From Hydrogenothermaceae bacterium (GTDB taxonomy: Bacteria; Aquificota; Aquificia; Aquificales; Hydrogenothermaceae), in assembly GCA_015519975.1 (NCBI GenBank), contig WIAL01000014.1, positions 1-36,724 of the forward strand: DNA of 36,724 nucleotides. The letters run 5' to 3'. The position numbers and the translations under genes are program-made. A model generated the notes under the pieces. That model had not been told where the DNA came from and searched no databases. It saw only the letters and a list, made by a program, of their open reading frames with translations. Numbering within the stretch: position 1 is the stretch's first letter; each line of letters starts with the position of its first letter. Shown here piece by piece: positions 1 to 36,724 of this stretch.

Positions 1-491
1 CAGTAAGTACATTTTTTATCACAACCTCTAATAACAGTTACGTAAGCTGTATATTTGTTATCCCTAACTGTTGGATAGCTGTCAAGCTGTGTTTCATTTT
101 CATCTATATCTTCGATGATTTCTACTGCTTTGTTTCCTTGCTGTGCTTCTTCTAATAGCTGAGGTAGATGGTGAATATTTGTTGTTCCAAATACCATATC
201 AATAAATGGTGCTTTTTGAAGTATTTCATACCCTGCCCTTTGTGCAAGGCATCCACATACACCTATAACAGCATCAGGGTTTTTGTTTTTTACCTTTTTG
301 AACTCACCTAAAGCTGATAAAACTTTTTGATCCGGCTTTTCTCTTACTGAACAGGTATTTACAAGAATAACATCAGCTTCCTCCCAGCTGTCGGCTGGTT
401 CATAGCCGAGGGTTTTCAGCATCCCTGCCATTTTCTGACTATCATTTATATTCATCTGACATCCAAATGTTCTGATATAGTATTTTTTCAT
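1..491 (-). CDS. miaB: tRNA-2-methylthio-N6-dimethylallyladenosine synthase MiaB, 5' part only
   Basis: MiaB is a radical-SAM methylthiotransferase that converts i6A37 of tRNAs to ms2i6A37, using two [4Fe-4S] clusters. Only the first 163 codons lie in the window and the 3' part runs off the left edge. The N-terminal UPF0004 domain is seen with its three cluster cysteines, in FGCQMN (C11), NTCSVR (C47) and CGCLAQR (C81). The last readable residues, RGCDKKCTY, begin the radical-SAM CxxxCxxC motif (C157, C161). The window ends two bases into what should be the third cysteine codon. The start is the ATG whose complement is at 489-491. It is codirectional with the hydrolase gene upstream (gap about 64 bases). 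The cysteine spacing fits MiaB well, so the related MtaB and RimO are less likely. Confidence 0.93.
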   Translation of the reverse strand, partial: MKKYYIRTFGCQMNINDSQKMAGMLKTLGYEPADSWEEADVILVNTCSVREKPDQKVLSALGEFKKVKNKNPDAVIGVCGCLAQRAGYEILQKAPFIDMVFGTTNIHHLPQLLEEAQQGNKAVEIIEDIDENETQLDSYPTVRDNKYTAYVTVIRGCDKKCTY

Positions 492-555
492 TTTCTACCT
501 CAGGAAAAATTTTTAAATAAATATTATCTAATAAAAAGATATATCATATGATGAT

Positions 556-1515
556 TTATTCCATAAAAAGCTCTTTTTCAACTTCAAAATAAATGTAATA
601 TGCATTAGTTGGAGTAACTTTTTCAAACAGTTTTATTTTTTTATATTCTGGGTCTAGTTTATACATTTCTTCAACTATTTTGCTTTTGACAGTTCCAACG
701 TCCAGTCCATCTTTGTCTATCATTTTTCTTATGATTTTTCTAATATCAATTATGTATTTTTTTGTTAGATTTGCTTTTTTCAAAATATTTTCTTTACCTT
801 TTAAAATATCACCGTGCCCGGGAAGAACAATTTCAGGTTTTATTTCTATTATTTTATCTATGCATTTGAGCCACGATTTTGAATTTCCAGATCCTAAAAA
901 TGGAACCCTTTCATTAAATATCAAATCTCCTGCAACTACAGTATTTATTTTTGGAATGTATATAATTAGATCTCCTTTTGTATGTCCTTCGCATATATGC
1001 TGAATATCTATATTTTCATTTGATATTTTTAAAATAGCTTCTTTTTCTACAGCTATATCCGGCGGAATGATTTTTGTTCCTTTTAGATATTCTCCTAAAA
1101 CTTTTCGTCTTGATTTAAAAAAGCTTTCTGCATATGGATCAGATAAATATTCATAAGCCCATTTATGGGCAATGCTTATGGCTCCCACTTCTTTAAATGC
1201 CTGAATGCCGTAAAAATGGTCTGTATGATAATGGGTAATAACTAAATACTTTATTGGTTTGTCTGCAACAGATCTAATTGCTTGAATAAATTCCTTTCCT
1301 AATTGATAACTACTTAGTGCATCAAAAACAACAACACCTTCATCGGTAATATAAAAATATGCATTTGAAATAAATCCTCTATTTTCTTTACTTACCTGCT
1401 GGGGTACTCCAAAAACACCGTAAAGATTTTCATCAAGCTTTTTTAGAGTTTCTTTTACAGTGATTGCATGGGAAAAGTTAAACAGAATAAAAAATATAAA
1501 AATTATTCTAATCAT
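556..1515 (-). CDS. Exported metallo-beta-lactamase-fold hydrolase (SoxH-like)
   Basis: This is a 319-residue protein with a short hydrophobic N-terminus ending near residue 17 (FFILFNFSHA), a probable signal peptide, so it is likely periplasmic. The metallo-beta-lactamase fold is shown by THYHTDH (H95, H97, D99, H100), by H178 in CEGHTKGD, by D197 in VAGDLIF and by a late PGHGDIL histidine. These are the ligands of a two-metal site. The overall pattern, an N-terminal beta region with VVVFDALSS followed by the HxHxDH motif, resembles the SoxH / quinoprotein-relay branch of the family. The substrate cannot be read from sequence. A GAGGT ribosome site precedes the ATG. It lies between the glycosyltransferase/TPR gene and miaB on the same strand. 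No sox genes are visible nearby, so the SoxH resemblance is a family assignment, not a pathway assignment. Confidence 0.85.
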   Translation of the reverse strand: MIRIIFIFFILFNFSHAITVKETLKKLDENLYGVFGVPQQVSKENRGFISNAYFYITDEGVVVFDALSSYQLGKEFIQAIRSVADKPIKYLVITHYHTDHFYGIQAFKEVGAISIAHKWAYEYLSDPYAESFFKSRRKVLGEYLKGTKIIPPDIAVEKEAILKISNENIDIQHICEGHTKGDLIIYIPKINTVVAGDLIFNERVPFLGSGNSKSWLKCIDKIIEIKPEIVLPGHGDILKGKENILKKANLTKKYIIDIRKIIRKMIDKDGLDVGTVKSKIVEEMYKLDPEYKKIKLFEKVTPTNAYYIYFEVEKELFME

Positions 1516-1573
1516 AATAATTACCTCGGAATGTATTTATATATGAAAATAAGATTTTTAGATAAAGAGGCAA

Positions 1574-2803
1574 CTAGTTTGTAAGAAGGCGTAATATCAG
1601 CTTGTTAGCTTTTTCTTCTTTATTTAATAGCTTTGCAATATCAAAAAGATTTTGCTTATAATCTTCATTTAGTGGATTCATTGTTACAGCTTTATATAAA
1701 TATTTAAATGCACCTTCAATATCTTTTCCTATATAATGAATAACTCCGAGTATATTGTAAATAGGAGCACCTTCATAAAACTGAAGAATGTCTGAAATTG
1801 TTGATAGAACTTCTTTTACTTTACCTTCTTTTACTGCATTTTCTAAATTATCGATAATATTTTCTATATTTTGAATTTTTTCTTCATATTCTAAAACCTC
1901 TTCTTCTTTTAATCCTTGTTCTTCAAGCATATATTTAGCTTTTTCAAATTCTCCCATTTTTATATATGTATCTATTAATTCCTTTAATGAATATTGGTTG
2001 TGGAAGGTAAGAAGCGCTTTTTTATAAAATTCTGTGGCATTATAATAATCTATGTATTCTTTTAATTTATCAGCTATTATAGAAAATGCAGTTGCTTTTG
2101 CTATTTTTTTATTTTCCCAATTTAATTCGGGAAATAATTCCTTTTCCCAGTTGTATATTTTTAAAATATCCCTTAAATTTTTTGAGTGAAAAGAAGTATC
2201 TATAAAAGTTTGAGTTATTTTATTTGTAACAAAACTGAATTCTGATAATTTTAATGTAATATTTTTAATATTTAATGATAAAAACCTGTAAAATTCATAA
2301 TCTTCAAATTCTTCATCAAACTTCCCAAGTTTTTCAAAAAGGGATTTTTTAGTTAAAACTCCAAATTCTGGAAGATATTTTTCAAATGTTAAGCCTCGCA
2401 AAAGTTCTAATTCATTTTTATACCAATCTTTGAAATTCTTAACATTCTCTTCATTATTAAGATCAATTACTATTTCATTAGGATAAATAATATCAACTTC
2501 TGGAAACTCTTTTAGTATTTCCGTATATTCTTCTATTGAGTCTTCTTCTAATTTAGAGCCAGTTTTTAACCATAATATATAATCACCTTTTGCTTCATCT
2601 AAAAGTTTATTTCTTATAAAAGCTTTATTGTCTGATTCTAGGTTTAAGCATTTAATATTTATATTTGTATTGATGTTTTCTAACAAACTTTCATTACCAG
2701 AATATAAAACTTCGTTTATATATTCTTTATTTTTTTCCAAACCCTGAATTGTTTCATTAAGTAAATTTTTATTACTTTCTATTATACAAACTGATATATT
2801 CAT
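1574..2803 (-). CDS. Degenerate GT2-like glycosyltransferase with C-terminal TPR region
   Basis: This 409-residue protein has an N-terminal half that follows the family-2 glycosyltransferase (GT-A) plan. It opens with a beta strand (MNISVCIIES), and residues 73-83 (GDYILWLKTGS) align with the place where these enzymes carry an Asp-Ala-Asp-Asp metal site. It also has the later LTKKSLFEKLGKFDEEFEDYEF segment typical of GT2 proteins. The DxD aspartates are absent (KTG instead), so catalysis by the usual mechanism is doubtful. Residues from about 255 to the end are alpha-helical TPR-like repeats, including GAFKYLYKAVTMNPLNEDY. It is divergent from pseB and shares a 118-base control region with it. 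A sigma-28-like promoter (TAAG-N15-TCCGAAAA) faces it, with its -10 ending 43 bases before the ATG. A role in flagellar glycosylation is inferred from position and promoter only. AGGAGA precedes the ATG. Confidence 0.7.
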   Translation of the reverse strand: MNISVCIIESNKNLLNETIQGLEKNKEYINEVLYSGNESLLENINTNINIKCLNLESDNKAFIRNKLLDEAKGDYILWLKTGSKLEEDSIEEYTEILKEFPEVDIIYPNEIVIDLNNEENVKNFKDWYKNELELLRGLTFEKYLPEFGVLTKKSLFEKLGKFDEEFEDYEFYRFLSLNIKNITLKLSEFSFVTNKITQTFIDTSFHSKNLRDILKIYNWEKELFPELNWENKKIAKATAFSIIADKLKEYIDYYNATEFYKKALLTFHNQYSLKELIDTYIKMGEFEKAKYMLEEQGLKEEEVLEYEEKIQNIENIIDNLENAVKEGKVKEVLSTISDILQFYEGAPIYNILGVIHYIGKDIEGAFKYLYKAVTMNPLNEDYKQNLFDIAKLLNKEEKANKLILRLLTN

Positions 2804-2845
2804 AAGGTTCTCCTTTCTTAGCTTTTATTAAAGTGCTATTTACTA

Positions 2846-2872
2846 TTTTCGGAAAAAGGCTAAATTTTCTTA
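2846..2872 (-). promoter_or_regulatory. Sigma-28-like promoter for the glycosyltransferase/TPR gene
   Basis: On the minus strand the sequence reads TAAG (2872-2869), a 15-base spacer, then TCCGAAAA (2853-2846). The sigma-28 (FliA) consensus is TAAA-N15-GCCGATAA, and the flagellin promoter in this window is TAAA-N15-TCCGATAA. The predicted transcript start leaves a leader of about 35 bases before the ATG. An 8-base inverted repeat (TATTTTCG at 2844-2851, CGAAAATA at 2883-2890) flanks the region. Confidence 0.45.
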
Positions 2873-2888
2873 TACATTTAAACGAAAA
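2861..2888 (+). promoter_or_regulatory. Possible sigma-28-like promoter for the pse operon
   Basis: On the plus strand TAAA (2861-2864), a 16-base spacer and AACGAAAA (2881-2888) form a weak sigma-28-like element interlocked with the promoter facing the other way. It keeps the CGAxAA core but not the first two bases of the -10 box, and the spacer is one base long. The ATG of pseB follows 33 bases later. A housekeeping promoter is an alternative. Confidence 0.28.
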
Positions 2889-2897
2889 TAAAAGTGA

Positions 2898-3919
<1,022 letters not shown>

Positions 3920-3920
<1 letters not shown>

Positions 3921-5074
3921 TGAAAAAGTTTATACCTTATGGAAAGCAATTTATAGATGAAGATGATATAAAAGAGATAGTTGAAGTTTTAAAGTCTGAT
4001 TTTATAACTCAAGGGAATAAAGTTCCAGAATTTGAAAAAAAGCTTGCCAACTATTGCGGAACTAAGTATGCGGTAGTTTTTAATAGTGGAACATCTGCAT
4101 TACATGGTGCATACTTTGCATTAGGATTATCTAAAGACGATGAATTTATAACGACACCTATAACTTTCGCGGCAACTGCAAATGCAGGGTTATACCTTGG
4201 AGCAAAACCTGTTTTTGTAGATGTAGAACCAGATACAGGAAATATCGATATAAATAAAATTGAAGAAAAAATAACGGAGAAAACGAAGCTAATATCAGTA
4301 GTTCATTATGCAGGACATCCTGTATATTTAGAAAAAATCAAACAAATTGCAGATAAATATGGATTAAAAGTCATTGAAGATGCTTGTCACGCACTTGGAG
4401 CAAAATATAAAGGAGAAAAAATAGGAAATTGTAAATATTCTGATGCTACAGTTTTTAGCTTTCATCCTGTAAAACATATTACAACAGGAGAAGGCGGTGC
4501 AGTTTTAACAAATGATAGAGAAATTTACGAAAAACTATTGATGTTTAGAAATCATGGAATAACAAAAGATAAGAGTAAATTTTTAAACAATCCAGATGGA
4601 GAGTGGTATTACGAAATGCAGTTTTTAGGATATAACTACAGAATGACGGATATACAATCAGCCCTCGGTATTTCACAGCTAAAAAAATTAGATAAATTTG
4701 TAGAAAAAAGAAGAAAAATTGCAAAAATCTACAATGAAGCTTTTAAAAATAATTCATATTTTGATATACCTGTTGAAAAAGATTATGCTTTTCATTCTTA
4801 CCATTTATACTCTATAAGATTAAAAGATGAATATAAAGAAAAGAAAAGGGAAATTTTTGAAAATTTAAAAAAAGAAGGAATAGGAGTTCAAGTTCATTAT
4901 ATTCCTGTTTATTTACATCCTTACTATCAAAAATTAGGCTATAAAAAAGGAATCTGCCCAAATGCAGAAGATTTCTATACAAGACAGATTTCTATTCCAA
5001 TTTATCCTGCAATGAATGATGAGGATATAAATTTTGTTATAGAAAAAGTTTGGAAGGTATTTAAAGAGCGATGA
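3920..5074 (+). CDS. pseC: UDP-4-amino-4,6-dideoxy-N-acetyl-beta-L-altrosamine transaminase
   Basis: PseC is the second step of the pseudaminic acid pathway: PLP-dependent transamination of the 4-keto sugar made by PseB, with glutamate as amino donor. This is a 384-residue DegT/DnrJ/EryC1 aminotransferase. The PLP-binding lysine is K185 in FSFHPVKHITTGEGG, D154 in VIEDACHALGA contacts the pyridine nitrogen, and NSGTSALH (55-62) is the phosphate-binding turn. The protein is full length. Its ATG overlaps the pseB stop by one base and its TGA overlaps the next ATG (ATGA at 5071-5074), as expected for a tightly coupled operon. Confidence 0.95.
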
Positions 5075-5910
5075 GGATAACAGCTATAATACAAGCAAGG
5101 ACATCTTCAACAAGATTACCTAAAAAAGTATTGTTATTACTTCCGTATAATTCAAATATAACAGTTTTACAGCAGGTAATAAGAAGAACAAAAAAATCGA
5201 ATATATTAGATGACATTATTGTAGCAACAACTACAGATAAAGAAGATTTAGAAATTATAAAAATAGCAGAAAAGGAAAATGTAAAATGGTTTAAAGGAAG
5301 TAAAATGAATGTTTTAGAAAGATATTATAAGGCAGCCAAAAAAAATAAATCAGATATTATAGTTAGAATAACAAGCGACTGCCCATGTATAGATTGGAAT
5401 ATTATAGATAAGACGATAGCAACTCATTTAAAAGAAAAGGCAGATTACACCTCAAATACTATAAAAAGAACTTTTCCTCATGGTCTTGATGTAGAGGTTA
5501 TATCTTTTGAAGCTCTTGAAGAAGCTTACTGTGAAGCCATGCAGGATTTTGAGAGAGAACATGTTTGCCCATATATTCATACTACCAATAAACATAAATT
5601 TAAGATAGCTTTTATAAAAGCTCCTAAAGAATTAACAGCTCCGGATATAAGAATAACTTTAGATACTAAAGAAGATTATGCTCTTCTTTGTTCAGTTTTT
5701 GATTATTTATATGAAAAAAATCCATTTTTTGATGCTTATGACATTGTAGATTTATTTAAAGAAAAACCGTGGCTTAAATTTATAAATGAAAAAGTTTTAC
5801 AAAAGAAAGTTTTTAATTCATTGAAAGAAGAATTGGAAGAAGCTAAAAAACTACTTGAATTGCAAGAACTAAATAATGCAAAAGAAATTTTAGAAAAATG
5901 GAAAAATTAA
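5071..5910 (+). CDS. SpsF-like nucleotidyltransferase, probable CMP-pseudaminic acid synthetase
   Basis: This 279-residue protein belongs to the SpsF group (COG1861) of nucleotidyltransferases. It begins AIIQARTSSTRLPKKVL, the nucleotide-binding loop, and continues with RITSDCPCIDWNIID and DIRITLDTKEDY, motifs shared with cytidylyltransferases. The classical PseF (CMP-NeuNAc-synthetase-like) is not in the window. This gene occupies its place in the cassette, so activation of pseudaminic acid with CTP is the likely job; that is an inference from context. About 35 residues beyond the catalytic domain form a charged helical tail of unknown role. It overlaps pseC by four bases and the pseG-pseH fusion by thirteen. 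Confidence 0.8.
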   Translation: MRITAIIQARTSSTRLPKKVLLLLPYNSNITVLQQVIRRTKKSNILDDIIVATTTDKEDLEIIKIAEKENVKWFKGSKMNVLERYYKAAKKNKSDIIVRITSDCPCIDWNIIDKTIATHLKEKADYTSNTIKRTFPHGLDVEVISFEALEEAYCEAMQDFEREHVCPYIHTTNKHKFKIAFIKAPKELTAPDIRITLDTKEDYALLCSVFDYLYEKNPFFDAYDIVDLFKEKPWLKFINEKVLQKKVFNSLKEELEEAKKLLELQELNNAKEILEKWKN

Positions 5911-7367
5911 AAGTTTTCATAATAACAGAAGGAAGTTCAAATATAGGATTTGGACATATAACAAGAATGCTTTCCATATATCAAGCTTTCAAAGAAAAAA
6001 ATATAAATCCAAAATTTATTATAAATGGAGATAATTCCATAAAGGATTTGGTTAAAAATACAAATTATGAAATTTATAACTGGTTAGGAAATAAAGAAAA
6101 GCTTCTAAAAGAAATAAAAAATGCAGATATAGTAATTATAGATAGTTATTTAGCAGATAAAAGTTTATATGAAAAAATAAGTGAAACAGTTAAACTTCCT
6201 GTTTATTATGATGATAATAATCGTATAAATTATACATGTGGAATAGTTATAAATGGAAATATTCATGCTTTTGATTTAAATTATCCACAAAAAAATTGTA
6301 TTAAATATCTCCTTGGAACAAAATATCTACCTTTAAGAAAAGAATTTTGGGATGTACCTGAAAAAGAAATAAATGAAAATCTTAAAAGTATAATGATAAC
6401 TTTTGGTGGCGATGATATAAGAAATATGACTCCAAAAGTTTTAAAAATTTTAAAAGAAAAATTTCCTAATATTACAAAAAAAGTAGTTATAGGAAAAGGA
6501 TTTAAAAATATAAATGAAATAGAAAGAGAAGCCGATAATAATACACAATTAATCTATTATCCTGATGCGAAAGAAATGAAAAATATAATGTTAAACTCAA
6601 ACATTGCAATTTCAGCAGCAGGACAAACTTTATATGAACTTGCACGGACTGGAACGCCAGCAATAGCAATTGTGGTGGCTGAAAATCAAATAGGAAATGC
6701 TAAAGGATTAAAAAATGCAAAATTTTTAGATGATTTTTTTATCTGGAATGACGAAAATATAGAGGAAAAACTTTTAGAAGCAGTTGAAAATTTAAAACAA
6801 AAAGAAAAGAGGGAAGAAAAAAAGAAAATAGGTAAGTCTTTAGTTGATGGTAGAGGAACTAAAAGAATAGTAGATGAGATATTAAGGGTAATATTAAAAG
6901 AATATATTTATATGAGAAATGCTAAAGAAAATGATATATGGAATATTTATGAAATTTCAAATGAACCTGAGGTCAGACAAGTATCTATTAATAATAATTT
7001 TATTTCTAAAAATGAACATAGAAACTGGTATTTAAAAAATTACAAAAAAAACTTTTATGTTTTAGATTTTAACGGAAAAGCAATTGGACAGTTAAGATTT
7101 AGAAAAGAAGAAGATAAATATATAGTAAGTATTAGTTTAAAAAAAGAATATAGAGGTTTTGGATTAAGTAAATATTTATTAAAAAAGGGAATAGAAAGAT
7201 TTTTTAAAGAAAATAAAAATGTAGATAATATAGTTGCTTATATAAAAAAAGACAATCTTAAATCAAAGAACCTATTTAAAAGTTTTAGCTTTAAATATAT
7301 TGATAATTTTGATGGTTTTGAAATATATGAACTTTTGAGGAAAGATTATGAAAGATATAAAAATTAA
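5898..7367 (+). CDS. pseG: PseG-PseH fusion: UDP-sugar hydrolase plus GNAT N-acetyltransferase
   Basis: This is a 489-residue two-domain protein. Residues 1 to about 335 are PseG, a GT-B-like hydrolase that removes UDP from UDP-2,4-diacetamido-2,4,6-trideoxy-beta-L-altropyranose. The N-terminal GFGHITRM motif contains the histidine-bearing loop typical of PseG, and MITFGGDDIRNMTPK and SAAGQTLYELARTGTP follow. Residues from about 338 (YMRNAKENDIWNIYEIS) are a GNAT acetyltransferase matching PseH, with the acetyl-CoA loop in KKEYRGFGLSKYLLKKG. PseH acetylates the 4-amino group before PseG acts, so the fusion joins two consecutive steps. It overlaps the gene before by 13 bases and pseI by 20. 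No frameshift is visible at the junction. Confidence 0.9.
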   Translation: MEKLKVFIITEGSSNIGFGHITRMLSIYQAFKEKNINPKFIINGDNSIKDLVKNTNYEIYNWLGNKEKLLKEIKNADIVIIDSYLADKSLYEKISETVKLPVYYDDNNRINYTCGIVINGNIHAFDLNYPQKNCIKYLLGTKYLPLRKEFWDVPEKEINENLKSIMITFGGDDIRNMTPKVLKILKEKFPNITKKVVIGKGFKNINEIEREADNNTQLIYYPDAKEMKNIMLNSNIAISAAGQTLYELARTGTPAIAIVVAENQIGNAKGLKNAKFLDDFFIWNDENIEEKLLEAVENLKQKEKREEKKKIGKSLVDGRGTKRIVDEILRVILKEYIYMRNAKENDIWNIYEISNEPEVRQVSINNNFISKNEHRNWYLKNYKKNFYVLDFNGKAIGQLRFRKEEDKYIVSISLKKEYRGFGLSKYLLKKGIERFFKENKNVDNIVAYIKKDNLKSKNLFKSFSFKYIDNFDGFEIYELLRKDYERYKN

Positions 7368-8397
7368 AAATATAACAATAGGAAAAGATAATCCTGCCTT
7401 TATAATTGCCGAACTTTCTGCAAATCATAAACAAGACATTGAACTTGCTAAAGACACTATTTATGCAATGAAAGAATCTGGGGCAGATGCTGTAAAGCTG
7501 CAAACATATACACCTGATACAATTACAATAAACTGCGATAATGAGTATTTTAAAATAAAACAAGGAACTTTATGGGATGGGAAAACTCTTTACGAACTAT
7601 ATCAAGAAGCATATACACCTTGGGAATGGCATTACGAACTAAAAGAATTAGCTGAGAAACTTGGATTAATATTTTTCTCCACGCCTTTTGATAAAACAGC
7701 TGTAGATTTTTTAGAAGAGCTAAATGTACCAGCCTACAAAATAGCTTCCTTTGAGATAACAGATATACCACTTATAGAATATACAGCCACAAAAGGAAAA
7801 CCTATGATAATTTCAACAGGGATAGCTACCCTTTGTGATATACAAGAGGCAGTAGAAGCTTGTAAAAGAGTAGGAAACGAGCAAATAATACTTTTAAAAT
7901 GTACTTCAGCATATCCAGCTCCATTTGAAGAAGCAAATCTGAAAACAATTCCAAATATGGCGCAAACTTTTGATTGTATTGCTGGACTTTCAGACCATAC
8001 GCTTGGAATATCAGTTCCTATAGCAGCAGTAGCCCTAGGAGCAAAAGTTATAGAGAAACATTTTATATTATCTAAAGATATAGATTCCCCAGATAAAGAA
8101 TTTTCACTAACACCTGAAGAATTTAAACAGATGGTAAAAGCTATTAGAGAAGCTGAAAAAGCCCTCGGAAAAGTATCATATGAACTTACAGAAAAAACTA
8201 GGAAAGGTAGAAAGTTCGCCCGCTCATTATTTATAGTTAAAGATGTAAAAAAAGGGGAAATATTTACAGAAGAAAATGTAAGATCTATAAGACCGGGATA
8301 TGGATTACACCCAAAATATTTAAATCAAATTTTAGGTAAAAAAGCCAGGGAAGATATTAAAAGAGGAACACCTCTAAAATGGGAACTAATTGATTAG
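7348..8397 (+). CDS. pseI: Pseudaminic acid synthase
   Basis: PseI condenses 2,4-diacetamido-2,4,6-trideoxy-L-altrose with phosphoenolpyruvate to give pseudaminic acid. This is a 349-residue NeuB-family protein. The TIM-barrel domain begins FIIAELSANHKQDIELAKD, and the segments DAVKLQTYTPDT, FFSTPFDKTAVDFL, KIASFEITD, GLSDHTLGISVP and EKHFILSKDIDSPDKEFSL carry the PEP- and metal-binding residues of the family. A C-terminal SAF (antifreeze-like) domain spans about residues 285-349. The NeuB, LegI and PseI subfamilies are hard to tell apart by eye, but the surrounding pse genes settle on PseI. The start lies inside the preceding gene (20-base overlap). Confidence 0.94.
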   Translation: MKDIKIKNITIGKDNPAFIIAELSANHKQDIELAKDTIYAMKESGADAVKLQTYTPDTITINCDNEYFKIKQGTLWDGKTLYELYQEAYTPWEWHYELKELAEKLGLIFFSTPFDKTAVDFLEELNVPAYKIASFEITDIPLIEYTATKGKPMIISTGIATLCDIQEAVEACKRVGNEQIILLKCTSAYPAPFEEANLKTIPNMAQTFDCIAGLSDHTLGISVPIAAVALGAKVIEKHFILSKDIDSPDKEFSLTPEEFKQMVKAIREAEKALGKVSYELTEKTRKGRKFARSLFIVKDVKKGEIFTEENVRSIRPGYGLHPKYLNQILGKKAREDIKRGTPLKWELID

Positions 8398-8408
8398 GAG
8401 AAAATTAT

Positions 8409-10271
8409 ATGGATATAAAACTATTCAAAAAAAATATTAAATTTTTCAAACAAAAAAAACCAGAAATTTATGAATTAATAAAGGAAAAAAGTAAAGCTTC
8501 ATTTGATATAAAAATTGAAGGAGATTTTATAAAAGTAAAAAAGCCCGATGGCTTATATATTGAAAATAAACAAGAGATTAAGAAAAAAATTACTGAAAAT
8601 ATAGATTTAATTATAATACCTGCTTATACCCCCTCTTCTCCAGATAGAAAATGGATACATGATAGGGTAATTGAAAAATGGGATAATATTTTAAAATCAA
8701 AGTTTTCCATAGAAAAATTAAAAGAAAAGGTCATTTCCTCAAAGCATATTCCTCTTTTATTTTTAGAAGGTATAGGGGTGGGAAATGTTTTTAGCATACT
8801 AGAAAATGAGAACATAGAGATAGATAACTTACTTGTTTATGAACCGGATTATTTTAATTTTATTACAAGTCTTTATTTTGTTGATTGGGAAAAAGTATAT
8901 GAAAATTATAGTGTGTTTTTAATAATTGGTGAAAACTTAGATAAAGTAAAAACAGGATTAGTTACATATTTTCAAGATTACAGTCCAGTTTTTTCTTTAT
9001 TTTTTATAAAAATATCTTTATATCAAAAAAAAGAGAAGTTCCAACAAATTTTAATAGATTCGGTTAACCTTGCCTTAAAAGGTTGGGGATATTATGATGA
9101 TGAAAAAGAAGCTTTAGAACATGTTTATGAAAACTTAAAAGCTGGTTTTCCTTATATCTACCGTCCTCTACAAGTAGATAATGAAAGTAACGTAATAATT
9201 GTAGGTTCTGGTCCATCTCTAGACGAAAGAATAGATTTTATTAAGGAAAATAAGGAAAATGCTATTATTTTTTCATGCGGGACAGCTATACATAAACTTT
9301 ATAAAGAAGGAATTGTACCAGATTTTCAAATTGAATTAGAACGTCCAAAGAAAAGAGTATCTTTATTTGAAGATTTGCCAGAAGAATATAGAAAACAAAT
9401 TACTTTAATTGCTGCAGATGTAGTACCTAAAGAATTATTAGAACTTTATAAAGATGCTATTTTATTTCCAAGAACAGATGCTGTAACTCAGTTTTTATTA
9501 AACCCTCAGTACTACCCTATAGGAATAGCTCCAACTGTAACAAATACAGCAACATCGTTGGCTATGTTTTTAGGGCTTAAAAATATATATTTTATTGGTG
9601 TTGACATGGGATATAGAAATGTAAATAAAAAACACGCATCAGATACAATATATGGAAACAAAATAAAAGAAAGAGAAGTAAAAAACTATATAGAAATAGA
9701 AGACAATGAGGGTAATATTATTTATACAGATGATATTCTTTTTTGGGCAAAAAACAATCTAGAGCATCTTACAAAGAATTTAAAAGACAGAAACTTTTAC
9801 AATCTATCGACAGGAGCTAAAATAGAAGGGACTGTATATATAAAAAATATAGATGATATTAATATAAGTAAATATGATAAACAAAACTTTTATGAAAGAT
9901 TAAAAAAAGTTGTTTCAAATGAGTATAATAAGTTTTTTAAACCTGATAAGAGAGATCATTATACTAAAGCGATTGAAGTTATTAATAATTTTCAAAAAAA
10001 GATAGAGCAGATTTTTAAAGAAAAAGGTATTAAGAAAAGATATAAACTCTTTAAAGAGGCTTATGATTATGTGAAAAATTTAAAAGAAGAAAATATTGTA
10101 GTTTATGTACTTTTAGGTGGTACATTTAAACATATACTTATAAAAGTTATATACCTTATATATATGTCAAAGCCCAAGGATATAAAAGAGGCTACACGGT
10201 CAATAGGCGAGATTAAAGAAGATATTCCCAATATAAAATCATATTTAGAATTAAAAAATTTAAATTTATAA
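8409..10271 (+). CDS. maf: Maf-type (motility-associated factor) flagellin glycosyltransferase
   Basis: This 620-residue protein is of the Maf / DUF115 (MptE-like) family. Its core runs from about residue 261: NVIIVGSGPSLDERIDF, then FSCGTAIHKLYKEGIVPDF, PIGIAPTVTNTATSLAMFLG and KNIYFIGVDMGYR. In other polar flagellates Maf proteins transfer pseudaminic or legionaminic acid from the CMP-sugar to serine and threonine residues of flagellin before export. It follows pseI after 11 bases with a GGAG site and lies directly upstream of flagellin. This is the expected context, so flagellin is the likely acceptor. The N- and C-terminal parts are lysine-rich and helical with no motif I can name. It is the only Maf gene in the window. 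Confidence 0.88.
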   Translation: MDIKLFKKNIKFFKQKKPEIYELIKEKSKASFDIKIEGDFIKVKKPDGLYIENKQEIKKKITENIDLIIIPAYTPSSPDRKWIHDRVIEKWDNILKSKFSIEKLKEKVISSKHIPLLFLEGIGVGNVFSILENENIEIDNLLVYEPDYFNFITSLYFVDWEKVYENYSVFLIIGENLDKVKTGLVTYFQDYSPVFSLFFIKISLYQKKEKFQQILIDSVNLALKGWGYYDDEKEALEHVYENLKAGFPYIYRPLQVDNESNVIIVGSGPSLDERIDFIKENKENAIIFSCGTAIHKLYKEGIVPDFQIELERPKKRVSLFEDLPEEYRKQITLIAADVVPKELLELYKDAILFPRTDAVTQFLLNPQYYPIGIAPTVTNTATSLAMFLGLKNIYFIGVDMGYRNVNKKHASDTIYGNKIKEREVKNYIEIEDNEGNIIYTDDILFWAKNNLEHLTKNLKDRNFYNLSTGAKIEGTVYIKNIDDINISKYDKQNFYERLKKVVSNEYNKFFKPDKRDHYTKAIEVINNFQKKIEQIFKEKGIKKRYKLFKEAYDYVKNLKEENIVVYVLLGGTFKHILIKVIYLIYMSKPKDIKEATRSIGEIKEDIPNIKSYLELKNLNL

Positions 10272-10279
10272 AACCACTC

Positions 10280-10306
10280 TAAAAAAATTTTCCCCTCCTC
10301 CGATAA
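10280..10306 (+). promoter_or_regulatory. Sigma-28 promoter of the flagellin gene
   Basis: TAAA (10280-10283), an exact 15-base spacer and TCCGATAA (10299-10306) match the FliA consensus TAAA-N15-GCCGATAA at 11 of 12 positions. The ATG of flagellin follows 40 bases after the -10 box, with GGAGGT at 10333-10338. The element lies just after the stop codon of maf, so flagellin can be transcribed independently of the pse operon. Confidence 0.85.
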
Positions 10307-10346
10307 TAAACTTCAAAATGAATCAATTTTTCGGAGGTAAAGCAAA

Positions 10347-11246
10347 ATGGGTGCTTTAAGAATTAACTACAACTATCAGGCAGATTTTACTTTGAATAAT
10401 CTGCGTAAGACAGAATACAATGTAAACAAGTCTCTAGAAAGGCTTGCAAGTGGTTACAGAATTAATAGAGCTGCAGATGATGCTGCTGGTCTTTACATTG
10501 CTGACCAATTAAAAACTTATGCAATTTCTTTAGAACAAGGTACAAGAAATGCACAAGATGGTATTTCAGTTGCCCAAATTGCTCAAGGGTCATTAACTGA
10601 GGTATACAATATTCTTAATGATATTAAAGCAAAAACTATACAAGCATCTAACACATTAGATTCAAATGCTAGAGCACAACTTCAACAAGATATTAATAAG
10701 TTAGTTGATGCAATAGGGAAAATATTTACAGATACTGAATTTAATGGGATTAAGATTTTTGGTTCAGGTACTGTAAAAAATTCAACTGGATCAGTTTCTG
10801 GAGTTGGAAAATCTAGTTTTGTTATACATTATGGTGGAAGAACCAATCAAGAATTAGTTATGTCTATTGGATTTGCTGGCGCTGACGCAGGTTCTGCAGG
10901 AACAGTTGCTTCTGCTGTTGCTATAGGTACGGGAACAGGTTATGTAATAGACGTTACAGCTCAATCTTCAGCAAATGCTTCCGTAGAGACAGTTGATAAT
11001 CTTATTAAAGCTGTAGACGATTTAAATGCAAGAGTTGGTTCTTATCAAATAGAGCTTGAAAAGATTGTTTCAAATAATGAAACACAAAGAATTAACACAT
11101 TAGAAGCAGAATCCAGAATTAGAAATGTTGACATGGCTGCTGAAATGTCTAAATTCACTAAATATCAAATACTTATGCAATCTGGTACTGCAATGCTTGC
11201 TCAGGCAAATCAGCTTCCTCAAATGGTTTTACAACTACTTAGATAA
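10347..11246 (+). CDS. fliC: Flagellin
   Basis: This 299-residue flagellin is the filament subunit, exported by the flagellar type III system. The N-terminal D0/D1 helices are clear: NKSLERLASGYRINRAADDA, the TLR5-region-like motif, at about residues 28-47, then DGISVAQIAQGSLTEV. The C-terminal helices are also clear, with ESRIRNVDMAAEMSKFTK and a final LPQMVLQLLR. The central variable part (about residues 145-210) is short, glycine-rich and rich in serine and threonine (KNSTGSVSGVGKSS), and offers acceptors for O-linked pseudaminic acid. The gene has its own sigma-28 promoter and a strong ribosome site, and is followed by two hairpins. Only one flagellin gene is present here. Confidence 0.97.
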   Translation: MGALRINYNYQADFTLNNLRKTEYNVNKSLERLASGYRINRAADDAAGLYIADQLKTYAISLEQGTRNAQDGISVAQIAQGSLTEVYNILNDIKAKTIQASNTLDSNARAQLQQDINKLVDAIGKIFTDTEFNGIKIFGSGTVKNSTGSVSGVGKSSFVIHYGGRTNQELVMSIGFAGADAGSAGTVASAVAIGTGTGYVIDVTAQSSANASVETVDNLIKAVDDLNARVGSYQIELEKIVSNNETQRINTLEAESRIRNVDMAAEMSKFTKYQILMQSGTAMLAQANQLPQMVLQLLR

Positions 11247-11255
11247 TTTTTTAAT

Positions 11256-11313
11256 GGGGGAATTTCCCCCACTTCATATAGTTAATAGGGTTGCATTATT
11301 GACTATATGAAGT
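11256..11313 (+). terminator. Tandem hairpins in the flagellin 3' region
   Basis: Two adjacent inverted repeats follow the flagellin stop codon. The first is GGGGGAA/TTCCCCC (11256-11270), a compact GC stem. The second pairs 11271-11287 with 11297-11313: 12 perfect base pairs, a G-U wobble and 4 more pairs, with a 9-base loop (GGGTTGCAT). Neither is followed by a T-run on either strand, so this is not a standard intrinsic terminator. Its position between flagellin and flaG suggests partial termination or protection of the flagellin mRNA from 3' decay; both are inferences. Confidence 0.55.
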
Positions 11314-11342
11314 TAAATTAAAAAGAAAAAGAGGTTTCTGTT

Positions 11343-11705
11343 ATGGATATAAAAAGTATTCAAAATCAAGCTCTATCTAGCATGAATTCCCAAAACATAG
11401 AAATTCAAAAAGCAAAATCTGGAAACACTCCGATAGAAAAACAAGTACAAAAAGAGCAGGAAAATCAGTATAAGCAAATTAAATCTGAAGACTTAATAAA
11501 GGCTGCAAATGAATTAAATAAAAAGTTTGAAATGATCAATTCCCAATTAAAAATAGAAATAGATAAGGATACAGGTATTACTGTAGCAAAGATTATAGAT
11601 AAAGAAACAAAAGAAGTAATAAGACAAATACCTCCTGAAGTAGTGTTAAAAATAGCAAAATATTTAGATGAGTTAACAGGTTTATTATTTAATGAGAAGG
11701 TATAA
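11343..11705 (+). CDS. flaG: FlaG family flagellar protein
   Basis: This is a 120-residue protein with an unstructured glutamine- and lysine-rich first half and a conserved FlaG domain in the second. The domain is recognised by QLKIEIDKDTGITVAKIID followed by EVIRQIPPEVVLKIAKYLDEL. FlaG proteins are found beside flagellin and fliD in many polar flagellates and influence filament length, but their molecular action is poorly known. GAGG precedes the ATG and fliD begins two bases after the stop codon. The order flagellin-flaG-fliD-fliS is the usual one and supports the assignment. Confidence 0.92.
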   Translation: MDIKSIQNQALSSMNSQNIEIQKAKSGNTPIEKQVQKEQENQYKQIKSEDLIKAANELNKKFEMINSQLKIEIDKDTGITVAKIIDKETKEVIRQIPPEVVLKIAKYLDELTGLLFNEKV

Positions 11706-11707
11706 TT

Positions 11708-13045
11708 ATGGCTGGTGAAATTTATTTAAGTGGTTTATCTAATACAGGTTTTGATTATCAAGCTATATTACAAAAATATCAAGAGCTAAAGTCAATTACA
11801 ATACAGAAATTACAGATAGATCAACAAAATTTATTACAAAAACAATCTGCTGTCTCTCAAATAGAAGAAAAACTTAAAAACTTTATAGATCCAATTTCCG
11901 CGTTGCAATCTAGTTTAACGTATCAAAATAAGACTGCTGTGTTATCAAATCCAGATGTTGCGGATGTTACTGTAACAACAGATGCTATCGAAGGTAATTA
12001 TTCTTTAACAGTTGATGCTTTAGCAAAAGCCAGTAGCTGGAAATTAGGAACTGTAAACCCTATAACAGACTATAATGCAGTAATTTCTACATCAGGAAAT
12101 TTAACTATTAATTATCTAAAAGATGGTTTATCAGCATCTTTAACTATAGATTATACAAATAAATCTTTAAAAGATATAATGGATGAGATAAATGCTTCTT
12201 CTGATTTGCAAGCTTCTATAATAAACTTAGGTACGTCTTCTAATCCTAATTATCAACTTATTGTAACTTCCAAAAACACAGGTACTGCTAATGCTATAAC
12301 ATCTATAGATGATTCTACAAATCCTGGTGATGATTCTGCAGGTGTATTTAGTGAAAATACATCTAACACTTATGAAACCGTTGCAGCAAAGGATGCACAA
12401 ATAACATTAAATGGAATAACATTTACAAACTCGACAAATACATTTTCAAATGTTTTAACAGGAGTATCATTAACTGTAAAGGAACTTGGAAGTTCAGATC
12501 TTTCAATTCAGACTGATAATTCTACAATCCAAGGTTATTTAGAGGATGTTATTAACGGTTATAATGATCTGTTAAATACTGTTCAGCAACTTACAGATAA
12601 GGGGCAGCCTTTAGCTGGGGATTCTACATTTATGAGAATAGTTTCAAAATTTGCAGGTATCATATTAGACCAGTTAGGGCAGTATGGCTTTATAAAATCA
12701 GGAGAAAATGGACAATATGGGCAATTATCTTTAGATACTACTGCATTTCAGGATTTTATGAAACGAAGTGATGCTCCGACTATACTACAAAACTTCGCTA
12801 CAGTATTTGAATCTTATTTAAATAATTATATCGATACTACAGATAGGATATATGATTCATATAGTAGAAAAATAGATTATTTGGATGAAAGAATATCTTT
12901 TTTATCTGAAAGACTCAACGCCGAATTAGAAAGGATGAGACAGCAATTTATTAAACTTGAAGTTTATATGGCTCAAATGCAAGAAATTCAAGCTAGAATA
13001 GCTGGATTTGCTAAAAATCTTCAAGGCACTACTTCAAGTCAATAA
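11708..13045 (+). CDS. fliD: Flagellar filament cap protein (hook-associated protein 2)
   Basis: FliD forms the oligomeric cap at the filament tip and guides flagellin assembly. This 445-residue protein has the FliD_N region near its start (GLSNTGFDYQAILQKYQELK), a beta-rich centre with threonine/serine repeats (about residues 80-260), and the FliD_C region. FliD_C includes IQGYLEDVINGYNDLLNTV and the late coiled coil DYLDERISFLSERLNAELER. The C-terminal MRQQFIKLEVYMAQMQ is a classical FliD feature. It lies between flaG and fliS, as is common. Length is normal for the family. Confidence 0.95.
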   Translation: MAGEIYLSGLSNTGFDYQAILQKYQELKSITIQKLQIDQQNLLQKQSAVSQIEEKLKNFIDPISALQSSLTYQNKTAVLSNPDVADVTVTTDAIEGNYSLTVDALAKASSWKLGTVNPITDYNAVISTSGNLTINYLKDGLSASLTIDYTNKSLKDIMDEINASSDLQASIINLGTSSNPNYQLIVTSKNTGTANAITSIDDSTNPGDDSAGVFSENTSNTYETVAAKDAQITLNGITFTNSTNTFSNVLTGVSLTVKELGSSDLSIQTDNSTIQGYLEDVINGYNDLLNTVQQLTDKGQPLAGDSTFMRIVSKFAGIILDQLGQYGFIKSGENGQYGQLSLDTTAFQDFMKRSDAPTILQNFATVFESYLNNYIDTTDRIYDSYSRKIDYLDERISFLSERLNAELERMRQQFIKLEVYMAQMQEIQARIAGFAKNLQGTTSSQ

Positions 13046-13061
13046 AAGGAGGATGTAATAC

Positions 13062-13433
13062 ATGAATAACCCATATGAAGCTTATACAAAATATGAAGCA
13101 GAAACATTATCCAAAGAAGATGTTTTATTAAAAACTTATGAAGAAATTTTAAGTCTATTAAATATTGTAAAACTTGCAATCGAAGAGAAGGATCTTAAGC
13201 TAAAAGGAGAAAACATAAGTAAAGTATCTAATGCTATTAGTTTATTACAGGCATCTCTTGATTTTGATAAAGGTGGGGAGATTGCAAAAAATCTTTATAG
13301 TTTATATGACTTTTGTCAAAGGGAACTTTTTGAAGCAAATCTGAAAAATGATATATCCAAAATAGATAATGTTATTAATATCTTAACTCCTATTTACGAA
13401 GGCTTTAAAGAAGCCAAGGAAAAAATACAGTGA
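13062..13433 (+). CDS. fliS: Flagellar export chaperone FliS
   Basis: FliS binds the C-terminal helix of flagellin in the cytoplasm, stops premature polymerisation and delivers it to the export gate. The protein has 123 residues, the normal size, and begins NPYEAYTKYEAETLSKEDVL, the typical N-terminus with the conserved tyrosines. It then has helical segments such as YEEILSLLNIVKLAIEEKDL, GENISKVSNAISLLQASL and LYSLYDFCQRELFEANLK. AAAGGAGGA precedes the ATG. Its TGA overlaps the GTG start of the next gene (GTGA). Confidence 0.93.
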   Translation: MNNPYEAYTKYEAETLSKEDVLLKTYEEILSLLNIVKLAIEEKDLKLKGENISKVSNAISLLQASLDFDKGGEIAKNLYSLYDFCQRELFEANLKNDISKIDNVINILTPIYEGFKEAKEKIQ

Positions 13434-13717
13434 CTTTCGGGGAACTTTATGAAAAATTAAAAAAGCATAATAATATTTTAGAAAAATTCCTTTTAGAAAA
13501 AGATATAGATGATGAGACCTTAGACAAAATAATATCTGATGTTAAATCTATTGCTGTTCAAAATATCGAAATAACATCTCAAGAAGAAGCTCAAAAACTC
13601 AATGAAATTATCAACTCAATCTTTGAAAAAGTAAATCAACTGAAAAATCTAATAATAGAAAATACAAAACAGCTTGAAAATCAAAGAAAAGCAGTGAAGA
13701 AATATAATAAGTATTAA
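13430..13717 (+). CDS. Small helical protein, FliT-like by position
   Basis: This is a 95-residue, lysine- and glutamate-rich, all-helical protein with a GTG start (GTGA overlap with the fliS stop). No catalytic motif or signal is seen. The sequence includes TFGELYEKLKKHNNILEKFL and an asparagine/glutamine-rich tail (ENTKQLENQRKAVKKYNKY). In many bacteria the gene directly after fliS encodes FliT, a small helical chaperone for FliD; size, position and coupling fit. The sequence is too weakly conserved to confirm it by eye. The stop codon lies three bases before the tRNA-Glu gene, which is transcribed towards it. Confidence 0.65.
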   Translation: MTFGELYEKLKKHNNILEKFLLEKDIDDETLDKIISDVKSIAVQNIEITSQEEAQKLNEIINSIFEKVNQLKNLIIENTKQLENQRKAVKKYNKY

Positions 13718-13719
13718 AA

Positions 13720-13794
<75 letters not shown>

Positions 13795-13799
13795 AAAAG

Positions 13800-13872
13800 T
13801 GAGTCGCCCGGGGGTCGAACCCGGGACCACCGGTTTAAAAGACCGGTGCTCTACCGACTGAGCTAGCGACTC
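13800..13872 (-). tRNA. tRNA-Lys (anticodon UUU)
   Basis: Read on the minus strand, the acceptor stem GAGTCGC pairs with GCGACTC. The D arm has GCTCAGTCGGTAGAGC, the anticodon arm is CCGGT-CTTTTAA-ACCGG (anticodon TTT), and the T arm has loop TTCGACC. The 3' CCA is not encoded. It is the first gene after a strong promoter at 13888-13916. Confidence 0.96.
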
Positions 13873-13887
13873 ACAAAACAGATAAAT

Positions 13888-13916
13888 ATAATATACCAAT
13901 GTTCACTTTTTGTCAA
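13888..13916 (-). promoter_or_regulatory. Sigma-70 promoter of the tRNA-Lys/tRNA-Glu unit
   Basis: On the minus strand TTGACA (13916-13911), a 17-base spacer and TATTAT (13893-13888) form a near-consensus housekeeping promoter. The predicted start lies a few bases before the tRNA-Lys 5' end at 13872. Confidence 0.75.
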
Positions 13917-13930
13917 CAAAATGAGATAAT
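13902..13930 (+). promoter_or_regulatory. Probable sigma-70 promoter of leuS
   Basis: TTCACT (13902-13907), a 17-base spacer and GATAAT (13925-13930) form a fair housekeeping promoter. It overlaps the divergent tRNA promoter. The GTG start of leuS follows about 30 bases later, with AGGAGGA at 13947-13953. Confidence 0.5.
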
Positions 13931-13960
13931 ATTAAAAAAACAAAACAGGAGGACACTTTA

Positions 13961-16651
13961 GTGTCAAGAAATTACAATTTCAAAGAAATCGAAGAAAAAT
14001 ACTTAAAAGAATGGGAAGAAAATAAACTGTTTAAATCAACAGAAGATAAAAATAAGGAAAAATTTTACGTTCTTGAAATGTTTCCGTATCCTTCTGGAAA
14101 AATACATATGGGACACGTTAGGAACTATGCCATAGGTGATGTGATAAACAGATATCTAAAAATGAAAGGCAAAAATACACTACATCCTATGGGATGGGAT
14201 GCCTTTGGAATGCCAGCTGAAAATGCAGCAATAAAAAGTAAAATACATCCTGCAAAATGGACTTATGAAAATATTGATTATATGAAAAAGCAGTTAAAAA
14301 GGCTTGGATTTTCTTACGACTGGGATAGAGAAATTGCAACATGCAGCCCAGATTACTACAAATGGAACCAGTGGATATTTTTAAAAATGTTTGAGAAAGG
14401 AATAGCATACAGAAAGTCTGCCCTTGTAAACTGGTGTCCACATGATTTAACAGTCCTTGCAAACGAGCAGGTTATAGAAGGAAGATGTTGGAGGTGTGAT
14501 ACGCCTGTAGTACAAAAAGAAATTCCATCGTGGTATTTAAGAATTACAGATTACGCAGAGGTTTTACTTGATGATTTAAAAGAGCTTGAAGGAAAATGGC
14601 CTGATGCAGTAATAACAATGCAGAAAAACTGGATAGGAAAATCAATAGGTGCAACTATTAAATTTCCTATCGAAAACTCAACAGCAGTTTTAGAAGTATT
14701 TACAACAAGACCGGATACAATATTTGGCGTAACCTTTATGGTCTTGGCACCAGAACATCCACTTGTTTTAGAACTTGCAAAAGGAACAGACTATGAAGAT
14801 GAAGTTAATGAGTTTGTAAATAAATATACAACAATGTCCACTAGAGAAAGAAACATAATAGAAGAAAAAGAAGGTGTGTTTACAGGAAGATACGCAGTTC
14901 ACCCAATTACAGGAGAGAAAATACCTATATGGACTGCGAACTATATCTTATGGGGATATGGGACAGGGGCAATTATGGCTGTTCCAGCCCATGATGAAAG
15001 AGACCACGAATTTGCAAAGAAGTACGCAGTACCTATAAAACCAGTAATAAAACCTGTAGAAGGCGATTGGGATTATGAAAAAGAAGCTTTTACAGAAGAA
15101 GGTATTTTAATAAACTCTAACGGTTTTGATGGACTTAAATCATCAGAAGCTAAAGAGAAAATCACCCAGTATTTAGAAGAAAAAGGGATAGGCGAGAAAA
15201 CCATAAACTTTAGACTGAGAGACTGGAATATATCAAGACAAAGATACTGGGGAACGCCTATACCTATAATATATTGTGATGAATGCGGTATAGTTCCCGT
15301 ACCAGAAGAAGACCTTCCTGTAGTTCTTCCTGAAAATGTGGAATTTACAGGGATGGGGAATCCTTTAGAAAAAGTAGAAGAATTTGTTAATACAAAATGC
15401 CCAAAATGCGGTAAACCTGCAAAAAGAGAAACAGACACAATGGATACGTTTATAGACAGTTCGTGGTATTTCTTAAGATATTGCGATCCTAAAAATGATA
15501 AAAAGCCATTTGAAAAAGAAAAAGTAGATTACTGGATGCCTGTTGATTTATATATTGGAGGAATAGAACACGCAGTTTTACACCTTCTTTACTCAAGATT
15601 TTTCACAAAGTTTTTACACGAAGAAGGTCTTGTGGATGTTAAAGAACCTTTCACAAAACTTTTAACACAGGGTATGGTTTTAAAGAAATGGATAAAAATA
15701 GAAAAACTACTTGAACTTTATAATTTAGATGAAAATGCAAAACTTTCTGACCTTGCAAAAGCATTAGGTATAGATACAAAGCTTGAAGATAAAACAGTGA
15801 AACAGTTTTTAGAAGAAAATCATCTAACTTTAAATGACAACGCAAAGCTTTTATTTGAAAAGTTAAAATTTCCAATGAACATACTTACAAAACTTGAAGA
15901 GGAATACGGAAAATCAGATAAAATGTCCAAATCAAAACATAATACAGTTGACCCAGATGAAATGATACAAAAATACGGAGCTGATACTGTAAGACTTTAC
16001 ACACTTTTTGCAGCACCTCCCCAAAACAACTTTGACTGGATAGAAAGTGGAGTAGAAGGAGCAAACAGATTCTTAAAAAGAGTATGGAATTATGTTAATG
16101 ATATATCAGAGGATATAAAAGATGTCACATATGCACATGAAGACTTTAAAAATTTAAATAAAGAAGATAAAGACCTTCGAAGAAAGCTTCATCAAACTAT
16201 AAAGAAAGTAAATGATGATATAACAAGAGAATACCAGTTCAACACAGCAATAGCTTCCATAATGGAATTTTTCAACAGCTTAACCTCTTATAAAGGAGAA
16301 AATAAAAAGATATTAAAAGAGTCAGTTGAAAACCTAATACTTCTTTTATCACCATTTACACCATTTATAGCAGATGAACTCTGGAGAATTATAGGAAATA
16401 CAGGTTATACAATCCAGCAAAAATTTCCGGAAGCAGACCCATCTGCATTGATTGAGGAAGAAAAGGAAATACCAGTTCAAATCAATGGAAAAATGAGAGG
16501 AAAAATTACAGTCCCTGCAGATGCATCAGAAGAAGAAGTTTTAAACACTGCACTAGAAAATGAAAATATAAAGAAATGGATAGAAGGAAAAGAAATAATA
16601 AAAACTATTTTTGTGAAAGGTAAAATATTAAATATTATAGTTAAGGGATAG
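13961..16651 (+). CDS. leuS: Leucyl-tRNA synthetase, single chain
   Basis: LeuRS charges tRNA-Leu with leucine and edits mischarged tRNA. This is an 896-residue class I synthetase. The HIGH motif is HMGH (49-52) in [15 protein letters not shown] and the KMSKS motif is at 654-658. The CP1 editing domain contains [20 protein letters not shown] and [20 protein letters not shown]. Two Cys pairs (CDECG and CPKCG) look like a zinc site. About 75 residues lie between LLTQGMVL (567-574) and KMSKS, a long leucine-specific insertion. The start is GTG, fixed by AGGAGGA seven bases upstream; no better ATG exists. In Aquifex aeolicus the enzyme is divided into two genes, but here it is one chain. A terminator overlaps the stop codon. 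Confidence 0.97.
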
Positions 16652-16671
16652 TTTAAGCTATCCCTTTTTTT
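16643..16671 (+). terminator. Intrinsic terminator of leuS
   Basis: AAGGGATAG (16643-16651) pairs with CTATCCCTT (16658-16666) across a 6-base loop, and a T-run follows to 16671. The stem contains the last bases of leuS and the last codons of the convergent receiver-like gene. On the minus strand no T-run follows, so it works mainly for leuS. Confidence 0.8.
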
Positions 16672-17015
16672 ATCCCTTCAAGTATTTGCGGAAGCTGGGA
16701 AGTTATCATTCCATTTGTAGCTACAAAATCCACTCCAATTTCCTTAGCTTTCCCTGCAAGATCCATCCTTGTATGACCGCAGTATCCTATAATCTTTACA
16801 TTTTTTTCTTTAATTTTAGGAATTAATTCAAAAACAGGATTTCTTTTTGATTCTAAATTTATAATCACAAAGTCTGGACTGAACTCATCAATTTTAGGAA
16901 GGTCTTTTTCTTTAAAAAAAGCGATTATTTTTGCTTCATATCCAGAAGAAGAAGCAAGTTGTTTTATTTTAGAATTTAGCATTAAATTTTCATCTATTAT
17001 TAAAACTTTTTCCAT
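16653..17015 (-). CDS. Degenerate response-regulator receiver domain protein
   Basis: This is a 120-residue stand-alone receiver-like (CheY) fold. The first strand and acidic pocket are recognisable in KVLIIDENLMLNSKIKQL. The third strand reads FVIINLESKR, so the phosphorylatable Asp is replaced by Asn. The usual late Lys is missing in VDFVATNGMITS. It is therefore a pseudo-receiver, probably not controlled by phosphotransfer. It also keeps the segment IIGYCGHTRMDLAGKAKEIG, with Cys and His in the place of the usual Thr/Ser switch region. Its ATG shares one base with the pgi stop codon (TAATG), making it the last gene of a proB-nfi-pgi operon. No function can be assigned; small regulator or protein-binding domain is the most one can say. 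Confidence 0.72.
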   Translation of the reverse strand: MEKVLIIDENLMLNSKIKQLASSSGYEAKIIAFFKEKDLPKIDEFSPDFVIINLESKRNPVFELIPKIKEKNVKIIGYCGHTRMDLAGKAKEIGVDFVATNGMITSQLPQILEGIKKGIA

Positions 17016-18361
17016 TAATCTACCTCTAATTTGTATTTTTCTTTATAAAGTTCTTTAAATTCTTCTAATTTTTCTTCATATCCTTCTCTTCCCATAAGGG
17101 CATACATAAAGTTTTTACCTTCTTCTACAGCCGGCTGGTCAAAAGGATTAATCTTATATAGATAACCTGAAAATCCTGTTGCCATCTCATACATATAAAT
17201 AAGCATGCCTATATTATAAGGTGAAAGCTTATCCATAGTTATAGTAATGTTCGGCACTTTACTTTTAGTCAATGCAGCCTTAGTTCCAAGAAGTTCTTTT
17301 GTTAGAATATCATGAAGGGTATGGTTTTTAATATAAGAAATATCATTTGGAATATTATCAGATATCTTTAAATCTCTTAAAGGTTTTTCAATGTGTATAA
17401 ACGTTATTATTTTATCTCTCACACCTTCTCTATAAAGCTGAATCTGTGAATGCTGGTCAACTGTCCCAAGAGCTTTTACAGGAGTTTGCCCAAGACCATC
17501 TTTACCTAAACTTTCTGCCCAGAGCTGTCTCCACCAATCTATAAATTTCTCAAGCCTTTCTGCGTAAGGCATCATCACGGCTATGCTTTTTCCTCTTCTC
17601 ATATTAGCAAGATAGTGGATCATTGCTATTAGATATGCAGGGTTATGTTCCACATGCTCTTCAACAGAGCAGATTAAATCCATTTTCTTTGCACCTTCAA
17701 GAATATCGTCAATATCTATTCCTAAACATGCAGATGGAAACAGTCCAACAGGTGTTAAAACTGAAAATCTTCCGCCAACAGGTTTTGGTATATCAAATGT
17801 TTTTACATCATTTTCTTTTGCAAACTTTCTCAAGAATCCTTTCTCAGGGTCTGTTGTAATTACAAGGTGTTTTTGCCAATTTTCAGGAAATTTTTCTTTT
17901 AAAAGATCTAAAACAATGGAAAAATTTGCTATAGTTTCTACCGTTGAACCTGATTTTGATATTACATTAAAAATAGTTTTCTCTATTTCTATTTTCTCTA
18001 GTATAGATGCTACCTTTTCAGGATCAACGTTATCAAGAACGTAAAATTTTGGAAAATCAAATTCGTTATGATTTATCCACGTTAAAGCCTGAAAGAGCAT
18101 TTCTGTTCCAAGTGATGAACCACCAATACCGATTAGAACGAAATAATCAAAATTTTCTCTAACATACTTAGCATATTCTTTTATTTCTGATGTATCCTGA
18201 TAGGGAAGTTTAGCAAAATAAAACTTATTTTCTTTTTCTTTTTGAATTCTTGAATGGGTTTCAACTATAAAGTGTCTAAATGAGTTTAACTCTTCTCTAA
18301 GTATACCGTCCCTTTCTCCAATAATGTCTGCCATTACGTTCGTGTAATCAATTTTTATCAA
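17015..18361 (-). CDS. pgi: Glucose-6-phosphate isomerase
   Basis: Pgi interconverts glucose 6-phosphate and fructose 6-phosphate in gluconeogenesis and glycolysis. The protein has 448 residues, the short type found in Bacillus and Thermotoga rather than the 550-residue E. coli type. Sugar-phosphate-binding motifs are VLIGIGGSSLGTEMLFQAL and NVISKSGSTVETIANF. The catalytic segment is LGTVDQHSQIQLYREG with its His and Gln. The start is TTG (complement at 18359-18361), supported by AGGAGGG about 6 bases upstream. The first 14 bases overlap the end of nfi. It shares a one-base overlap with the pseudo-receiver gene downstream. Confidence 0.95.
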   Translation of the reverse strand: MIKIDYTNVMADIIGERDGILREELNSFRHFIVETHSRIQKEKENKFYFAKLPYQDTSEIKEYAKYVRENFDYFVLIGIGGSSLGTEMLFQALTWINHNEFDFPKFYVLDNVDPEKVASILEKIEIEKTIFNVISKSGSTVETIANFSIVLDLLKEKFPENWQKHLVITTDPEKGFLRKFAKENDVKTFDIPKPVGGRFSVLTPVGLFPSACLGIDIDDILEGAKKMDLICSVEEHVEHNPAYLIAMIHYLANMRRGKSIAVMMPYAERLEKFIDWWRQLWAESLGKDGLGQTPVKALGTVDQHSQIQLYREGVRDKIITFIHIEKPLRDLKISDNIPNDISYIKNHTLHDILTKELLGTKAALTKSKVPNITITMDKLSPYNIGMLIYMYEMATGFSGYLYKINPFDQPAVEEGKNFMYALMGREGYEEKLEEFKELYKEKYKLEVD

Positions 18362-19037
18362 TTTTTTCCCTCCTGTATTTTTGTAAATAATTATGTGCTC
18401 TTCGTGTCGGCTCTGGAAGTTTATATTTATCTACACATTTTAATACTAATTTTAGAGATGATTCTACGGAAATATTGTTTCCTGGAGATACAAATACTGG
18501 ATTTGCATTTTTCTTAGTTCTAACTACGTATCCTCTAAGCTCACCGTCAACATAAACAGGTTTGTATGAAAATTTTTTATTTTCCGGCATTTCAAATTTA
18601 CCAACTAATTTTGATTTTCCAACACCAACAGAAATTTCATCTGTAACAACTCCAAAGTGAGAAGCAATACCCATTTTCCTGGGATGAATTATTCCCATGC
18701 CGTCTACTAAAAAAGCATCTGGTTTTGTTTTAAGTTTTTTATAAGTTTCTAAAATTACAGGAAGTTCTCTATAAGCTAAAAATGTTGGAATATAAGGAAA
18801 ATCTATAATTTTTTCTGCAAAGACAATTTCAACTTCTTTAAAATTATCCTCAATATCCAAGACAACTATACAGGAAATGGCAGTTGTGGGATTTTCCCAA
18901 ATATTTGTAAAAGTTGTATCTATCCCTGCAACTAATTTTATTTCATCTAAAGTTTTTTTATCCTTTAACTTTAATTTTTTTGAAAGGTTTATCTGCTCTT
19001 TTTTTAATTTTTCTATTAAATTTTCATCAATGTACAT
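18348..19037 (-). CDS. nfi: Endonuclease V
   Basis: Endonuclease V nicks DNA at the second phosphodiester bond 3' of deoxyinosine and helps repair deaminated adenine, a common lesion at high temperature. The protein has 229 residues. Metal-binding and lesion-recognition motifs are present: VAGIDTTF with the first Asp, FPYIPTFLAYRELP with the wedge (PYIP) and the YRE glutamate, and LVDGMGIIHPRKMGIASHFG with the second Asp. The usual DGHG/DGNG appears here as DGMG, a mild departure. Its ATG directly follows the proB stop codon and its 3' end overlaps pgi. Confidence 0.92.
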   Translation of the reverse strand: MYIDENLIEKLKKEQINLSKKLKLKDKKTLDEIKLVAGIDTTFTNIWENPTTAISCIVVLDIEDNFKEVEIVFAEKIIDFPYIPTFLAYRELPVILETYKKLKTKPDAFLVDGMGIIHPRKMGIASHFGVVTDEISVGVGKSKLVGKFEMPENKKFSYKPVYVDGELRGYVVRTKKNANPVFVSPGNNISVESSLKLVLKCVDKYKLPEPTRRAHNYLQKYRREKIDKN

Positions 19038-20108
19038 TTAAAATACCACCAGATTATCTCTATGGATAGCCTCTTTTTCTCCCTTTTTACCTATAACTTT
19101 CAGAAGTTCTTTTGAAGAATAGTTAACAATTCCTTTTCCTATTATTTTTCCTTCTTTGTTTTCAATTGCAATTACATTTCCTTTTGAAAAATATCCTTCA
19201 ACTTTTTTTATACCTGCAGGAAGTAAACTTTTACCTTCATAAAGGGCTTTTTCTGCACCTTTATCAATAGTTATTTTTCCTTTTGGTTCTGATAAGAGCG
19301 CTATCCAGCTTTTTTTCCCTTTGTATTTTTTTTCTTGTGGGTGTATAAATGTGCCCTTTATTTTACCTTCAATAATATTTAGAATAATATCCTTTTCTTT
19401 AGGTGCAATTACAACAGGAATTCCATGGCTTACTGCTATTTCTGAAGCCTCAAGTTTGCTTCGCATTCCACCTGTTCCAAACTTTGATTTCGAACTACCT
19501 GCATATTTTAGGGCTTCGTTTATGTCTTTTATTTCTTCTATAAGTTTAGATTCTTGTTTTAATGGGTCTCCTGTATAAACCCCACCAGCAGTTGAAAGTA
19601 TTATTAAAAGGTCGGCATTTGCCAGTACTGAAACATGGGCAGCTAAAAAATCATTATCTCCAAAAACTATTTCTTCTATGGCAACTGTATCATTTTCATT
19701 TATTATTGGAACTACATTCAGTTCAAGTAGTTTTTCAATAGTGTTTTTTGCATATACGTATCTTTTTCTTTCCTTAAGTCCTTCTGTGGTAAGAAGTATC
19801 TGTGCAATTGTTAGATTATTTTTTGAGAAGATTTTATCGTAAAGCTGAATTAAATAAGCCTGTCCTATAGCTGAAATTGCCTGTTTTTCTGTTATGGTTT
19901 TGGGTTTCCTATCTATTCCAAGTTTTTTTATCCCTGCAAGTACGGCTCCTGAAGATACTATTAAAACATCTTTTCCTTTTTCTTTAAGTTTTTTTATCTG
20001 ATATGCTAAATCTTCAATAAAATTTCTATCAATGTCATTATATTTTTCAAGAAGCTGTGAACCTATTTTTATAACTACTCTTTTTTTGTTTTTTAAGGAT
20101 TTTCTCAT
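19038..20108 (-). CDS. proB: Glutamate 5-kinase with PUA domain
   Basis: ProB phosphorylates glutamate to gamma-glutamyl phosphate, the first committed step of proline synthesis. This is a 356-residue protein. The amino-acid kinase domain (1-255) has RVVIKIGSQLLE, VLIVSSGAVLAGIKKLG, NENDTVAIEEIVFGDNDFLA and GTGGMRSKLEASEIAVSHG. The C-terminal PUA domain spans about 268-356 and includes GKITIDKGAEKALYEGKSLL. It is the first gene of the leftward operon. The ProA partner is not in the window. AAAGG precedes the ATG. Confidence 0.96.
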   Translation of the reverse strand: MRKSLKNKKRVVIKIGSQLLEKYNDIDRNFIEDLAYQIKKLKEKGKDVLIVSSGAVLAGIKKLGIDRKPKTITEKQAISAIGQAYLIQLYDKIFSKNNLTIAQILLTTEGLKERKRYVYAKNTIEKLLELNVVPIINENDTVAIEEIVFGDNDFLAAHVSVLANADLLIILSTAGGVYTGDPLKQESKLIEEIKDINEALKYAGSSKSKFGTGGMRSKLEASEIAVSHGIPVVIAPKEKDIILNIIEGKIKGTFIHPQEKKYKGKKSWIALLSEPKGKITIDKGAEKALYEGKSLLPAGIKKVEGYFSKGNVIAIENKEGKIIGKGIVNYSSKELLKVIGKKGEKEAIHRDNLVVF

Positions 20109-20210
20109 TAAATACCTTTAAAGTTATAAATTAGGCTTAATATTATTAATTTACCACTTTTGGAGGAGAATTAGAACAATTATAGAATTGAAAATTAAGA
20201 GGTAAGAATT

Positions 20211-20236
20211 TAAAAATCCCCCGTAACGGGGGGATT
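20211..20236 (-). terminator. Intrinsic terminator of the multicopper oxidase pair
   Basis: On the minus strand AATCCCCC and GGGGGATT form an 8-base-pair stem around a short loop (CGTTAC) followed by TTTTTA. It lies 16 bases after the stop codon of the second cupredoxin gene and before the proB promoter region. Confidence 0.8.
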
Positions 20237-20251
20237 AGAATTATGATTATT

Positions 20252-21217
20252 TTATAATACAGTTATTGTTGTTACAGCTGTGCCAATAACATTTCTACCT
20301 TTGATATCATAATAATCAACTGTTGCATAATATGTTCCAGAAGCAGGCATAGTTAAGAGAATGTCGTATCTTTCTCCTGGAGAAATATAAAGAGATGTTT
20401 TTGTAAGAGGCTGTGGTAGAGGTCTTCCATCAGAAGCAACTACATCAAATGAAAGTCCTCCCATTTTAACAACAGCAGGCTGATATGAAGTTTGATTTAA
20501 TCTAATCAATACTGTTTGTCCTGCAGGAGCTGAAATTGCAACAGTTGAATCATTAAATAAATTGCTTCCATCTACTCCGTTTATTAAGAAATATTTTGGG
20601 TTATATCTAACTGTTCCTGCTCCACTTACGCGCTGTGTATGCCATGAAGGATCAACTGTCCCGAGCTGCCATACATACTCTTTATCAAAGGAAGGTCCAC
20701 CATCCCAGATTGTAGTTAAACTACCGCTTGCCGGTCTTACAATAATAGTTCCAAACATACTCATTTCATAGTGTAAAACTGTATCAACGTGACAGTGATA
20801 TTGATAAGTCCCGGCATGTGGAGCTTTAAATGTGTAAGTATAGCTTGTTCCTAAACTTGTATATCCATCTACTCTTCCAAAATTACCCATCGGCCTTCCT
20901 ACATAGCCAGAAGTTGAAGGAACACCATCATTTGCCTGGTCAACATCAAGTCCATGTAAGTGAATTGTATGTGGCATTCCTGAGAATAAAGTTATTTCAG
21001 CTATATTTCCCTCTGTAACTTCAATAACAGGTCCTCCCCATTGTCTATCTCCGTTAAATCCGCTTCCAAAATACCATGTTCTAACACTTGTTCCGTCTGA
21101 TAAGTTAATTGAACCATCCATTCTTGCTCTAACTGTAACTATATCCGGACCTTCAAAAGCAAAAGTTCTTACTCCTGAAGTAGTTGTTGTTCCTCCACCA
21201 TTATTTCTTCTTCCCAT
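20252..21217 (-). CDS. Multicopper oxidase half B: two cupredoxin domains, no signal peptide
   Basis: This is a 321-residue protein of two cupredoxin domains. Domain 1 carries the complete C-terminal-type copper set of multicopper oxidases. HTIHLHG has H83, H86 and H88 in HxxHxH. HCHVDTVLHYEM has H141, C142, H143, H149 and M152, and supplies the type 1 copper Cys-His-Met and half of the trinuclear site. Domain 2 (from about 175) has a cupredoxin pattern but no copper histidines. The start MGRRNNGGG is fixed by GGAGGT just upstream. No hydrophobic segment follows it, so the protein has no export signal of its own. It lies 45 bases after half A, which has a Tat signal and the complementary histidines. 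An oxidase formed by both is inferred; the substrate is unknown. Confidence 0.82.
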   Translation of the reverse strand: MGRRNNGGGTTTTSGVRTFAFEGPDIVTVRARMDGSINLSDGTSVRTWYFGSGFNGDRQWGGPVIEVTEGNIAEITLFSGMPHTIHLHGLDVDQANDGVPSTSGYVGRPMGNFGRVDGYTSLGTSYTYTFKAPHAGTYQYHCHVDTVLHYEMSMFGTIIVRPASGSLTTIWDGGPSFDKEYVWQLGTVDPSWHTQRVSGAGTVRYNPKYFLINGVDGSNLFNDSTVAISAPAGQTVLIRLNQTSYQPAVVKMGGLSFDVVASDGRPLPQPLTKTSLYISPGERYDILLTMPASGTYYATVDYYDIKGRNVIGTAVTTITVL

Positions 21218-21262
21218 TTTATCTATACCTCCTAAATTTTCAAAATTTAAAGTTAAAAATTT

Positions 21263-22204
21263 TTAAGAAGCAAGCATTACAATTAATCCACCGCCATATG
21301 GGTTAACATAAACTCCATTGGCAGTAACACCGGGAACATAATGAGTATGAAGTGGATATGCTCCAGCCTGTATGACAGGTAAAATAACATCTACGCACTC
21401 TCCAACACCTACATTAATAGTATCTTTGTCAATAACATCTGTTACAGGAGTTCTATTCCTTGAAATGACGTTTACATGATATCCGTGAAAATGCATAGGA
21501 TAAATAATAGTTCCACCATTCATTAATCTAATTGCCACATTTTCTCCAACATTCATAGCAATTAAAGTATCACCATCAGATTTTGTATCTGGATAAGAAA
21601 GCCCATTTACAGTATAATAATTAGGTAGATAATCATCTATATTGTAAGTTCCTCCATTTGCTATAGCTGCGTTTAATCTATCATCATAGTCCTGTAAAAA
21701 TATTGTGTACTGTCTGTCAAAAGCAGGCCCTCCCTGGTATAATGTACTTGAACCATCAGCTGGCATAACCACCATAGGGCCTGCTAATCCCATAGCTTTT
21801 CCAATAAATCCATTTGCTGTATCACAGTAAACATAACTTCCTGCTGCTGGAGCAGTAAAAGTAAGTAAATAACTATCTCCAGGGTTTATATTTGGAGTTT
21901 GTATTGATGTCCCTTCAACTGTAAAATTAATGGGTCTGTCAAGATTATTTTGAATTGTTAAATTAACAGTATCTCCTTCAAGTAAAACCATTCCTGAAGG
22001 TAAAACTCCCGGTCCTTTACCATTTGGATCTGTAAACTGCCATACGTAAAGTGTGTTTTCATCTACCATTGTTTTTTGTGCACCTTCAGCTATCAAAGTT
22101 ATATCTACAGTAGCTGCAGATGCTCGCTTTGGAGCTAATGTGAGCCCTGAAGCCATAAATGCCATGGCCCCTAAACTTGTTTTGATGAAATCTCTTCTGT
22201 TCAT
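21263..22204 (-). CDS. Multicopper oxidase half A: Tat-exported two-cupredoxin protein
   Basis: This 313-residue protein begins MNRRDFIKTSLGAMAFMASG, a classical twin-arginine signal with probable cleavage after ASA near residue 30. Cupredoxin domain 1 lacks copper histidines. Domain 2 has MHFHGYHVNV (H238, H240, H243) and YPLHTHYVPG (H286, H288). This is the HxH/HxH set found in the N-terminal domain of multicopper oxidases, and the type 1 Cys is missing (HTH instead of HCH). Alone it could not hold a full type 1 plus trinuclear centre. The gene precedes half B, which carries exactly the missing motifs. GGAGGT precedes the ATG. Folding with copper in the cytoplasm before Tat export would suit a preassembled complex. 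Confidence 0.82.
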   Translation of the reverse strand: MNRRDFIKTSLGAMAFMASGLTLAPKRASAATVDITLIAEGAQKTMVDENTLYVWQFTDPNGKGPGVLPSGMVLLEGDTVNLTIQNNLDRPINFTVEGTSIQTPNINPGDSYLLTFTAPAAGSYVYCDTANGFIGKAMGLAGPMVVMPADGSSTLYQGGPAFDRQYTIFLQDYDDRLNAAIANGGTYNIDDYLPNYYTVNGLSYPDTKSDGDTLIAMNVGENVAIRLMNGGTIIYPMHFHGYHVNVISRNRTPVTDVIDKDTINVGVGECVDVILPVIQAGAYPLHTHYVPGVTANGVYVNPYGGGLIVMLAS

Positions 22205-22575
22205 ACTAATACCTCCTAAAAATGATTTTTGGGGTTTTTATTTTTGAGAATTTAATTTTTTGCGAAGAGTTGTGATTTGAATTTTTTAAATTAAAATTTG
22301 CAATATAAATAAGGAATATTAATACTGCCACTGCAAACCCACCTTTTTAATTTTTTGTAAATTTCAACAAAATACTAACGTATTTTTTTATATTTTTTAT
22401 AAAAACTATATATCTATATTTAACATATATAGTATGATTGTTAACATTGAATATATAAAATATAGATAGTATAATTATATATTAATTGAGTTTGTGGATA
22501 TTGTTGGTATGTAATAACTAAGTTAATTTATAAAAATATTAATTAAACAATTTATTTCTAACATAAAATTTTTAA
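22205..22575 (-). promoter_or_regulatory. AT-rich upstream region of the multicopper oxidase pair
   Basis: These 371 bases contain no convincing gene. They must carry the leftward promoter of the oxidase pair and the downstream flank of trmI. A 9-base perfect inverted repeat, ACTATATAT (22405-22413) and ATATATAGT (22425-22433), is the clearest element. TATATT-like -10 candidates occur around 22300, but no well-spaced -35 goes with them. Confidence 0.4.
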
Positions 22576-23337
22576 TTAAAACCCCTTTTTTGCAAAGATT
22601 AAATATCCTGTATGGGCGACCATTCTATCTTCTGGTCGCAGTCTGTCAGGTACAGGCTTATAATGCCTTTCAAGAAGTTCAACAACCTCTAAATCTAAAA
22701 AGTTATGTTCTTTCAAGGCAGTTAAAGTCATTGAAACCTGATTTGTAGTAGGTACTAAAAAACCAATGGCTGCACCATTTTTTAACGAATTTTTGATATT
22801 TTCTATATAGAGCCACGGTTCTCTAACATCTATAAATCCAGTATCAAAAAAATCTTCAGGAAGTTTTTCTTCAAGGGATTGGTGTTTTATTTCTACAAAT
22901 TTATCTAAATTTGCAAGTTTTAAATTTTCATAAGCCTGTTTTATGTATTTTTCTTCCCTTTCAAATGCATAAATTTTTCCTGTAGGCTTTACGGCATTTG
23001 CCATAACAATAGTTAGTGCAGCACTTCCAACTCCGCTTTCTAAAACTTTCATACCATCTGTTATACCAAGTTTTAAAGTGATAAAGGCAGAGTCTTTAGG
23101 ATATATTATCTGTGTTTGTCTTTTTATTCCATACATTATTATTTCAAAAAGTGTTGGTTTTAAAACAAAAAATTTTTCTCCTGTGTGGGTCTGGATAATA
23201 TCTCCAAATTTTTTCCCTATAAGCTGGTTCAAATCTATATTACCTTTATGTGTCGAAAATATCTTGTCCTTTTCAACTTTTATAAAAAATGAGTTTTTTT
23301 TGCCTTTTAAATGGACTGTATTTCCTTCTTTTATCAA
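22576..23337 (-). CDS. trmI: tRNA (adenine-58-N1)-methyltransferase
   Basis: TrmI methylates A58 in the T loop of tRNAs, a modification needed for tRNA stability in thermophiles. The protein has 253 residues. The small N-terminal beta domain is followed by TQIIYPKDSAFITLKLGI and the SAM-binding loop VLESGVGSAALTIVMA (about 93-108), then YAFEREEKY and FIDVREPW. The C-terminal EDRMVAHTGYLIFAKK is typical of the family. The start codon is TTG (complement at 23335-23337), with AGAGGTGA upstream. It is divergent from the helicase gene. Confidence 0.93.
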   Translation of the reverse strand: MIKEGNTVHLKGKKNSFFIKVEKDKIFSTHKGNIDLNQLIGKKFGDIIQTHTGEKFFVLKPTLFEIIMYGIKRQTQIIYPKDSAFITLKLGITDGMKVLESGVGSAALTIVMANAVKPTGKIYAFEREEKYIKQAYENLKLANLDKFVEIKHQSLEEKLPEDFFDTGFIDVREPWLYIENIKNSLKNGAAIGFLVPTTNQVSMTLTALKEHNFLDLEVVELLERHYKPVPDRLRPEDRMVAHTGYLIFAKKGF

Positions 23338-23405
23338 TTTATCACCTCTGGTTTATGTTAAACTTATGAAAAATAAATTAGATTAATATTTTAACGGATT
23401 TTCAA

Positions 23406-25382
23406 ATGAGCAGGAAAAAAATAGTATTTAAAGATAAAAAAGAGTATAAAGATCATTTTTCAAAGCTTATAGAACTTGAAAGACAGGCAGAAAAAGAATT
23501 TCATCTTAATGAAATTAAAAATTTAACAGGAAAAGAAAGGGAAAAAAAGGGAAGAGCAGTTTTAAATTTAAAGGCAGTTTTTATTGGAGAGTTCATAGGA
23601 GGCTTCCTTGTTTACAAATTTTTTAGAGATGACATGCCCCAGCATCAGATAAATGTTGGAGATGTAGTTCTTATAAGCAGAAAACATCCTTTGAAAGATG
23701 GAGTAGAAGCAACTGTTTTTGAAAAAGGAAAAAATTACATAACGGTTTTGATTGGTCAAAAAATCTCTGCAGGTAAAAACTATAGAATAGATTTATATGT
23801 AAATGACATTACATTCAAAAGAATGCTGGCAAGTTTAGAATTTTTTGAAAAAGGATATTCATTATTTGATGATGAAATAGTTTTAGGGCATAAAAGTCCA
23901 TCTTTTGAAGAAAAAAATGAAAAGCTTGAAATCTTTAATAAAAACTTAAATAAATATCAGATAGAAGCTGTAGAAAAAGCAGTAAAAGCAAAACAGCTTT
24001 TCCTGATACACGGTCCTCCCGGAACAGGAAAGACAACTACTTTGTCAGAAGTGATATATCAGCATGTGAAAAAAGGTTATAAGTGTCTTGCAACAGCAGA
24101 CAGCAATACTGCCGTAGATAACGTAGCAGAAAAACTTGTAGATATGAATATTGAAATAGTAAGAATTGGACATCCTGCAAGACTTAGAGAAGAACTTTTA
24201 AACCAATCCCTTGATATGAAAATAGAACAACATCTAGAGTATCAAAAAATAAGAGAAATAAACAATAAAATTAACGATTTAAAACTACAACAAGAAGAAT
24301 TTATAAAGCCAACTGCACAAAGAAGAAGGGGACTTTCATACGATGAAATTTTAAAATATGCAAAAGAAGGAAAAAAAGTTAGAGGATACAAGGTAGAAAA
24401 ATTAAAGTCAATGGCCAATTGGATAGAACTTCAAAATCAGATAAAAAAACTTGTAGAAGAAAGACAAAAAATAGAAGAAAAAATCATAAATGAGATAATA
24501 GAAAATTCACAGGTTGTACTATCAACAAACACAGGAAGTCAGTCAGATTTTTTAAGGGATTATAGTTTTGATGTTATATTCATAGATGAAGCAGCACAGG
24601 CAACAGAACCTTCATGCCTTATGCCATTAATAAAAGGAAGAAAAGTGGTTATGGCAGGTGACCACAAACAACTCCCTCCAACTATTTTACATCCTGAAGC
24701 TAAAGATTTATCTTTTACAATGTTTGAAAGATTTACATATTTATATCCTGAAGTTAAATACATGCTGAAAATCCAGTACAGAATGAATGAAAAAATTATG
24801 AAATTTTCATCTCAGGAATTTTATAACAATGAATTAATAGCAGATGAATCAGTAAAAAATATAAAACTTTCAGATATTACAGGTAAAACAGGTAATGACC
24901 CTATTACAGATGATACACCTATAGTTTTTGTAGATACGGAGGGTAAATTTTTAGAAAAGAGAAAAAAAGGAAGTCAGTCCAAGTATAATCCAGAAGAGGC
25001 AAAGCTTGTAAAACTTATTACGCAAAAACTAATAGAAATTGGAGTAAATCCTTCAGATATCGGAATAATAACTCCTTATAAAGATCACGAAGATTATTTA
25101 AAAAAACTTATAAAAAATGTTGAAATAAAAACAGTTGACGGTTTTCAGGGAAGGGAGAAAGAAGTGATAATCATTTCTTTAGTCCGTTCAAATCCAGAAG
25201 AGGAAATAGGATTTTTAGATGATATTAGAAGATTAAATGTTGCGCTGACAAGAGCAAAAAGGAAGTTAATAATTGTTGGAGATGTTAATACATTAAAATC
25301 TAATAGAATATATAACAAACTTATCAATTATATAAAAGAAAACGGGAAGTTAACTACCTTCCCATCTGTCATGAAAACGTGA
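23406..25382 (+). CDS. Superfamily 1 DNA/RNA helicase (IGHMBP2/UPF1-like)
   Basis: This is a 658-residue SF1B helicase. The N-terminal part (about 1-175) includes a beta-barrel-like region. The Walker A motif HGPPGTGKTTT is near residue 202-212. The first core is interrupted by a charged helical insertion (about 275-365). Motif II is IDEAAQATEPS (about 392), motif III is GDHKQLPPT, and motifs V-VI are TVDGFQGREKEVIIISLVRS and RRLNVALTRAKRK. This belongs to the IGHMBP2/Dna2-like branch found in Aquificota, archaea and some thermophiles; the substrate (DNA or RNA) is not known. The ribosome site is weak. The last 33 bases overlap the 3' end of the convergent small membrane protein gene. Confidence 0.9.
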   Translation: MSRKKIVFKDKKEYKDHFSKLIELERQAEKEFHLNEIKNLTGKEREKKGRAVLNLKAVFIGEFIGGFLVYKFFRDDMPQHQINVGDVVLISRKHPLKDGVEATVFEKGKNYITVLIGQKISAGKNYRIDLYVNDITFKRMLASLEFFEKGYSLFDDEIVLGHKSPSFEEKNEKLEIFNKNLNKYQIEAVEKAVKAKQLFLIHGPPGTGKTTTLSEVIYQHVKKGYKCLATADSNTAVDNVAEKLVDMNIEIVRIGHPARLREELLNQSLDMKIEQHLEYQKIREINNKINDLKLQQEEFIKPTAQRRRGLSYDEILKYAKEGKKVRGYKVEKLKSMANWIELQNQIKKLVEERQKIEEKIINEIIENSQVVLSTNTGSQSDFLRDYSFDVIFIDEAAQATEPSCLMPLIKGRKVVMAGDHKQLPPTILHPEAKDLSFTMFERFTYLYPEVKYMLKIQYRMNEKIMKFSSQEFYNNELIADESVKNIKLSDITGKTGNDPITDDTPIVFVDTEGKFLEKRKKGSQSKYNPEEAKLVKLITQKLIEIGVNPSDIGIITPYKDHEDYLKKLIKNVEIKTVDGFQGREKEVIIISLVRSNPEEEIGFLDDIRRLNVALTRAKRKLIIVGDVNTLKSNRIYNKLINYIKENGKLTTFPSVMKT

Positions 25383-25652
25383 AACAAACCACCACATACC
25401 TTGTGGTACGAATAAATATACAACTGCACTAAAAATCACTATGCTTTTCCAAAAAAAAGAGAGAAAATCAGGTAAAACCATAAATACTGCAAAAATAAAT
25501 TGAAGAACTGCAAATATATACGAAATTTTTTCAAATTTTTTAATTTTGCTTATTTTTGAAAACCCATAGAGAAGCGTATAAATTCCAGCAAAAAGCACCA
25601 TAAAGAAACCAGACAGCATAATTAATGTTATATTTCCTAATACCTCATGCAT
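25350..25652 (-). CDS. Small three-helix membrane protein of the nor operon
   Basis: This is a 100-residue protein with three predicted membrane segments: about residues 6-30, 44-62 and 67-88. It ends in MWWFVSRFHDRWEGS. The start overlaps the norB stop codon by eight bases (ATGCATGA), so it is translated together with norB and is probably a partner or assembly factor of nitric oxide reductase. There are no heme- or metal-binding motifs and I do not recognise the family. It does not resemble NorD, NorE or NorQ. The last 33 bases overlap the end of the helicase gene on the other strand. Confidence 0.72.
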   Translation of the reverse strand: MHEVLGNITLIMLSGFFMVLFAGIYTLLYGFSKISKIKKFEKISYIFAVLQFIFAVFMVLPDFLSFFWKSIVIFSAVVYLFVPQGMWWFVSRFHDRWEGS

Positions 25653-27057
25653 GAGCTACCTCTTCTACAGCGGTTTTTTCTTCTTTTTTACCTATTGTTA
25701 AAAGGTCAACTATAAGCAGTATATATCCAATTAACATTAAAAAGCCAAAGCCAAATCTCCAATACATAGGTTCAACCATCCACGGATGTAAATGTGCATT
25801 TATATAAGCCTGCCATGTACTTCCACCAACAGCCCTTTCTATTTCAGTTTGTGCAAATCCAGCAACCATCATAGATCCTGCCATTCCTATTATGGATATT
25901 ATCATAAGTACATATGCATATTTCCACAGTTTACTGTCCATTAATTTAACTTCTCCTCCTCTAATTTTATGAACCATAATATAAGCAACTGCTATATTTG
26001 TTGTTACATAAGCTCCAAAAAATGCAAGGTGTCCATGAGATGCTGCAAGTTGAGTACCGTGAGAGTATAAATTTATCTGAGGAAGAGTTTGCATAAATCC
26101 CCAAACACCAGCACCAATAAAGTTTCCAAAAGCCTGTGCAAGTATCCAGAATAAAGCTGGTTTGTTTACAGTTTTTAATCTTTGAACTCCTGCATCATAA
26201 ACAGCATGAATTATCATTGCAACCAGAGGTATAGGTTCTAAAGCTGAGAAAAAGCCTCCAATTCCAAGCCAATATTCTGGAGTACCAATCCAAAAATAAT
26301 GATGTCCAAGACCAAGTATACCTGTACCAAAAACTAAAAACACTTCAAGATAAAGCCATCCTTCAACTATTTTTCTTGGAGTTTTTAAAACATACATTAA
26401 AGCAAGAGCCATAATACAGCCAATTAAAACTTCCCACGTTGCCTCAACCCATAGATGTATTACCCACCACCAGAAGTACTGGTCTAAAGAAATATTTACT
26501 GTGTAAAACATTCCAGCAAGGTAAAGACCAGCTAAAGCAACAAGGTCTATCATTAAAACGCCCATTATTCCTGTAATTTTTTTAGAGGCAAAAACAGTTG
26601 CAAAAACATTGTATAAAAACACTAAAACTACTATTACTATACCTATATCTGCCCATCTTGGAGCTTCTATGTATTCTCTGCCTTCATTAATGAACCAGAG
26701 GGAAATTTTATTTCCTGCTCCTGTCTGTACAAAGATATAAACAAGTATAACTACTGTAAGGGCTGCAAGAAGGATAAAAAATGCTAATTTCCCAAGCTTT
26801 ATTCCAACAGTTTCTCTACCTGTTTCAACAGGTAAAAACCAGTAAACAGCCCCTATAAATCCCATTAAAAGCCACACAACCATTGCATTAATATGTAAAA
26901 TTCTGCCTATATTAAAGTTAAAAATTCCAAATAAAAAATCTGGGTTTAGATATTGATAGGCAATCAAAAGCCCAAATAAAATTTGAGCTCCGAAAAGGAC
27001 AAGAGCTGCTGACATATACCACAGACCTAATTTTTGTGATTCGTATAAGTTATTCAT
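25645..27057 (-). CDS. norB: Nitric oxide reductase subunit B (cNOR)
   Basis: NorB reduces 2 NO to N2O with electrons from NorC. This is a 470-residue, about 12-helix membrane protein of the heme-copper oxidase superfamily. The catalytic ligands are all present and correctly spaced. H201 and E205 are in VIHLWVEATWE, H252 and H253 in LGLGHHYFW, E274 in FSALEPIP, and H341 and H343 in AASHGHLAFFG. H55 in RILHINAMV is the other low-spin heme b ligand. The extra glutamates that distinguish NOR from oxidases (E205, E274) mark it as a true NOR, not cbb3 oxidase. There is no N-terminal quinol-oxidising extension, so it is the cytochrome c type. GGGAGG precedes the ATG. Confidence 0.95.
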   Translation of the reverse strand: MNNLYESQKLGLWYMSAALVLFGAQILFGLLIAYQYLNPDFLFGIFNFNIGRILHINAMVVWLLMGFIGAVYWFLPVETGRETVGIKLGKLAFFILLAALTVVILVYIFVQTGAGNKISLWFINEGREYIEAPRWADIGIVIVVLVFLYNVFATVFASKKITGIMGVLMIDLVALAGLYLAGMFYTVNISLDQYFWWWVIHLWVEATWEVLIGCIMALALMYVLKTPRKIVEGWLYLEVFLVFGTGILGLGHHYFWIGTPEYWLGIGGFFSALEPIPLVAMIIHAVYDAGVQRLKTVNKPALFWILAQAFGNFIGAGVWGFMQTLPQINLYSHGTQLAASHGHLAFFGAYVTTNIAVAYIMVHKIRGGEVKLMDSKLWKYAYVLMIISIIGMAGSMMVAGFAQTEIERAVGGSTWQAYINAHLHPWMVEPMYWRFGFGFLMLIGYILLIVDLLTIGKKEEKTAVEEVAHA

Positions 27058-27072
27058 TTTTACTTCCTCCCT

Positions 27073-27741
27073 TTATTTTTGTGAGCTTAAGAAATTATCA
27101 GGAAAGCCATTTGTATCTATAGCAGACATCCATTTAAGATAAGCTACAACAGCTTTTGCCTCTTTTTCTGATAAATGCATATTTGGCATTCTGCGTGTAA
27201 ATGTTGGATATTTATCTGTATTCATAAGCCATTTTACTATTGCCTCTTCTTTTGTCTTTGCGTTAACCATATTTTTTATAAGTAAATTCCATTTTGGGTC
27301 AAGCCATGCTTTTGTTAAATCAGGAGCATAATAAGCACCATTCCCTAAAAGTGTATGACAGTCCATACACGCCCTTGATTGTATTGTCATTTTTCCAATA
27401 TTTAAAAGTTCTTCAGCTTCATTTTTAGACCATATTTTTCCAAAAAACTTCTCCTGCCCTTCTATTTTAGGTACAAACCTGTGTTTTTCGTCTGAATATA
27501 CATAGCTGATTTTTTTGTTTATAACGGTAGCATCAGGAATTCTGTCAGTTCCCATTGAAATTTTAGACAGTGTATCAACAGTCAAAACAAGAAGCACAGC
27601 AACCATAATAATTGATGTTATTAAAGCAGTTCTTTTCCAGAAATTTGGTTCAAGCCAGCTTTTACCTCTTACAAAAATTGCAGATACTACAATAGATAGG
27701 AATATTGCAAAGACAATAATCTCCAACCAGTTAAAATTCAT
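27073..27741 (-). CDS. norC: Nitric oxide reductase subunit C (cytochrome c)
   Basis: NorC is the membrane-anchored c-type cytochrome that passes electrons to NorB. This protein has 222 residues, clearly longer than the roughly 146 of Pseudomonas NorC. The heme-binding motif is CMDCH (C125, C128, H129) and the likely axial Met is in TRRMPNMHLS near the C-terminus. Two membrane segments are seen, at about 4-24 and 37-57, where classical NorC has one. The extra length also includes an extended linker (about 60-115). AGGAGGGG lies upstream of the ATG. It is the first gene of norC-norB-small membrane protein. Confidence 0.9.
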   Translation of the reverse strand: MNFNWLEIIVFAIFLSIVVSAIFVRGKSWLEPNFWKRTALITSIIMVAVLLVLTVDTLSKISMGTDRIPDATVINKKISYVYSDEKHRFVPKIEGQEKFFGKIWSKNEAEELLNIGKMTIQSRACMDCHTLLGNGAYYAPDLTKAWLDPKWNLLIKNMVNAKTKEEAIVKWLMNTDKYPTFTRRMPNMHLSEKEAKAVVAYLKWMSAIDTNGFPDNFLSSQK

Positions 27742-27852
27742 TATTTTTCCCCTCCTGATAAGATATGAAAAACCCTCTAATTTAAGGAATAATATTTTTT
27801 TTTATTTTGTCAATAAGAAATTGAAAAATAAGTGAAATTTACTGATTTAAAT

Positions 27853-27881
27853 TATACATTTTGAATATTAAAGGCTATAAT
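27853..27881 (+). promoter_or_regulatory. Probable sigma-70 promoter of the ilv operon
   Basis: TATACA (27853-27858), a 17-base spacer and a consensus TATAAT (27876-27881) lie 40 bases before the ATG of ilvB. No leader peptide or attenuator with branched-chain codons is visible in the short leader. Confidence 0.55.
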
Positions 27882-27921
27882 ATTAAAAAAAAACTTTAGC
27901 TAAATTTGAGGTGATTTTAAA

Positions 27922-29667
27922 ATGCCTAAGAAAAGAGGGGCTGATATAGTAGTAGATGTTCTTATAGAAGAAAAAGTTGATACAGTTTTTGGGCTTCCTG
28001 GCGGAGCTATAATGGAAGTTTATGATGCGCTATTTAATGCTCCTTTTAAAAATATATTAACAAGACACGAACTTGCTGCCTGCCATATGGCAGATGGATA
28101 TGCAAGGGCGACAGGAAAAGTTGGTGTTGTAATGGCAACATCTGGTCCTGGAGCTACTAATCTTGTTACAGGGCTTGCAACAGCTCATATGGATTCTGTC
28201 CCACTTGTTGCAATTACAGGTCAGGTTCCCACCCATTACATAGGAACAGATGCCTTTCAGGAAGCAGATGTAACAGGAATCACAAGACCGGTAACAAAGC
28301 ATAACTTTTTAGTTACAGATATAAAAGATTTAGCTCTTATACTAAGAGAAGCTTTTTATATTGCAAGAACAGGAAGACCTGGACCAGTTTTAGTTGACAT
28401 ACCAAAAGATATAACCCAGCAGGTTTATGATTATAAAATGCCAACTTTAAAAGATGTAGAAGAAGCACTTCCGGGATATAAGCCCCATTATGAAGGAAAT
28501 ATTGCCCAAATAAAAAAGGCTGCAAAATTAATCAGACAGGCAAAAAGACCTATTTTATATGTTGGTGGTGGTGCTGTTGCAGCTGAGGCTCAGGAAGAAC
28601 TTGTAAAACTTGCTGAAATGGCAAAAATACCTGTAACTACAACGCTAATGGGTAAAGGAGCATTTCCTGAAGACCATCCTCTAGCACTTCATATGCTTGG
28701 CATGCACGGAACTTACTATGCAAATATGGCCGTTTATAATAGCGACCTTTTAATTGCGGTAGGGTCAAGATTTGATGATAGGGTTACAGGAAAAATAGAT
28801 GAGTTTGCACCTGAAGCAAAAATTATTCATATAGATATTGATCCTGCTTCTATAAGTAAAACAATACATGTTGATGTTCCAATTGTTGGTGATGTAAAAA
28901 AAGTTTTACAAAAGCTTATAAAAGAACTTGAAAGAAAGCCTGTTGAATGGGACGAAGCTAGAGAAAGCTGGATAAAACTGATAGAAAAATGGAAAATAGA
29001 GCACCCATTAACATACGATAGAAAAAGTAAAATTATAAAACCTGAATATGTAGTTGAAGAAATTTATAATATTACTAAAGGAGAAGCAATTATTACAGCC
29101 GGTGTTGGTCAGCATCAGATGTGGGCTGCTATGTTTTATAAATACAAGTTCCCAAGACAGTTTATAAATTCTGGTGGTCTTGGAACAATGGGATTTGGCT
29201 TTCCAGCAGCAGTAGGCGCAAAAATAGCCCGTCCAGATAAAGAAGTCATAGCAATAGAAGGTGACGGCTCATTTTTAATGAATATACAGGATATAGCAAC
29301 TGCTGTTCAGTATAGGGTTCCGGTAAAAGTAGCAATACTGAATAATGAATTTTTAGGTATGGTTAGACAGTGGCAGGAACTTTTCTATGACAGCAGATAT
29401 TCATCTGTATGTCTTTCTACACAGCCTGATTTTGTTAAACTTGCTGAAAGTTTTGGAGCTGTTGGGCTTAGGGCAACAAAACCTTCTGAAGTTAAAAAAG
29501 TTTTAAAAGAAGCTATGTCAATCAACGACAGACCTGTTATAATGGATTTTGCAGTAGATAGAGAAGAAAATGTACTACCTATGGTACCTGCAGGAAAATC
29601 TTACAGAGAGATGATACTTCACCCTGGAGAAAAAGGTGAAGCAGAAACTATGTATTTAGTGGGGTAA
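27922..29667 (+). CDS. ilvB: Acetolactate synthase large (catalytic) subunit
   Basis: IlvB condenses two pyruvates to 2-acetolactate, or pyruvate with 2-ketobutyrate, in branched-chain amino acid synthesis. It is a 581-residue TPP enzyme. The catalytic Glu is E50 in [19 protein letters not shown]. The FAD/beta domain spans about 195-330. The TPP-Mg motif is [19 protein letters not shown] followed by [15 protein letters not shown]. These motifs and the length are those of the biosynthetic AHAS with FAD. GAGGTG precedes the ATG. ilvN follows after two bases. Confidence 0.96.
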
Positions 29668-29669
29668 AA

Positions 29670-30224
29670 ATGAGAGAAGAAATAAAATCATTAAAAATTC
29701 GCCAAATGCCTGAAACAACAGTTAGAAGACATGTTATTGCTGTTAGAGTGCAACATAATGTAGGTGTTTTATCTAGAATAACAGGGCTTTTTGCTGGTAG
29801 AGGATATAACATAGAAAGTTTAACGGTTGGACAGACACATGAGCCTAACATTGCAAGGATTACGATAGTTGTTAATGGAGATGAAAGGGTCGTTGAGCAA
29901 ATAATAAAACAGCTTAGAAAACTTATAGAAACTTTAAAAGTTAGAGATATTACCGATGTCCCGCATATTGAAAGAGAACTTGCTTTAATAAAGATACATA
30001 CAGCAGACAGCAGTGTTAGAGATGAAGTTATGAGGCTTGTAAATATATTCAGGGCAAAAGTTATAGATGTATCTCCAGATACATATACTGTAGAGATCAC
30101 AGGGGATCAGGATAAGATTAATGCCTTTATTGACCTTGTTAGACCATTTGGATTAAAGGACGTATCGCGAACAGGAGTTTTAGCTGTTGTTAGAGAATCC
30201 CAAAAGGATAAGGTTGAAATTTAA
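29670..30224 (+). CDS. ilvN: Acetolactate synthase small (regulatory) subunit
   Basis: IlvN stimulates IlvB and mediates feedback inhibition by valine. The protein has 184 residues. The ACT domain begins RHVIAVRVQHNVGVLSRITG and continues GLFAGRGYNIESLTVGQTHE. The C-terminal domain has VRPFGLKDVSRTGVLAVVR. It is of the long IlvH/IlvN type. It is separated from ilvB by two bases. The following gene begins inside its last codons. Confidence 0.95.
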   Translation: MREEIKSLKIRQMPETTVRRHVIAVRVQHNVGVLSRITGLFAGRGYNIESLTVGQTHEPNIARITIVVNGDERVVEQIIKQLRKLIETLKVRDITDVPHIERELALIKIHTADSSVRDEVMRLVNIFRAKVIDVSPDTYTVEITGDQDKINAFIDLVRPFGLKDVSRTGVLAVVRESQKDKVEI

Positions 30225-30825
30225 TATTTTAGTACTTTTTTTTCTTTTTATTGGTACTAATTCACTTGCACAAAATTTATATTTAAAGAATTTAAAACTT
30301 CATAATTTACCTGATATATATGGAGATGTTTTCAAAAGTTTTTTTCTTGAAAATTTCAACTTAAGCACAAAAAAAGAAGATTTAGATTTAGAAATAGAAA
30401 TTAGATGGCTCTCTTTTAATTACAATATATGTTTTTTTATAAAAAAGGAGGATAAGTATATTTTAGAAGATATATGTTTCACTTCTTTAACTGCCGAAAA
30501 TATTTTGGATAATTTAAGAAAAAGTATAAAAAACTCAAAGTATTTAAAGCTTAAAAAAGTTATTAAAAATAAAGTTATAAATCTAAAAATTGTAAATCCA
30601 AAAGGTGAAGCAGAGAAACATGCAAATATAATATCTACAAAAGGCGATAAATTAACAGATTTTAAAGAAATTTATAAGTACAAAGGAGAAAAAGGAAAAT
30701 TTATAACAATTGGAGGGGCATCGGCAGTACATGATATTATAGTGATTCCTGAAAATGGCAGTGCTTTCTTACTGCAAAAATTTTTGAATGGTTATAAAAT
30801 AGATAAAGTTTATTTATTAAAATAA
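30214..30825 (+). CDS. Exported protein of unknown function between ilvN and ilvC
   Basis: I do not recognise this protein. The frame is open from 30187 (TTG), but the better start is the TTG at 30214, with AGGA five bases upstream. This start gives a clean signal peptide, KFNILVLFFLFIGTNSLAQ, with cleavage after about residue 20. The mature part of about 180 residues is rich in lysine, leucine and beta-prone stretches and contains the phrase KYKGEKGKFITIGGASAVHD. There is one Cys pair region (NYNICFFIKKED, LEDICFT). The gene overlaps ilvN by 11 bases from this start and ends 15 bases before ilvC, so it is cotranscribed with branched-chain genes. No link of function is evident. Confidence 0.7.
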   Translation: MKFNILVLFFLFIGTNSLAQNLYLKNLKLHNLPDIYGDVFKSFFLENFNLSTKKEDLDLEIEIRWLSFNYNICFFIKKEDKYILEDICFTSLTAENILDNLRKSIKNSKYLKLKKVIKNKVINLKIVNPKGEAEKHANIISTKGDKLTDFKEIYKYKGEKGKFITIGGASAVHDIIVIPENGSAFLLQKFLNGYKIDKVYLLK

Positions 30826-31838
<1,013 letters not shown>

Positions 31839-31839
<1 letters not shown>

Positions 31840-32462
31840 TGAACTTTACCAGTAAAAGAAAGTCTTTAAAAAAAGTTTATGAGCCATTTGGGGTGGTGCT
31901 GGCTAAAAGCCACATTACCCCTAATATAATAACCGTCATATCTATAGTTTTTGGCTTTTTATCAGCTTATTTTTTCTATATACATAAACCTTTTACAGCG
32001 GCTACAATTTTATTTTTTAGCGGTTTTTTTGACCTAATGGACGGAGTTGTTGCAAGGGAAACAGAAAAAGCTTCTAAGTTTGGAGCAGTGTTTGACTGGC
32101 TTGCTGATAAAATCGTTGATGGAGCTGTATTATTTGCAATAGGGCTTGCCTACTCTACACCTTTATTGACAATAATAGCTGTAATAGCAAATCAGCTTCA
32201 TACCTTTATCAAACCTGTTGTTTATGCTGAAATTGGTTTTTCTCAAAGACAAAAAGGCAAAATAGATGACCCTCTTGAAGGGATAGGATTTTTCGGAAGA
32301 CCTGAAACACTTTTAACAATTATTATTTTTGCAATTTTTGAACATTTTCATTTATTTGGCGGACTTGAATTTGGATTCAAAGTTATCGCTGTTTTAACAA
32401 TATTATCATTAATGCAGCGGATTATTTATCTTTATATTAAGTACAATAAAGATTATGACTAA
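31839..32462 (+). CDS. CDP-alcohol phosphatidyltransferase family membrane enzyme
   Basis: This is a 207-residue membrane protein with about five or six hydrophobic segments. It has the full CDP-alcohol phosphotransferase signature DxxDGxxARxxxxxxxxGxxxDxxxD, seen as FDLMDGVVARETEKASKFG followed by AVFDWLADK (about residues 64-92). These enzymes transfer the phosphatidyl group from CDP-diacylglycerol to an alcohol phosphate. The length and the start (VYEPFGVVLAKSHITPNIIT) resemble PgsA or archaeal-type inositol-phosphate transferases. The acceptor alcohol cannot be told. It overlaps ilvC by one base. Confidence 0.85.
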
Positions 32463-32473
32463 AGGGGAGAAAA

Positions 32474-33139
32474 ATGAACCGTCCTTATATAATAATAGTG
32501 TCTGAAGTTACTATAGATGGTAAATTAACACTGAAAAGAGGAGCTTCTTCTAAAGAAATAATGCAGTTTATGGATGAAGAAGCAACTAAATACCTGCACC
32601 AGATAAGAGCAAAAGTTGATGGAATAATGGTTGGTGCTGAGACAATAAGAACTGATAATCCATTTTTAACTGTTAGATATGCTGAGGGCAAAAATCCAAC
32701 AAGGATAGTTCCTACATCACAGGCAAATATTCCTCTTGATGCTAATATACTTCAAAAACACGCTCCAACAATCATAGTAACTACAGAAAATGCCCCAGAA
32801 AACAAAGTTAAAGCACTGGAAGAAAAGGTTGAAGTTATTAAATGCGGTGAAAATCAGGTTGATCTAATAAAAATGATGGATGTTTTATACAACAAAGGAA
32901 TAAAAACATTAATGGTGGAAGGTGGCTCTACTTTAAACTGGAATCTTATAAAACTTGGGCTTGTTGATGAAATAAGATTAATACATATGCCTTTTATTAT
33001 TGGCGGAGAAGATACTCCAACGTTTGTCGGTGGAGAAGGATTTAAGTCTTTAGATGAAATAGTTAAAGCAAAACTTAGAGCTCACTTCTTAAGAGGTTCT
33101 CACCTGATTACAGAGTGGGAGATAAAGTATGAAGATTAA
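32474..33139 (+). CDS. Archaeal-type 2,5-diamino-6-ribosylaminopyrimidinone 5'-phosphate reductase
   Basis: This is a 221-residue stand-alone RibD_C reductase of the riboflavin pathway. It reduces the ribosyl side chain of the pyrimidine intermediate to ribityl with NAD(P)H. Motifs are PYIIIVSEVTIDGKLTLKRG, KVDGIMVGAETIRTDNPFLT with the substrate-binding TxxxDNP, LMVEGGSTLNWNLIKLGLVD and MPFIIGGEDTPTFVGG. There is no N-terminal deaminase domain as in bacterial RibD; the pattern is that of archaeal and fungal Rib7. GGGGA precedes the ATG. Its last 11 bases overlap the MoaD-like gene. Confidence 0.86.
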   Translation: MNRPYIIIVSEVTIDGKLTLKRGASSKEIMQFMDEEATKYLHQIRAKVDGIMVGAETIRTDNPFLTVRYAEGKNPTRIVPTSQANIPLDANILQKHAPTIIVTTENAPENKVKALEEKVEVIKCGENQVDLIKMMDVLYNKGIKTLMVEGGSTLNWNLIKLGLVDEIRLIHMPFIIGGEDTPTFVGGEGFKSLDEIVKAKLRAHFLRGSHLITEWEIKYED

Positions 33140-33374
33140 ACTGCTTTATTTTTCTTCTTTAAAAGATAAATTAAAAAAAAGCAGTGAAGAAATAGAAGTA
33201 GATGAAAATATTATAGTTTCACAGCTTTTAGATTTCTTAAAAGAAAAATACCCTGCAATTAAAGATAATTTAGACAATGTAATGATAGCAGTAAACGAAG
33301 AATATAAAGATAAAAACTATCTTTTAAAAGATGGAGATGTAGTGGCGTTAATACCACCAGTTAGCGGTGGATAA
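33129..33374 (+). CDS. moaD: MoaD-like ubiquitin-fold sulfur carrier
   Basis: This is an 81-residue beta-grasp protein beginning MKIKLLYFSSLKDKLKKSSE and ending DGDVVALIPPVSGG. The C-terminal Gly-Gly is adenylated by MoeB and thiocarboxylated to serve as the small subunit of molybdopterin synthase. Length and ending fit MoaD rather than ThiS. It overlaps the reductase gene by 11 bases. No other molybdopterin genes are in the window, but the cysteine desulfurase two genes downstream could supply its sulfur. Confidence 0.9.
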   Translation: MKIKLLYFSSLKDKLKKSSEEIEVDENIIVSQLLDFLKEKYPAIKDNLDNVMIAVNEEYKDKNYLLKDGDVVALIPPVSGG

Positions 33375-33380
33375 TAATAA

Positions 33381-34286
33381 ATGCTTGAAAATCTATTTCA
33401 GGTGGTTCTTTTTTTTAGTCTTGGTTACTTCTCAAGAAGATTTAAAATTCTTGAAGAAGAAACTTCTTATTATTTAATAAAATTTATAATCTATATATCC
33501 TTTCCTGCTCTTGTTATTTATAATGTTTATCATTTGGAATTTACTGTGAATTTACTTTTCATGATAGTAGCAGGATGGATTGTAATATTATCTTCAATAC
33601 TGCTTTCTTTTATAGTTGGAAAAATATTAAAGTTAAATAAACCAACGCTAGCAACATTTATTATGATGTCAACATTTGGTAACACTTCTTTTCTGGGATT
33701 TCCTTTTATAATGGCTTTTCTGGGAGAAGAAAACTTAAAATATGCTGTTATTTTTGACCAGATGGCATCCTTTTTACCAGTTTCTCTGTTATCTGGTTTT
33801 ATTCTTGCTTATGGAAGTGGAAAGTCTAAGGGAATTGACATAAGAAAAGTTATAATTTTTCCTCCTTTTATAGCTTTAATTACTGGTTTTTTAATGGTAG
33901 CTTTAATCAAACTTCCAGATTTTGTTTTACTCTCATTTAAACAGCTTGGTATGACTGTAATACCTCTTGCTCTCTTTTCAGTTGGTATGAATCTAAAGTT
34001 TTCAGGAGTGTTTAATAATTTAAAAAATGTATCTTTTGTTATTTTAATAAAAATGCTTTTAGTTCCGGTTTTATTTTTATTAATTTTAAAGATGTTTGTT
34101 TCAGATTTAAATATTATATGGAAAGTTGCTTTAATTGAAATATCAATGCCTCCTATGGTTTTAGCTTCCATTTTAGTTATAAATGAAAAGCTTGATAAAG
34201 ATTTAGCAGTTTCTTCAGTTGGTGTTGGTATTATAATAAGTTTTATAACAGTTCCATTTATTTATTATTTATCACAGGTGGTTTAA
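33381..34286 (+). CDS. AEC (auxin efflux carrier) family permease
   Basis: This is a 301-residue integral membrane protein with about ten hydrophobic segments. It begins LENLFQVVLFFSLGYFSRRF and has the conserved FPALVIYN and STFGNTSFLGFPFIMAFLGE segments of the AEC family. It ends with PPMVLASILVINEKLDKDLA. AEC proteins export or import small organic acids (for example malate) or other metabolites, and the substrate cannot be inferred. It starts six bases after moaD and its stop codon is immediately followed by the ATG of the cysteine desulfurase. Confidence 0.88.
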   Translation: MLENLFQVVLFFSLGYFSRRFKILEEETSYYLIKFIIYISFPALVIYNVYHLEFTVNLLFMIVAGWIVILSSILLSFIVGKILKLNKPTLATFIMMSTFGNTSFLGFPFIMAFLGEENLKYAVIFDQMASFLPVSLLSGFILAYGSGKSKGIDIRKVIIFPPFIALITGFLMVALIKLPDFVLLSFKQLGMTVIPLALFSVGMNLKFSGVFNNLKNVSFVILIKMLLVPVLFLLILKMFVSDLNIIWKVALIEISMPPMVLASILVINEKLDKDLAVSSVGVGIIISFITVPFIYYLSQVV

Positions 34287-35420
34287 ATGAAAATATATTT
34301 AGATAACGCTGCAACTACAAAAGTTTTTAATGAAATAAAGGAAAATTTCCCAAAAATACTTGATGAGTATTATGCAAATCCAAACTCTATACACTCAGAA
34401 GGACAAAAGGTTAAAAATCAGATAGAAAAGGCAAGAAGAGAAATAGCTCAAGTTTTAGATGTTTCTTATGAAAATATAATTTTTACATCATGTGCCACAG
34501 AGGGAAGTAATACAATTATTAAATCATTAATTTTTAATAAAAAAAATAAAGATGAAATATTAATTTCTCCTATAGAGCACAAGTCTGTTTTAGTTCCTGC
34601 AAGATTTTTAACAAAGTTTGGATTTAAACTTAAATATTTAAAAGTTGATAAAGATGGCAAAGTTGATCTGGATGATTTAAAGAGAAAGATAACATCTAAA
34701 ACAGCCTTAGTATGTGTAGTACATGCAAATAATGAAACCGGTGTTTTGCAAGATATAGAGAAAACAGGCCAAATTTGCAAAGAAAAAGAGATTTTATTTT
34801 TTTCTGATACGGTTCAAAGTTTTTTAAAAGAAGAGATAGATGCAGAAAATATAGATTTTTTAACAATATCTGGGCATAAAATAAATGCACCAAAAGGAAT
34901 TGGAGTTTTGTATGCTAAAAATAAAGATTTTTTAGTTCCACTACTTCACGGTGGAGGTCAAGAAGAAGGTATCAGAAGCGGAACTCAAAATGTTTCTGGG
35001 ATAATTGCTTTAAATAAAGCTGTTAATATATGGGCTGAAAATAAGGATAAGTTTTGTGAAAAAATAAAAAATTTAAGAGATAGCTTTGAAGGTAAATTAA
35101 AAGAGCTTATTTCCGATATAGAGATAGTAAGTAAAAATACCGATAGGGTTTGCCATATTTCAAATATAATTTTTCCTAAAGTTGATGCGCAAAGTATGCT
35201 TCTTGCTTTAAGCTCAAGGGGCGTTTTTGTTTCCTCAGGTTCAGCATGCTCTAGCGGAACGCCAACCCCTTCTCATGTTTTACTTGGTTATGGCTATACT
35301 GAAGATGAAGCTTTAAGGTCTTTAAGGTTTTCTTTTGGTGTTCATAATAGTTTCGAAGAGGTTGAAAAGGCTGTTAAGATAATTAAAGAAGTTTTTGATA
35401 AATTTTATACATTTTACTGA
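34287..35420 (+). CDS. Cysteine desulfurase (NifS/IscS family)
   Basis: The enzyme mobilises sulfur from cysteine, giving alanine and a protein persulfide for Fe-S clusters, thio-modified tRNA or molybdopterin. It is a 377-residue PLP class V protein. It begins IYLDNAATTKVFNEIKEN. The PLP lysine is in SGHKINAPKGIGVLY (about 197), and the catalytic Cys is in SSGSACSSGTPTPSHVLLG (about 322). The residues around the Cys and the long loop resemble group I enzymes (NifS/IscS). It is the last gene of the long rightward operon. AGGTGG precedes the ATG. Confidence 0.92.
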   Translation: MKIYLDNAATTKVFNEIKENFPKILDEYYANPNSIHSEGQKVKNQIEKARREIAQVLDVSYENIIFTSCATEGSNTIIKSLIFNKKNKDEILISPIEHKSVLVPARFLTKFGFKLKYLKVDKDGKVDLDDLKRKITSKTALVCVVHANNETGVLQDIEKTGQICKEKEILFFSDTVQSFLKEEIDAENIDFLTISGHKINAPKGIGVLYAKNKDFLVPLLHGGGQEEGIRSGTQNVSGIIALNKAVNIWAENKDKFCEKIKNLRDSFEGKLKELISDIEIVSKNTDRVCHISNIIFPKVDAQSMLLALSSRGVFVSSGSACSSGTPTPSHVLLGYGYTEDEALRSLRFSFGVHNSFEEVEKAVKIIKEVFDKFYTFY

Positions 35421-35423
35421 TCT

Positions 35424-35636
35424 TTATTCTTCCTGTTCTAGTTCAAAGAACTTTAAAATTTTCTCAGCAACTTTTTCTGGGTCAATATTATATTTTTTTT
35501 CTGAAATTAATTTTTTTAAATTTTCGATTTTTTCCCTTTTTTGCATATTTTCCTCCATCAAAATTTCTTCCACTTTCTCTATATCCTCTGAGTTTAAATT
35601 TTTTTTTAAAATTTTCTTTAACTTTTCTTCATCCAT
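35424..35636 (-). CDS. flgM: Anti-sigma-28 factor FlgM
   Basis: This is a 70-residue, highly charged protein. The second half, KREKIENLKKLISEKKYNID followed by PEKVAEKILKFFEL (about 33-66), matches the conserved C-terminal helices of FlgM, where the family reads roughly R-x-E-K-I-x-x-L-K-x-x-I-x-x-G-x-Y-x-V-D-x-x-x-V-A-E-K-I-L. FlgM binds FliA (sigma-28) until the hook-basal body is complete and is then secreted through it. It is shorter than enteric FlgM (about 97 residues). A sigma-28-like promoter lies just upstream on the same strand, suggesting autoregulation. It is isolated from other flagellar genes here, convergent with the cysteine desulfurase. Family assignment is by eye. Confidence 0.78.
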   Translation of the reverse strand: MDEEKLKKILKKNLNSEDIEKVEEILMEENMQKREKIENLKKLISEKKYNIDPEKVAEKILKFFELEQEE

Positions 35637-35663
35637 ATTTTTTCACTCATCTATTTTAGGGTT

Positions 35664-35690
35664 ATTTCGGATATAATATTAAAATTCTTA
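35664..35690 (-). promoter_or_regulatory. Sigma-28-like promoter of flgM
   Basis: On the minus strand TAAG (35690-35687), a 15-base spacer and TCCGAAAT (35671-35664) resemble the flagellin sigma-28 promoter and the element before the glycosyltransferase/TPR gene. The flgM ATG lies about 28 bases downstream. It overlaps a plus-strand TATAAT (35672-35677) that could serve tsaB. Confidence 0.4.
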
Positions 35691-35709
35691 AATATTTGAA
35701 GGTTTGTAA

Positions 35710-36318
35710 ATGATAATATCTATAGATACATTTTCAGAGATTTTAGGAATTGCTGTACTAGATGAAAATAAAAGCCCAATTGTGTATTTAAACTATAAGA
35801 AACCAAAACCGTTTTCTGAAATATTAATTCAAAAAATTGATGAAATTTTAAAGGAGTATTCCATAAATAAAAAAGATATAACCGCTGTTATTGTAAATAA
35901 AGGTCCAGGAGCTTACACAGGTCTTAGAATAGGGATAACCACCGCAAAGGTTCTCTCTTATGCAATGAATATACCTTTATACACTTATGAAAGTTTATAT
36001 GCTATGGCTTACAAATTTAAGCACTTTACAGGTACTATCTTATCTGCAGTATATGCTGGGAAAGGAGAAGTTTATATTAGAAAATTTCTTTCAAAAGATA
36101 ATACTATTAAACCGTTAACAGAGAATTTAATAATTAAAAAAAATAAATTGGACGATTACTTAAAAGAAGTTGATTTAATAGTAGAGAAAAATTTAAATTT
36201 AGAGAACTCTGAAAAATTAAATGAATCACTTGCATTGACAGGAGCGTTACTTTCACTTAAAGAAAGTTTTAAAGAAGATCCATTTTTAATTGAGCCTGTT
36301 TATTTAAGAGAAAACTAA
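35710..36318 (+). CDS. tsaB: tRNA threonylcarbamoyladenosine biosynthesis protein TsaB
   Basis: TsaB pairs with TsaD and TsaE to transfer the threonylcarbamoyl group to A37 of ANN-decoding tRNAs. It is a 202-residue ASKHA-fold protein without catalytic residues of its own. It begins MIISIDTFSEILGIAVLDE and has the typical VNKGPGAYTGLRIGITTAK segment (about residues 63-81) and YESLYAMAY. The C-terminus is somewhat shorter than in E. coli. GAAGG lies before the ATG. The gene ends five bases before a tRNA-Leu fragment. Confidence 0.92.
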   Translation: MIISIDTFSEILGIAVLDENKSPIVYLNYKKPKPFSEILIQKIDEILKEYSINKKDITAVIVNKGPGAYTGLRIGITTAKVLSYAMNIPLYTYESLYAMAYKFKHFTGTILSAVYAGKGEVYIRKFLSKDNTIKPLTENLIIKKNKLDDYLKEVDLIVEKNLNLENSEKLNESLALTGALLSLKESFKEDPFLIEPVYLREN

Positions 36319-36322
36319 TAAG

Positions 36323-36377
36323 TGGTGCGAGAGGGGGGAATCGAACCCCCACGGCCTTGCGGCCAAGGGATTTTAAG
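36323..36377 (-). pseudogene. 3' half of a tRNA-Leu gene, probable attachment-site remnant
   Basis: Read on the minus strand from 36377, the fragment has the 3' part of the anticodon loop (CTTAAAA, compatible with anticodon UAA), the 3' anticodon strand TCCC and a class II variable arm with stem GGCC-GCAA-GGCC. It continues with the T arm GGGGG-TTCGATT-CCCCC, the acceptor strand CTCTCGC, discriminator A and an encoded CCA. The 5' half is absent. The preceding bases (TCTAA) do not pair with TCCC, and the next 300 bases contain no D arm or 5' acceptor strand. A tRNA broken at the anticodon loop next to tsaB is the usual mark of integration by a tyrosine recombinase. Confidence 0.75.
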
Positions 36378-36670
36378 TTAGAAATTAAAAGAATTGACCT
36401 TTCTAAACCTTTTTCTATCTATAGATAAATTAAGATAAGTTATGAATAGTTTAAAAATGATTTAGTACTTCTTAAAATATCATCATTTCTTACTCATTTT
36501 CCAGTTTGAAATAAACTTTTTTGGCATTAGTTATCTTAAATTTTTATCACTTATAACATAAATTTTTGCTTCTCATATACTAATTTTTGACATGTGCTGT
36601 CCAAACTTTTGAAAATTGAAACCTTCCGTCCTTTCATTCAAAATAAAAACAAGATTTTTTGGGGGATAAG
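36378..36670. other. Gene-free AT-rich stretch beyond the tRNA-Leu fragment
   Basis: No coding region is supported in these 293 bases. A near-perfect inverted repeat is visible: TTAAGATAAGTTATG (36430-36444) and CATTAGTTATCTTAA (36525-36539), matching at 13 of 15 positions. A lone ATTGAAAC occurs at 36615-36622. The stretch may be the left end of an integrated element. Confidence 0.4.
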
Positions 36671-36724
36671 ATGAAAAGCGAGTTTGATATTGCCAAAGAA
36701 ATTATAACAAAAACTATAGGGGAA
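36671..36724 (+). CDS. Start of an unidentified gene, running off the right edge
   Basis: An ATG at 36671 is preceded by GGGGGAT and opens a frame reading MKSEFDIAKEIITKTIGE through the end of the window. Eighteen residues are too few for a family assignment. It would be the first gene of the putative element that begins at the tRNA-Leu fragment. Confidence 0.5.
   Translation, partial: MKSEFDIAKEIITKTIGE

Follow-up and report, generated by a model that had tools for sequence, protein, structure and literature searches.

Multicopper oxidases pass electrons from a type 1 copper, over a His-Cys-His bridge, to a trinuclear copper centre at which O2 is reduced to water. To our knowledge, textbook descriptions place the active site of these enzymes either within one chain or between identical chains. 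The two proteins described here, A and B, find their best matches among solved structures in the type C oxidases, namely the blue copper oxidase of Nitrosomonas europaea (3g5w) and a metagenomic laccase (2zwn), with best E values of 3e-15 for A and 4e-19 for B. Two-domain multicopper oxidases assemble as homotrimers, and their active site is located between two monomers (PMC3192119); the type 1 copper of type C is bound in the N-terminal domain (PMC13151041). A type C chain comprises two cupredoxin domains, as do A and B. Its domain 1 carries the type 1 ligands together with the HxH and HCH motifs, its domain 2 carries two HxH motifs, and the trinuclear site is inter-subunit. The same ligand layout is found across the A/B pair, with domain 1 provided by B and domain 2 by A. 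Whereas the type C chain holds both half sites and associates into a homotrimer (PMC3192119, PMC13151041), the half sites of A and B reside on two chains, each of them incomplete.

The window, which is the entire stretch of 36,724 nucleotides of contig WIAL01000014.1 analyzed here, from a Hydrogenothermaceae bacterium, encodes A and B next to one another. An earlier note, made from the letters of this DNA, had proposed that the two proteins form a hetero-oligomer with the active site at the interface of A domain 2 (A2) and B domain 1 (B1). The proposal is well supported by the adjacency of the genes, the mirrored trees, the covariation of the export signals, the existence of single-chain relatives and the predicted structure. 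We consider it very probable that A and B are different subunits of one multicopper oxidase, derived from a type C enzyme by duplication and complementary ligand loss, with the active site between A2 and B1.

Gene layout and copper ligands

The pair forms a bicistron on the minus strand, in which A is followed in the 5' to 3' direction by the intergenic gap and then by B (Table 1). The earlier note gave the correct coordinates for both genes and left out the strand. A good ribosome-binding site precedes A and B alike. In the window the two genes share the same reading frame, and the TAA codon of A is the sole in-frame stop between them. The pair is single-copy in this genome; its G+C content is 37–38% compared with 30% for the window, and its third-position G+C resembles that of the neighbouring genes. 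Both proteins score above the cut-offs of the Pfam profiles PF07731, PF07732 and PF00394. These Cu-oxidase profile matches place both in the multicopper oxidase superfamily, and the two proteins are homologous to each other.

Table 1 Features of the A/B gene pair, in window coordinates.
Feature	Position	Strand	Remarks
Gene A, two-cupredoxin protein with Tat signal peptide	21263..22204	-	313 aa
Tat signal of A (MNRRDFIKTSLGAMAFMASGLTLAPKRASA)	22115..22204	-	PF10518 match at E 0.003, short of the cut-off
A domain 2 trinuclear ligands H238-F-H240 (HFHGYH)	21485..21493	-	27/27 A
A domain 2 trinuclear ligands H286-T-H288	21341..21349	-	27/27 A, 0/25 B
Intergenic gap with AGGAGG ribosome-binding site ahead of B	21218..21262	-	45 nt
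Gene B, two-cupredoxin protein without signal peptide	20252..21217	-	321 aa
B domain 1 ligands H83 (type 1), H86 and H88 (trinuclear)	20954..20971	-	25/25 B
B domain 1 ligands H141-C142-H143...H149...M154 (type 1 and trinuclear)	20756..20797	-	25/25 B; Cys 0/27 A

The copper ligands were compared in an alignment of 27 A proteins, 25 B proteins and four single-chain relatives (from Halorussus, Haloprofundus and two Deinococcus). The window A contains five histidine residues in total (H238, H240, H243, H286 and H288), and domain 2 holds all of them. The ligands of B, namely H83, H86, H88, the HCH motif at residues 141–143, H149 and M152/M154, are confined to domain 1, and the domain 2 ligands are absent. 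The four domain 2 histidines are present in all A proteins and in 4/4 single-chain relatives. B is devoid of them except for one stray histidine in one column (0/25 at the position of A H238 and 1/23 at that of A H240). Each of the eight ligand columns of domain 1 is occupied in 25/25 B proteins and 4/4 single-chain relatives, and no A protein has the whole set. Seven of the eight are filled in at most two of the 27 A proteins, and the column of H83, where 12 of the 27 have histidine, makes no site alone. A Cys127 aligns with B His141, and the column of the type 1 cysteine is occupied in A by Asp128. The ligand assignments of the earlier note hold for the window proteins: HFHGYH and HTH in A domain 2, no type 1 cysteine in A, HxxHxH and HCHx5Hx2M in B domain 1, no ligands in the other domain of each protein, and one complete site only when the chains are taken jointly.

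The full set of type 1 ligands and eight trinuclear histidines is thus supplied by A and B together and by neither chain singly. Both half sites occur on one chain in 4/4 single-chain relatives, in 0/27 A and in 0/25 B proteins, which makes the pair a variant of type C and not a member of it, although its mode of action would be expected to be that of a type C oxidase. As the complementary pattern is kept in all relatives examined, it is not a matter of chance. The single-chain proteins presumably represent the complete, ancestral state. At the level of sequence, A resembles a type C chain reduced to its domain 2 half site, and B one reduced to its domain 1 half site. Two additional histidines are conserved. 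A His243 (21476–21478), part of an HxHxxH motif, is invariant in 27/27 A proteins, and none of the four single-chain relatives has it. B His193 (20639–20641), located within the metal-free domain 2, is present in 24/25 B proteins.

Distribution, co-evolution and export signals

The A and B genes adjoin one another at 40 loci (10, 21 and 8 loci, the eight being L042, L055, L062, L073, L075, L076, L081 and L102, plus the window), in Gammaproteobacteria, Campylobacterota, Alphaproteobacteria and the genome of the window. Every locus with enough flanking sequence has the partner gene alongside, and lone A or B genes turned up only at contig edges. The other matches to A or B are at contig ends (L011, L032, L022, L058 and L065), and the genome G107 contains a B-B tandem on a contig that stops where A would be expected. 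In a sample of 369 genomes, A occurs in 21, B in 23 and both in 20; in the four genomes with one family only, the gene either sits at the end of a contig or has a fragment of its partner next to it. The order is mostly A-B, with B-A in Lysobacterales and B-A-B at L006. Among the loci examined, neither a natural A-B fusion nor a fused open frame was seen. The earlier note had suggested searching for genomes in which the two genes are fused or always adjacent, and had regarded regular occurrence of either gene alone as evidence against a hetero-oligomer; the survey returned constant adjacency, and such regular lone occurrence was not encountered.

Except for one weak match (1.7e-6) to a longer protein, A was not found in 60 relatives, five of them of the same genus, and searching the wider phylum and the orders to which two relatives belong added little. 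The nearest relatives of A are 55–68% identical and belong to Gammaproteobacteria and Campylobacterota. This placement of the nearest relatives suggests horizontal transfer. The isolate Indioceanicola profundi has two plasmids with one pair on each.

Several variations on the gene pair were observed. Some genomes contain two B genes (L006 233–3002, B-A-B; G107 contig C80/L048, B-B), and the domain 1 ligands are complete in both copies; as a guess, the duplicated B would fit an assembly of one A with two B. A long Gly/Met-rich tail (GGMGGMGG) precedes the first domain in many B proteins (L026, L027, L029, L036 and L037), and possibly binds Cu(I); the tail is short in the window B. In L077 and L082 (Pseudomonadota), a single gene combines an N-terminal membrane part, denoted DUF4396 in plasmid records, with a two-domain multicopper oxidase.

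In an unrooted tree obtained by a quick search, A forms one clade and B another, separated by a branch with 99% SH-aLRT support. The single-chain proteins are located between the two clades, and the subfamilies match in both halves. The pairwise distances among A proteins correlate with those among B proteins with a Mantel r of 0.90 (24 pairs, 0/5000 permutations), a value that includes a contribution of shared species history and by itself is not proof of contact. Judged from these trees and distances, A and B diverged long ago and have since been passed on as partners.

The Tat pathway carries folded proteins and complexes, and the Sec pathway carries unfolded chains. The twin arginine of A is invariant in 11 aligned close relatives, and TatC is encoded in the window's genome. 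In 19 of the 20 pairs with a Tat signal on A, B is without a signal, defined as the lack of a hydrophobic N-terminal segment (maximum hydropathy <1.0). All four pairs with a Sec signal on A (4/4) have a separate one on B, with maximum B hydropathy of 2.3–2.7; these pairs form one clade and perhaps reflect a single event. The exception among the Tat pairs is the B protein of L021, which has its own lipoprotein-like signal, with the start of that signal further in. The B proteins of L014 and L048, both outside the count of 20 pairs, have lipobox-like N-termini. For the window B, a hidden signal in the upstream in-frame space is excluded. The combination of Tat-signal A with signal-less B and of Sec-signal A with Sec-signal B is the pattern predicted for a preassembled A-B complex. 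It suggests that A and B leave through Tat as folded complexes, such that B, usually devoid of a signal, probably exits the cell by hitch-hiking on folded A.

Joint model, proposed mechanism and alternative explanations

A structure was predicted for the A-B read-through frame with the signal removed and the TAA codon read as Q, using an alignment of 29 rows in which the placement of A and B had been checked. The resulting AlphaFold joint model has a pLDDT of 87.6 and a pTM of 0.87; prediction of the same frame without an alignment yielded a pLDDT of 36 and was discarded. The four domains appear to take the ring order A1-A2-B1-B2 with A2 touching B1, in a chain where A and B are connected by 16 non-native residues that favour proximity. 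The structure prediction that the earlier note had suggested as a check thus gives a confidently folded joint chain with A domain 2 beside B domain 1, artificial linker included. The top structural matches of the model are the six-domain ring proteins ceruloplasmin and coagulation factors V/VIII, with >700 alignment columns and a TMq of about 0.6. One unit of the model aligns with the type C oxidase 3g5w with an RMSD of 3.0 Å.

As the trinuclear site of type C is already inter-subunit, duplication and complementary loss would be enough to produce the pair and no cut of the chain is needed. The parent would have been a type C homotrimer, with its trinuclear centre where domain 2 of a subunit meets domain 1 of the adjacent one. 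Following duplication, the ligands of domain 1 would have disappeared from the A copy and those of domain 2 from the B copy. Given these complementary losses, for which the ligand sets are read from sequence and the contact is inferred, an active site would exist only at the A2-B1 contact. By analogy with the family, the type 1 copper of B1 would oxidise the substrate and its electrons would pass via His-Cys-His to the trinuclear centre common to B1 and A2, which would reduce O2 to water. The four domains amount to two thirds of a ring, and one further A or B subunit may complete it. Either such a closed six-domain ring or an open A-B heterodimer is the probable quaternary form. A trimer of A and B in which all interfaces are equivalent is impossible, hence a trimer could contain no more than one trinuclear site.

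Genes near some relatives encode a metal P-type ATPase, CopB, MerR and a three-domain oxidase, and a two-component system is found near the Campylobacterota pairs. In the window, no copper-related genes adjoin the pair. The copper-tolerance genes beside some relatives hint at a role in periplasmic copper or substrate oxidation. Elsewhere in the window, positions 25353–27741 (minus strand) encode a COX1-family subunit I of a heme-copper oxidase, together with a membrane cytochrome c and a small protein of 100 aa, a group that resembles the NorBC nitric oxide reductase set.

Other explanations of the pair were weighed against these data. B might work alone, as a homotrimer that uses its type 1 copper for electron transfer or copper binding; A might then be either a copper chaperone in its own right or a paralogue in decay. 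A type 1 copper requires only the domain 1 ligands of B, which are all present, tandem B genes exist (L006 and G107), and the annotation of one of the two I. profundi pairs lists A as a hypothetical protein adjoining a multicopper oxidase, B. We regard this explanation as improbable, because decay would not be expected to spare just the four trinuclear histidines that are invariant in A, B likewise keeps in 25/25 sequences four trinuclear histidines that are not all required for type 1 copper, and A is never found without B, contig edges aside. It is still less probable that A and B form separate homotrimers, each with its own interface copper, for example of a nitrite-reductase-like or copper-storage kind. 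An A homotrimer would have no domain 1 ligands and a B homotrimer no domain 2 ligands, and so neither would contain a trinuclear centre or a nitrite reductase type 2 site, and the mirrored trees and obligate pairing fit one complex. What favours separate homotrimers is that both proteins match TIGR02376, the model of copper nitrite reductase, weakly (E values of 1e-12 and 1e-9) and that the fold is common to them. Copper nitrite reductase (NirK) itself, in which one chain unites type 1 copper in domain 1 with a type 2 copper histidine of domain 2, was rejected as an assignment, with 48 and 38 bits against the TIGR02376 cut-off of 296 and no domain 2 histidine ligand in B.

The interval between A and B contains one TAA and otherwise no in-frame stop, as would be expected if a recent stop codon or a sequencing error had interrupted a single four-domain protein. 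This can practically be dismissed, as B possesses its own ribosome-binding site and separate A and B genes recur across dozens of genomes, with different relative frames and also with the order reversed, and with no fused open frame found. The same three observations, namely the B ribosome-binding site, the other frames and the reverse order elsewhere, rule out a recent split of a fused gene. The assignment of A and B as different subunits of one oxidase accommodates these observations, and extends with reasonable likelihood to a widespread class of obligate hetero-oligomers, characterized by complementary half-site loss, one ceruloplasmin-like site per ring, cytoplasmic assembly and Tat export in the folded state on the signal of one subunit.

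Comparison with known oxidases and exported complexes

A large survey of multicopper oxidases dropped every sequence in which one of the four copper-binding regions was missing (PMC3192119), a filter that would discard every A and every B, and the family may therefore have been missed. In the literature searched, to which most subscription papers did not belong, no heteromeric, split or two-subunit multicopper oxidase was found, and the same accessible part of the literature yielded no multicopper oxidase that hitch-hikes through Tat. The Mnx manganese oxidase of Bacillus (MnxE3F3G) resembles A/B in that a multicopper oxidase is found within a complex of different proteins (PMC5622069). It differs in that MnxG itself is the oxidase chain, while MnxE and MnxF, which have no known homologues, bind extra copper (PMC5622069).

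With regard to export, the signal-less B beside a Tat-signal A in a genome that encodes TatC is, at the sequence level, the arrangement of a Tat hitch-hiker complex. In such complexes, for example the periplasmic hydrogenases, one subunit has the Tat signal and its partner has none. The signal-peptide pattern of the A/B pairs offers a new system for the study of folded-complex Tat export.

Ceruloplasmin and factors V/VIII share with the joint model the ring order of cupredoxin domains. Ceruloplasmin-like rings contain one trinuclear site and their other interfaces have none, which is the layout proposed here for A-B. Unlike A/B, ceruloplasmin and factors V/VIII are each one long animal polypeptide, with 12–15% identity, and the positions of the type 1 domains in ceruloplasmin-type proteins differ from those in A/B. 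The natural A-B version would illustrate cleanly how complementary degeneration can convert a homomer into an obligate heteromer, and might be a bacterial counterpart of the transition from a two-domain trimer to ceruloplasmin.
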